This document shows positions 1 to 64,000 of a stretch of DNA of 64,000 bases, one piece after another. The DNA comes from Linanthus parryae (taxonomy: Eukaryota > Streptophyta > Magnoliopsida > Ericales > Polemoniaceae): the NCBI GenBank assembly GCA_023055425.1, contig JALGPY010000004.1:63015718-63079717 (forward strand), read 5' to 3'. Within the stretch, counting starts at the first letter, position 1; every line of letters begins with the position of its first letter. The position numbers were made by a program, and so were the translations under genes. The notes under the pieces are model-generated. The model ran no database searches and was not told the DNA's origin. It worked only from the letters and a program-made list of their open reading frames with translations.

Positions 1-450
1 ATTGCCCCAGATCGCCGTTGGAGGAGGCAGAGGGTACTGCAGAGTTGGGTTAGACGCCAAAGCCGAGGGCTGAGGAGTGTGAGCAGTGAGAGGCAACATC
101 TGAGCCGTTGACCCCTGAATCTAAGGCGGCTGCGCGGTCGCCGGTGGAGTTTGCAGGTTGGGGTTGGGAGGTGTGGTTGACACTCTCAGTCCCGGAGCGG
201 TAGGGGCTCCTCCTCCTTGAGAGACGGTGGTGGCCGACGAAGGATTTGGTGTAAGGGTACCCAGAACGGCCAAGATCCGTTCTAGCTGCTCGGATTGGGC
301 CTTGAGAGCTTTCGCCTGGCATTGAACAGTGGCGTCCAAAGACTCTAGCGTCGGTGTCTCTCCAGGAGTGGTAGGAGTACGGCGGGTCCCCTCTCCCGAG
401 GCGGTTTCGGTGGACGGCGATCTGTTGCTGATATCATCCTCCTGAGACAT
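1..450 (-). pseudogene. Tat-type gypsy gag, N-terminal part (runs off left edge)
   Basis: The start of a gypsy Gag polyprotein read leftward from an ATG ending at 450. It opens MSQEDD and continues with a Thr/Pro/Ser-rich stretch and a short helical segment of alternating Ala, Gln, Leu and Glu. The same design, opening MSHDED, is found at 52004-52378 just inside the LTR of the complete Tat element, which is the basis for the family call. There is one in-frame stop (TAG, 121-123), after which the same frame stays open to the window edge. It lies 20 bp inside the PBS at 471-487. The gag core and pol must lie left of position 1. Low-complexity Gag N-termini are not diagnostic alone; the match to the second copy and the shared PBS and LTR make the call good. 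Confidence 0.75.
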
Positions 451-470
451 GGTTGCTTTTGTTGGTAAGT

Positions 471-487
471 TCACGTCGGGTTCACCA
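471..487 (-). other. Primer binding site of left Tat element
   Basis: On the minus strand the sequence just inside the LTR reads TTGGTGAACCCGACGTGA, identical to the site beside the LTR at 52417. Its position directly after the LTR end and its TGG start fit a tRNA primer site. I could not assign the tRNA; it is neither the initiator-Met nor the Asp site used by the other elements here. Confidence 0.7.
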
Positions 488-490
488 AAA

Positions 491-1117
491 TGTGCACAAG
501 AGATTCCGGCGGGGAGACCTCCGTGTACACCGTATGCAGAGGATCGGGGATCGCACAGGAAGAGTGGGGTTGTGTGTAGGGAGAGAGTAAGTCAGTAGCA
601 ATGTCTGAGAGAGAGACAGAGGTTTGGCAGAGCTTCCGCGTATGGCCAGTGTGTTCTCCTTTGTATGGAAAGGTTGACGTCCTATATATAGCAGGGAACG
701 TGACCGTTGTAGTGTGGTTAATGCGCCCATTGATGGCGGCTTAATTAGCTTAACCATAACGGCACGTTCGTCCGAGTATATAGGGACCGTTACAGCACGT
801 TGTGCGCGAATACCGGAACCGTTACGAGGTTGACCGGGTTTGACCGGATTGACCGGGTTTATGGAGCTCGTGCCATAAATCTCTCAAAACAGTTACTAAA
901 GGTCGCGTGCGGGCTTGGCTCGCACGCGACAGGGCTTACTCTAGCCTCCAAACCACTAAGGTCCTACAAGTCCCGTGCGGTGGTATGCGAGGGCTCTGTC
1001 TCGCAGCCCCCACATGGATCAGCTCGGCTGGTGATCCAGTGTGTGTGGAGCACAATATGGTGTGCTGGATGGTTGCCACGTGGCCAAGATCTGTCAGCTC
1101 AGAAAGCACTATCTACA
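491..1117 (-). repeat. 5' LTR of left Tat-type gypsy element
   Basis: A 627-bp LTR starting TGTGCACAAG and ending CTATCTACA on the plus strand. It aligns with the LTR at 52417-53021 over most of its length: shared runs around the ATGCGCCCATTAATGG-type block, the ATATATAGGGACCGTTAC block, and the same end. The element is minus-oriented, so this is its 5' LTR. The next five bases, GTTAG (1118-1122), should be one copy of its target duplication; the partner is outside the window. It interrupts a copia LTR. Confidence 0.85.
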
Positions 1118-1746
1118 GTTAGTATTAAGTTACTACCAACTAAGTAGAAACCTATGGGGTCACACGTCAAATAGAGCAGAACTAGATTTGAGATTAATTA
1201 ATATGATTAATTAATCAGAAGGATCACATTGCAACACCTTGCAAACTTAGTAGGACTAATATGCAAGGAGGGACTAATCCAAGTTCATGTAGAACTAGGA
1301 AGGGCCTTTATGTAAACTAACAAGTGTTGTTGGTCTATATAAAGGAGGCTCTAGCTTCCTTCCGACGAATGTTAATTCTCATAACATAAGTAAGTGGGAG
1401 AGAGAGCAAGAGCACAAGGGTCGACGCCCCTGCGTCTGCCCCTGTCCCGACGGCCTCAAAGAGAGAGGGCCGAACCCCTCTTTGCCTCGTTTGTTTCTTG
1501 ATTCCTTCTTCCATCTTCTCCGGTCGAAGCTAGCACTAGAGAAGGAAGAATCTAGATCTCAACTCTAGGCGTGGATCAACCGTAGAGACGAGGACAATAT
1601 TCTTCGTGTGATCTCCCGAACCAAAAGGTACACATCTTCTATGTCCTTTATAATGTTATGAATGTCTCTTCCTGTGATCCTTGGTGGGCTTTGAGTATGA
1701 ATTAATTTTTGTTATTCCGCTGCGTTACCTACGTCAAAACCCAACA
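1118..1746 (+). repeat. Copia (Angela-type) LTR fragment, plus orientation
   Basis: This is the reverse complement of part of the copia LTRs at 10112-11414 and 20705-22124, sharing the CCTATGGGGTCACACG block, the AGGGTTTTG-type end and a final CCAACA, followed by an initiator-Met primer site. The left part of the LTR is separated by the Tat insertion at 1117. It belongs to a different copia copy from the one at 10112-22124 because the orientation is opposite. Confidence 0.8.
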
Positions 1747-1747
1747 G

Positions 1748-1760
1748 TGGTATCAGAGCC
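1748..1760 (+). other. Copia primer binding site (initiator Met tRNA)
   Basis: TGGTATCAGAGCC, complementary to the 3' end of plant initiator methionine tRNA, one base after the LTR end CCAACA. This fixes the right end of the LTR and the plus orientation of this copia fragment. Confidence 0.95.
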
Positions 1761-2117
1761 ACAGGTCGTAGTGCATACAATGATTATATGTGTTATGATT
1801 TCAGTTTATACACCGTATTGGTAATTTTACGCAAAACTGAAATTAATTGGCATAGTAGATGAAAAATTAAATTTGATTCAATATAAACAAGATCTAATTT
1901 AACATTAGATGTTTAAATTAGTGAGTTTAATCACATAGGATGTGAATTATTGGGTTCTTGAAACAATTATATGGAAATATCCATATGGAAACAACCTTGC
2001 TTGGGCAACAAGGAAGGAAGGCAATGAGACTAGGGCCGAAACCCTTGCTGTCCGCCCCCTCCTTCTTGCGCGCCAAGCAAGTCCGCGGGTCAGTAGGGCG
2101 GTCGGCCTTGGGCGGGG
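1761..2117 (+). mobile_element. Copia 5' leader fragment
   Basis: Untranslated leader of the plus-oriented copia. The last 120 bp are GC-rich (GCCGAAACCC, CGCCCCCTCC, GCGGTCGGCC) and resemble, in reverse complement, the GC-rich leader of the second copia around 20220-20400. The leader stops at 2117 where an Athila-type LTR begins; gag and pol of this copia are not present. No ORF here is credible. Confidence 0.65.
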
Positions 2118-3676
2118 TGACACGCTTTCTTACGTGTTACCGCAAGTGCACGTTTCAAGTAATATAGGGTATTATTTCAACCCCGAGTTTCGACCCCACG
2201 AGGACAATCACGAGATTATTTAGTTAAAAGCTTAATTTAGAGTTAAAGTAACAGGAGGAATGTTTGATAGTTTAAGTGTTTGCCACCCCCAAACAAGTGG
2301 CTTTATTGAAATAATGAAAAGACAATGTTTTTGGATTTTATAATTAAACATGTTTTAATCTAATATGGAGAAAGACTAGGCGATCTATGGATCACCTAGG
2401 GTTGCTAGAAAATTCCGGATACTGTATTGAAACACACTAATCCTAATTCAGTTATGACAGGTAACTAGTCACTACGATCTTCTCTCGATCTCACGCAGTC
2501 CTACGTCACGGTCTACTACAGGTCCTGTCGATCCACTGTCGTCTACCAAATGGCCAATCCTATTCAAATAAGCTCTCAGTCTCATTGATTAAGGATTGTG
2601 TTTATGTTCTCTATCACCCTAGGCCAAGCCTCTTTCAAGCACTCCACCTAAGTACTAGCAATTTCGGGTAGCTACTCCATTGTTGCTAAGATTGAAGCAA
2701 CAAACATGAACAATAACTGATGGATTAAACATTAAGTAAGAACACATAATCATGAAGAAAAATCATTCTCTAATGGTCATTCATCGCATAATTTGGGTGT
2801 GTCAGTAACCCTAGTTCAACAATACACCAAAAGACCTGAAGAATCGTCACAATCATGAAACCAAAACATGTATCAATCTCAATAAGCCAGAAAAATAAAG
2901 TCTAACATAACCCTAGGCTCTCCATAGAGCCTAGAAAATAATCTGGCTGCTCATGGCAATGAAAATATACACAAGTTTCTCCATAGATAATGAAAAAGAA
3001 GAGAAGAAGTGATCAACCGTTGAAATCGCCGAAGAATAGACGAATCCGGGAAATCCCCAAGCTCCAAGATGCTCTCCACTTGTGTCCCCTTGCTCTCCTC
3101 CTTCTTCATGGCTCTATGGATGCTTGAATGGTGATTATTTCCGTGCCTAGGTCGTCCTTCCTTCATAACCCGCAGAAGTCTTCAGTAATTGCTCAATAGC
3201 CCCCTAAAACCTGCTCCTGACTTCAATAGGCCATATCTTTTTCGTCCGAACTTGGATTTAGCTCCATGACCTATCGTTGGAAAGATCTCTGAGTCTACTT
3301 TCATTTGAAACTGGTCTCACTCAAAAAGTCATTGTAGAAATCCAGCTAGGATTAAAATAGTGTAGACTGGTCATCCAAACTCCTCCAATTCGGCTTCTCT
3401 TGACTCCACTTGAGCTCCCGTTGTTTCCGAAGTTTATTACATGCCTCCTATAAATCGATTAGCATCCGTTCCTGCCAAGACAACATGAAAAAACATACCA
3501 AGCGATTATATTTGACAAATAACAACGAAATATGCACAGAAAAGCCCGGACTAACAATACATAGCATGTGAAGCATCAAGTGATAAAACAACTCGTATTC
3601 TCTAAATTTGGGCTCAAATCTCTCATAATAATGTTGTAAAATGGAGGTAATAGATAGCTCCTAAAAGGTGCTATCA
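2118..3676 (-). repeat. 3' LTR of Athila-type element 1
   Basis: 1,559-bp LTR, reading TGACACGC to GCTATCA on the plus strand (TGATAGC to GCGTGTCA on the coding strand). The first roughly 1,000 bp repeat at 9111-10111 with scattered differences, including the CTTATGTCAGG, CTCTCGATCTCACG and CATAACCCTAGGCTC blocks. Short minus-strand ORFs here are not credible genes. Confidence 0.9.
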
Positions 3677-3690
3677 AAATCCCCCACACT
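3677..3690 (-). other. Polypurine tract of Athila-type element 1
   Basis: On the coding strand a purine run (GTGTGGGGGATTT) ends exactly where the 3' LTR starts (TGATAGC). This is the expected plus-strand primer and confirms the LTR end at 3676. Confidence 0.75.
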
Positions 3691-6600
3691 AGCTTCTTGT
3701 TCGTCCCGAGCAACACTTGCTTTCAAGATTCACATATACCTTTACTTTGCCTTAGAAACAACGACTCAAACACCGGACCATGCATTCTACATGAATTTGA
3801 ACAATGCAACTCGATTATAATTAATGCAATAAAGTAAAGAACAATTTTTTTTCTTTTTGGTTGGAGATTGGGCAATCTCGAAGAACAAACCGGCCTGTCA
3901 TAAGGCTCTCATATACCCTAAAAGATTCTAAACTTTGGTTATCGGTAAAACTTGCGGCCAGTTTAGTCAGACAGAACGGGCACGAAAGCTCAATAAGTTG
4001 CTTCCGCACACTCATCAAACGTATCCCTAGCACCTACCATCCGAGCTATTTATCCCTGGGTTTCAATTGTTGACGGCTTAGGACGAGTAGGATAGGATAT
4101 TTAGAAGTTCAGTCCTAGACGTCATGATATAACTCACTAAAACCCTATTCTCACACTCCCTCACCAAAATCCAAGGAACCCCACCGAATCTCACTACTCC
4201 GGTCCTCATTCCCTCAATCTTGGTGCAACACCGTTCTTGCGGCCACAAATGTGAAGAAGCGATCAAGACTCATAGCTAATCTCCTTGGTCTACAATTTCA
4301 AGCTTGCTCCTTTATTCCCTTTCACTTTCAATTTCTGTTTTTTTCTAATTTCTGTTTTTTTTTTTTCTTTTTTTTTTACAACACAATAAATCACATGGAG
4401 CTCATAATAGTAGTAAATATCTGAGGCGATCAATCTGTCAAAGCAAATAACGTAGGGGTGGAACGTGTACAATCAATGATGTAATTAATATAGATATCGA
4501 CACCCCCACACTCGATGTAAACCATATCAACAACCCGGTAGTCAATGTAACACGTGCTAATTCCAACCAATCCTCCTCATCACCTTAGATATAGAGAATG
4601 TAACAGAAGCACAAGCACGTCCTCCTATAAGATCAACCAACCCCCATCCCATATCGTGTAGAAAGAATGTCACGCACTACGGCTCTCCACCTATGATCGT
4701 GGTGTAAGGACACGAATCACCGCCACACCGAAGTGTGCTGCCGTCTCTAACTCACCCTCACATCCCCTCAAACGATGACATGTAAGAGTGTCCACTCAAG
4801 ATGTATAATATCATCTCACCCTCAACGAACCTCCCTAACTCGACTCCCTCTATCTGACGCATAGGAAGGGATCATTCTAACTAGTGATGAAAGTCACAAG
4901 GAATGGCTTCCTAGGCTAGAGACTGTGAATAAATGGGGTAAATGGATCAAATTGGGGTAACTAGTGGACCTAGGCGATGGAGACGGGACGTGAGGTCACC
5001 ATAAACATCACTCGCATAGCTGTTCCGTTGCCACTACGAGGAGGGTTGACGACTACCTAAGTGACGGTGGTGTAGCGCTAGTAAAATAACTAGTCTGAGA
5101 GGCAGCTACTCACAATTCTCGAGTGCATTGGCCCTATAGCCTTCCTACTCCAGATTCTCGCGTCTACCTCACCTCTGACTTTCATACCACCGAGGGAATA
5201 CTATCATTAAGCCCTCTCCAGGATCACTCTTCAATTGCCCTTTCTCAAAAAAAAATAATTTTTAGGATTTTTCACTTTTTAATTTTTTCTTTGTGTCTTT
5301 TTTAATTTTCCTAACTCTATATGATTGGGCCAACTCGATTAACGAACAACTATTGGGTAGGGGGACTCAATATTAAAAGTGCAACAATTATATACAATGC
5401 AAATATTAAAACGTGAACATGCAATCCTAACTCCGACACCTACGTGCAAACTGACTCACTAATCTTCATGTAACGAGGAATTGCAAGTTAAGGCAATTAA
5501 AGATATGTGTAACCTCCCCCCCCCCCCCACACACACACACTTGAGATATTAATTGTCCTAAATGAATTTAGAGTGTCCCCCCAAAGACATGATCTCAAAG
5601 TGTAAGGATTTTAAATGACAAGTGTTGCATGGCATTTTGCACGAATTGAATCATATCGTCTAGAATGATTATTTAAAGAGATAGAGAATATGGTACCTAT
5701 GATCCCGGAGTACCAGTCTTACGGGATTGGTTTCGCGAAAATTAGTCAAGAAGGACCGAGTCGGTCGACCAAATTTTCCGAAAACTTGAGAAAAAATGAT
5801 GCAAGCATACCCTTGATGTGCTCCTCGGTGTTCCCGTCTTTTGTTCCTCTTTGAGCTTTGGCCGAATCCCCTCCAAAGAGATGAATCGGAAGATTTAAGT
5901 TGTTGGAGATCTCCCTCTTTGAATTCCCCCACACTCAATCCGCTCACTATCTCAAAAGCTCAACATTTAATCCACTCACTATCTCAAAAACTTCGAGATT
6001 TGGATGCGTTTTGGGTTTGAGGTATGTTGGTGTTCTTGAGGGTTTGGAGAGGAAGAAGATGAAGACAAGGAGTGTTTGATCCAAATTGGGGTGTTAGGGG
6101 ACTTTTTGGTTGGTTCTTGGCTTTAAAAATCCTTCAAAATGTCAAAATACCCCCCCCCCCCAAAGTATCAAAAATACCCCCAAAAAGTGAGCTGTCCGAC
6201 TGATTTCGGCCCGAAATGTAGCCCGAAATCACTGGGCAAAAGTGAATCAGAATGGATGTTTGAGTTCGGGCCGAAATGGCTTGATTTCAGCCCCCATTTC
6301 GGCCCGACATGGGTGCCGAAATCACTGAATCTTGCCCACTTTGTTTTTGCTCCATCTTCTTTATCCGGTATCCGATTCGCGCGATTCTTGAACCGTTGAA
6401 CTCCACACTCGAAAAGGAATCCATATTTTACTAGAAAATTCCCAAATCCAAGAAATTTTCCATTTCTCCTCAAATTATCTCTCTTGTGCAAAGAATCTCG
6501 CCTCCAAAGCTCTTGAACTTTTATCTCCTCTCCGGATTCCGATGCGTGCAACCCCGATACTCCAACTTGCTACCATGTTCCTCATGAATAATTAGCTACT

Positions 6601-6956
6601 CCTCAACCTCGAGTATCTCCTTTATCAAGATCAATGCTCCCGGTTAGCTAGTTGTTCCTCATTTTGCGTGCGAAATCGTGCACATGTATCAAGGGAATCC
6701 GGAGGGTCTTCGGTACCTGCACACTCATCGAAAAAATTAAACCACCCTCTCTCTCATATCTCACTATCAAATATGGAGAACTCAAAAACAAAACAAAACA
6801 AATTAACAAATATCCTAATCTACATTGGGTTGCCTCCCAAGAAGCACTTGTAATTTAAGGTCGACGGCCCGACCCAGTTACCTCTGCCACCTCACGAGGG
6901 TGGTCTGGCACATTGTGCCGCTTCCAGCTTAGCTTTCCTATGCTTAAATTGAAGAA
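3691..6956 (-). mobile_element. Non-coding 3' internal region of Athila-type element 1
   Basis: About 3.3 kb with no credible coding sequence. It holds a T-rich run near 4335-4378, a C run followed by CA repeats at 5516-5540, and a cluster of TTTCGGCCCGAAAT-like palindromes at 6203-6322. The part from about 4670 to 5060 aligns with 56320-56720 in the second Athila-type element, sharing blocks such as GGCTCTCCAC, CACCGCCACACCG, CATCCCCTCAAA and GCCACTACGAGG. Near 6830-6890 a block reads GGGTTGCCTCCCAA and TTTAAGGTCGACG; in reverse complement it is the GGGAGGCAACCC sequence that normally follows pol in Athila elements. An env-like frame was looked for and not found. Confidence 0.7.
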
Positions 6957-7514
6957 CTAATTCGCGTGCTTGTACAAAAGTAATAATTGTGACAAATCAG
7001 GTAGTTGTCGCTTCACTTGTACAGCAAATGAAACCCCTGGCTTCTGTTCCCACGAGTACTGAGGTGTCGGTTTGAAGATTCGAAAAGTCTCCATGTCCTC
7101 ATGTACCCTCATAATCAGCTCTCCATTCTCTACATCAATGAGGGTGCGCCCAGTTGCTAAGAACGGTCTCCCTAGAATTATAGGCACATCACCAGCTGGC
7201 ATGTCCAATATGACAAAATCAGCTGGCATAATCAGGCTTTCAACCCTCACAAGTACATCCTGTATCATCACACAGGCTCTCTTTGATGATTTGTCTGCAA
7301 ATTGGAGAGTGATCCAAGTTTTCGGAGGCTCCCCCACACTTAGCTTTTTGAATACCGACAATGGCATCAAATTCACACTCGCTCCCAGATCACATATAGC
7401 TCTCCCAGTGTAGGCATCACCCAACGTAGCTTCAATGACAAAACTACCTGGATCCTTCTTTTTCTTAGATAGCCCATGCTGAACACATGAACTAACATGT
7501 TCATTCAAGTTCAC
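6957..7514 (-). pseudogene. Athila-type retropepsin (aspartic protease), element 1
   Basis: 185 codons. The order is a basic KKKKDPGSF entry, then the active-site segment CDLGASVNLMPLSVF, then FADKS, VLVRVESLIMPADFVILDM and the flap/dimer segment IILGRPFLATGRTLIDVENG. These are the hallmarks of Athila protease, which cleaves the Gag-Pol precursor in virus-like particles; DLG replaces the more usual DTG or DSG, as is normal in this lineage. The same frame continues upstream into gag across an in-frame TAA at 7524. No RT follows; the frame ends at 6957 and non-coding sequence begins. Domain call is strong; function is lost or doubtful because of stops in the same polyprotein. Confidence 0.88.
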
Positions 7515-7523
7515 TCGTTGAAA

Positions 7524-8985
7524 TTAATCCACCGCTTTCTTTCCAAGGACTGCATCTTTAATAAACCGCGCATACTTAGGCATCTTTTGAAGTGCCTTAA
7601 TCAACGGAATATTTATATGCAATTTAGAAAAGATGTTCATAAAGCGCCTGTATTCCTCAGAATCATCCTTATTCTTCCTACTACGCAATGGGTATGGAAG
7701 ATCGGAAGAAGAAGAAGAAGATGAAAGTAGTACCTCGGGGAGTTCCTCCTCATCCTGCTGAGTCATGCCCTTTGATTAGGGGACCATGACAGGAGTCTTC
7801 TCAGAATCGAAGACTTCATGCTCCTTTTCCTTGGATGCTACCGCTCTGGCATGAGTAGGATATGGGAGGTCTTCGAGTGCAACACCACTACGAGTGGTGA
7901 TGGATTGAACATGTTCCTCAGATGCAACAATAGTGTGTTGCGGTGTTCGGTGTTCGAGTTGCTGCTTAAGATCCTTAACTTCTGCTAGAGCTTCCCGGAG
8001 TGCAATTGCAGAAGTAGTGCTCTCTGCAATCATGGTCATCACATGTTGACCCATCACTTTCATCACTCCTCTCAGCTCAGCCAACTCTGAAGCTAATTCT
8101 TGTTGTTGTTTCTGCAACTCTGAAACAGCTGCTTCATGCACTGCTTTCACCGCATTCACCTGAATTGTTCCATAAGCTATTGCATTTTGCTTAATCAGTT
8201 CTTGCTGATGGGACTCATAATCCAAGCTCTCCTCTTGTTCAACCACTCGTCTCATCAGCTCATATGCACCCTCCTCATTGCATTTTAACAAGAAATTGCC
8301 CCAGCTTCTCTGTCAATCTTGTCTTTGTCAAGATTTCCAAGTGCATCATAAAATATTTGGAGGATATGAGCTTTGGCAATGCCATGGTTGGGGCATTTGC
8401 GCAACAAGAAGTTGAAACGCTCCCATGCTTTGACCATTGATTCATGCTGATGTTGCCTGAATGACAGAATCTCGTTCTGCAGCTGAATCATGCGTGAGAT
8501 GGGAAAAAAATTACCCATGAACAAGGAGGCACACTCTTCCCATGTCTTGATTGGTTTGGATGGCAAAGAATCTAGCCAACCCACACCAACTCCTTGGAGG
8601 CAATGTGGGAAGAGCATCAGCCTTATTGCTTCAGAAGTGACCCCACTACATCGGATTAGCCCACAATGGCTCTGAAATCTCTCAATAAATTTATGTGGGT
8701 CTTCCTCATGTGTCCCAGCAAAAGTTCACTATTCCTGAGCAAATTGGATCGTGCTCAGCTTGAGGCAAAATGTTTCTGCCTGAATTGGTGGCACCACAAT
8801 TGTCGGCTCCCTTCCTTTAAGATCCGCCTCAAATGCCTGGATTATTGCTTTTCCAGAACGGTTGTATGGCATTGAGGTCGGTTGTCGTCTATATGTTTCC
8901 GCTAGTGCTTTCTCTACGGCTGCAACAACCATAGCTTGCAGCTGCTCGTGGTGAGGCTAAGCTTCCCATGGCCTTCTGCCATCGC
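7524..8985 (-). pseudogene. Athila-type Gag, element 1 (stops and frameshifts)
   Basis: Gag, the structural protein of the virus-like particle. Starts near 8985 (MAEG), with an early frameshift; then a segment with PTIVVPP (around 8800), the capsid core LMLFPHCLQGVGVGWLDSL, KTWEECASLFMGNFFP, AWERFNFLLRKCPNHG and FYDALG (8285-8617), then a Gln/Glu-rich coiled-coil-like stretch (7980-8260), the ITTRSG motif typical of Athila Gag tails (around 7890), and HINIPLIKALQKMPKYARFIKD (7540-7640) leading to protease. One base appears lost in a G run near 8290, shifting the frame, and in-frame stops lie near 7770 and at 7524. Family assignment is from the capsid and tail motifs. Confidence 0.85.
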
Positions 8986-9087
8986 TACCTGAGGAAAGAA
9001 CACTAGCACACTCGTGAGGTAAACAGATAGTAACAAAAATAAAATAAAAACTCCAAACTAATTTCTAACTAAATAATCTACCATTTT

Positions 9088-9104
9088 CCCCGGCAACGGC
9101 GCCA
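9088..9104 (-). other. Athila primer binding site (tRNA-Asp), element 1
   Basis: On the coding strand TGGCGCCGTTGCCGGGG, complementary to the 3' end of plant tRNA-Asp, preceded by AGTTTT after the LTR end GTGTCA. This is the classical Athila arrangement and fixes the LTR border at 9111. Confidence 0.95.
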
Positions 9105-9110
9105 AAAACT

Positions 9111-10111
9111 TGACACGCTTTCTTACGTGTTACCCCAAGTGCACGGTTCAAGTAATATAGGGTAGTATTTCAACCCCCGAGTTATCGATCCCACGAGGAC
9201 AATCACGAGATTATTTAGTTAAAAGAATTTAGAGTTAAAGTAATCGGGAGGAATGTTTGATAGTTTAAGAGTTTGCCACCCCCAAACAAGTGGCTTTATT
9301 GAAATAATGAAAAGACAATGTTTTTGGATTTTATAATTAAACACGTTTTAATCTAATATGAAGAAAGACTAGGCGATCTATGGATCACCTAGGGTTGCTA
9401 GATAATTCTGGATACTGTATTGAAACATGCTAATCCTAATTCAGTTATGTCAGGTAACTAGTCACTACGATCTTCTCTCGATCTCACGCAGTCCTACGTC
9501 AACGGTCTACTACAGGTCATGTCGGTCCACTGTCGTCTACCAAATGGCCAATCCTATTCAAATAACCTCTCCGTCTCATTCATTAAGGATTGTGTTCATG
9601 TTCTCTATCACCCTAGGCCAAGTCTCTTTCAAGCACTCCACCTAAGTACTAGCAATTTCGGGTAGCTACTCCATTGTTGCTAAGATTGAAGCATCAAACA
9701 TGAACAATAACTAATATGGATTAAACATTAAGTAAGAACACATAATCGCGAAGAAAAATCATTCTCTAATAGTCATTCATCTCATAATTTGGGTGTGTCA
9801 ATAACCCTAGTTCAACAATACACCAAAAGACTTGAAGAATCGTCACAATCATGAATCTGAAACATGTATCAATCTCAATAATCCGGAAAAACAAAGTCTA
9901 ACATAACCCTAGGCTCTCCATAGAGCCTAGAAAAGAATCTAGCTTCTCATGGCAATGAAAAGATACACAAGTTTCTCCATAGATAATCAAAAAGAAGAGA
10001 AGAAGTGATCAAACGGTGAAATCGCCGAAGAATAGACGAATTCAGGCAATCCCCAAGCTCCAAGATGCTCTCCACTGGTGTCCCCTTGCTCTCCTCCTTC
10101 TTCCTGGCTCT
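9111..10111 (-). repeat. 5' LTR of Athila-type element 1, truncated
   Basis: Starts TGACACGC like the 3' LTR and follows it closely for about 1,000 bp, ending within the stretch CTTCTTCCTGGCTC. In the 3' LTR the homologous place continues with CTATGGATGC; here it is replaced at 10112 by copia LTR sequence. About 560 bp of this LTR are missing and are not found on the far side of the copia, so this is a rearranged border, not a clean insertion. Confidence 0.85.
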
Positions 10112-11414
10112 CTGTGATGACTTGTAACGTGAATTGTGTCACGTCTCTATAGTTGATCCACGCCTAGAGTTGAGATCTAGATCTTCCTTCTCCTTTGTGC
10201 TAGCTAGGAATGGAGGAAGAGGAAGAATAAAATCACGCAACACGAGGCAACAAGGAGGGGCGGCCTCCTTGGTTTGGCCGACGGGATAGGGGCGGCGGCA
10301 AGGAGGGGCGTTCGGCCTCCTTTGCTTGCTTGCTCTCTCCCCTTTTGTTCTCTCCCACTCAAGTTATGATCAAAAGGCTCATAAGTGTGGGAAGGAAGGA
10401 AGGACCATCCTTTATATGGTCCAACAATTCCTTGCCAACTACCTAAAGGACCTATTTTAGTTCTACTAGAATTCCGTTTAGTCCCTTCCTTGCAAATTAG
10501 GCCTACTAAGTTTGCAAGGTGTTGCAAAGTGATCCTTCTAATTAATTAATTAATCACATTTATTAATTCCCAAATCTAGTTCAACTCTATATAGCGTGTG
10601 ACCCCATAGGTTCTATCTAGTTGGTAGCAACAGTTTGCTAATATGGAGTGGTTTTTAGCAAAACATCCATTCTAGCCAACTAAGAGAATAGTCATCCGAC
10701 AAACCTTGTACAAGTAATTTTCTCCTCCCTTTGTCTCTATATCCAGATTGGACACGAGACATACAAGTCAGACTCGTATATCCAATCCATAGTTTCTCGA
10801 TCCTGGGAATAGCCTTATTCGTGCAAATAACATCAGTGTCCTATATTGATTTATTTGAGTCTGGCCAGACATTCTATAAGCACTATCCCTCGAGTGGCCT
10901 AGGATATTTGCTCCTGTCATGTGGGAGGGACAAATTCTATATACGTCCACTACGATCTCTAAGCTTGCTTCTTATTGTATCCGGTACACGCCTTTATAAC
11001 TACCCCGTTACGGTTTAGCGTTTGACACTACCAAAATCACAATAATCCACAACTGGAACATATAGCGAATTCAAGTCTAAGGATGACAATACCATTGCAC
11101 CACGAGAAGCACTTGTGACTTAACATAACGTGTATGTAGCCTTCCCCGGAGATGGGTCAATCCAGTGCGTCATTACCCTTAATGCACACCTATGTGTTGG
11201 ATCATGATATCTCTATATCAATCCAACCCCATACTAGTCTATAGATGATTCTCCTATTAATAATTATACTGGACTAGGGATATTTAAGATAAACAACACA
11301 ATTGTAAATCTAAGGACTTCATTATATTAAATATCCAATAAATAATACAATGAATGTTCTAGCCAAAATAAATTCATACTAAACTAGATTGCCTCTAGGG
11401 CATCTATTCCAACA
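10112..11414 (-). repeat. 3' LTR of Angela-type copia, 5' end of plus-strand copy missing
   Basis: 1,303 bp matching 20835-22124 closely. The first ~130 bp of the complete LTR (20705-20834) are absent; the sequence starts at CTGTGATGACTTG directly against Athila LTR DNA. It ends CTATTCCAACA at 11414. Directly right of it, the coding strand has GTGCAAGTGGAAGAC before TGTTGG, the usual copia polypurine tract. Confidence 0.9.
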
Positions 11415-11720
11415 GTCTTCCACTTGCACTAGAGACAATCTGACGCATCTCGTATGCCCATGCTCCTATTGTGCCCTTCATGCTTCCACTGCAAAAGCGG
11501 CTTTGTAAGTGGATCTGACAAATTCTCATCTGTAGGAATCTTGCATATCCGAACGTCTCCTCTATCGATAATATCTCGAATCAGATGAAACTTCCTGAGC
11601 ACGTGCTTGGATTTCTGGTGCGACCTGGGCTCCTTTGATTGCGCGATTGCCCCAGTGTTGTCACAGTACAACTAAACTGGATCCGCGATGCTAGGAACCA
11701 CACCAAGTTCAGAAACAAAC
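11415..11720 (-). pseudogene. Copia RNase H, C-terminal part
   Basis: Encodes the end of the copia Pol protein: ELGVVPS, then YCDNTGAIAQSKEPRSHQ, SKHVLRKFHLIRD, GDVRICKIPTDEN and DPLTKPL. The upstream RNase H half is at 15366-15540. With the solo LTR removed the two halves join in frame at FVSELG. RNase H would degrade the RNA strand during reverse transcription. One stop (TAG in place of the Gln-like codon before LYCDN) is present. Confidence 0.9.
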
Positions 11721-14700
11721 TGCAACACCCCCCAAATCATACGGTCGGCCGAGCCGTACATTTGGAAAGATGTCTACGCCCGAGGTGATGAGCCTCAATA
11801 GGAACGGATAAGGATCATCGGTTCACAGTTAGTACAACCATCGATAATCCAAAACATAATTTATTACAAACTCAAGATAGCTGTTAACATTGTTTACAAA
11901 ATGAGATTACATTTATTTGGTGAGATGAAAATACTAGGTGACATTCTAAGCAGCAAGCATTTCTATCCAGCAGTGTCGTGAACGTCCCCTCCTCATCTGT
12001 AACCTGCGGGTTTTGAAATAGCGAAAGCCGACCGCAGAAAAACATTTTAAGTCAGTAAAAACTGATTAAGAATCATACTACAACATGTAAAACGAGTTTT
12101 TGGCTCAACAATTATATAATTCAACGTATCTGGAGTAAACCCACATCAACTGTAAACAATAACTGATTTCACATCTTTAGTCATTAGTTCGGCTGAGGCG
12201 TATTATATCCCAGCGGGTAACAATGTCCACAGAGAGGTAACGATGCAATAAATCACAATATGGGTGCCTCTTGGGACATCACGATCCCAATTCACCCGAG
12301 CGTTGTGGGAGCCCCTACGTCAATCCCCGCTCATAACACAACTATGAGACCTTAAGTGTCGACACCCCTATGCCGTTGTGACCCAAACAGACATAAGTAG
12401 TACTCTATAGTTTTCACATAAATGGGTGGATCGCATCCTTGCGCCCCCGGCCGTAGCCTCGACATAAATATATGGGTGGATCGCAACCTTGCGCCCCCGG
12501 CCGTAGCCTCAACAGAAATATATGGGTGGATCGCAACCTTGCGCCCCCGGCCTTAGCCTCAGCATGAATATATGGGTGGATCGCAACCTTGCGCCCCCGG
12601 CCGTAACCTCCACGCACATCCTCTGTACATCGCCCCAATTATATTATAGTGCATTATTCAACCGACATTTCAGAACTGTAACATTTGATTCAAAGATCAT
12701 ATCATAACCGCATTTTTATCCAAACGGGATATTCAAAACGGGTTCTCAAAATCATGACTCTCAAGCATTTGATCCATCCGTAAAATATTCCAAGTATCAC
12801 GAGTTATAACAAGTTCATATCTTGGAAGATAACACACGCAAAATCACATTTGACAGTTTAAGGTATTGCACATATGAACTTACCGAAACATGTAGAGTGG
12901 TGCATGCGCGACAAGAGGAGTCCTAGTACTCGTGCTCAATAAGCTCCTCGTCTACGAACTGGGTGTCTACAAATACGCAGTTTAATCCTAATCAATACAT
13001 AGCTCCTTCGTACAATTAATGTAATCTTTCCCTATATGCAATGCATGCCCCCGATCATCTTTTTTTCAACTCATTTGTATCCCTAAAATGATTTTACACG
13101 ATCTTGTTTATTAATGACAAGTCAATATATTATTTATGAGTTATAATAATTTAGGAGAATAATTTAATTTAGTTTATTATTATTTTTGTCTAAGACAAAC
13201 AAAAAGAGCTTTTAGCTAAGGTTTATTTCGGTCACTATTTAGGAAAGAAAATTTTCTAGTAACATATAATTAATTATTAAAAATTATTGCTTTGACTAAG
13301 GAACAATAATAGTTATTATAAAGATCACATTTTCTTAATGGAGAAAATATCTTGTTGTCATTCTATACAAAATATTTTTCTTAATTAAAATGAAATTCCT
13401 AGAAAGACATACTTGCTTAAAAAAAATATTCCATTCTTTATCAAATACTGAAACTCGTTTATTCTTATTCCAAAAAAAATAATCAACTCGTGAATATTAC
13501 TAAATTAACGCTCTTCTCGTTTATATAAACACAATACTGATTAACTAGTTTCGTTTTTTTCGGAAAGCATAATAATATATTTTAAGTAACTCGGAAATGT
13601 GTTAAGTTACTCTTTTCAATTAGATTTATTTTAATCATTAGTTAATTTCAAATAAAACAATGTTATCTTACATATAGGCACACGAATTTAGCACTAGTAT
13701 CATTATCGTAGCTTGTAAAAAAGTTCACATATTTTTGTACAAACCGGTCGACCAAGTGATTTAGAAAAAATAAGCTTCTTGAGACAGTTGTATGTAATGA
13801 TACATATATGCAAACTTATGACTATATAGTCAATATTACCAGTAAATAATTATTTATGCTTAACAATAAAAACATTATTAATAATTCAGAAACATAAGCT
13901 GAAGTTTCGGACAACTCGGGTTATTTAACTGATAGTAAAAGACACTAACCTCCCCGACGTTTTCAGAAACTACGAGTGACACCCCAACATGTAATATAAC
14001 TAAAAGTATGTGATGCACTAATACCCTTGCGCAACTACACCTACACTCCCTATAGTTTCAAATCATGCAAGAAAACCCCAACTCAATTAAAAACTTTGCA
14101 CTTTTACCATCTTCTTCACACCAATTTCAAACCCAAATGTGTTCCAGCTACCATGACTCGATTTTGACAATCAGATAGGAACTAAGAGGGAGATTAGATT
14201 TTACCCACGTCAAGAACGGCGAAGAACGGTCAAGAAATTGGGTGGATCGAGCTCGCCCTCGGTGAGATCGGCGTTGGTGGTTGACGTGATTGTTCCGGCT
14301 GCTTCTGGTCGTGTTTGGGTGGCTCCCCGTGCTCCTTGAACTCTCAGGAACGCAAAGAAACACCCAGTTGGAGATGGCTATCGTCTGATTGGTCGGCTCA
14401 AAATTTCGCCGGCGACAATGGAGGTGCGGTGTGGTACTTCAACGCCGGCGATTTCATCGTCCTTAGCTCCGTATGGGTTGTTTCTGGACTCTTCAAAGCT
14501 CCATACGTCGAGAGCAAGGGGTTTTAGGAGATGGGTTTGGCCTGGGTTGCTTCGCCGAGCTCGACGCCGGTAATAATGGTGGTGGCGGCGTCGAGAGTGA
14601 TGGTGGTGGTTGGCTGTGGCCACTGTTGTGGCGGCTGCTGCTGTTTCTGCTTTTCAGTCCGAAAGAGCGAGAGATAGAACAAGAGGGAGAGACGAGCAGT

Positions 14701-15365
14701 GGGAAGAGAGGAAGGGGTAGTTGTGGTGGTTCTCGGCGGTGTTCTCGTCGGCTTTCTTGGCCGGCGTTGGCTGCCTCCTTGAAGCTGCTGCCGCTGCTGT
14801 TGTCGTCGCTTCTGGGCAGAGAAGGAAGCGGAGAGGTGGAAGGGCTGGTTGTGGTTATGGAGGTGGTGGTAGCGGTGTTGTTGTCGGGGAAGTGAAGAAG
14901 ATGAAGAAGGATAAATAGAAGAAACACCAAGTTGCTTTGGAGGAGGTGAAAGGTATTGGGGAATGGGAGCATTCTGAACAGGTGAGTTTGGGAGATGTGA
15001 TATTTATTTTATTTTATTTTAGTTTCTTTTAGGTATTGTACGTGTATAATTATACATGTATGGTGCGTATCAATACATAGAGGTATGTATGTACTATAGG
15101 GTATAGATAAATTATAGGTATAGTATAGTATAGTATTTATACATATATAAATACATCATGTATTATACGGTATGAGTACGGGTATAAGAATACGGTATTA
15201 TCATCAGTATATATACAGTACAAATACATTATTATATATTTGTTTATGTAAAAGACAATTACTCCCCCCTTAGTTTCTAATAATGCAAGTCTTAGCCCCA
15301 ATTTTATAATAAATATGTTTAAGAAAATGCACAATCACCCCCTATAAGCAATTTAGGGTATTTCA
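11721..15365 (-). mobile_element. Solo LTR of a Tekay/Del-like gypsy element
   Basis: 3,645 bp, TGCAACACCCCCC at the left end and TATTTCA at the right, flanked by perfect 5-bp repeats CAAAC (11716-11720 and 15366-15370). The LTR ends (coding strand TGAAATA...GGGGGTGTTGCA) resemble those of plant Tekay/Del chromoviruses. No PBS, PPT, gag or pol lies between the repeats, so it is read as a solo LTR left by recombination. It includes a 50-bp tandem repeat, an AT-rich middle (13020-14100) and a GC-rich, purine/pyrimidine-biased block (14150-14970) whose long overlapping ORFs on both strands are composition artefacts. Confidence 0.75.
12422..12615. repeat. 50-bp tandem repeat, about 4 copies
   Basis: Copies begin with ATGGGTGGATCGCA at 12422, 12472, 12522 and 12572, each followed by CCTTGCGCCCCCGGCC and a variable tail ending near AAATAT. 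The period is exactly 50 bp. It lies inside the solo LTR; the ORFs spanning it merely reflect the repeat. Confidence 0.95.
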
Positions 15366-16280
15366 CAAACTTTCTGATCCAAACAGCTTCCTTTGCTGCG
15401 CCATTTGCAGCAATGTACTCAGCCTCTGTTGTAGAATCAGCTACCGTCTCTTGCTTGGAACTCTTCCAGCTCACCGCAGATCCATTCAGGCAAAACACAT
15501 ATCCCTATTGTGATCTAAAGTCATCTCTGTCGGTTTGGAAGCTTGCATCCGTGTAACCCCTTACACGAAACTCTTCCTCACCGCCAAATATCAAGAAAGC
15601 ATCTTTAGTTCTTCTCAAGTACTTTAGGATGTTCTTGACTACAATCCAGTGACTCTCACCTGGATTGGATTGGTATCTGCTTGTCATACTCAAGGCATAT
15701 GACACATCTGGTCTAGTACATAACATGGCGTACATGATAGATCCTATGGCCGAGGCATAGGGAATTCTACTCATGCGTTCCTTCTCCATCTCATTGGAAG
15801 GACAACCACTCTTCGAAAAAGTGATTCCATGTGACATGGGCAAGAATCCCTTCTTGGAATCTTGCATGTTGAACCGTTCAACACCTTGTCAGTATATGTA
15901 CTTTGACTAAGGCCTAGCAGTCTCTTAGATCTATCTCTATAGATCTTTATACCGAGTATATAGGTTGCTTCCCCTAATTCCTTCATTGAGCAACACTTCC
16001 CTAGCCAATCTTTGACAGATTGCAGCATGGGAACGTCGTTTCCAATGAGTAGTATGTCATCCACATACAAGACCAGAAAAGCTACAGAGCTCCCACTAAC
16101 CTTCTTGTATACACAAGACTCATCTTCGTTTCTGATGAAACCAAACTTTTTGACCACTTCATCAAAACGTCGATTCCAACTCCTAGCAGCTTGCTTCAAT
16201 CCATAAATGGATTGTTGCAGCTTACAGACTTTGTCGGCTTGCTTTGGATCTTCAAAACCCTCAGGCTGTATCATATACAC
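15366..16280 (-). pseudogene. Copia reverse transcriptase palm and RNase H N-terminal part
   Basis: From right to left: MIQPEGFEDP, KLQQSIYGLKQAARSWN, then the catalytic YVDDILLIGND (intact), LGEATYILGIKIYRD, LSQSTYTDKV, a frameshift near 15870, MQDSKKGFLPMSHG, IPYASAIGSIMYAMLCTRPD, LKYLRRTKDAFLIFGG, YTDASFQTD, then a stop and the RNase H segment with [13 protein letters not shown] and AEYIAA ending at KFV. The right end connects through another frameshift near 16290 to the 16271-17107 frame. It would copy element RNA into DNA; the stops make it non-functional. Confidence 0.92.
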
Positions 16281-17326
16281 GTCCTCGAGGAGATTACCAT
16301 AAAGGAATGCTGTTTAGACATCATCTGCCAAATCTCATAGTCGTAGTATGCTGCAATTGCAAGTAGGATTCGGATGGATTTGGTTATAGCGACTGCTGAA
16401 AAGGTTTCATCATAGTCAATACCATGAATCTGTCTGAATCCTTTAGCCACCAATCGGCCCTTGTAGGTAATCACATTACCATCCATGTCGATCTTCTTCT
16501 TCAAGACCCACTTGCACCCTATGGGTCGCGCCCCTTCAAGTGGTTCCACCAAAGTCCATACTTTGTTGGTATACATGGATTCCATCTCGGATCTCATGGC
16601 TTCTAGCCATTTCTGAGAGTCTGACTCTTTTATGGCCTCTTCATACGTAGTAGGCTCATCATCTATGAGCATTGTGTCACCGGAATCGATCACGAGAAGT
16701 CCATACCTCTCGGGTTCCTGGCGCACTCTACTAGATCCACGAAGCTTTTGTGTTACCTGAACAGGCTGTTCCACAACTGCTTGTGGTTCCTGTTCATGTT
16801 TCATAATTGGTTCGGTGATTTGTGTTTCTTGAATTTCTTCAAGTTCCACAGTCCTCCCACTTGCTTCTTTAGAGACAAACTCTCTTTCTAGAAACACGCC
16901 GGTCCGAGCGACAAACACTTTGTTATCGGTTGGATTGTAGAAGTAGTAACCCTTAGTTTCCTTAGGGTACACCACAAATTTACACTTATCCGACTTTGGA
17001 CCTAGTTTGTCTGATTGTAAACGTTTTACATAGACATCGCAGCCCCAAATCTTCATGAACGACAATGTGGGACGCCTCCCATTCCACATCTCATGTGGTG
17101 TTTTCATGACTTATTTAGATGGAACACGGTTAATGGTGAAAGCTGCACTTAATAGAGCATAGCCCCAAAATGATAATGGAAGATAGGTTTGACACATCAT
17201 AGATCGAACCATATCCAATAGGGTTCGATTCCTCCTCGCAGACACGCCATTCCATTGTGGCGTTTCGGGTGGAGTGAGCTGGGACACGATCCCACACTCT
17301 CTAAGATAGTCATCAAACTCTTGGCT
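16271..17326 (-). pseudogene. Copia integrase end, connector and start of reverse transcriptase
   Basis: Same frame as 17327-18400, separated by in-frame stops at 17327 and near 17108. It carries the integrase end (TPPETPQWNG, NRTLLDMVRSMM, PLSFWGYAL, then MKTPHEMWNGRRPTLS and WGCDVYVKR), the PKETKGYYFYNP block, an acidic connector with many Glu and Gln, and the RT entry (RPIGCKWVLKKK, YKGRLVAKGF, YDETFSAVA). The frame breaks at about 16290, in the segment where IWQMDVKTAFLNG would normally be. Part of the polyprotein of the copia at 10112-22124. Confidence 0.88.
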
Positions 17327-18400
17327 TTAGTATTCTCCTCCACGACCCGGTCGTAGAGCCTTGATACTTTTCCCAAGTTGCTTCTCTACTTCACTCTTGA
17401 ATTCTTTGAACATTTCAAAGGATTCAGATTTGGCCCTCATAAGGTACACAAATCCATATCTACTGTAGTCATTAGTAAATGTAATGACGTAGACATAACC
17501 ACCCCTGGCAGGCGTGGAAAATGGCCCACATACATCAATATGTATGAGCGCCAATTGCTCACTGGTCCTATCACCTTTCTTATTGAAAGGGGACTTTGTC
17601 ATTTTTCCCAATAAACAAGCCTCACATGTCTCATATGATTCAAAATCAAATGAGTCTAGAAATTCATCCTTATGGAGTCTAAATACACGTTTCTCGTTTA
17701 TATGGCCTAAACGACAGTGCCTTAAGTAAGCAGCATTTAAATCATGTATTTTAATCCTCTTGGTATTAATTTTGTAGACAGGATTGCTTAGATCAAGGAC
17801 ATACAGTCCATTAAATAATTGCGCACTACAATAGTGAATATTATTAAAATAAAAGGAACAACAATTGTTCTTTATTGAAATAATAAAACCTTCCTTGTCC
17901 AAACAAGAAATAGAAATAATGTTTATGCTCATAGCAGGCACAAAATAGCAATTATTTAATTCTAAAACTAATCCTGAAGATAGAGATAGCTCGCACACAC
18001 CCACGACCAACGCAGCAACCTTTTCTCCATTCCCAACGCGCAGGTCTATCTTCCTTTTAGCAAATTTTCTACTTCTCTTTAGATCCCGCACATTTCGACA
18101 AATGTGAGATCCACATCCAGTATCTAATACCCATGATGTAGAGACAGTTAAATTGACATCTACAACAAAAATACCTGGTGGTGGTGGAATCACTATTCCA
18201 AGCCTCTTGTCCTCCAGATATTTTGGGCAGTTCCTCCTCCAGTGTCCAGGCTGACTGCAGTAGTGACACCCACATTTAGTCACACATTTGGCAATGCCAC
18301 CAACAGGCTTAAGGGCAGGTTCCTTGAGTTTGGCAACTGACTTGCCTTTGCCTTTGGAGGAAGAGGCAAACCTTTTTCCCTTTCCTTTATGTACCATCAT
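17327..18400 (-). pseudogene. Copia Gag zinc knuckle, protease and integrase core
   Basis: 357 codons in one open stretch. Order: Lys/Gly/Ser-rich basic start, CCHC zinc knuckle CHYCSQPGHWRRNC (nucleic-acid binding), protease active site WVLDTGCGSHIC, the pre-integrase zinc-binding region (CRLGH..., CEACLLGKM), then the integrase core with HIDVCGPF and FTNDYSRYGFVYL. The frame ends at GRGGEY-stop (TAA, 17327), after which the same frame resumes. Protease would cut the polyprotein; integrase would insert the cDNA. Confidence 0.92.
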
Positions 18401-19028
18401 AATGACCTTGCACTTACCCTTTTTGATTCTTTGTTCAGTTGTTCTCTACAAATTAAGTAAATTTGGCAGTGGTGTCATGATCTCGTTCATGTTATAGTTC
18501 ATGATGAACTGTCCATAACTCTCTGGCAACGATTGCAACACGAGATCGGTTGCCAACTCTTGGCCGACCGGGAACCCCAGTCGGGCGAGTTTCTCCAAGT
18601 ACCCGATCATACGGAGTACATGGGGTCCCACCGGGTTCCCTTCTTCCAGATGACACTTGAACAATGCCCTAGAGACCTCATACCTCTCAATCCTTGCCTG
18701 CTTTTGGAAGAGCTCCTTTAGATGCTCGATCATATCGACATCATTCATGTTTTCGTGTTGCTTCTGAAGCTCAGAAGTCATGGTGCATAGCATAAGGCAG
18801 GCCGCATCATTAGCGTCATCAACACGCTTGTGATACGCCTTTAGGGCTGCAGGGGTATTGTTCTCTGGACCTGCTGGAAATTGCTCCTCTATTGCGTACA
18901 GTTTCTTCTCTTGCTTGAGAACAATTCTCAAGTTTCTGTACCAAATCAAGGAAGTTGGTTCCAGAGAGCTTGTCCTTCTCAAGGACAGATCGTAGGGAAT
19001 GTTGAGAACTCGCTGAGTTGTTTGCCAT
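18401..19028 (-). pseudogene. Copia Gag (UBN2-type)
   Basis: Starts at the ATG ending at 19028 (MANNSASSQHS), with KDKLSGTNFLDW-like entry, a frameshift near 18950, then the capsid region: YRNLRIVLKQEKKLYAIEE, DDANDAACLMLCTM, ARIERYEVSRALF, EEGNPVGPHVLRMIGYLEKLARLGFP, DLVLQSLPESYGQFIMNYNMN. This is the UBN2 Gag fold common in plant copia. An in-frame stop at 18446 separates it from the zinc-knuckle part. Gag assembles the particle in the cytoplasm. Confidence 0.9.
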
Positions 19029-20690
19029 TTGGAATTCTACAAAAGGAAAATACGCAAGTTTTAGTATTTGTGAATTTTTGACTATATTCAATAATGGCTA
19101 GTTTATCAAATATAGCTGCCACTATTTTTCTACAGATTAATAAGCCTCAAGATATTAATGCGGAAAATATCCTTATATTTTCTAGTGGGCGAAGATCCAT
19201 GTTTCATCTTCTTATGAGCCTGCTGTGGTAAGTCACCCATAATTTGACTACTTTAAGTAGGAACAATTCCAATTGCATTCCTTATGCAACTCTTGGTTCA
19301 ATTGGGCAAATAACTCCTTATTTATCCATCCTTATGGATAATCCCAATTGATTGTCTCTAGGTTTTAATCCCATTAAACACCTAGTTGCGCTCAACCTCA
19401 TACTTAAACAATTTCACACGAGGTGTGCCATCGCACCACATCATTATTAACCAAGTCGCCATGCTCTGACACGCACGATCTTGGGAAATTATGATGATGA
19501 TGATGAGTGTTTAAATAACGAGAAGACAAAAACGCAATATTTGAGTTTTGAGGGATTTTTCAATTCAATTTTAATTATTTTTCTTGATCTATATCAACTA
19601 ATCTATCTATTTGAGTTTGGGCACAACTCCAAATAATAGATCCGGGTTGTCTAATTATCTTATTATCCTAATTGCATGCAGCATCCATACACCAACCACA
19701 AAATAATAAGACAATAAAATAAACTACAAAAAAAAAGAAAAACGGGATGTGGATATGGACTTTTCTAGATTAAAATAATTCCAAGCCAATGGAATTATCT
19801 ATGAACCCTAAAAGCAAACACATCTCCATGCGTCTTCATCTTTTGGTCCAACCTTCGTAGTTTTGTGAAATGCTCCATGCTCCATCTTTTGTGGCTTCCT
19901 TTGGCTATGGGCTTCTTTTCTTTAATCTTGGCTAACAATCTATTCTATCAAGCACTAGCTAAAAACTATACTAAATAAAATAAATCTCACAAGTTGAGAA
20001 AAAAATGGCTCGCACGCCATAAAACCCTAATTAATTATTACAACAAATTGATCAGCTCGCAGGCTGTAAACCAAACCACAAAATTAAACAATCACACCAA
20101 ACCACATCCTAAGGCCATACCCAGTCACCATGCGATTTGCACATAAACAGTTAAAATCCAATTTTAACGGGCTTGATCAATTTTAATTGATTTTAGGAAT
20201 TTTCTAGGGTTAAAACGGTCCAAGGGGCCCAACAATCCAATTGCCTGAACCCCAAAGAGGACCGCCAAGGCCTTGGGCCGGCTGGCCCCTAGCCCACACG
20301 GCTAGGCCGTGGGCTAGGGCTGCCTCGGCCCCTAGGCCGTCCCTTACTTGGGCGACAAGCAAGGAGGGGCGGTCCCCTTAGGGGGCCAAACCTCCTTTGG
20401 GAGTTGTTTCCAAAAATTCTCCCTTGCTTGGTGCCCAAGTTTGGTTGTTTCCTTGTTTGAAAAGAACTCCTTCTTTCCATAGGATGCCCAAACCCTAGAT
20501 CTAAGATCCTAAAATTTCTCAAACTCACCAATTCATGCATCCAATGCAAAAACTATGTCTTGTTTTGATTGATTATTGACAAATTGCATCATATGCTTGA
20601 TTTGTCTTGTTTTACGCAATAAACAATAAATTTAAAATGTAAAACTATCAAAACGTAACACATAAACCACGTTTATGCTCTACGACATGT
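19029..20690 (-). mobile_element. Copia 5' leader, non-coding
   Basis: About 1.66 kb between gag and the primer site. AT-rich on the left (19500-20150), GC-rich at 20220-20400 with repeats of GGCC-type words (CTAGGCCGTGGGC, CCCTAGGCCGTCCC) that could fold. The long leader fits Angela elements. I see no credible ORF. Confidence 0.75.
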
Positions 20691-20703
20691 GGCTCTGATA
20701 CCA
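20691..20703 (-). other. Copia primer binding site (initiator Met tRNA)
   Basis: Coding strand TGGTATCAGAGCC, one base from the LTR end at 20705. Fixes element orientation and LTR border. Confidence 0.95.
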
Positions 20704-20704
20704 C

Positions 20705-22124
20705 TGTAGGGTTTTGATCATGGGTACGCAGAGGAAAAACATAATTCATCCATTCAATACCCTCCAAGGATCACATGACAAGAGACATAACGATGGTAAA
20801 GGAAGAAATCAAGTTACACACCTTTGGGTTTCTCCTGTGATGACTTGTAACGTGAATTGTGTCGAGTCTCTATAGTTGATCCACGCCTAGAGTTGAGATC
20901 TAGATCCTCCTTCTCATTTGTGCTAGCTAGGAATGGAGGAAGAGAAAGAATAAAATCACGCAACACGAGGCAACAAGGAGGGGAGGCCTCCTTGGTTTGG
21001 CTGACGGGATAGGGGCGACGGTAAGGAGGGGCGTTTGGCCTCCTTTGCTTGCTTACTCTCTCTCCTTTGTTCTCTCCCACTCAAGTTATGATCAAAAGGA
21101 TAATAAGTGTGGGAAGGAAGAAAGGAGCATCATTTATATAGTCCAACAATTCCTTGCCTACTACCTAAAGGACCTATTCTAGTCCTACTAGAATTCGGTT
21201 TAGTCCCTTCCTTGCAAATTAGGCCTACTAAGTTTGCAAGGTGTTGCTCCTTCTAATATATTAATCACATTAGTTAATTCCCAAATCTAGTTCGACTCTA
21301 TATAGCGTGTGACCCCAGAGGTTCTATCTGGTTGGTGGCAACAATTTGCTAATATGGAGCGGTTTCTAGCAAAACATCCATTCTAGCCAACTAAGAGAAT
21401 AGTCATCCGACAAACCTTGTACAAGTAATTGTCTCATCCCTTTGTCTCTATATGCGGATTGGACACGATACATACAAGTCACACTCGTATATCCAATCCA
21501 TAGTTTCTCGATCCTGGGAATAGCCTTATTCGTGCAAATAACATCAATATCCTATATTGATTTATTTGAGTCTGGCCAGACATTCTATAAGCACTATCCC
21601 TCGAGTGGCCTAGGATGTTTGCTCCGGTTATGTGGGAGGGACAAATTCTATCTACGTCCACTACGATCTCTAAGCTTGCTTCTTATTGTATCCGGTACAC
21701 GCCTTTATAACTACCCAGTTATGGTGTAGCGTTTGACGCTACCAAAATCACAATAATCCACAACTAGAATATCTAGCGAATTTAAGTCTAAGGATGACAA
21801 TACCATTGCACCACGAGAAGCACTTGTGACTTAACATAACGTGTATGTAGCCTTCTTGGAGATGGGTCAATCCAGTGCGCCATTACCCTTTATGCACACC
21901 TATGTGTTGGATCATGATATCTCTATATCAATCCAACCCCATACTAGTCTATAGATGATTGTCCTGTTAATCATTATACTGGACTAGGGATATTTAAGAT
22001 AAACAACACAATTGTAAATCTAAGGACTTCATTATATTAAATATCCAATAAATAATACAATGAATGTTCTAGCTAAAATAAATTCATACTAAACTTGATT
22101 TCCTCTAGGGCATCTATTCCAACA
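20705..22124 (-). repeat. 5' LTR of Angela-type copia (complete)
   Basis: 1,420 bp, TGTAGGGTTTTG to CTATTCCAACA on the plus strand. Its part from 20835 matches the 3' LTR at 10112-11414. This is the only full-length copy of this LTR in the window and serves as reference for the truncations elsewhere. Confidence 0.92.
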
Positions 22125-22180
22125 CTTTGACCTATCTACCTTCTCATTATGGTGGTTCTGTCATGTTCCATGTGAGTAAT

Positions 22181-22245
22181 TGTAACAACCCCCGATTTAC
22201 CATGTGCCAGGAATCGGGGCGGTGTCACTCCGCATCCAAGGTTAC
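22181..22245 (-). repeat. Tekay-like LTR end, left piece of an interrupted LTR
   Basis: Begins TGTAACAACCCCCG; in reverse complement it ends CGGGGGTTGTTACA and contains GGAGTGACACCGCCCCG, which matches the end of the neighbouring plus-strand LTR (GGAGTGACATCCCCGGG). It is thus the end of a Tekay-like LTR in minus orientation, broken after GTTAC (22241-22245) and resumed at 24917. The 55 bp between it and the copia LTR end (22125-22180) are unassigned. Confidence 0.65.
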
Positions 22246-24911
22246 TGTAACCCTTCAGATTTTAAGTATGTCATTCTAGTACATCGTTATAGTATGTTAC
22301 TCATTGTGTGTGACATTAGGTTGCATTTGGTAGTTATACCCTAGAATGAAAACTCATAGTTGGGGGTCGTTTAGAATGTGGTTTCAACTTCGAGGACGAA
22401 GTTATCTTTAAGGGGGGAAGGATGAAATATCCCGTTTTGTGGATACGGGTATTTTACCATATCTTATAATAATATTAGGTGTTAATATGACATTAGTATA
22501 AGTTTGGGTATTAGTTGTCATTATTTAAAGAGTTGATTTTAATTTTATAAACTACCTATGTGCTTTTATGTATTTTCTTATAACTATTATAGTGTCTTTT
22601 ATTTAACTAAGGGGGTGCTTGTTGTATAAAGCCTAAACCAGTGGGGGTTAAAGTGTCTTTTTCCTAAATTTATCATCTTCTTCCTCCAACTCTTCCATGG
22701 ACGGAAGAGTACTACTCCTACCCGAACACCACCATCATCACTCCAAAACTCAATCAAATTCGTTGATTTTTCGTCCCAATTCAATCCCAATACCATTCAA
22801 ACTCAACAAAGCTCGATAATTTGTCTTCAAGCAATCCAATTTCGCCAATTTTTGGTCCCAATTCAAAATCAAAGTTTTCGAAGTGGGTCTCCTACCACTC
22901 GCCGGATTTCTCACCTCTCTACCTATATAAACCCCTCAAACCCAGAGAGAATCCACACCCAAATCAATCTTCAAAGCTCTCCCTCTCAATCACTCTCTCT
23001 CTCTCCCTCTCTCTATCTCTCATCCGACGGGCCGCCCAACGCCGCCGCCGCTGCTGCCCGCCGCAGCACGCTGACACCGCCGCCGACGCCATCGTCGTCG
23101 GCCACCGCCCGCGTCGCCACCGTCGGCCTCGCCACCCCTCCATTCCGTCGGTTTTCTCGCCGTTCGGGTATGAAACCCGTTCTTCTTCTTCTCCTTCTTC
23201 TTTGTTTTTGTTTTTTTTTTATTATTATTAGTATACTATATTGGTAGTTAAGCTATTAGATAAGGAAGAGAGAACAAATTTGCTGTTGGCGCAGTGGTTA
23301 AATGTTAAAACTTAAGGCTTGGTGGGTATGTGAGGTTCTAGGTTTGAATCTTACAAGAGACAATTTTTTTTATACATGTTTAAAGTAATATTTTTGTACA
23401 CATCTTTACTCCAAAATAAAAGTGTAGAATAAGGATGGTAAAAAAATTTTCTTATTTATTTTTATACGCTTATAAAAAGTTAGAATATGTTAATTTATTC
23501 AAATAAATTTTTAATTTCTTTTAAATAAACTTAGTTAGTTTGTAATTTATTCTCTACTAAGACTTGTTTGGATTGGGAGAAACTACTATTTGAATTAAAA
23601 GTGTTTTTGGGATAAAATAATATGCTTCTCTACTCTAAATATTAAAAATTATAGTTTATCAAATCTTATAAGTTATATTTATTTAATTATAGCTTAGTAT
23701 GTTTTTACAAATAATAAACGTTAGATTTATAAAGCGTATTTTATTATAAAAGAGGTTGTTCACGTTAGCAAGGTTGGGGAGAGTTAGTAAGGGATTTATT
23801 TAATTTACGTATAGGACTTCGTGTGCAATTTGTTGATTAGGATAGTATTAAATTTATATGCGACAAATTTCATTGACAAATGATACGTCGAGTATTATTA
23901 GGAAGTGATTTGCTTTGCTTGAGATTCAAGGTAAGTAAACATGCCTGGCCTAGCGCCCATATCTTCTTTCGTGTCTAAACTGCTTTTGTGATTTATTGTT
24001 TCAAAATTGGAATATCTACTTGAACTGTTTATTTGAGAAAGATTACTGATTTTACAAAGGTGATTCTATCACAACTATCACATGAAATGATAATAAGACG
24101 TAAAGACGTAAAGTGGAATAGTTGTAAGCTTTGGTTGATGTGGACTACGTCTCTCGACCCCTTTATATTAGTTTGCTCGGTCGCAACCGCCCCGAGTTCG
24201 CTCCAGTACTTACCTCTCTGGCCGAAAGAAGTCTTAGGGGGGTGTCGACACATATGGTCTGGTAGCCAGTTATTTGTAGATCTTTCCCGTGTCAACATGA
24301 TAAAAGATGGATTTCCAATTACTTGGACATTTACTGTTTAAAGTTGAAAGTCCCGATTGAACAAATGAGGAAGAGTTTGGGAATGTTTCCCCACGTGAAA
24401 TGCTAAAGTGAAATGAGTTTGGGAATGTTTTCCCACAAGTGAAGTAATAAAAGGCAAAGATTGGTGAATTCTTATTTCATACTTATACTCTTACTCGAAT
24501 TCTTTACTCTTCAAACTTATGTGTCGTTTATGAACTGCTTCATAGTCTCTTTACATGTTTGGGTGTTGCTTACTTAGTATTTTCCGCTGACTTTGGAAAC
24601 TGTGGTGTTTCTTTTTATTTCTGCACCACAGGTTTAGGTTGAAGCTTGGAGTAATGGGAGCGCGACTCGACATACATAGGAAAAGTTTAGTAGATCACAT
24701 TTATTTACTTTAGAACTTCAGTTAGACTTAGAGAATATCTAAATTGGAATAATGCCCATGTTTGTGGCGAGACAAGATTCAAAGTTTTAATTATTTATTT
24801 TAAGGATTTAGTTTGGATTTTCTTTTATAAAATCTCCTTGTATCCGAAATTAATCTCGGGTACGGAGTGACATCCCCGGGCTTCTGGTTTGATCGTTTTG
24901 GGGGTGTTACA
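22246..24911 (+). mobile_element. Tekay-like gypsy remnant: internal end plus LTR, inserted in another LTR
   Basis: Bounded by GTTAC (22241-22245 and 24912-24916). Ends are TGTAACCC and GGGGGTGTTACA. From 22246 to about 22423 it looks like the end of a gypsy internal region: ACTTCGAGGACGAAG followed by the purine tract TTTAAGGGGGGAAGGA, the usual Tekay PPT, and then an LTR from 22424 (TGAAATATCCCG). So it is not a clean solo LTR but a 3' LTR with a stub of internal DNA, probably after internal deletion. It contains a CT-rich and GC-rich leader-like zone (22975-23170) and a tRNA-like insertion near 23280. Confidence 0.6.
23278..23400 (+). mobile_element. Possible tRNA-derived SINE
   Basis: Contains an A-box-like TGGCGCAGTGG (23287-23297) and a B-box-like GGTTTGAATC (23341-23350) at normal pol III spacing, with GTTAAATG after the A box and a T run further on (23366-23374). 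This is the layout of plant tRNA-derived SINEs. No cloverleaf can be completed, so it is not a functional tRNA gene. Ends and target duplication not defined. Confidence 0.45.
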
Positions 24912-24916
24912 GTTAC

Positions 24917-25760
24917 CCTCGGCATGCAAGAGGTTTAAACGTGACAAAGTAACGCAACTAAAATTCAATGTCAATATTACACAAGATTTCAACATATGAA
25001 CATCAGGTTATTGCGTCAAACACGGGCATACAACCATTATTAAGACTTACTAACTTATTTAAGTATTGTCCAAAAGAGGTCCAACAACGTTATGACTTAA
25101 CCAGATATGTTCGTCAATATCTTTCCCTCACACATCCCTATCGTTGTCACCTATGGGGTTTTTTTAAAAGAAGCCAAGCCAACCCCAGAAATTGTATAAG
25201 TCAGGAAACGGATGAGTAAGCAAATACCATTCCATGTAAATAAGCGATGAAGTATTAGTATGAATTCGAAATGATGATTTGACACAAAATCAAATCATGA
25301 AAATGGTCATTTACTTATCAAAACACATCGGGAATCACGCAAAACGGTAGATAATCCACATAGAATATAAATATTATTATGGAGTTATCAGTTTAGCTAC
25401 AAGGCCGTTAGTGGATTGGGTGGGGAAGTTTGTAATGGACTCAGCGTCAGTGCCCTGTCCATGTGTGCAACACGACTGACATGTGTGGATTTTGTGGCCT
25501 TCATACCGTGGTGGTGTATTTTCAGTTATGCTAGTATCCTTACCTAAATTATCGTGATGGCATATGACAAGCTTGCCGGTTCAGAATTTGTAACGCTAGC
25601 CTCGTAACGCCATTGGGGCGTGCTTATCCGTTTCTCGAAGTACCGAACGGCTGAGCGGTTACTAGAGTCAAATATTTAGACCAACCGCTAAGCACGCGCC
25701 ATTTAGCGCAAGTTAGTGCAAACACAGTGAACCATGTGATATAATAGGAAAAGCCACCAC
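24917..25760 (-). repeat. Tekay-like LTR, right piece of the interrupted LTR
   Basis: Continues the minus-oriented LTR broken at 22245. Its layout follows that of the solo LTR at 11721: a CCTATGGGGTTTTTTT...AAGCCAAGCCAACCCC block matches CCTGCGGGTTTTG...AAAGCCGACCGC near 12000, and GGCTGAGCGG recalls the GGCTGAGGCG block near 12190. The right end is not defined; beyond about 25760 I find no further similarity. The 83-codon ORF at 24968-25219 is not recognised and probably chance. Confidence 0.5.
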
Positions 25761-27130
25761 CCGGTATTGAAATCCTGCCACCGGAATTGGGTGCACCCGT
25801 GCACCGAACTTCATGAAACGTGGCACTGGAGACTGAGATAAATAATTTAAATTAAAAAAAAAAATCTTTTTTCTAGTTTGATTTTGCTAAACACTTTTCC
25901 CAAACAAGATCATGATTACGACAGAAGTAGTGTGCACATAAACGCAAATCCATACTAAACGTGGAGTGTTTTACTTTTACATCATTGATGGCCCATGCAA
26001 TTCTTTTCCTAGTACACCCTTGACCACAGGAGGCCAAATGCAGTTAACCCTTCAATTTGTACGGTGAGATTTGGCAACATGTTTTTACTAGTATAGTTTG
26101 GTACCCTAATCATCTGAGCAATCTAAACGAATATATATACCCCTCATTGGTCGATTTTCTCGGGATAAACAACTGATTGTACAGCCGACAAGAGAAAGAG
26201 ACGTTCTCTGGAACCCGCTATTTCACTCCCTCTTTTGCTTAAAACTCCGATCTTCCATCGCATCCAGAAGCCAACCCAAATCACGAAGAGGATGAAGAAC
26301 AAAACCCAAATCACGATTCGCTCGATTCCGAGCGATTTTGCTCATCATGGGATGAGTGAATTACGATGTAGTAATTGCTTTCCTGCTCTCTTTGTATTAG
26401 CGATGTAAGTGTTTCTCTCTCTCGCTTTCTGTTCATAAAACCTTATTGGCCGCAGGAAGATAGATCTTTATTCAAAGATTCCATAACACGCTACATACGG
26501 AATCGTGAATTGGTAACGAACACACAGCTACATAGATCCTGATTCATTGTGATTTTGCTTGCACAGGTTGGGGCATTTTCTCAAAGCATATCTTGCTCCT
26601 AAATGCTTATTATTAACTTAAGGTATGGTTCATACTCATGTTTTTTTGTTTATAGATTTGATATCTGCCAAGGACTCTTCCAATTCATGTTATTGTTTAT
26701 TGATTTTCAAAATCATGTTGGTACGAGCAATTAAGGTTCGTGAAATTGATTATGAGGGGATGTAAATGGAAAAGATTGTAAACAGGAAATGATTCTAATT
26801 CTCAAACTGAATAGAAGATCTAGAGATGCTCTCATGTAATAGCAGTGGGCTGACTCAGGATCAGCACGCCTGTCCATGCAAAATAATTTGTTTTTTTGAT
26901 CGGTAAACAGGGATTTTTTTTTCTATCGGTAAATGTTTAATATGTATTGATAAAGGAACTATACAAAATCACCCGGCATACCCTGGAAGAATAAACAACG
27001 GCCTCAATGGCTTGATTCACTAACGGAATAAACTACCGTATCGGACAGCCCCAACACGGCTACAAAAGTGGACCCTAGCTGGGGCCGATTACTTAACAAT
27101 GCCAACTAAGCCTTAACCAAGTTGCTATAC
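25761..27130. other. Unassigned 1.4 kb
   Basis: No recognised coding region. At 26130-26420 there is a stretch that looks like a plant transcript start: AAGAGAAAGAGACG, a pyrimidine-rich CTATTTCACTCCCTC, then a possible splice donor ATGTAAGTG (26402-26410) followed by a CT-rich run. No downstream exon could be identified, so no gene is called. Confidence 0.4.
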
Positions 27131-27134
27131 AAGC

Positions 27135-27440
27135 CCTCCCCTGAAGACTTAAGTCTTCATCTACAAACCAGTCCCATCAGTTGGGCTTGAAGCATCAACC
27201 AAGCAGTGGGCTGTTTAAAAACAGCCGGATCTCGATTGCGCACATCCCAAGACCATACCCAACGGGTTCTCAGGTACACCTGATTCACCCAAGCTCTCCA
27301 AAGCGAATCGTTCTTTGGAGTGAATGTTCCAAAGGAACTTGGATAGGAGAGATACATTCCACGCTGAAATGTTATCAAAAGGAGTCAACCTTCGACTTTT
27401 GGAAGACACACCTCCTTCAATATCTTTTTTTTGGTCTACC
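27135..27440 (-). pseudogene. L1-type LINE fragment (RT C-terminal linker region)
   Basis: Two minus-strand frames together give the segment after the reverse transcriptase in plant L1 LINEs: ISAWNVSLLSKFLWNIHSK in one frame and NDSLWRAWVNQVYLRTRWVW in the other, matching the conserved WN..K.LWN...K..SLW..W....YL layout that precedes the zf-RVT domain. A frameshift lies between them near 27320. No RT core is next to it, so this is an isolated scrap. Confidence 0.7.
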
Positions 27441-28278
27441 AGCTGACTTGTAACCTTAGCTGAAGCTGATATTTCTTAATTAGGAGTTTAGGACATATCA
27501 TACTGTTGATACTCATTTCTGATGTTAATGCTTTTCTCACTTCAAACAAACCTTAATTAGGGTTTCGGAGACACAAATAAGCCGAAAAGGTAGGGTATTC
27601 TCTATTTGTAGGAGTATGTATACAAGGATCCTAATGGATATAATTTCAGCTGTTGGACCAAGACAGAGTTAAGTATTTTCAGAAATAGTCCTTTTACAAA
27701 TCATGGACTTATATTTGCTGTGACTTTCATTTATGTCTGGAGAATGCAAAAATGGAATTATGCTCTTCTAGTTTGCAGCAGCTTAAGTCAAGTCCTTCAT
27801 TCTTCTAACAACACTCTCTCTCAATTTCAATAATATTGTTGATGAAACCCCCTTGAAAAATAGCTCAAAATAAAAAGCTTTAATTTAGGTTTCACACCCA
27901 CGAAAAATTCACAGGTTCCGATCACGTAGCTATGAGCATGCTAGCACCAAGTTAGGCAACAAATCTAGTGGTACGACTTTCTTAAGAGGAGAAATCAGAA
28001 TCTAATAAAACACACATAAAAAGTCAGAGGATCACAAGCATAAATGGTCCCATGGTCTGGTACAACTAGGGTTACCACATCTTGCTGCAAACCCAGAAAT
28101 CAATAATTCATATGAAAAAATCGTATCATGCATATCTAGAATGTAAGATCATTTTTTTGACGATCCATCATGCACTTAAAATGATGAAAGCACCTCAGAG
28201 CAATTTGATTGAGAAAGTCTTAATGGAATACTATGTCACTGGTAGCTGATTGAGTTACATGACTTACAGTGACGAGGG
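27441..28278. other. Unassigned 0.8 kb flanking the PDS5 element
   Basis: No gene recognised. A short block at 27556-27595 (GAGACACAAATAAGCCGAAAAG) has a near copy at 62888-62930. The last five bases, GAGGG, are the left target duplication of the element that follows. Confidence 0.5.
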
Positions 28279-28609
28279 TGATGCCGGACGACAAGGACGA
28301 AAACTCTAGCAAGTAAGGATAAATGAATCATCCCAGATTCAGACAATAATCTCAAGAACTCAAATGGTTTTATTCATAAATGAAGAGGACTTATTTATAG
28401 GAAAAGTAGACAACTTCTATAAGGAAATATAATTATTTTTTTCTGGAAACTAAATAACTAAAGCCTAATTCACCATAAATAAATATAAAAATCAAATCAA
28501 GTTTGAAATCATCAAATCTTTTCCCACTGTGATTGAAAATCAACCCAAATTTGAAATCATTCCATATTTCGCTTATTGTAATTATTATTTTCCTTCTTTT
28601 TCTGCATCA
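28279..28609 (-). repeat. 3' LTR of PDS5-carrying element
   Basis: 331 bp. Contains the TATA-like TATAAATA and an AATAAA on the coding strand, so promoter and polyadenylation signals are both present in a very compact LTR. Lacks a 21-bp segment that the other LTR has between ATTCATAAAT and GAAGAGGACTT. Confidence 0.95.
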
Positions 28610-28622
28610 TTCTCCCCTGCTT
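28610..28622 (-). other. Polypurine tract of PDS5-carrying element
   Basis: Coding strand AGCAGGGGAGAA directly before the LTR start TGATGCAG. A related tract (GATGGGGAGAA) sits at 29998-30009 before the internal LTR fragment. Confidence 0.85.
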
Positions 28623-28630
28623 AGAGAACT

Positions 28631-29796
28631 CTACTCCTGTAGAGTTGAGAAGAAACATTTGCCACGATCTTTCCAGCACACCAAATACTCCAAAAGACTG
28701 TCACGATTTGTAAATTTCGGCTGACTTGTCCAATGAACTAAGTACCTTCTAAAATTATCCTTTACTGAAGAATCGGAATACTTTTGCCACTGGACCATAT
28801 ACTTCTGCAAATAAACTTGAACAACTGACTTGTGACGATTCTTCCAACAATGAAAGTACTTCCAATTATCTCGATTCAACAACGCGTATGGGAAATTCTT
28901 CCAGTGGACAAGATACTTCCAAAACATGCTTTGAGATGAAAGAACATACTCGAATACACATCTATTTGAATCTTTCACTTCGAATGAGGATGGCATGGAC
29001 TGAGGAAGAAAATAAGTGGAGCCAAAGTTTTGTCCTTCTTTGAATTGGCTAGTAAGCATAACTTGAGGTCCAACGGCATATTTAGAATATGCCACATCCT
29101 CACAAGAAAAAATAGCCTCATCCTCTGACTTGTCAAGACAATCAGCAATCTTTAGAGTTTCAGGAGGTAGACATTTAAGATCATGATTTGGAAAGTGTGA
29201 GACCCTGGAGCGGTTAGAAAAGAATAGGCCAATATGGTCAAACACATGACTTCCTCCAATTCTTCTCGATGTATTTGTTTGTGACTCAATTCGGTATAGA
29301 AGTAGTTGGTCAAAGATAATCATGGTGAAGGGCAGTATTGTGGAGCTTTGTTGGTCTGAGCACAACATTCTTATTTACTTGGATGCAAACTGTACTTACT
29401 CCATTGTGAAATTGTTACAATCGGCTTAGGTATCCAAGCAATAAAAGCAGATGAAACATCAGGATCTTTAGCGGTAAAATTCTTAGGACAAATGTCCTCC
29501 ATAGTTAATTGATCGCTCTTCTTAGCTTGATCCACATAAGGAATGAATGTTGTAGAGCAATTCTCAAAAACCTTCCATCCCAAAGTTTGAGTGATCGTTG
29601 TAACGCCATTACCTTCTTCCAAACAAGCGAGAACCGGAGAAATCAACTCAGTTGAGTCGTCTTCATTGAGCAACATACTCATGATATTCTCCATGTCTTC
29701 AAACACTGATGATGGATGCTCTGGTTTAATGACGGCAAAGAACGAATGAAATGTGGAAACTATCAAATCATAGCACTCGAGATCCAGCATCAACAC
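28631..29796 (-). pseudogene. PDS5-like cargo, copy B (with 19-residue repeats)
   Basis: Starts abruptly at the segment VLMLDLECYDLIVSTF, followed by EHPSSVFEDMENIMSMLLNEDDS, a HEAT-repeat part of plant PDS5 proteins (cohesin regulators in the nucleus). A frameshift lies near 29370: the sense frame continues as VVLRPTKLHNTAL, matching copy A. A ~120-codon middle part of unknown origin follows, then five tandem 19-residue units (28634-28925) with the pattern W-K-Y-L-V-x-W-x-x-x-P, ending FFSTLQE-stop beside the PPT. The N-terminal PDS5 part present in copy A is missing; upstream comes an LTR-like piece with TATAAATA only about 30 bp before ATG-Leu-Asp-Leu. Broken, but similar enough to copy A to show both derive from one parent. 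Confidence 0.85.
28634..28925 (-). repeat. 57-bp coding tandem repeat, five units (copy B)
   Basis: Five successive 19-codon units beginning WKYLVHW, WKYFHCW, QKYMVQW, RRYLVHW and LEYLVCW. Spacing from each to the next is exactly 19 residues. The core aromatic and basic positions are kept while linkers vary, which suggests past selection on the protein. Confidence 0.92.
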
Positions 29797-29997
29797 AATG
29801 GGAGAAGGGGTACTTATTTATAGGAAAACTAAACCGCTTCTAAAAGGAAACAACTAATCCTGCCTAATCTTTGGAATTCAATATTAATGATGATAAATCA
29901 AAAATCAATCAAGACTTTTGACTTCTTATTCAATTCCTTATTGAGATAATCATTGTCCCAACTTTCAGTTAATTTCTCCTTAATTGATTCTTTATCA
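29797..29997 (-). repeat. Diverged partial LTR inside the PDS5-carrying element
   Basis: On the plus strand GTACTTATTTATAGGAAAAC and CTTCTAAAAGGAAA match the LTR blocks GGACTTATTTATAGGAAAAG and CTTCTAAAAGGAAA. The right end TTTATCA next to TTCTCCCC repeats the LTR/PPT border (GCATCA next to TTCTCCCC). The rest is diverged. It corresponds to the LTR from its start to just past the TATA box; the remaining LTR part and the first part of the PDS5 sequence are missing. Confidence 0.8.
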
Positions 29998-30019
29998 TTC
30001 TCCCCATCTAGAGAAAACT

Positions 30020-31691
30020 CTACTCCGTAGAGTTTCTACTGACAAACTTTGAGCGACTCATCCAAAGCACCAAGGACTTCCAATACATATCACAAGCAGG
30101 GAAGTCTGGACGACCCGTCCAATGAACCAAAAACTTCCAAGAATCATCATCAATCAAAGCTTTAGGTTGCATATCCCAATAAATCAACAACTGCAACGAA
30201 TTGGTCCGAGGAATTAACTTGGGACAATTCTTCCAAAAAGTAAGATATCTCCACAAATTGTTACGAATTGAGAAACTTGGATGCTTTTTCCCATGAAATA
30301 AGTAATTCAACATCTCATGGTGACCAAAGAACTTTGAACACTTCTTCCAAGAATGAAAATAATTCCAACTCACACCGTGCAAAGATTGAGAAAAGTTGCC
30401 ACTAAAACATATCAGACATTCTCGAGTTACGTCCTGATATGGAAGAGAATAGTTGAACTCGACACTTCCATTTACCGGTTCAACTTTAAACTGAGATGTT
30501 GTGAATCCACATGTAGTTTTTCTTTCACCATGTAACAAGACTGGTGTAAAATCCTGAATCTTCCAAGTTGTACGAGAACAAATCATATCTTCGTACTTGA
30601 TAGAGCAACCAGCAAACCCATAGTCGGGAGCAACGTAGATGCCAACATAGTTCTTTTTGTCTCCTTGTTTCAAGTCAATGCCAAGTCTCGAGGTTCTTGT
30701 CTTGAAAGTACTAAGAAGACAGTCAATATGGTACAAGGCAAATGGCTTAGAAAGGCTACCGTCAATAAGTGCAATGGTTGTATTCTCGAGCTTTGTGGGC
30801 CTTAGCATGGCGTACTTGCTGATTTGGATAGAAACGGAACTCCATTTCCACATAGTCACAATAGGCTTGTCTATCCAACTAGGAAGCTGAAATCCTTGAC
30901 TTAGCTGAGTGTCATAACCAGTTCTGATTCTATAGTTAGTAGGATAAGTCTGAACGTAGTCTTCTCCTCGGTCCTCATTGAAGGTCTTAATCTCAAATTT
31001 TGTCAATATATGTTCACGTTTTGTTGAACACTTATGCAGGACTTTCTTCACTAATTGTCTGGCTATTTCTGCAACTTCTGGACAATCTGCCAAACATTCA
31101 AAGAGTGGATAAATGGACTCTGCTAAAATGGCATTACTTTCATCGAGTAAAATACTCATGATACTCTCCATATCTTCAAACACTGATGGGGGATGTTCGA
31201 ATGTGATGGTGGTGAGAAATAAGCGAAACATAACACGGATCAGATCATCGCACTCGAGATCGAGCATCAACACAAATACCCTACAACCAGCAACAATATT
31301 GAGAATATTGACTGCTTTTGTTTATGAACGATTTGAAGGATTCGATAAACTCCCCAAAGAAAACACAATGATCTCAAAAATGTCCTTCATCTGTTCATCC
31401 TCAAAAGATAGAATTGGGGCTGTAATTCTTGTTAATTCGCAAATACAAGTAATCACCGGAATCCTCACATCATTGTTCGGATGTGGGGAGAACCCCCTGC
31501 AATGCATCTGGCGGGGATTGCTCAACATTGCTCAACAAATATTCAACTCGATCAAGTATAAGAATAACTTCATGAGTTGATGATGGTAGGTGCACGAGTT
31601 TTCTTACAACATCTTCCAGTTGCTCGGGAATGTCCTTTGCTTTGAGCAAACTTGGTTGTAGTTTCAACCAACTAGGTCGTAAGTCGAACAT
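30020..31691 (-). pseudogene. PDS5-like cargo, copy A (with 19-residue repeats)
   Basis: Three consecutive pieces of one PDS5C-like protein. 31691-31480: IPEQLEDVVRKLVHLPSS and EYLLSNVEQSPPDALQ. After a frameshift and a small deletion, 31510-31322: NNDVRIPVITCICELTRITAP, SFEDEQMKDIFEIIVFSLGSL. After an in-frame TAA (about 31320): TKAVNILNIVAGCRVFVLMLDLECDDLI, EHPPSVFEDMESIMSILLDESN and VAEIARQLVKKVLHKCS. These are the N-terminal HEAT repeats of PDS5, which binds cohesin. They are contiguous, without the introns I would expect in a host gene, so they came through RNA. From about residue 110 of the main ORF the sequence is unrelated to PDS5, and the last ~118 residues are six 19-residue units. 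Stop and frameshift make it a pseudogene as it stands. Confidence 0.87.
30025..30370 (-). repeat. 57-bp coding tandem repeat, six units (copy A)
   Basis: Units begin WNYFHSW, LNYLFHG, WRYLTFW, LQLLIYW, WKFLVHW and WKSLVLW, each 19 codons apart, usually with Pro or Ser at position 11 and Lys, Asp or Phe nearby. A seventh, degenerate unit may precede them (ECLICFS). The open reading frame ends at the same relative place as copy B, beside the PPT. Confidence 0.92.
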
Positions 31692-32655
31692 ACTTCCTTG
31701 ATTCGTTCTTGAAAATCTCTCATGAAGAGTTGTAGGCTCACAGTGAGTAGGTTAGACTCGAAAGTTCTGTGGACTTCTTCAAGTGATGAATTCGTGGGCG
31801 GTTAATATTGGATGGCTGCTGATACTAGGAATATACGGACCAATAAAGCTGATGGGAGGTGAGTTAAAAGGGGAAGTACGGGTTAAGGGTTTGAAGGGTG
31901 AACTTGACTTCCCTCTTTGTTTTCTTCTCGAGTAACAAGCGAATTGCTTCGAGAGTGGGGACTACACGTTGATCGGCTAGGTTCTCCTGCGATTTGGCGG
32001 TGCACTCCTTGGATCTTGCGCGAGATCTTCAGGAGGTTGTCACAGCGGGTCAGTGGCCTTTCTATGTAGCAAGATTGAAGAGCATGCCTCCTTTGCGAGT
32101 TCTTGGTCTTCTGTTTCTTCTCCCTTTCTTCCTCGTTCCCTGATTCTTCTTGTTCTTGGTCTTCAGTGATTGTGAGGACGAAGGTGTAGGTTAATCTGGC
32201 TATAGAGTTGTAGGGTAGAGAGCAGCAACTGTGATGGTGATCGGTTGTTGAACCAGTCTTACCTTTTTGTCTTGTCTACTTCTCTTTTTCGTCCTCTTTG
32301 TCTTCTGCTTATTCTCTTCTCATCTTTTCCCGTTTCGCTTCCCTTTCGCTTCGTCCTTCAACTTCTTGTTGTGCGTTGATGGTTGCCCCCGAGGCTTCTG
32401 GTCAGATCTTGGTGAGCAGACGAATTCTGACTTTGGTGTCTGTGCAGCAGCAGTAGTGGCGGGACTCGGAGTCTGGATTCGATTGGTTATGGTCTAAGCC
32501 TCGTCTGGGCTGAATATTCTCTGATGTCGCTGATGTGAACATCCACGAGTCTGGGCTGTAAAGAAGGCGGAAGGAACAGTGAGGCAGCGACAGTGTCGAT
32601 GAGGCAGAGGCCGCTGTGACTAAAGGCGGAGACGGTCGGTGGTGGATCGGAGTTG
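31692..32655 (-). mobile_element. 5' internal region of PDS5-carrying element, no recognised gene
   Basis: About 0.96 kb between primer site and PDS5-like copy A. Reading frames on the coding strand are short; one stretch near 32090-32170 is rich in Lys and Arg (KTKNKK, RKKGRRNRR-like), another near 31700-31800 reads LEEVHRTFESNLL. Neither resembles Gag or Pol. The origin of this leader is open. Confidence 0.6.
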
Positions 32656-32668
32656 GGCTCTGATACCA
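32656..32668 (-). other. Primer binding site of PDS5-carrying element (initiator Met tRNA)
   Basis: Coding strand TGGTATCAGAGCC, two bases inside the 5' LTR end CTGCATCA. A standard copia-like primer site. Confidence 0.95.
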
Positions 32669-32670
32669 AA

Positions 32671-33022
32671 TGATGCAGAACGACAAGGACGAAAACTCTA
32701 GCAACTAAGGATAAATGAATCACCCCGAATTCGGACAATAATCTCAAGAACTCAAATGGTTTTATTCATAAATCAATACTGTCTTAAAACAGGAGAAGAG
32801 GACTTATTTATAGGAAAAGTAGACAACTTCTAAAAGGAAATATAATTATTTATTTCTGGAAACTAAATAACTAAATCCTAATTCACCATAAATAAATATG
32901 AAAATCAAATCAAGTTTGGAATCATCCAATCTTTTCCCACTGTGATTGAAAATCAACCCAAATTTGAAATCATTCCATATTTCCCTTATTGTAATTATTA
33001 TTTTCCTTCTTTTTCTGTATTA
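32671..33022 (-). repeat. 5' LTR of PDS5-carrying element
   Basis: 352 bp, TGATGCAGAACG to CTGTATTA on the plus strand (two changes from the expected CTGCATCA). TATA-like TATAAATA on the coding strand at 32805-32812 and AATAAA at 32761-32766. Followed by GAGGG. Confidence 0.95.
32805..32812 (-). promoter_or_regulatory. TATA box in 5' LTR of PDS5-carrying element
   Basis: TATAAATA on the coding strand, conserved in the 3' LTR and in the internal LTR fragment. AATAAA follows about 40 bp downstream (32761-32766), giving a compact promoter-R-polyA layout. Confidence 0.65.
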
Positions 33023-33027
33023 GAGGG

Positions 33028-34440
33028 TCTGGATGAAATCGGAGTGAGTGCGAGAGAGAGTCGATGACTATGGGGTCAATTTTTCTTTGTTACAATATAT
33101 CCCACTCGTAATCTTATGGGCAGTCTCAATATCCCAGGAACTTTCCTTTCAGTCATGGGCTCTCACTGGGTTTATGTCTGAGGTATCTGTGTCGGTCTTC
33201 AACAGAGCCGGTGTTACTTCGATGCCTTTATGTTGTTCCCATGGGTTGTTTCTCAAACAAAAAGACCATAATTCAGAGAAACATAAGAGATCTAAGATCC
33301 AATTTCTGGTCAATCTCTCTTTTCTAAATTACTTAGATGCTTGTTAAAGGACTTTCGATGTGTAATGCACAAAGATGAACCTATATTCGTACCCAATGTT
33401 ACCAGAAACGTGGAACGCTGCGGTACGGGGTACGCTGGGGTAGGCTTCTCTAAAACGCTGTCCGAAACGAAAAACGATTTCCAGGAATGAGGAACGCTAA
33501 TTGGGACAATTTGTCCTACATTATCTAAAAAGTTTTCCTAGTATTAATTTAGTGTTAGTACTTACATTCTCAAAACCAATTACCATAATAATAAATTATG
33601 ACTTTGAACTATTAATAAATATTTTTTTTCTGGTTATAATCCCTTGGAGTCTCCTAAAAGTAGTTACTGTATTAATTAAGGACTTTTGGAAAATTGTGAT
33701 TGTGTTTCCTTCAAGAAAAGTTAAATTATATAATTATTGATTTAATTTACCAATTAGCTGGCAGTTTTTAGGAATATGGGATCTATTTTTAATATTGTAA
33801 TAAATAACATAACAGAGTCCTACCAGAAGTCTTCCTAGTACAGAATCCTAACCAAAGATTACAAAGAGACGTCCAGAGTCCAGAAAACAGAGTTAACGTT
33901 CACGATGAACGAAAAAAATAGAGCAAAACTAGATAAGATGAAGGTGAAGATGAATCTGGATGATAAATAGGTAAGTTCTTTCCTCACCGTCCTAACATCC
34001 CTCGCTGTCTTAAAATGTTGGGACGCTGTGTTTAGCGATCCGGGTCGAAAACGTACCGAAACGCGGTACGAACTACCCTGATCGAAAATCGCCTCTATTT
34101 AGGTCGTACCTACTCAACTTTCTCTCTTTTTCTCTCACTCACACAAAGCCACTGCGAGCTTGACTGAATTTTTAGGAGAAACCCATGACTGAATTTGACC
34201 ATAAAACTGCATTGACTATCTATATAATTTTCCCTACTGAGTTTTGAGGAGAAATCCCTGATCGTTTATTGCCTTCTCTATCTGTGTCTCTAATATCGCT
34301 TAACTCTTGTAGCTCAATCAGCTACCAACTAGACAATCAGCTCCGAGGACATGGTTGTTGCCCGCAAGAAAGTGATATGATAAGTCTAGTAGTTTTTGTT
34401 GAAGCGTTTCGCCGTGCATGCTTTTTGCCTCGGGATATAG
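33028..34440. other. Unassigned 1.4 kb with ACG-rich blocks
   Basis: No coding region recognised. Two blocks, 33398-33480 and 34015-34075, are dense in words such as GGTACG, AACGCTG and GAAACG, the second partly the reverse complement of the first (GCGGTACG and CGTACC). They might be subterminal repeats of a DNA transposon about 0.7 kb long. The DNA between is AT-rich. Confidence 0.4.
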
Positions 34441-34995
34441 AATCTGGAAAAGAGACAATCCAGCCCAGATCATGCACCAACTGAGATGGGTGCCACAGCG
34501 AATGGTACTCGTGCTCTAAAAAGGCGACACCGGGTCTCTGAGTTGCCATACTTTGTAATTGATCCTGATTGCTATCGCCAGGATATTACTAAGTTGATAA
34601 TAATGCATGAGTACCTCCTGCATATGGTTGAACATCCGGGTTTTGTTGCGCTTATACAAAACCTTCAGCCGCAGTTCAATTTGGTGAGTTTCAGCGCTGT
34701 CCAAGGAGATTGTGAAGCCATTTACCAGAGGGAAAAACAAAGCCTTGAGAGGGTGATTAAGGGCGTCACTGGTCAGATCTGTCTTATGCTTGATCTGTGG
34801 ATTTCAAAGAAGTCCATTGGCTATGTCTTCATACTCGGGCAGTTCATTGATCGTGAATGGAAGTTGCATAGGAAACTTTTGAATGTGGTGATGGTACCAC
34901 ACCTCAACACTGATTCTCGTTTCAGCCATGCGATTGCTTCTTGCCTTTCTGTCTGGAGGATAGGTTATTTTCAATCACAACAAGTCAGGCATTAA
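34441..34995 (+). pseudogene. hAT transposase fragment, plus-strand arm
   Basis: 170 codons (34486-34995) matching Daysleeper/Ricesleeper-like hAT proteins: ITKLIIMHEYLLHMVEHPGF, NLQPQFN, VQGDCEAIYQREKQ, GQICLMLDLWISKKSIGYVF, GQFIDREWKLHRKLLN, SHAIASCL. These cover the region between the BED zinc finger and the catalytic core, including the LDLW segment near the first catalytic Asp. No dimerisation domain follows. It is the left arm of an inverted repeat with 35055-35610. Confidence 0.85.
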
Positions 34996-35054
34996 GAAGT
35001 AGCGGGTTTTTAATGGAGAGTAACACTCTAAGATAATCGATTCCGGCTTCACTT

Positions 35055-36040
35055 AATGCATGACTTATTGTGATAGAAATAACCTATCCTGAAGATTCCA
35101 GTTAGAAAGGCAAGAAGCAACCGCATGGCTGAAACCAGAATCAGTGTTGAGGTAGGGTACCATCACCACATTCAGAAGTTTCCTATGCAACTTCCAGTCA
35201 CAATCAATGAACTGCCAGCGTATGAAGACATAGCCAATGGACTTCTTTGAAGTCCACACATCAAGCTTAAGACAGATCTGTCCAGTGACTCCCTTAATCA
35301 GCCTCTGAAGGCTTGGTTTTTCCTCTGGTAAATGGCTTCACAATCTCCTTGGACAGTGCTGAAACTCACCAAATCGAACTACGGCTGAAGGTTCAGGATA
35401 GGCGCAACACAACCCGGATGTTCAATCATATGCAGGGGATAGTCATGGATTATTATTAACTTAGCAATATCCTGGCAAAAACGATCAGGATCAAATCCAA
35501 AGTACGGCAACTCAGAGACCTTGTGCCGCCTTTTTGAAGCACGAGTACCATTCGCTGTGGCACCCATCTCAGGTGCAGGATCTGGGCTAGATTGTCTCTT
35601 TTTCCAGGTTCTTCTTTGTCTTTTGAGACTAAGATTTTGAATATTGTCGTCCCCAATTTCCTTTCTTATACTTTATTCATTTTTCCGAAGGATTTGAACT
35701 CGTGCCCCCCCCCCTCCCCCCCCCCCCTCCCCCCCCCCCCCCCCCCGATTAGGAACTATGAGAAAAGGACGTACATCACCCTTCACGCCTCCTCCTAGGT
35801 GTTTTTAAAGTCTGTTAAATCTACGTACACTTTTACCGCAATAATTGCACTTGGCTCTTTTATTGCCTAAATCAAAAGCAGGTGTGCCATGATCACGGAC
35901 GTTGATTTCAGATTTACAGGACACCATTTTATTGCGATTACATGTACTAAAGTTTGTCGCAAGTTTTAGTCCTGAAGTTATCGTAAGAAAAGGGAAACCT
36001 TTAAATCTAAAATCAACGTCCACGATCATGGAATACATGT
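35055..36040 (-). pseudogene. hAT transposase gene fragment, minus-strand copy
   Basis: Reading leftward: a BED-type zinc finger (KRAKCNYCGKSVRRFNRL) at about 35805-35880, an intron-like stretch with a long C run (35703-35748), then MGATANGTRASKRRHKVSELP (35567), KLIIIHDYPLHMIEHPG, a stop, and SKKSIGYVFI, QFIDCDWKLHRKLLN, SHAVASCLSNW. It corresponds to BED finger plus N-terminal half of a hAT transposase. Stops and a frame break make it inactive. Both its ends are matched by inverted copies on either side. Confidence 0.82.
35703..35748. repeat. Poly-C tract
   Basis: About 46 bases of C interrupted by single T residues. The inverted copy at 36115-36240 has only ordinary sequence at the homologous place, so the run expanded here, or is partly a sequencing artefact. 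Confidence 0.9.
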
Positions 36041-36250
36041 TTTTGTTTCAGGCAATGAAAGAGCCAAGTGCGGTAAGGATGCAAGTGGATTCAGCCGACT
36101 TGAAAAATACCTAGGAGGAGGATTGAAATGTGATGTAGGTCCTTTTCTCAGAGTTCCCGATCCGGTGAGGGACCTGTTCAAATTTCAAATCCTTCAGAAA
36201 AATAAAAAAGTATGAGTAAGGAAGAGGGGGCGACAATTTTCCAGATCTTA
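35985..36250 (+). pseudogene. hAT BED zinc-finger fragment, plus-strand inverted copy
   Basis: Inverted partner of 35640-35950. It reads GNERAKCGKDASGFSRLEKYLGG in the sense frame, a degraded BED finger, followed by CTAGGAGGAGGATTG and TCTCAGAGTTCC matching the intron-like part of the minus copy. The centre of this second palindrome is near 35965. Confidence 0.75.
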
Positions 36251-37638
36251 GTTTTAAACAGCATGATTCTATCTCCCGAGGTGATAACTGTGCACGGGGA
36301 AACTCTTCAACATAAATCAAATCTTGCAGCAAGATGTGGTACCCCTAGGTGTATCGGACCAGGGGCGCATGTCTACTGACTGTTGTTCCTCTGTTTTATT
36401 AGAGTCTGATTTCCTGTTAAGAAGTTTTACTAGATATATTGTCTAGCTTAGGGTTTTCTTGTTCGTATGTTCATGACTGGTTCCTATCATGTAATCAGCC
36501 AAAGGATTTCTATTTTCATATCTGAGTGTTCATCAATAATTTAGATTCCATACCGTCTTTATACAAAATCTTTAATTGTTTGCACACATTTAGATTCTCA
36601 TCCTAATTATGAATTTCCTTGGGCAGCCTTAATTCATTGTAGCTTCATGTAAGCATTGATGAAATTGTGGAAGGACTCGTTAGTGTCCTTGTGAAAATTC
36701 TTTGAAGGGGTTGTGTAGCTAGCTAACCAGACCAGACAAATTTCTGCGGATAAATCTGAAGAAGTGAATTTGAGGGATGGAGATGAACATTAGAAAAATG
36801 GAATTTTAGGGGTAGAAAGAGAATTTTGCAGTTCACTTTTGCAATGAAATTTATCCATGATAAACTTGATGGGTCGGAGCTGGACAGTTGGAGTAATGTG
36901 GATTGGGAAGTTTCTGGTAGTAGTATAATGTTGGTAGGTTAACATAACTGATTTGTCCAAAAATGAGAATGTGATAGTTATGTTATGAATTCCCTCCTCA
37001 TCTATCCTATTGACCTTCAGTTTGTCATTTCTCTACTCCTTTCATTTCCTTTTCCCTTTCTCTGAGGAAAATATTGATTGTCTTTCATTAAACCTTTTTC
37101 TCACACTAACTCCTCCACTCCCATCTTACCCCAGCATTTATTGTGATGAAAAAAAGTCATTGAGGAATCACAGCTTTCAAAATCTCAACAAGTCAAATTT
37201 TATTCGTACCTCAAGCTCCCTTACATATCGTTTATCAGTAGTATCAATAAAAATATAAAAGTCATAATCATATCCGAAAAAATTATTACCTTTGTTCATC
37301 TAGATGTCTAATCAAATCTACCCCGAAATTATTGGTTCATTAATTTTCAATTCATCAAATCATTCCCTAAAGTAACTATTTTTCCATATTTTTAGTTTTT
37401 TCTTCTTCGTTTGTAGTTCTCGATCGATGACCATGGTGCTAGACATGCCATATGCTAACTGGTCGAAGGATTATACTTTTCATGGTGTACGGAATAATAG
37501 TAGGGTATGAAATCTAGCTCTATAGATACCTGAGAGGACTAATATAGAATCTCCGTAGACCGACATACAATGAATAAGTTGTTTTTCAAAAGTCTAACCA
37601 TCTGATAGATTTGTTTAATGTTTCTATCATGTTCTTTC
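36251..37638. other. Unassigned 1.4 kb
   Basis: AT-rich, no recognised ORF, LTR end or RNA gene. Small ORFs here have no recognisable content. Confidence 0.5.
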
Positions 37639-37900
37639 AAGTATTGCCTAATCCCTCATTTTTTTGAAGTTTTTCACAAGGCCTAGATCACAAACACTTA
37701 TTATCACTCTATTTTTGAATCCACCCAATCCAGCTTGCTGAATCCCTCATTTTGGGAAGTTATTCACTAGGCCCAGATTACAAACACTTATTATCAAGTC
37801 TATCAAGTATTGCTTAATCCCTGAGAAGCTATTCACAAGGCCTGGATCTCAAACACATATTATCACTCTGTTATTGAATCCACCCAATCCAGCTTGCTTG
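37639..37900. repeat. Imperfect tandem repeat, about three copies
   Basis: Copies share AAGTATTGC-TAATCCCT, a TTCACAAGGCC-type block, CACTTATTATCA and GAATCCACCCAATCCAGC. Copies start at about 37639, 37738 (shortened) and 37804. It lies directly upstream of the first recognisable LINE sequence. Confidence 0.7.
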
Positions 37901-39920
37901 TTTGGAACAAAGAATGCTTTGGAAACTTGTTTCACAAACAGTAAACTCTCCTAGAGCTAGGCTCAATGGCATTCAGAAAGCCTTGGATAACTCCCCTCCC
38001 GGTTCCTTTCTATCTTAAGGATGAGCTCAAGTCAAGGATGAGTACAATAGCATTTTAATCCAATAGGGGGATATGAATATATGTTTCTTTCATGCTTCAA
38101 CTCTGAGTTGAAGGAACATAAACAAAATCAATACTTTTAGGGATGGGAATGGCCCTTGGCTTTATGATAAAGGATGTTGCTAACACATTTCTTAGAGTTT
38201 CCTCTGACTCCACCTCTCACTCAGTCAACATTGGCAACCCGAACTTCGGGGTTTCCTTTCCCCAAATTCTTAATGAGCTGCATGTGAAGCTCAGTGTTAC
38301 CCCGTCCTTGGAGGAGCTAAGAGATGTCATGTGGTCCTTCAAGACAAGGAAATCCCGAGGCTCTGATTGCTTTCATCATATGTTCTTTCAAAAGAATAAG
38401 GACACCTCAAAACACCATATGTTCTTAGTTTAATCAGCTCCATATTGAATGACTTCTCCTTGCCTTTGGTATCAATGACACCATCTTGTGCCTCATTTCA
38501 AAAATGCCTAAGTCTCAGGCCTATCGCTCTTTTTGATATTGTGTGAAAATTCATCACCAAAATTGTGCCTCTCAATCAAGCCCCTATTGGACTCTTTAAT
38601 ATCTCCCTTCCAGTTTAGCTTGGAAGGAGAGGAGCTGATAATATTTCTATTGTTCAGGACTTGGTGCATATTTTAAGAGCATGAAAGGTATGGTGGGGAA
38701 GATTTTATATTCTTGCTGGATCTTGAGAAAGCATATGATAACATTGAGTAGAGTTTGTTCACAACCACCATTCAGTACTTCAACTATCCCGTTCCTTTGA
38801 CTAAAGTGGTTATGACTTGTATCTCCTCCCCTTCCATGGCTGTCTTTGTTAATGGTATTGCTTCATAGACTTTTTTTTTTTTTTTTTTCCTTTTAAGGGT
38901 TTAAGGCATGGAGACCTCATTTCTCCCTACCTATCCAGTGTATAAATGGCTCTCTAACAAGATCACTGGCATAATTGCTAATGGTGAGTTTAAGCCGGTG
39001 AAAGCTACACATACAAGTCTTACTATTTCCCATCATTTCTTTGTTCATGACCTTCAGATCATTGGGAAGGCTACTACTAGAAACTGTAGCTTCATTCAAG
39101 GCCTAACGGGAGATTTTTGTCGTCTGTCTAGTCATAAGATTAACCTGGGAAAATATATGATTCTTTTCTCCAGCAATACTCCTCCCATGATTTCTGATCA
39201 TTGTGCAAGAACTTTTGCCGTCAGTAAGTGTAATAATCTTGGGGTTTACCTTAGATGTGCAATTATCAACAAATGACCCTGCTAGAGCTTATTTTCAGTT
39301 TCTTGACGACAAGCTGAGGGAAAAGCTGGGTACCTGGAAAGTTAGTAAAATATCCAACGTTGCAGAGTCAGCCTCTTCGAAATCTCTTGACAACCATCCC
39401 CATTATGCATACCTAGGAACGATACTAATGAAGACAACTCACAATATTAGGTGGGATTCTGTTACTAAGACTAAAGATTTGTGGTGGGGGGTATTGAACT
39501 CTGTATAGCTAAACCCATGAATCTTGCTCTCCTTGCTAGAAAACTACTAGACATTATTCAAAAATAAAAAATAGAATATGTGGAGCAAAACTTTGGCTAG
39601 TAGATACAGTTCGAATGCTAATACTAGCTTCTTTGTGAGGAAAGAATCAAGTGTGGGATGAAAGTTGCTGGTCCTGGGATTGGATACAGACTGGGAAAAG
39701 GAGACTCCAACTTCAGGTTTTCTATTTTGTGTGAAAATTAGACTATAAGAAGCCTTATTGAGTGGCCTTTTGATTTACTAATGAGGAACTTGTGACCGTT
39801 AGAGAAGCCTGAAACTCTTTGCTAGAGGGTAACTGTCCCATGTCCTTCTCTAACCTTGCTGAGATCCTCGCTATAATGCTTGGGAAACCTTTTGATCCCT
39901 CATCTTCTTTCATTGATAAG
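37901..39920 (+). pseudogene. L1-type LINE reverse transcriptase, part 1
   Basis: Plus-strand L1 ORF2 remnant in many frames. Order: WNKECFGN, ARLNGIQKALDNSP (about 37905-38000); RNINKINTFRDGNGPWL (38110-38160); PSLEELRDVMWSFKTRKSRGSDCF (RT motif 1, 38310-38380); GRRGADNISIVQDLVHIL (38620-38670); FILLDLEKAYDNIE (38705-38750); GLRHGDLISPYL (38900-38935); FFVHDLQIIGKA where FADD is expected (39035-39075); LGTWKVSKISN (39325-39360); then linker wording up to FIDKP (39910-39925). The catalytic FADD is FVHD, so RT is dead. No endonuclease domain was recognised upstream. The Tat element interrupts it at 39925. Confidence 0.85.
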
Positions 39921-39925
39921 CCTAT

Positions 39926-40537
39926 TTTATACAGGAGGATTCTTTGAGGAAGATCCAAGTGTACACCGGGGGTAGAGGATAGAAACACGTGGAGTGTAGG
40001 TCGTGAGTAGGGAGAGAGCAAGCAGTGATAACTGAGAGAGAGACAGAGAGAGAGTATGAAAATGGCCAGAGCTTCAGCGTGATCCGAAGATTGCAATGAA
40101 GGGTTAACGATCGTATATATAGTGGAAATGTGACCGTTGAAGTGGGTTAATGCGCCCATTAATGGCGGCTTAATTACCTCAACCATAACGGAACGTTCGA
40201 CCGCATATATAGGGACCGTTACGCACTTCGCCCGTGTATACCGGAACCATTATGAGGTTGACCGGGTTTATGAGACACGTGGCCATAAATCTCTCAAAGC
40301 AGTTATCAAGGGTCGCGCGCGGGCTTGGTTGTCGCTCGCGCGCGACAGATCTTATTGTAGCCTCCAAACCACTAAGTCCCTACGACTCCCGTGTGGAATG
40401 ATATGCAAGGGGCCCTGTCTCGCAGCCCCCATACGGATAAGCATAGGTAATGCTCGTGTAATACTGGAGCACCACCGGATGTGCTAGATGGCTGCCACGT
40501 GTAAGCTGACTCACGTGGCTAGAATACACTATCTACA
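39926..40537 (-). repeat. 3' LTR of Tat-type element
   Basis: 612 bp. Starts TTTATACAGGAGG where the 5' LTR has TGTATACAGAAGG (terminal TG changed to TT) and ends ACTATCTACA. Matches 52417-53021 nearly throughout, with a few short indels in the GA-rich part (40020-40060). Confidence 0.93.
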
Positions 40538-40552
40538 TTAGCCCCTTTTTGC
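40538..40552 (-). other. Polypurine tract of Tat-type element
   Basis: Coding strand CAAAAAGGGGCTAA directly before the 3' LTR start TGTAGATAG. Confidence 0.8.
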
Positions 40553-41346
40553 GCGTGGAGACACTTATCAGATGAACTTTAATGCGCAAAAACTAGCGCG
40601 CGCGCTGTAGCCACGCACCAATTCAAATGTTCGAGATATCAGCCCCCACGCATGTCATTATAGCCTAGAATCCCTAGAATCGTGCCTTTTGTTCTTCTAG
40701 GGTTCTAGCCGTGACATCAGCAGAGGCCTGTGATTGCGTGATTCGGCGGTGACTGTTGCGATTCGACAACTGAAAAGACGCGACTCTTCAGCAGATTTGA
40801 ATAAATATCCCTCATCCTCCATTGTTGAAGCTACTACTTCTTTCTAGAGTGAATGTTTAATGAGAATCTCCGAGAGAAAATCCAAATCATCAATCACCAT
40901 TTCTTCTTGGCGAATCGTCTCCTTCAAATTGCTTCAACAACACAAGGTTGGTTCGCTTAAATTTGATTAACTCTTCTCGTATGAATATCCCCCTCTTGAC
41001 ATGCCTTTATCTGTTGAATCTGAAATCCATAAACATTCAAAGACCCACCATTGTTTGTAACTGCGGAAAAGGTTCTTAAAACCCTAAAAGACTGAAACTT
41101 TGAAACTTTGGTATTCTGGAATTCTAAAACCAGGGAACTGGAACCTAGAACTTGTAATTTCCAAAATTGAAACTGATACGAGCCAACTTGAAACCCAGAA
41201 GCTTGGAACTCTTAAGACTGAACTCAACAGTTCTTCAAATATCTAGACCTTGAAAATTTGTTTGAAATTTATTCTTGAATTTCTGCTTGAGTCAAATCTA
41301 AAGGTGGATAAATTTCTCCCCCCCCCCCTTTTGCTTTGCTGTAGAA
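40553..41346 (+). other. Upstream region of the antisense gene, non-coding
   Basis: About 0.8 kb between the LTR and the start of the plus-strand gene. It should contain that gene's promoter and leader. CTCATCCTCC and AACAACACAAGG|TTGG-like wording near 40940 could mark a leader and splice site, but nothing is firm. A C run lies at 41320-41330. Confidence 0.5.
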
Positions 41347-44300
41347 ATGACCAGAACGAAGGCAACTAAATCTGTGAAAGAAGTTGATGAAATTCTCGAT
41401 CTTCCTAAATCTTTGTGGAAGAAAGCTCCTTACCTGGGTGGTGAAGACTACTACCATGCCAGTGTCAAGTTAAAGAGGCTGCATGAACCTGTTTCTAAAG
41501 ACCTGTTATTTCTAACCCCTCAACCTAGTCTAGAAGAGTTAGATTTAATTGATGCCAAGGACGTAGTCAGATTGGGCCTTGAAAATGGATTCTGTCCACA
41601 TACTGAGATCTTGACCCAGGCTTTCGTGAACAAGTTGGATTTAATGGATGAATGGACTGACCATGTATTGACTTATCATGCTGTCAATCTGACCCAAGCT
41701 GGGGTATATTACGCCATCAGAGCTACAAAGGGTGCTGCTGTGAAACTGAATCTCTTTTCCAGGTACTCACCAATAACCCATGCCTTCCATTTTGCTGAGT
41801 TCGAGGCAGCCCCCACCTTGGAGGACGTGCACATGCTGTATGACCTTCCTCCCATGGGCGAAGTCGATCCTTCGCTGCACTGGAAACTGATGAAGAGGTC
41901 GCTTTATATGAGCAGATGGTCGAGTGCATTGCGGAGGTCAAGAAGATTTCTACTAGTTGGACATCTGCGAAACCCCTTCCAAAATTTCAATTAATTGACA
42001 CCTCTGCGAAGAATACTTGGAGAAAATGGGTGCAATACTTCTTCCGTGAGTATGCAAATAGCAAGATCACTAAAGAGCTGCTGGACAAAGATCCCAAGGC
42101 GGAGAATTTCATAGAAGGTAAAGGGTACAACTGGACTTTGTGCGGCTTCCTTTGTATTTGTCTTTCTCGGTTCTTGATTGATGGTCATCCCCATGATGGA
42201 GTCTTCTATTATGTTTTGCCCATTTCTCTTCGCCTATTCTTAGGCCAGAACGTCGCACTCGGGCCTCTGGTGTTGGGAACTCTCTACCATCGATTGGACC
42301 AGCTTGTTGCTGCAGTGGAAGAGTCGCGTGGGAGACTTGATGTTCTGTCTTTTGTCAACATTTCCTTCCTTACCATGTGGGTTTTTGAAAGGTGGAATTC
42401 ATATGCTCCTACCCCTTCAAGAGCCAGATCATGGAATGTTCCTGGTGCTCAGAATGCGCTTCGGTGTGGGAGAGCTTCACGGTGGTATAGGACAAAGGAT
42501 CCCAAGTGTAAATGGAGTTTGATCTGCGATGATCGAACCAAATTCGTTGCCACGCCTTATGCGACTTGCATTGAAGAGGTGCGATTCTACTCGCGTATGT
42601 ACCCGTCTGAAGGTGGCCCCATTTCTAAGGATAGCCTCACCAAAGGGCCTAGCTGTTTCAGCGAGTTTGTCTGTTGGTGTTTGAGAGGCTCATTGCCCGC
42701 TCTTGCGGAGCATATTACTGAGATATTTCCCAAGTATGAACGTATCACAGTTGACATTGATCACATTCGCGTATGCCCCCAGCTGGACTATGACATAGTG
42801 GCACCTTCTCTCTGGCCTAATTCAGTGTGTAGAGTTTTCTAAAGCGACTGCTGACATTCATGTGTAAATCTGCTCTGCTTGCTAGTCTGCCTTTCGATCA
42901 ACCTTTAGGGAAGCGCGAGGGTCGCCCCACAAAAATTTGGGTCTCTTTCTGGAATACTCAGCTGGCAAGGTTTGCAAAATCGGCTTCACCGTGCATCAGC
43001 AGGGCTCCCTCTATTTGAAGGAATTCCTTCCCATTTATTCCTTTCTGGACAAGGAAAATCACCCGTGTGCCAACTTGATCCTTTCTGAGAAAGTGGCCGC
43101 TGTTAAAGAAGGACTTCAAAGCATGATTGAGTACAGTGAATCCTTTTCTAAGGTAAATAACACTTCCTTGCCTTTCTTGAAATGCATCTATTTCGGGTGC
43201 GGTGTCTTACATAAAATTCCCTCTTTTCAGTGCTGCTTGAGGAGGTTCGCATCTGGAGACCGCAGTTTTGCGCTGGTCGATGCTCTCCTTCATGCGAAGA
43301 GAAGCAAGAAGGTCATCTCTTTGACTATGAAAAGGGATTCTAAATTGGAGGCTCTTTTGCGCTAGGAGATGGATGTATTCGTCCGCTCTCTGATAAGCGA
43401 GAGTGCTGAAGCGGACGCAGATGTTGCTCCAAGGGAAAAAAGGCAAAAGAAAAAATCAATTGTGATTTCTTCGCCGCCTAGGGAAGCTCCGGTTTCACCG
43501 CCCACGGAGGCTCCTGCTCCCAAAGGAAAAGGCAAAGGTCGCCTGCGCAGCAAGTCTCGAAAGGAAACTGCAGTTGAAGACTTTATCCCATACAATCAGG
43601 AGGAAGAAGAAGATATAGAAGAAGAAAGAGAAGGAGAAAGATAAGAAGAAAGAGAAGAAGAAGAAAGGAAAGAGAGTTTAAACGGTAATTGAATGAACTC
43701 ATTTTTCCTTTAGTCACGAACTTTGACGATAATGTTGTTAAAGCAAACTCCTTCTTAGCAGACGATGATAATGAAACCATCAGTGGCCTTTTGGCCATGG
43801 AACGTGGACGAACACGGGGCTCTTGCCCAGATGCGTCAAGTGAGGCCATAGACGCGCATATAATCAAGGAATCCAAGAGAATGGTTGTTGAGGCGGAAGA
43901 GAGAAGAAGGAAACGCAAGGAGGATGATGTGGAAATGGTTACAAGGAGGAGTCTAGAAGAGCAACATGCTGGCAGCATGAGTGTGGCTGCTCTAGAACAA
44001 GCACAAATTGATTTCGAGGAAATCGCTGGCGGTGAAGAAGGTACTATTTTTAATCTTGATGTAACCTATCAAGAGGTAATCTTTGGTGCATTAAAGCATG
44101 GGGTAACTAAACATGACATTCGTAGGTGGTTAGTGGAAAAGTGTGGTGAACCCTCAGGTAAAATACTTGAACAATAGTTGCAAGTGAACTTAACAAATCA
44201 TTCCGTGGTGTAACGAGTTTTTCACGTGACATCAGGTCATGCACACCTTAAAGATGTGATAAATGAGGGAACACCTGTTTCATATGGTCTTGAAGCTGCA

Positions 44301-46097
44301 ATCCCACATGAGTGTGGAGGTGCTCGCTTTTGATCTAAATATAGAACAGAACATAATGAATAGTTCATGAATCATATTACCTCGGTGATTTATTCTCATT
44401 CATCCTGCAGGTGGTGCTGCTTTGATTGAGCCTACTGCTGCGCAAGGAAAAATTGCTGGTGCTCCTGCTGTGAATGTGACCACTGGTGAGGCAGGTGTTG
44501 GTATTCCTGCTACTAACTCAGCCACCAACGAGCTTGGCCTCATAGATCATCAGAATCCTGAAGGCATAGGCGATTTGGATCCTTATGACCCCTTGCTGTG
44601 CGAGGTTCAGCTCATCTCTCCTCCTAGAACTTATGCTAACAGGTCTAGCTTCTTAAGAAGTGCCATTGTTCCTACGGCTGATGTAATTGCCCAGAGTAAC
44701 TCTGAGGATGTTATGGTGCTTGAACAAAGGAGTCAATCTCCCATGGCTCGCGTTCCAGATCGAAGTTCGCACACGGAGAAGCCTACTATGGTTACTGATG
44801 ATGCAGGAGAGCCCCTGAAAGATGTGACTGATGGATCTAAAGGTGATGGCCTAGACGCCGAGATGCGAGAGGGGAGTATTGAAGAAGAACGTGGAAATGA
44901 GGGTGGCATGGACGAAGAGATGGAGGCAGAATGTGTTGGAGCTGAAGTTCGCACAAATGAACAAGTCTCTGAACTTCCAGGAGCTCATCCATTCATTGAA
45001 GACCAGCTGTCTCGTAAGAATGTTGATGCCCCAATGGTGGCTTCTGAGCTAAGGGAATCTTCTGAAAATGAGAAAATCTCTAGACAAGCAGAAACTGATC
45101 AAAATGCTCTCCAATCTTCGCATGCGAATGTGGATGCCCCCATGGAGACTCTTAAGACAAGGAGGCTTTCTGAAGAAGCTGTAGCTGCTGATAATAGTGG
45201 TGTTCCTCCTCCAACTGTTAGTTCTGCTGCTGAAGTTAGTGGTGTCAATACTCCACCAATCTCCTCTAGTCATGCTGCCTCAGTTTGTGTTTCAAGGCCC
45301 CCTCAGCAAAACCCTGCTATGCCTTCCCTTCAGATAGACTTCTCTCAAGTACCCAGTGCGTGGAGCTTGTGGGGTTCGCAGGCTACAGCGGCTATTGCAG
45401 GTGTTCACACTTATGTCATTCCAGCTGACTACGACGAGCGCGAAGCTTTAGCTGATAATCAAGTAATGCAGCAGGGAAATAATTCAACATCCCAGGCTAT
45501 GCGCATTCCCTCATTGCGCCAAATTATTGAGGGAACAGGTATGTCGTACTACGATCACGTCTCATATTTGTTATATTTCTATGCTAATGTTCATAAACTG
45601 AAGCTGTCATTTCTGCAAGCATGAGGCAATCTGACTTGGACTGGCTAATGAAGATGCGTCTCTCGTATACGAGGTCATTTGCAAGGGCTTTGGAGCTAGG
45701 TCCCAATGAGAGGATAATTTACCTGAAAAAAGCCATCCGCCTTTTGGGGCAGATATCTGTAGCAACTCCGGTTACCATCTCAGCTGAAAATGCGCGATAT
45801 CTCTTTGAGACATGCCAAAGACTTCAAGCTAATGCCCAGGGAAAGTTGGACATTGTTTTCCTTCGTCGGAGGCTCAACCAAATCCTCAACTGTGTTATGC
45901 TAAAGTATGGCCGTCGCAACCTTGTCATTGAAACCAACAAGTTTAAGGAGCAGAAGAAGAAGGCCGACGATGTTGCCAAACTCTTCTATGAGATGAAAGC
46001 TAGTGTCGAGCAGCTGAAGCAACATATTGCCAAGGCGGAGAAGGCTTCGATCTCTTTATTGCCAGAGGACCCTTTAGAAACGGATTTGTTTCAATAG
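41347..46097 (+). pseudogene. Antisense gene with plant mobile domain and coiled coil
   Basis: Plus-strand gene opposite to gag-pol. The N-terminal ~500 codons (41347-42842) are a plant mobile domain: THAFHFAEFEAAPTLEDVHMLYDLPPMGEV (around 41780-41870), then the second half with GYNWTLCGFLCICLSRFLIDG, VLPISLRLF, LGPLVLGTLYHRL and FLTMWVFERW. A frameshift near 41890 separates the halves. Next come an acidic/basic region with a Lys-rich likely nuclear signal (REKRQKKK, 43425-43450), a long disordered Ser/Pro/Glu-rich part (44411-45537) and a C-terminal coiled coil (45621-46097) ending at a TAG. One intron is well supported. PMD proteins (MAIN, MAIL1) act in plant nuclei in silencing; the role inside elements is not known. 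Frame breaks suggest this copy is decayed. Confidence 0.8.
44159..44410 (+). other. Predicted intron of the antisense gene
   Basis: Donor CCTCAG|GTAAAA and acceptor CATCCTGCAG|GTGG. Splicing joins GGTGAACCCTCAG to GTGGTGCTGC in phase, giving GEPSGGAALIEP, and links two frames that are otherwise closed off by stops. A second candidate (43153-43230, AAG|GTAAAT to TTTTCAG|TGC) is in phase but also open, so undecided. Confidence 0.7.
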
Positions 46098-46255
46098 CTA
46101 TATGTTTTCTTTTAGAAGGATGTATGATGTAACGCTGTTTTGTTTTTCAAACATTTGAACACAATGTTGGCTTTTGTTTTCTGCAATGATTGATCTCATT
46201 TCTCATTTCAATATTTATTGCTTAATATGAATAAGGCTTTTGCAGTTGCTTTCGC

Positions 46256-46490
46256 TGCTATCTAAACAGATAGGCTTATGTGGGGTTGTTATTGCCACTG
46301 TCTATGCAGATAAGCTATGGATCACATAGGATCATGTTCTTGATATCGCTGCTATCTAGGCAGATAGGCTTTGGATCACATAGGATCATGTTTCATTATC
46401 ACTGCTATCTAGGCAGATAGGCTTTGGATCACATAGGATCATACTTTTGTTATTGTTGCTATCTAGGAAGATAGGCTTAGGATCAACTGC
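46256..46490. repeat. About 54-bp tandem repeat in Tat 3' spacer
   Basis: About five units based on GCTATCTAGGCAGATAGGC followed by TTTGGATCACATAGGATC; starts at 46256, 46297, 46351, 46404 and 46458. Each unit holds an inverted repeat (CTATCT...AGATAG). It lies between the convergent 3' ends of the antisense gene and integrase. Confidence 0.92.
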
Positions 46491-46548
46491 CGGGCATTAT
46501 TAATATGAGCAATTAAGGAAATGAAGCAACGAGGCAATAATTTGATAA

Positions 46549-46640
46549 AACCTCTCTCATATGGGAGAGTTATTATCATTAAGAAGGCATCCTCATATGG
46601 GAGGAGCATGAAAACAGATTCCTCATATGGGAGGAAGCAA
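46549..46640. repeat. Three short palindromic repeats
   Basis: CTCATATGGGAG occurs three times (about 46557, 46592 and 46622), each near-palindromic, directly beside the integrase end. Confidence 0.85.
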
Positions 46641-46701
46641 TGCGAAATTCATATGAATTTGGAAGAAATAAAACATATGAATTGGAAAGCAATAAATAAA
46701 G

Positions 46702-47656
46702 CTAGGGATATAACTTCTTAATCCAGCGCATGTTGATTGGACTTGGAGTTGTTGCAGTCCCATGAAGCCTCTGAATGGTGCAGTAGCCACTGTCGAAAAC
46801 CTCTTTGATTTCGAACGATCCCTCCCAGTTAGAAGCGAACTTAGGATGAGCTGCTTCTCGCATACAGTGATCCAAAGCTCGTAAGACCAGATCTCCAACT
46901 GAAAAGTCCCGGTGTTAGACAGTTTTGTTGTAGGAACGAGCGATCCTTTCCTTGTACCTCGTGTTAGCTCTCTTAGCCTCTTCACGTCTTTCTTCCAGCA
47001 GGATAAGATCGTGGTCACGTTGATTCTCGTACAAAGCATTAAAGGCTAATCTTGCGGAATTATTTTTGACTTCATTTGGGACAATAGCCTCGGCTCCGTA
47101 GCATAAAAGGAAGGGAGAGAATCCTGTGGGAGTCCTCGGCGATCTGCCATATGCCCATAGAGCCAGACTTAGAGACTTTGCCCACTTCTTGTGATCATCT
47201 GCGACCATTTTACTCAGGATCCTCAGTAATGTCTTGTTCGTGGCTTTTGCTTGTCCATTCCCTTTTGGATAATAGGGTGTGGATCACACTTTCCTTATCT
47301 TGTACTCTGCTAATTTCGTAGCCACTTGACGATTAATGAAAAGAGTCCCGTTGTCAAAGGGAATATAATTGGGGATCCCGAAACGATGTATAATATTCTC
47401 CTGAATGAAGTTAACGACTGCTAGTGTGTTTGCTATATTTTCTCTAATGTGTTAACGACTGCTAGTGTGTTAACGACACTTCATTTTCTCCACAGGAGTG
47501 TTGGTGTATTTTCTCTAATAGCGCCTGCCCTTCCTTCTGTGAGACACATCGCCTCAGCACTCCTCCTTGTCCCTTATAGTAAAGGGAGTTATCATGCACA
47601 CAAAACCCCTTTGTGGATGCCCAATTCTCCATTCTCCTTGCTTGTCCCTTCAGCAA
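46702..47656 (-). pseudogene. Tat-type integrase, internally deleted
   Basis: Reading leftward: the zinc-binding entry (SLYYKGQGGVLRRCVS, LLEKIHQHSCG, 47540-47656); then, after a gap, the second half of the catalytic core (IPNYIPFDNGTLF, STPYYPKGNGQAKATNKTLL, ALWAYGRSPRTPTGFSPFLLCYGAEAIVP, 46980-47400); then the C-terminal domain (GDLVLRALDH, KFASNWEGSFEIKEVFDSGYCTIQ) ending KKLYP-stop at 46702. The core's first catalytic Asp region is missing. At the break, TTAACGACTGCTAGTGTGTT is present twice (47410-47430 and 47452-47471). Stops and a frameshift near 46925 add to the damage. It cannot integrate DNA. Confidence 0.88.
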
Positions 47657-47861
47657 TTGCGTGCAGTATTGGCCTCCTCCAATCTCCAGCTTATGCGGGT
47701 TCTCCTTCGCATAACTCTTGAGCTAGAGCCGGGGTGGTTCTGACTTCGATCAAAACCATTGTTGGACACTTGTCGGCATTGATTTTGGACCCCAAAGTGG
47801 CTAAGGCATCTGCATTTCGATTATAAGCCCTCGGAGTATGCTCATACATGACATCGTGGAA

Positions 47862-48611
47862 CTAGTGTACTAGCTTCTGAACCATAGTCATGTAGCTCAA
47901 TAAGTTGATCTCCTTTAGGCCATACTCGCCTGAAGCTTGTTTGAAAATAAGCTTCGAGTCTCCCATGACCATTAAGTTGCTTACTTCCAGTGCCTTACAT
48001 GGGAGGATCCCTGCGATTAGAGCCTCATACTCTGCTTCGTTGTTAGTGACTGGGAAATCCAACTTAGTCGACATTTGGATGACTTCCTCGTCTGGCTTGG
48101 TCAAAACAACACCAATTCCTCCTCCTTTTCTTGTTGATGATCCATCGAAATGCAGCTTCCAGTAGAGTGATTCGACCGCATAAGTTTCAGGTCCTTCTAA
48201 ATCCTCCTCTATCATAGGCTCATGATTGTTGTCTAGGAATTGCCCCAATAAATCTGCCACTGCCTGAGACTTAATTGCTTTTGGACGAGCGCAAGTGATA
48301 TCATACTGCGAGATGGTCATATACCACTTTGCTAGCCTTCCACAGGGAGATGAATGACTCAACAGATAACGGATCGGGTCACTCTTTGTGATTACCACAA
48401 CTTCGTGAGAAGTTAAATAGTGCTTTAACTTTCCTATGACGAAAAATAAAGCAAGGAAATGGCTCTCTATGTCAGTGTACCTGGATTCAGCCGGCTGTAC
48501 CACGCGGGAGATGTAGTAGATTGCTCTTTCTTGTCCCTCATGCTCTTGAGCTAGCAGCGCCCCTATAGACTTCCTGGTCGACGTCAGATACAACAAAAGT
48601 GGTGACCCTAA
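47862..48611 (-). pseudogene. Gypsy RNase H plus second, archaeal-type RNase H (Tat hallmark)
   Basis: Same frame as RT, after one in-frame stop (48612). First domain: STRKSIGALLAQEHEG, AIYYISRVVQPAESRYTDIE, the degraded gypsy RNase H. Second: LHFDGSSTRKGGGIGVVL, NNEAEYEALIAGI, VMGDSKLIFKQASGEYG, with the D-E-D acidic residues of an active RNase H. The double RNase H is a defining trait of Tat elements. It ends at a stop at 47862 before integrase. Confidence 0.9.
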
Positions 48612-49646
48612 TTAAGGCGCGATCATTACACGTGGCGATGTCAACAGGTCCTTCAGCTTTTCGAACGTGGCCTGATACTCCTTTTTCCAATGATACATGG
48701 CGTTTTTCTTGAGAAGATCACCGAAACAGAAAGTCAGCTCTGCGATTGCCGATACAAATCTTCGCCGATACGATAATTTTCCCAAGAATGTCTTTAAAGT
48801 GCTCTGGTTGTGAGGTTCCACCATGCTAGTGATAGCTGAAATCTTCACAGGATCGGGCTCAATCCCATGGCGGTGAATCACACACCCCAAGAATTTCCCA
48901 GAAGTTACCCCAAATGCGCACTTCATTGGGTTCATCTTTAATTGAAAATTCCTGCATCTTTCGAACACCTTTCGTAGATCTCCCAGATGATCTGCTTCTT
49001 CCCTTGATTTGATAACCAAATCATCAACGTAGAACTCAACTTCCTGATGCATCATGTCATGGAAAAGAGCCATCATGGCACATTGATAAGTTTCACCTGC
49101 ATTTTTCAATCCAAAGGGCATAACCGTGTAGTGGAAAACCCCAACTGGCGTGATGAACGCAGTTTTCTTTGCATCTTCAGGTTCCATCTTAATTTGATTA
49201 TACCCACTGAAACCATCCATAGAACTAAACATGCGGTGACATGCGGTAGAGTCGATGAGCAGGTCTATGTTTGGTAGTGGGAAATCGTCCTTGGGGCAGA
49301 AGCGGTTGAGATCTCTGAAGTCCACACAGATGCGAAGCTGTCCGTTTTTCTTGATGAGTGGCACAATGTTGGCCACCCAAGTAGGGTGATGATTAGGCTC
49401 AATGAACTTGGCGTTGAGCAACTTGACTATTTCCTCTTTGATCTTCATGTTGATCTCTGGTCTGAAACTTCTTGTGCTCTGCTTTACCGGTTTGGACCCT
49501 GGGACAGCATCCAATCTATGCATTGTTACCCATGTATCAAGGCCAGGCATCTCGTCGTACTCCCATGCGAACACATCTTTATATTCTGTAAGCAGTTTTA
49601 GCGGTCTTTCTTCCTCTTTGCCCTTGAGATCGGCACTCAGGAACAC
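48612..49646 (-). pseudogene. Tat-type gypsy reverse transcriptase
   Basis: 345 codons with all RT blocks: YKDVFAWEYDEMPGLD, KIKEEIVKLLNAKFIEP, WVANIVPLIKKNGQLRICVDFRDLN, CPKDDFPLPNIDLLID, FSSMDGFSGYNQIKM, GVFHYTVMPFGLKNAGETYQ, the catalytic FYVDDLVIKS, and TFLGKLSYRRRFV. Aspartates of the active site are kept. ETYQ replaces the common ATYQ. The ORF itself is clean; stops lie at both borders of the polyprotein frame. Confidence 0.93.
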
Positions 49647-49868
49647 ATGCCTCTTTTTCTCTTCGAATGGACTTAAGAATACTTCCTTTAACTCCTGTTT
49701 TTTTTGGCTTCGTTTGTCCTACATGCATTTGGGCGCTTCTCTCAATTTCTCCTCCTGTGGGCCTGTCTCCAGTTTACCCTCTCTTGGTGCTCGCTCGAGT
49801 TGGTTGATTTTCCCAGGGATATCCCCATGCTGAAGTGGGGGTACCCCCGCGCGCCTTCATATGTGGTA

Positions 49869-50759
49869 TCACTTTCTACCATTGGAGTAGAAACTTTCTA
49901 CTTCTTTGCCCTTGCTGTCATGTTTCACTACCCTTTTTAGGGTGTATACGTTCTTCTTCTGGTAAACGGTCTTTGGCACCTCTTCGCACGCAGGCACCTT
50001 CTCCTTGGGATTTTCCCTTGTCACCATCACTCCCGCAGGTGACTGATCCTTGATATCTTCCCATCGAGGCAAAGGGGTTGGCTTAAATGGCCCAGGTGTC
50101 TGCTCGTCCGCCATCTCGGTGAGCCATACTGCTTCGGTCAGGTGCGCCTTATTCAAGTTGAATGGGTTTATCGAAGATGGTATCTCAACTACTCTGCCAT
50201 TCCAAATGGCCTTCATCACTTGATGGGCTGTTGAGGGTACTCCGTCAAAACAATGGATCCACGCCCGGCCGATGATCATGTGATAAGTGGTGTTCGCATC
50301 AGTGATGTAAAACTTGGCATAACACTTTATCTTTCCTATCTGAAATCCCAGGCGAATCCACCCCACTGTCATCCTCGAATCGCTTCCGAATCCCATTAAC
50401 GAAGATGGGTGTCTGACGATCTTCCTCTCCGGAATGCCTGCTAACTTCAAGGTGTTGAGTGAGACTACGTTGACGGCCACTCCTACATCAAGAAACGCCC
50501 TTTTGAATTCGACGTTATTAATCACCGCCGTGACATACAGTGGCTTCTGATGGCTTGCATCTGTCTTCTTGTCTGATTCAGAGAAAGCCATTACCCTCTC
50601 AAGGGAGCGAGAGGCCCTTACAACTCTCCCATTAGAGACAACTATGTCCTCCTCAAAGTCTTCTGCCACTCTAACGATTGCCTTGGTCATCTCCTTGCGG
50701 CACCCCTTTAAAAAATTCATTTCATCAAAGAAACTCCTGAATCTGTGTGATCCCTTCAT
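49869..50759 (-). pseudogene. Tat-type protease region
   Basis: 296 codons. The active-site segment reads AFLDVGVAVNVVSLNTLKLAGI where an acid-protease D-x-G is expected, followed by MGFGSDSRMTVGWIRLGF, YHMIIGRAWIHCFDGVPSTAHQVMKAI, the usual Tat/Ogre wording after the protease. The same frame as RT but closed by stops at 49869, about 49860 and about 49722. DVG may be a variant or a mutation; catalytic ability unproven. Confidence 0.85.
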
Positions 50760-50813
50760 TCATGAACTTCAGCTACGTGTCCATGCTATAGTCTTCCTCA
50801 TCATGAACTTCAG

Positions 50814-52378
50814 CTACGACAGGTTGCCCATCATCTGCGATTTCTTCAAGGTCCATATCACGATCACGGCCACCTCTTTGTCTTTTGGCTCTTGTTCTGA
50901 GTGGGCTGGTAAGGATTGTTGCGCACATCCTGCCTCTGTTCGCTGATGACCAGTTCCCCTTCCTTCATTTTCTTGTTCACGAGCCACTTGAGCTTCCTGC
51001 ATTCAGTTTTGGGATGCATGACCCTTCCGTGTCATTCACACCACTTTGGATCCCTTAGCTGCTCCCTAGTGGGTGACCTTTCGAGCTGGGGTAGGATACC
51101 GTCTTTGCGCCACTGTTTGCAGAGCTGAGTTATCTCCCCAACGGAGCATGGCAGTGGCGGGACATATTTGGTCGAGCCCTCTTGTAGTTAAACCTGCCAA
51201 CCCTGAAGGTCGATCCTCCCGGGGCTCGCTCAGTGGAAAGCTTCTTCCTTTTTCTCTCAACTATGGGCTCAATATTCTTGGTACAATCAATTAACTTAGA
51301 AAAAGTAGGCATTTGCAAGTTAATCAGCATACCTTTGTACTCGTCTCGCATTCCTTGGAGGCATATCTCGACGAGCCGACTTTCAACCACCTCATCTCTG
51401 CACTCCGGTGACTTTGTTCTGAATTTCTTGATAAACGCGACTCCTTCTTCATCATGCTTTTGATACAAGCGTGACAGATGAATCACTGTGACCTTCTCCT
51501 CCATATGAAAAATCTTAGTATAGAAATTTTTGACCATATCCTCCCATGTCCTTATGGAGCCGGCTTCCAAGGTCCTATACCACTTGTATGCGACGTGCCC
51601 CAAAGACTTAGGGAACTCGCGCATCATTAGATTAGGATCAACCCTGTGGGGCCCCATCATGTCGATGAAGCGCATGACAAGCTCCTGAGCATTCCCATTG
51701 ACCTCGTCAAACTTGTCCCATTTGGGGGATTTGTACCCTGCAGGGTTGGGCATAAGGTAAATCTCGCACGGAATAGGAGGCGCGTTATCAACCTTCAGGA
51801 TAACGGTGTCCGTGAAACATTGATTCGCAAGGAAATTATCCAGGCGCTGCTCCAAGGCCGTCATGCTTGCTGGTGCACTTCCTCCCGTAGCAGGAAGAAG
51901 GGTTGAAGCTGGGGAAGGCACATATACATCACTTGGATTGGGGGCGTAACCAGCGTTGTTTACAGCTGCAGGCGGGGAAAGCAGGGGGTGCTATGGTTGG
52001 ACATTAGTGGGAATGCCAGGTAGCTGATAAACAGGCGCAGCAACCGATGGTTGAGCAATATGTCCTTGGGTAAGATATGAATGGAAAGTTTTTGGTGGGC
52101 TTTTGTAAGTTGGAGCTAGGGGGTGTGGGTGTTATCCCTGTCCCCTGGGGAGCAGCACTTCCCAGTGCCGGATTCTGAGCAAGAGTTCCCTGAATCGACA
52201 TGATCTGGGCCATTTGTGCAGACTGAGCCTGGATAGACTTCGCCTGTCTTTGGAGGGTTGCATTCAACATCTCCAGGGTCGGAGCACCACCAGCTGCTGC
52301 AGAATTAAGGTGGGTTTCCTCCCCTGAAGTTGTCTCTGTTGAGGGAGATCGAGTGTTGGCATCTTCATCGTGAGACAT
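50814..52378 (-). pseudogene. Tat-type Gag
   Basis: Starts MSHDEDANTRS at 52378; a Ser/Thr-rich N-terminus like that at 121-450, frameshift near 52090, then the capsid region (51130-51921): MREFPKSLGHVAYKWYRTL, WEDMVKNFYTKIF, LSRLYQKHDEEGVAFIKKFRT, LVEICLQGMRDEY. A tail near 50900-51050 reads HPKTECRKLKWLVNKKMKEGELV with C, H, H and C spaced as in the Tat zinc motif; a stop sits where Trp would be. Gag forms the particle. Frames change at about 51130 and 52000. Confidence 0.87.
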
Positions 52379-52397
52379 GGTATCTTGCTAAAGTCGA

Positions 52398-52415
52398 TTC
52401 ACGTCGGGTTCACCA
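52398..52415 (-). other. Primer binding site of Tat-type element
   Basis: Coding strand TGGTGAACCCGACGTGAA, one base inside the LTR, the same as at 471-487. tRNA not assigned. Confidence 0.75.
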
Positions 52416-52416
52416 A

Positions 52417-53021
52417 TGTATACAGAAGGATCCTTTGAGGAAGATCCAAGTGTACACCGGGGGTAGAGGATAGAAACACGTGGAGTGTAGGTCGTGAGTA
52501 GGGAGAGAGAAAGCAGTGATAACTGAGAGAGAAAGAGAGACAGTATGAAAATGGCCAGAGCTTCAGCGTGATCCGAAGATTGCAATGAAGGGTTAACGAT
52601 CCTATGTATAGTGGAAATGTGACCGTTGCAGTGGGTTAATGCGCCCATTAATGGTGGCTTAATTACCTCAACCATAGCACGTTCGACCGCATATATAGGG
52701 ACCGTTACGCACTTCGCCCGTGTATACCAAAACCGTTATGAGATTTACCGGGTTTATGGGACACGTGGCCATAAATCTCTCAAAGAAGTTACCAAGGGTA
52801 GCGCGCGGGCTTGGTTGTCGCTCCACGCGACATATCTTAATCTAGCCTCCAAACCACTAAGTCCCTACGACTCCCATGTGGAATGATATGCGAGGTCCCT
52901 GTCTCGCATCCCCTATACGGATAAGCATGGGTAATGCTCATGTAATACTGGAGAAGCACCGGATGTGCTAGATGGTTGCCACATGTAAGCTTACTCACGT
53001 GGCTAGAACACACTATCTACA
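52417..53021 (-). repeat. 5' LTR of Tat-type element
   Basis: 605 bp, TGTATACAGAAGG to CTATCTACA on the plus strand, followed by CCTAT. GA-rich near 52500-52540; TATATAGG-type TATA near 52690. Confidence 0.94.
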
Positions 53022-53532
53022 CCTATATGGACCCTGAAAAGAGTGGTCAGTTCTCCATTAGATCCTGCTTCCATCTCAGCAGTGGCTGGCCAATGGCTGA
53101 GCTTAGATGGAAATGGATTTGGAAGCTTCTTATTCCATCCCACTGCAGTCTTTTCCCTGTGTGTGGCCTTGCACGATAGTCCCTCCCTCACTTGTTCAGA
53201 GATTGTGACCTGTAGAAAATTTTAAGAATGGCTCTTGTTCTTCCTCGAGGAGCAACCATAAAACAGCCTTTCTCTTTTCCTGGTGGCACCATTGGAAAAG
53301 AAGAAATGATGTGGTTTTGGGAAATTGTACTACGGTCTCAAATTATCTGTCCTTGGTTAAATGAGTCACTGGTGAAGTTAAAAATTGGTTCTTCTACATG
53401 GGTAGCTACAGTTACAAGATTAAAAGAGTGACCGGACAAGGCCGTTGGACTCATCAGAATTAGGAAAAGCTTATATCTGATGGTTTTTGGAGGCAGAATA
53501 TAGCAGGCATTGAAGGCTTGATCAGGGATAAA
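53022..53532 (+). pseudogene. L1-type LINE, part 2 (zf-RVT and RNase H start)
   Basis: Continues the LINE after the Tat insertion: IWTLKRSGQFSIRSCFH (53024-53075) and WKWIWKLLIPS, then the zf-RVT tail, a degraded linker and EGLIRDK (53508-53532), the start of the C-terminal RNase H. Stops and frameshifts throughout. It ends where the second Athila-type element is inserted. Confidence 0.85.
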
Positions 53533-55159
53533 TGACACGCTCCAACTGCAAGTGTACAGTAGTCGGTGCAGTAATAATCCGGTAATCCGGGTTGTCGAAC
53601 CCAAGAGACTTCCTATTAAAATAGTTACCAATTCTACATCTTATGTGGGTCAATCGCTCTGTTTGTGTTCTACTGATTCTACGAAAATTGAAAAATCAAT
53701 ATTCTCAATTAACCAAGTGACTAACTCATGATTAACGAAGAACAATTTGTATAGAGTTACTAATGAGAGACAAATACCGGGATTCCTCTACTGGATCACT
53801 AAGGTTACTAGGAATATCCGTTTTGATTCACGAAATACTAATTCGGTACTCTTTTTAATCGAGCAATTGCAACTTACCGAGTTACCAAGCAAGCGATCTA
53901 TGCCTAGAGTCACTTTAAACTGAGTTACCAAGTTCAATTCAATCCTAAGCATGCATTAGGTCTCAATATTCTACTTTTTCATCCTAGTTAACATTATCGA
54001 GTTACCACACAATGATAAAACTAGGTGAATAGTTCAAGTTTCCGACTAACATTCACGGAGTTACCACGCGAACACTAATTAAAATCAATTCTACGTGACG
54101 TCAAACGCAAGAGAGATGAAACGAGGATCCCGATAATAAAACTTAGCTAGACATGAGTTCTAACATAATCTCAACGTTTTTCATCAACAAAACTCTAAGA
54201 ATAATGAAGAAGAAGGTATAAAGAAATCCAAACGGATGAAATCCAAACTCCAAAGTGCTCTCCAAAGCTCCAAGAACGTTGTTGTACCGTCTAATGCCTC
54301 AAAAACGACCAAACCAAGTCGTAAATACGTTCCCAAGTGTTTGGGACTAATTAGGGTTAATTACAAAAAGTTCCCGCAAAATTTGAAAAAGATCTGGCCA
54401 AACCCAGGTCGCACGACCTCCCTTCAAGGTCGTACGACCTATGGAAAGGGCAAGGGGAGGTCGTGTGACCTCTGAATAGGTCTTGCAAGACCTGCACAAT
54501 TGTTCGCTTCTTGCTGCCTTCTGACCCGCATGTCCTGCGACCTGAGATTGAAGTCCCGCGACCTCTGGAAAATCTCCACCAGGTCCCGTGACCTCTGATC
54601 CGGTCCTGCAAGACCTCCTTCCAACTATACTGCTCTGTGTCCTAACTTTCTCAGGTCGTGCGACCTATGAGTGAGGTCGTACGACCTCCCATGAACTTGG
54701 CAAAAATCAGAACTTCGTCCCCTCGTAGCGCATGCTTTCGAATCACTTCCCGAGCATCAACCCATCACTTGATCCTCCATTTTGAGCTCTCTACATGCTC
54801 AATGCCAGTAACATCTTCTCATGTGCCTCTCTATCACTCGAATCATTGTCTCTTGCTTTCCTTCCCAATTCTCGAGCTCGCCTTAGTTTCCTAAGTTCGT
54901 TTCCTCTATCCGCTTGCTCCTCGCGTGCTCGGTTCATGAAAAGCACAACACGAACACCCCGCGAAGATCAAATGTGACAAGATATGATAAATCACACGTA
55001 AAACGAGATAGAAAACGCCCGGACTTCACAAGTAATGCACAAAACGCTCACATGATCAATTCTCGCTCAAATCGACTCGGAACGACTCTAAATTATCCAT
55101 TTTCGCACGCAAACTGATAAGAAATTATACGAATAGATAACTCTAGTGAAGAGTTATCA
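53533..55159 (-). repeat. 3' LTR of Athila-type element 2
   Basis: 1,627 bp, TGACACGCTCC to GAGTTATCA on the plus strand. Lacks about 110 bp present in the 5' LTR (61096-61203), lost between two GATGAA-like or AACGAGG-like sites. Contains the AGGTC palindrome array. Confidence 0.94.
54406..54687. repeat. Array of AGGTC-N4-GACCT palindromes
   Basis: About ten imperfect palindromes in 280 bp. Clear units: AGGTCGCACGACCT (54406), AGGTCGTACGACCT (54427), AGGTCGTGTGACCT (54458), AGGTCTTGCAAGACCT (54478), AGGTCGTGCGACCT (54653), AGGTCGTACGACCT (54674); weaker ones between. The 5' LTR has the same array at 61489-61769. Confidence 0.95.
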
Positions 55160-57803
55160 AATACCCCTACGCTATCGTTTGCTCGTCCCGAGCAGAGTCT
55201 CGTCTAATGCATCTAAATGTTTATTAGCCAACATGACTCAAACGACTCTAACATAACTCACGAAACTACATTGCAGCAAGATGATGCAAATGCAAATCTA
55301 GACTCGATCTTAAACATAAAACACAAACTGCATACTTTTTGTGAGATCAAGCAATTTCAATAGACGTAGACCTGTGCTCATGAATGATGAAAAAGTTAGG
55401 CAAGAGGTTTGAACCGCAACTAAACTCGACAACAAGTAAATCCCCATAGTTAGTATACAAAGCTTAACTTTACTATGAAGAACAATCTACCTATTCATGT
55501 GTGCTGATAAAATAAGAGGCTAACCAAGGCTATGCCACGTTCATAGTCCGAGCTCCTATTCCACTAACGGTTAAAAATGTTGAGGCTTAGGGACAAAAGG
55601 ATAATCATGAAGTAATAAGTCCTAAAGCGTCACATCCTCACATTAAAACCCGCATCTCACACACCCTCACCCTGATGATAGGAATCCACAACCCGAATCT
55701 CACTGACTCCGGCCTTCGATCCCCTCAAACCCCGGTACAATAACGATATCCGCGACCATCGTGGCGAAACGTGCACGACTTATAAATCACCGTCCAACGA
55801 AATAAGAACTCCACCACTCGATTTCCAATAAGCATACTTTAATAATTTATTCCTCTCCTTTTTTCTCCCTTTTTTATTTTTTTTTTCTTCTTTTTTTTTC
55901 TCTCTCAACAATACATCCACAATATAATAGCAAAAATACACGAGCGGTCCTGCAAGAGTTAAGCAATTATAAAAACGTTAGGGGAAGGAAATAAACAATC
56001 GAATGAATGAGTATCACATATAAAATTAGTCTCCCCCTAACTCAATGAAGCACGTGATGGAACTAAACAAACCGCAAACCAATCAAAGTATATGTGTGCG
56101 GATGGAGTCGTCAGAAGCACAATCTCGATGTCCATAGTCAAAAGTCGACACCCCCACACTAAAATGTAGTCACGCCCCCTCTCAAGTAGTCAATAAGATG
56201 CATGCCTCGTGCATAATTCAACCGATCCTCCTACACCGCGATGATGAAAAGATGCGATACCTATCACGATCCACCAATTAAGTTCAACCAATCCCATTTT
56301 CGTGCGCATTAGATGTCACGCACTTAGGCTCTCCACTACTGTGTCCACGATGTAATGACATGGAACACCGCCACACCGTAGTGTGCAAGCCGACTCACTC
56401 ACCCTCGCATCCCCTCAAAGATATCTAATGAAGCACATGCGAACAATAGGACTCACATAAATGTGAAATGAAGCACACCCTCAACGAACCCCCTCAACTA
56501 GTGCTCCCTCGTGACGCTCTAGAAAGGTAATCTAAACGATATATGATGAAGGACAAGAATCGTCTACTTAGGTCATAGAGGCTAACAAAAGGATCAATTA
56601 GGGTTATCTAGTGGTCCTACAAGGTAAGATCTAAAAAGCAGTGAGTGCTCTAATACACATCCTCGCACAGCTGCTCTGTGTGCCACTACGAGGCGGGATG
56701 GCGACTACCTAAGACGGACAACATGAACGTTCGGATTGTTTAGCAAACACCAAGCTCAACTGTTTCAGAGAAAAACAACACACACTTTAGCTTTTAAAAT
56801 TCAATTTAGTTTAAAAATAGGTTGGAATTCCCGTAATGAGATTCTCTCTATACTTACTAGGGGGTCCTAAAAGTGTCATTCTCGGCCAAAATCCACGCCC
56901 TATGCCTAAAGTGTTCACATCTCTCTAAATCAACCAAGTCTATGCTTCTATCAATTGCCTTTTCTCAAATTTTTAATTTCATTTTTTTTTTTATAGATTT
57001 TCATAATATCCTAAATCTATATGCAAGGCTTTGACACGGAAAAAAATTTGACTCTACAATTTAAAAGTTGTGTGGGTATACTCAATTATGTAAAAGTGCA
57101 AACCGTATGTAAATCTATCCTACACAATACGCCAATATAAGTAAACACATAACAAAAACTACAATACTGACTCACAATACAACCTAAACACATCCTACAT
57201 GTAACTGGCTATGCAAGACACTTTGGCTAGCAAACAGATAAATCACCCCCACACTGAATGCTTCGTTGTCCTTAACGAATTTAGAGAGTATGCAAGAAGA
57301 CTCAGACTCAATGTGTAGGCCATTAGATGAGATGGAGCATGACATACTTATATAAAAGAAACACAAAATTTAGCAAGAGAAAAAGATACTCACAACCACC
57401 TCAAGGGTGGGGAAGAAATCACGCCAAGCAGTCCCCAAGCACAGTAGTGGCACCACCATGCTCCCAACGGTGTGTTTGTTCTCGCACACCGGGGTAGACT
57501 GCCCTCCTCTGCTAAAATTTGTGTCTTCGAGAATCCCCAACCCGCATACACGAGTCCCCATAAAGGTCATGTGTGCCATGGCACACCGGGGTAGATTCTA
57601 CCATAACCTGCATAAATTTGTCATAAAGAAATATCATCAGTCCCTCTCTCTCTCATCTCTCCAGATAAAATAAATAGAAACATAACACAACTGAATTAAA
57701 AACGCACTCCCTAATCTAATGCAAATAAATTGGTTGGGTTGCCTCCCAACAAGCTCCTTGTAATTTAAGGTCGACGACCCGATCCAGTTACCTCAAAATA
57801 TTT
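55160..57803 (-). mobile_element. Non-coding 3' internal region of Athila-type element 2
   Basis: 2.6 kb. The PPT is at the left end (coding strand GCGTAGGGGTATT before TGATAAC). T/C-rich run at 55850-55905. The part 56320-56720 aligns with 4670-5060 of element 1. Near 57730-57790 the block GGGTTGCCTCCCAA / TTTAAGGTCGACGACCCG recurs almost unchanged from element 1. No credible ORF. Confidence 0.75.
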
Positions 57804-58430
57804 TTAAGGAGGTCTAGCACGACGTGCCTCCTCCGTCAATTTATTGCTCTTGATTTTCCGCACCACATCATGTGCACACACCACATTTGGCTTCTTCTCT
57901 GATTCGGGTGGATCGGGCTGCAAAACTGTAGGCAACCCAAGAGAAGGATCCACACGATCTTCTCTAAACTTGATCATGGCCAACTTATTATTCCCCTTGC
58001 CTGGAACGAATGCCTCGAACACAAGTGATGATTCTAGAGCCTTGATAGTAAGCTCCTCAGTCTCTAGATCCAGATAAGCATGCATTGTCTTCAAAAGCGG
58101 TCTTCCAAAGATGAGTGGAACATCGCGATCCTCCTTGATATCCACTATCACAAAGTCAGCTGGGAAGACAAATGCACCCACTTTGACAAGCAAGTTCTCA
58201 ATCACCCCAGTCGCGGTAACAATAGAATTGTCTACCAATTGCAGACCCATCTTCACAGGGGTTGGCGCACCAAAGCCCAATCTCTGAAATAGAGACAATG
58301 GCATGAGATTAATACTTGTACCCAAATCGCAGAGCCCATGCGTATGGTATCCACCCCCAAGAGTGCAGCCTAGAATGACATTGCCTGGATCTCTCATCTT
58401 GGGATGTCCCTCTGAATTACTGTACTGCAT
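57804..58430 (-). pseudogene. Athila-type protease, element 2
   Basis: Segments: KMRDPGNVILGCTLGG, active site CDLGTSINLMPLSLF, ENLLVKVGAFVFPADFVIVDI, VPLIFGRPLLKTMHAYLDLETEEL. The tail ends at a stop at 57804. Upstream it meets the gag frame through a frameshift near 58420. Retropepsin for the Gag precursor; no pol follows. The catalytic D is present, so only the frameshift argues against function. Confidence 0.9.
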
Positions 58431-60382
58431 GTCTCAGTCAATTTCACCATGGCATAGGGGTCTATGTTCTTCTTGCCCCATAAGATCTCCTTCAAGAACT
58501 TCTTGTACTTGGGCATTTGAGCAAGTGCTTCCACAAGAGGAATGTTTATATTGATTTGCTTGAATATGTTTAGAAATTTCCCAAAGTGTTCCTCATCATT
58601 CTTCTTCATTGTCGCCGGATATGGTATTCGTGGCTCATAAGTGGCCGGATTTGGAGTGTTCTTGGGCTCTTCTCTTTTCCCTACGGCGTCCTTTGATTGG
58701 GGAATCACAGCAGGTACGAGAATTCCTTCACTCAATACTTTCTCAGTGGCTTTAGTAGCTTCAGCTCTCATATGGCTAGGATATGGAGGATCCTCAGTAG
58801 TAGTTCCACTGCGAGTAGTAATAGATTTCAGCTGCTCAGTAGGAGGAATGGTATTAGAAGGAAGCATACCTGATGGAAATTTAGCATTTTGATTGGAAAT
58901 TTGCCCAATCTGCGTCTCATGACTCTTCATTGTAGCTTCCATGGAGACAATTCTACTCTCCATTCTATCTTGACTAGCGAGCAACTTTGTCAATATAACC
59001 ATTTTCTCTTGATCCTCTTGTTTCAGAGCGTGCTGAGCTTGGTATGGAGGATTTGGCTGCTGACCCGGTGCATATAACCCACTGTTACGGTTGGCATAGC
59101 TAAAGTTGGGGTGATTTCGGTTGATGGGATGATAAGTGCTCGTCCACTGCTGTTGCCTTGGTGGGCCCATATAATTCACGTCTTCAATGGAGCCATATCC
59201 CTGATTCTCATCCGCGATCATCTATCCCACAGACTTCACCCGTGATGATGGATTCATGTTGTTAAAAGCCGAGGTCATGATTGCCATCTGTTCCTCAAAC
59301 TTCTGCTCCACCATAGTCTCAATCTTGTTCACCAGTGCCCCATCAGATTTTGAACTTCTACGAATTTCAGACCTCGTAGACTCACGCTTCGCCACATTAT
59401 TAAGCAGGTCTCAGCATATCTGCAGCCGCAAGCCCATGAAGTTACCCTGAGCAATCATGTCTAGCTCATTTGTTGTCTCCCTGTCTAGGCCATTATAGAA
59501 GTAGTGCAATAGTTTGTACCATGGCTCCCCGTTATTAGGGCATCTGCGAAGAAGCTGGTTGAATTTCCTCCATGTGTCCCCCAAATAATCATCTTCCTGC
59601 TTGCTGAACTTTGTGATGTATGCCATTCATGGTGGAAGATATTTCCTGAGAAACTCCTGGCAACATTTTGCCCATGTTGTAATACAACCTTCTGGAAGCT
59701 CCATAAGCCATGTCTTTGCTTTTCCCGATAAGGAGAAAGGAAAAAGCATGAGCTTTATTGTCTTGAGTGGAACTCTCTGATCATATATGGTTGAGGTAAT
59801 TTTCTCGAAATTTAGCAAGTACTGGTGTGGATCATCACCTGCTGCCCAAGTAAACAGACACTCATCTCGGACCATGTTTATCAATGGCTGGCGTATCTCA
59901 AAATGTGCGGCACTGATATGGGGTCTGACAATAGTAGGCTGGTACCCATCCGGTGTGGTCCTGAAATAGTCCACTAATGGACGTTCATCCTGATCAACAA
60001 TCACTTGGGCCTCATCACTTTGTCTATTATTTCCTCCACCATTGTTGTTACCCCTGTTGTTTCCACCATTGTTTTCGTCACCAACCCCCACACCCGGAAG
60101 TTGTGGATTTGAGGGATTCATGCGAGCCATAGCAGCCTCCATCTCAGCCATCTGAGCTCTAAGCTGCTCAGTCTCCCTCGCTCAATTAGCTGCATCTTCC
60201 ACTGCTGCAACTCTAGCTACTTCCGCATCCTGCATATTCTTGCGGATCATTTCAAACTCAGCTCTAGTTTCGTCATCCATGGTAGCTGAGCTCGGTTTCC
60301 TCTTGTCTCTAAGTTGTGCTCGTAACAAGGATTCCGGGTCTTCAAGTGTTCGATGTAAATGTTCGTTTCTAGAACGGGACAT
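58394..60382 (-). pseudogene. Athila-type Gag, element 2
   Basis: A single frame from MSRSRNEHL (60382) to about 58420, closed by four in-frame stops (60182, 59627, 59411 and 59222). Segments: TRAEFEMIRKNMQDAEVARV; an Asn/Gly-rich stretch (GGNNRGNNNGGG-like, 60030-60080); the capsid core QPLINMVRDECLF, YLLNFEKITSTIYDQR, KLMLFPFSLSGKAKTWLMELP, ITTWAKCCQEFLRKYLPP, TWRKFNQLLRRCPNNG, FYNGL; Pro/Gln/Tyr-rich tail (YAPGQQPNPPY); ITTRSGTTTEDPPYP; and ININIPLVEALAQMPKYKKFLKEIL before protease. Apart from the stops it is well kept. Confidence 0.9.
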
Positions 60383-60497
60383 GCACCGTACAATCTAACC
60401 TAAAATCACAAATCACAAAAAAATGTAGGTGAGTAATAGATATAAACAGAAAAGTAAAATCCTTAAGGCTAGGAATTATAACTAATTTAGCCGAAGT

Positions 60498-60514
60498 CCC
60501 CGGCAACGGCGCCA
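60498..60514 (-). other. Athila primer binding site (tRNA-Asp), element 2
   Basis: Coding strand TGGCGCCGTTGCCGGGG after AGTTTT and the LTR end GTGTCA; same as element 1. Confidence 0.95.
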
Positions 60515-60520
60515 AAAACT

Positions 60521-62239
60521 TGACACGCTCGCACTGCAAGTGTACAGTTGTCGGTGCAGTAATAATCCGGTAATCCGGGTTGTCGAACCCAAGATACTTC
60601 TTATTAAATTAGTTACCAATTCTACACCTTATGTGGGTCAATCGCTTTGTTTGTGTTCTACTAATTCTACGAAAATTTAAAGATCAATATTCTCAATTAA
60701 CCAAGTGACTAACTCACGATTAACGAAGAACAATTTGTATAGAGTTACTAATGAGAGACAAATACCGGGATTCCTCTACAAGATCACTAAGGTTACTACG
60801 ACTATCCGTTTTGATTCACGAAACACTAATTCGTTACTCTTGTTAATCAAGCAATTGCAACTTACCGAGTTACCAAGCAAGCGATCTATTCCTAGAGTCA
60901 CTTTGAACTGAGTTACCAAGTTCAATTCAATCCTAAGCATGCATTAGATCTCAATATTCTACTTTTTGATCCTAGTTAACATTATCGAGTTACCACACAA
61001 TGATAAAACTAGGTGAATAGTTCAAGTTTCCGTCACGGAATTACCACACAAACACTAATTAAAATCAATCCTACGTGACGTCAAACACAAGAGAGATGAA
61101 GATAATCACATAAACTACTCATAACAAGAGAATAACGTATCTAATTAAGTTAAAACATGAATCGAAAAATCAAACGTGTATTTCATAGAACCCTAGCTAC
61201 CAAACGAGGATCCCGATAATAAAACATAGCTAGACATGAGTTCTAACATAATCTCAATGTTTTTCATCAACAAAACGCTAAGAATAATGAAGAAGAAGGG
61301 ATAAAGAAATCCAAACGGATGAAATCCAAACTCCAAAGTGCTCTCCCAAGCTCCAAGAATGTTGTTGTACCTTCTAATGCCTCAAAAACGACCTAACCAA
61401 GTCTAAAATACGTTCTCAAGTGTTTGGGACTAATTAGGGTTAATTACAAAAAGTTCCTGCAAAATTTGAAAAAGATCTGGCCAAACCCAGGTCGCACGAC
61501 CTCCCTTCCAGGTCGTACAACCTCTGGAAAGGGCAAGGGGAGGTCGTGTGACCTCTAAAAGGTCTTGCAAGACCTGCACAAGTGTTCGCTGCTTGCTGCC
61601 TTCTGACCCGCAGGTCCTGCGACCTGAGATTGAGGTCCTGCGACCTCTGGCAAATCTCCACCAGGTCCTGTGACCTCTGATCCGGTCCAACAGGACCTCC
61701 TTCCAACTATACTGCTCTCTGTCCTAACTTTCTCAGGTCGTGCAGCCTCTGAGTGAGGTCGTACGACCTCCCATGAACTTGGCAAAAATCAGAACTTCGT
61801 CCCCTCGTAGCGCATGCTTTCAAATCACTTCCCGAGCATCGACCCATCACTTGATCCTCCATTTTGAGCTCTCTACATGCTCAATGCCCGCAACATCTTC
61901 TCATGTGCCTCTCTAGCAATCGAATCATTGTCTCTTGCTTTCCTTCCAAATTCTCGCGCTCGCCTTAGTTTCCGAAGTTCGTTTCCTCTATCCACTTGCT
62001 CCTCGCGTGCTCGGTTCATGAAAAGCACAACCCGAACACCCTGCAAAAATCAAATGTGACAAGATATGATAAATCACATGTAAAACGAGATAGAAAACGC
62101 CCGGACTTCACAAGTAATGCACAAAACGCTCACATGATCAATTCTCGCTCAAAACAACTCGAACGACTCTAAATTCTCCATTTTCGCACGCAATACGGTA
62201 AGAAATTATACGAATAGATGACTCTACTGCAGAGTATCA
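60521..62239 (-). repeat. 5' LTR of Athila-type element 2
   Basis: 1,719 bp, TGACACGCTCG to GAGTATCA on the plus strand. Same palindrome array at 61489-61769. Longer than the 3' LTR by about 110 bp at 61096-61203. Confidence 0.94.
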
Positions 62240-62480
62240 ATAGGAATGGGAAATGGTTGGCTGGTTATAACTGCAATGCTCTTGGTTTCTCTCTTCTTCT
62301 TGCTAATGCCCTTGCTCTCCTCACTCTCACTGGACTTCACTTAGCCTAGCACCTTGGCTGCTCTCATGTTCTAACTAGCGCTGAAAAAAAAGACCGCTAT
62401 AGTTATGGCGCTGATGTTCCTCATCTATCCTATCACTTTAGTTTGTCATCTATCTCACTTCAAACAAACCTGTTATGTAT
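62240..62480 (+). pseudogene. L1-type LINE, part 3 (RNase H)
   Basis: RNGKWLAGYNCNALGFS (62243-62293), then LANALALLTLTGLHLA and HLGCSHVLTSAE: the plant L1 RNase H layout with a stop after GLHLA. It completes the domain that starts at 53508 across the Athila-type insertion. Right end and poly-A not defined. Confidence 0.75.
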
Positions 62481-62504
62481 CTGGTAATTCAAGCTCCTAC
62501 CTAA

Positions 62505-62845
62505 GCATTGGACGAAACGAGGAAGAAGAACGAAGCGTCATTGGAAGAATCTGTTGGGTCTTCGTGCGAAGACATCGGGGCTGGGGCGGTTTCGTTGTTT
62601 CCTTGTCCGATTTTGGAATGTTTTGACTGATTCTTTGGGCACAAGTCAGTATCCTAGGCCTATATAAAGACCTATAACATTGTGTGGTGCAGTGTAATTG
62701 GGTTCTCATCAACAAATTGGTTCGTTTTGGCCGTGGATGTAGCTAGCCTAAAAAGTAGTGAACCACGTTTTATCATTGAGTTGTTCTTCATCTTCTTCTT
62801 CGTCTAATAATTCTTCTTGGTTCCTAACAAATGGTATCGTACTTC
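62505..62845 (+). repeat. Possible copia-like LTR end
   Basis: TATA-like CTATATAAAG (62660-62669), a pyrimidine-rich end CTTCTTCTTCGTC...CCTAACA, and TGGTATCGTACTTCC (62832-62846), which shares only TGGTATC with the initiator-Met primer site. It could be a decayed 5' LTR with its primer site. No partner LTR or coding part is in the window. Confidence 0.3.
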
Positions 62846-64000
62846 CGCATCGTTTTCCAACAAAATCGTAATTTGTGTTTCTTGATTACAGAGACACAAA
62901 TGAGCCGAAAAGTTAGGGCACTAAGAGTTTAATAAAGAAGTGTGCTGAAAGTGGAAATGTTTCAGCTCAATATTAGTTGTCCAAGTTAGTTTATTTACTA
63001 GGCTTTGATTCGTATAGTATGGAAATTTTTGCTTTGGCGAATTTAACTATCATTTTATATCTCTGTTTTACTCACTTTTGAAGAACATAAGTTATACTTT
63101 TGGAAGTGATCTTTTGTTATATTGTGCAGGTAATATTGGTAACATCATCTCAGTTGTTGTCGAAGTTGTTACTAAACGACGAGTTTGTCCCAATGGATGA
63201 TGGATGAAAATATTAATCGGGCAATCAAAACACAGATACCTGAGAAAAATACAGTCCAGTTTCTTTCTTTGCTCACTTTATGGATAACCCAGTCAAGTAC
63301 AAGCCATAGGCCAACTTGTGAGGTTATTCTTGTATCGATGAAACTTCGATGACTTCGTTTCTATGTTTAAACACGTGAAATGCCGAGGGGGTTTTATGCG
63401 TTTCTACGAGAAGGCTGATGAGATGCTCTCTATTGTCACTGTACTAGTGAACTTCAGTTGCGAGAAAGGTCTACAGTGGAGTCAGAGGAGAGAGGGTTTG
63501 TAGGAAGAGGACACATGCCTTAAAGAAGGCTCAACGAAGAGGGATTCAGATCTTCTCCAGCTCCGTGAGTCTATAGCGGTATCGGGAAGATCCATACCGT
63601 TTTTCTTTATGGACCGATCAAATTATTACACATGTTTGGCCTCAAAGCAAAGTCATAAAAAGGACAATTGAAAAGGGGGAAATCATACTACCCCCGTTCC
63701 GCCAGCTTCTTCATACTTCCCTTGTGTGAGGTTTCACCAGCTTCCTACTTCTACATAATAGAAAGTTTTTTCATGGTAAATGCCCTTAGTGATTTCACTA
63801 ATTGTGATGTGTTATCCTAAATCTATTCCAGCCCAAAACCAATCTAGCCAAAATTAACCTAAGTAACCAACTTAATTCAACCCAAACCCCAAAACTTCCA
63901 GTACCCCAACAAAACCTATCTATTCTTTGGAAACAAGATCATCATTCTCTCACGTGTTGCTTCTCTCTGTTGATCTTTCAAAAATTGGGAGACCTCTCTC
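62846..64000. other. Unassigned right end
   Basis: No recognised gene. 62888-62930 (GAGACACAAATGAGCCGAAAAG) is a near copy of 27556-27595. The rest is AT-rich with no ORF of note. Confidence 0.45.

Follow-up and report, generated by a model that had tools for sequence, protein, structure and literature searches.

Small LTR retrotransposons carrying the N-terminal module of a PDS5-type cohesin regulator in Linanthus parryae

The window, which is the whole stretch of DNA analysed here (64,000 nucleotides of contig JALGPY010000004.1 of Linanthus parryae), contains an LTR element at positions 28279–33022 with its sense on the minus strand. The original prediction placed a target site duplication (TSD), GAGGG, on both sides of this element, and it is indeed found at 28274–28278 and 33023–33027, together with the initiator-Met primer binding site (PBS; TGGTATCAGAGCCC, 32655–32668, minus strand) and the polypurine tract (PPT; GCAGGGGAGAA, 28610–28620, minus strand) that had also been described. 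Because the minus-strand PBS adjoins the right LTR (32671–33022, A type, minus strand, with sense start TAATACAGAA), this repeat is the 5′ LTR, and the left one (28279–28609, A type, minus strand) is the 3′ LTR. The predicted TG/CA ends hold except that the 5′ LTR has mutated to TA at its outer end. The K2P distance between the outer LTRs is 0.050 over 331 sites. Of the 12 sibling stretches examined, 8 have the PPT motif GGGGAGAATGAT. An inverted repeat (AACTCTACAGGAGTAGAGTT, 28627–28646, minus strand) precedes the PPT and spans the stop codon of a tryptophan-repeat frame; 7 of these stretches show exactly its pattern. A leader (31692–32654, minus strand) lies between the PBS and the coding part.

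In the interior the PDS5 N-terminus occurs twice, in copies that have diverged, and non-PDS5 sequence, namely a domain X followed by tryptophan repeats (W), makes up about half of each reading frame. Copy 1 of the PDS5 segment (30959–31691, minus strand, beginning MFDLRPSWLKLQP) matches Pfam family PF20168 with E 3.6e-31 when one stop is read as X; it is damaged by one TAA and by one frameshift, at which about 15 residues are lost. Its X-W part, of C type, is an open frame (30023–30874, minus strand; W units 30029–30370) with protein identity of up to 91% to open frames elsewhere in the genome. The PDS5 segment of copy 2 (29527–29796, minus strand, A type; PF20168 E 2.9e-10) is followed by an X-W part at 28634–29433 (minus strand; W units 28640–28924) whose frame is broken near 29371, and the stretch 28279–29798 as a whole shows 88–95% DNA identity to the A elements L009–L016. 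Between the two copies lies a piece of a third LTR, its 5′ part, which has diverged and contains a TATA box (29799–29997, minus strand); it ends abruptly just past that box and is accompanied by its own PPT (29998–30006, minus strand) and by a second copy of the 28627–28646 inverted repeat (30016–30034, minus strand). Clear likeness of this piece to the outer LTRs is limited to its last 50 nt; without them the local score is 27, within the range of shuffled sequences (mean 20.7, maximum 34), and what identifies the piece as an LTR is therefore its likeness to L017, L020 and L022 (82–91% identity). The window element is a damaged composite in which two subfamilies are joined with part of a third LTR in between.

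Pfam scans of the minus-strand ORFs bear out the predicted PDS5-like N-terminal HEAT segments, with PF20168 found in three separate ORFs (E 9.8e-11, 5.5e-10 and 2.9e-10). The segment containing VEQSPP (ORF 31473–31691) gives no Pfam PDS5 match by itself, although the match of intact relatives starts there. Since no other Pfam family scored above the cut-off in the five ORFs scanned, no gag or pol was seen in the interior, in agreement with the earlier reading. A protein search with the 417-aa ORF of copy 1 retained 0 of 1360 candidates at E 0.01, and a solved-structure search with the same ORF gave no PDS5 match; PDS5 was found once the upstream PDS5 part was added. The viral contigs and plasmids searched gave no match. 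Within the window alone the W repeats show weak codon constraint (0.49, 0.48 and 0.56 differences per codon position). A first fold model (copy 1, three rows; pLDDT 36) was set aside, as was a chromodomain in the W repeats, for which the best window match covers 11 residues (E 0.0094; 16.3 bits vs 25.1 for gathering) and all matches in the window and siblings, 11–13 residues long, are sub-threshold.

The window element belongs to a family of small non-autonomous LTR retrotransposons that form a large superfamily. The usual member is a single unit of about 2.6–3.5 kb (about 2.6–4.8 kb across all elements) with one ORF of about 530–570 aa, in which the PDS5 N-terminal HEAT region is followed by domain X and then by 19-aa W repeats. 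None of the ORFs scanned against Pfam matched a pol family (reverse transcriptase, integrase or protease), so these members do not count as autonomous. An LTR search gave 43 matches in the genome, and a search with protein P0001 gave at least 103. Many copies are broken, and at least 24 places from the P0001 search, 23 of them PDS5-type and 1 gag-type, keep a frame of at least 480 aa open and show no stop within the match. Five intact sibling frames match PF20168 above the gathering score (E 8.5e-39 to 9.6e-43), with the match limited to positions 3–218 of 1053, and the PDS5 frames of the elements share the N-terminus MxDLRP(S/T)WLKLQP. The 19-aa periodicity beats all 500 shuffles in 9 of 12 ORFs and falls within the shuffle range in L022 (285/500) and L041 (125/500); neither X nor W is predicted to adopt a confident fold (pLDDT at most 42 per block). 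A repeat pair is present in 27 of 34 stretches, the window included, and absent from the DNA examined for the other 7. An exact 5-bp TSD was found by script in 9 of these stretches (the left end of L043, one of them, is doubtful), a count that leaves aside the 7 repeat pairs running to the edge of their stretch. Some insertions are recent: in three cases the two LTRs show no difference over the letters compared. The pairs of L010 and L011, both with exact TSDs, differ at 0/354 and 1/357 positions. The proposal that a mobile family acquired a PDS5 transcript is supported by the many copies that have LTRs and differ in their TSDs, and by the absence of host introns described below. The outcome named as refuting it, the same LTRs around gag-pol with PDS5 in the window only, did not appear, as all eight A-type LTR pairs examined (L009–L016) hold PDS5.

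The best protein hits are plant PDS5C/D-type proteins, which are 45–50% identical over about residues 5–274 of the host protein, and in a tree of 6 element rows and 38 host rows the elements form one clade with support 100/100. Among the proteins listed, a single one, Striga P0011, has a long match past the PDS5 part, and this was traced to that protein's own charged tail, with gaps. When the host gene was sought by its Tudor region, three weak matches were obtained; neither the 9 kb covered at two of them nor the short stretch covered at the third contained exons for the PDS5 N-terminus. Two host PDS5 places (L064 and L065) were found with the host-only loop pattern (control 0). The captured stretch contains introns near residues 34, 102 and 162 in L064 and near 102 and 162 in L065, and the element ORFs run continuously through these positions. 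Because the captured stretch is interrupted by introns in the host PDS5 genes and uninterrupted in the ORFs, the capture went through spliced RNA, as the intronless segments had led the original prediction to propose. The loop of the Wapl site, APDAP or APEAP in 107 of 122 PDS5-type proteins (the search string missed 5), is altered in every element copy read (APVLP, PPILP, APILP/S, APDLP and APKLP); with this change the elements may no longer dock to cohesin through the loop.

The same X-W tail also stands behind a different kind of N-terminus. All six non-PDS5 front ends read (L049 and L059–L063, the latter five at their front ends only) are gag-like, with sub-threshold gag matches (E 6e-4 to 0.048; 14.3–20.4 bits vs 24.1 for gathering); L049, the gag-type relative in which LTRs were checked, has LTRs and one gag-like ORF. 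Gag-type L061 and PDS5-type L022 share 93% DNA identity over the 146 nt covered, which start 11 nt before X, which indicates that the N-terminal module has been exchanged. In X-W, PDS5-type L037 stands nearer to gag-type L049 (159/264) than to its fellow PDS5-type L036 (132/253). Between the A and B subfamilies, dS is 0.16 in PDS5 and 0.98 in X-W, as would be expected after exchange. L048 contains both gag (39.5 bits) and PDS5, an arrangement that fits either order of replacement. The earlier reading of the element is supported; it missed the double unit, domain X, the W repeats and the gag-like module that takes the place of PDS5 among relatives.

Between the A/B, C and D subfamilies the PDS5 piece has a dN/dS of 0.14–0.32 at dS 0.9–2.0. 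It was taken up long ago, and the retention of its protein sequence while the elements multiplied suggests that the piece does something for the element. It could instead have been captured passively, as filler of the kind seen in most captured gene fragments, with open frames due to young insertions. Several open copies are young, many others are broken, and within the C subfamily dN/dS ranges from 0.40 to 1.14 on few changes (L010 vs L011 show 8 nonsynonymous and 0 synonymous changes); the B pair L022–L043 gives 0.55. Neutral filler would nevertheless have decayed at the divergence seen between subfamilies, which already strains this account, and the single clade with its common N-terminus also speaks against it, so we consider it improbable. 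Slightly less improbable, yet still unlikely, is that PDS5-X-W is a host gene, by origin or by later recruitment, under selection at the level of the plant, with the LTR copies as its offshoots. A cluster of shorter PDS5-like frames at C35:4.36–4.43 Mb, with no LTR pair of the family in the single stretch examined, would fit such a gene, but intact PDS5-X-W frames with LTR pairs lie at unlinked places in subfamilies A–D, with TSDs where testable, and no PDS5-X-W protein occurs among the 122 PDS5-type proteins compared or among the matches listed (120 of 142 relatives).

PDS5-X-W could also be the older form, in which gag later replaced PDS5. We regard this order as possible and clearly the less favoured one, since gag is the usual module of retrotransposons and X-W matches (at least 154, PDS5-type places included) outnumber PDS5 matches (at least 103). 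The idea that the original capture took place in the window element, as the single PDS5-carrying locus, is refuted by single-unit siblings with intact frames and by the joining of two subfamilies in the window copy. Taken as a whole, the findings are very probably best explained by a mobile superfamily with a shared X-W tail and an exchangeable gag-like or PDS5 N-terminal module. In this account the first 260 or so residues of a plant PDS5C-type cohesin regulator were taken from a spliced transcript, once as far as tested, into a superfamily whose older form was presumably gag-X-W. The module then spread across at least four X-W subfamilies (A–D), with template switching during reverse transcription as the likeliest route, and the elements would move by the reverse transcriptase and integrase of a putative autonomous partner. 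Our best guess is that the module serves in docking to chromatin or cohesin, most likely as a helical domain that would tie the element protein or cDNA to cohesin-bearing chromatin; alternatively, it may compete with host PDS5 for partners. More tentatively, and with some doubt, the host cohesin factor may have functionally replaced a capsid-like module, with gag-X-W and PDS5-X-W as alternative working forms, the PDS5 form tying element RNA or cDNA to chromatin or weakening cohesin locally. In yeast cohesin mutants, Ty1 mobility is higher (PMC4378997).

Among the matches listed in the open-access literature, no description of PDS5-carrying LTR elements was found. The closest parallel is maize Bs1, which is likewise an LTR element with host gene segments and a chimeric ORF (PMC13317346), and which, unlike the family here, holds pieces of three other genes. 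The present family instead carries one PDS5 module across at least four subfamilies, exchanges gag and host modules ahead of its common X-W tail, and shows constraint measured between element subfamilies. TR-GAG elements are LTR elements with a gag domain only. Gag-X-W relatives such as L049, whose gag matches are sub-threshold, appear to resemble them, but an X-W tail is added and the PDS5 class lacks gag (none in the window element). Kaonashi is the name given to Ulp1-carrying Vandal/MULE transposons. These also represent a mobile family that has long kept a captured host domain (KIU, Ulp1; PMC13317346). They are DNA transposons with a protease, whereas the case here is an LTR element with a HEAT-repeat cohesin factor. 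Relative to plant PDS5C/D-type regulators, the elements keep the N-terminal part only, without the Tudor region, and their module is intronless, fused to X-W and changed in the Wapl-binding loop.

In plants, what LTR elements capture of host genes is for the most part fragmentary and of doubtful use. Here a captured host domain is under protein-level constraint across diverged subfamilies and swaps places with a gag-like module, and a cohesin regulator as cargo links the element to chromosome structure. Through this combination of constraint and module exchange, the question whether a retroelement profits from capturing a host gene can be put to the test on many natural copies.

The window element, a minus-strand LTR element at 28279-33022 flanked by the target-site duplication (TSD) GAGGG, which was read by eye because one element end is mutated, has a 5′ outer LTR at 32671-33022 with an initiator-Met type primer-binding site (PBS) and a 3′ outer LTR at 28279-28609 with a polypurine tract (PPT) before it; the outer LTRs are separated by a K2P distance of 0.050. 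Its interior consists of two minus-strand units. Unit 1 (30023-31691) starts with MFDLRPSWLKLQP and continues into PDS5 homology (Pfam E 3.6e-31, one stop codon being read as residue X), domain X and 19-aa tryptophan repeats (W), and unit 2 (28634-29796) holds a shorter PDS5 piece (E 2.9e-10) followed by X and W. In both units an inverted repeat, AACTCTAC..GTAGAGTT, stands just before the PPT (window 28627-28646 and 30016-30034); its exact pattern occurs in 7 of 12 sibling stretches and the stop codon lies within its span. Between the units are a second PPT, preceded by this same repeat, and a piece of a third LTR, namely its initial 200 nt, which stop just past the TATA box. This internal piece lies at K2P 0.65 from the outer LTRs, as against 0.05 between the outer two, and its likeness to them is not above shuffles once the last 50 nt are set aside; it is called an LTR because it sits behind a PPT and matches LTRs elsewhere in the genome.

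The genome searched comprises 1.51 Gb in 121 contigs. Elements of subfamily A (loci L009-L016) match unit 2 and the 3′ LTR at 88-95% DNA identity, those of subfamily C (L025-L033) match unit 1 at 76-91% protein identity, and L017, L020 and L022 match the internal LTR piece at 82-91%. Since each of these parts matches different elements, the window copy joins two subfamilies, likely by template switching. Another tandem form of the family is L020 (G000:C112:20192500-20200000), with three LTRs, of which two have starts about 340 nt from each other and enclose a PBS and a PPT. Elsewhere in the window, 15505-18982 and 47862-51921 read in the ORF list as copia-type and gypsy-type remnants with pol frames, and an ORF series at 41347-46097 may resemble a transposon-encoded plant mobile domain protein.

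A-type elements measure about 2.7-2.8 kb and carry one 540-aa ORF when intact (L009, L010, L011); the ORF has 532 aa in type B (L022), 569 aa in type C (L025, L026, L028) and 561-570 aa in type D (L036, L037). For codon comparison, ORFs with the family N-terminus at their start were collected from 32 different loci and the 13 of at least 500 aa kept, four of which have altered or shortened ends (L027, L029, L041, L043). The two LTRs of L010 show no difference over 354 sites, those of L011 one over 357 and those of L009 three over 351; the LTR pairs of L036 and L037 are identical over the 222 and 257 nt compared, respectively. A repeat pair was present in 27 of the 34 stretches tested, reaching the stretch edge in 7 of the 34, and none lay within the stretch in 7; the pair of L047 is unlike the family LTR. 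An exact 5-bp TSD was found by script in 9 of the 34, with the left end of L043 doubtful. The search for PDS5-type frames returned at least 103 matches, with 86 of the 379 candidates scored. At least 24 separate places (23 PDS5-type, one gag-type) combine a frame open over ≥480 aa with a match free of stops; such counts are lower bounds for frames open from stop to stop, with the end confirmed at some places only. Local clusters were also seen. Within 70 kb at G000:C35:4361087-4430384 there are seven match rows whose PDS5-like frames are about 190-265 aa long, and L044, the single stretch of this cluster that was read, has no LTR pair of the family; could these be tandem retrogenes? At G000:C57:133517603-133628122, three near-equal PDS5-like copies recur about every 55 kb, which would fit tandem repetition of a large segment, and at G000:C37:2561110-2867596 four broken X-W copies that are nearly equal share a stretch of about 306 kb.

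The original prediction of RNA-mediated capture, made because the joined segments lack introns, is borne out by the genome's own PDS5 genes. A host-only loop pattern occurs at two places, L064 and L065, both with PDS5 exons (control 0). The coding match in L064 falls into pieces that cover residues 1-34, 32-112, 102-162 and onwards and are separated by gaps of several hundred bases, and L065 breaks near residues 102 and 162; the element ORFs are continuous across these positions, so the host breaks near 34, 102 and 162 (L064) are absent from them. The element PDS5 part corresponds to host residues 6-274 in its best match. Its nearest relatives, among the best 120 of 142, are plant PDS5C-type proteins, headed by one from Diospyros lotus at 46% identity, and neither the family N-terminus nor the W repeat occurs in any of the 122 PDS5-type proteins compared (142 relatives found). 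A midpoint-rooted tree of 44 rows (6 element, and 38 host chosen from the 122), which has a long window row and drew a program warning of unsettled bootstrap, places the element rows on one side of a branch (100/100). L010 keeps 42 of the 54 columns that are at least 95% identical among host proteins. The AP(D/E)AP loop, which genetic and structural work identifies as the Wapl site (PMC4793087, PMC10656103), is intact in 107 of the 122 host proteins. It reads APVLP, PPILP or APILS in the seven element rows covering the region and APILP, APDLP or APKLP in C- and D-type frames, the fourth residue being leucine in all element versions read.

The X-W tail is found behind front ends of two kinds, gag-like and PDS5. 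In L049 the LTRs, a TSD and the X-W tail are present, but the N-terminus resembles retrotransposon gag; this matches PF03732 below the cut-off (E 8.7e-4) and the gag of L048, which is above the Pfam cut-off, at 36% over 99 aa (E 2e-16). Searching the genome with the L049 tail gave at least 154 matches, with 132 of the 352 candidates scored, and many of these matches lie where the PDS5 search has no entry. Five such places were picked among those with long frames and their front ends read; all five are gag-like, each below the Pfam cut-off. L061 (gag) and L022 (PDS5) share 93% DNA identity over 146 nt, from 11 nt before X to the end of the stretch compared. Across X-W, gag-type L049 and PDS5-type L037 agree at 159/264 positions, and L037 and L036 at 132/253, so that L049 is nearer to L037. 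Types A and B stand at a dS of 0.16 when compared over the PDS5 part and at 0.98 when compared over X-W. L048 (G000:C101:78511500-78519500) has, within a single pair of LTRs, a broken gag frame that follows the PBS and matches PF03732 at E 6.9e-10, together with a broken PDS5-X-W frame; this locus is possibly an intermediate or a second composite.

Selection was gauged from 78 pairs by pairwise Nei-Gojobori estimates with no tree model. In the PDS5 part, dN/dS is 0.22-0.32 for A/B versus C and 0.14-0.23 for D versus the rest, these pairs having dS 0.9-2.0 with the top of that range close to saturation, and 0.25-0.38 for A-B pairs at dS 0.10-0.19; X+W gives 0.43-0.82 between subfamilies. Units 1 and 2 of the window give 0.23 (dN 0.38, dS 1.64), with pN/pS 0.45 (bootstrap 0.33-0.62). 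Contrary to constraint are the C-C pairs (0.40-1.14, on few changes), L022-L043 (0.55) and L010-L011, with 8 nonsynonymous and 0 synonymous changes.

Bs1 is the best-known example of a plant LTR element that took up host genes (PMC13317346). The PDS5 family resembles it in how the host sequence was captured; the host gene is another one, and the constraint across subfamilies and the gag/PDS5 exchange set the family apart. Among the open-access literature matches listed, those mentioning PDS5 concern yeast or L1/B1 repeats, and none reports PDS5 in a retroelement. Because pol was not found in the elements, they would have to be moved in trans by a partner, which was not found in this analysis. 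A structure model (mean pLDDT 44.8, PDS5-part blocks 55-84, Foldseek matches 1-4 all PDS5) supports a predicted HEAT array for the PDS5 part and offers nothing firm for X and W. In yeast, Ty1 transposes more in cohesin mutants, and separase binds Ty1 integrase (PMC4378997); a link between cohesin and retroelements is thus possible in principle, and hypothetical for this family. Given the constraint on it, the chimeric protein probably serves the element; the role we favour, if tentatively and at well below even confidence, is that it docks to chromatin or acts there as a decoy.
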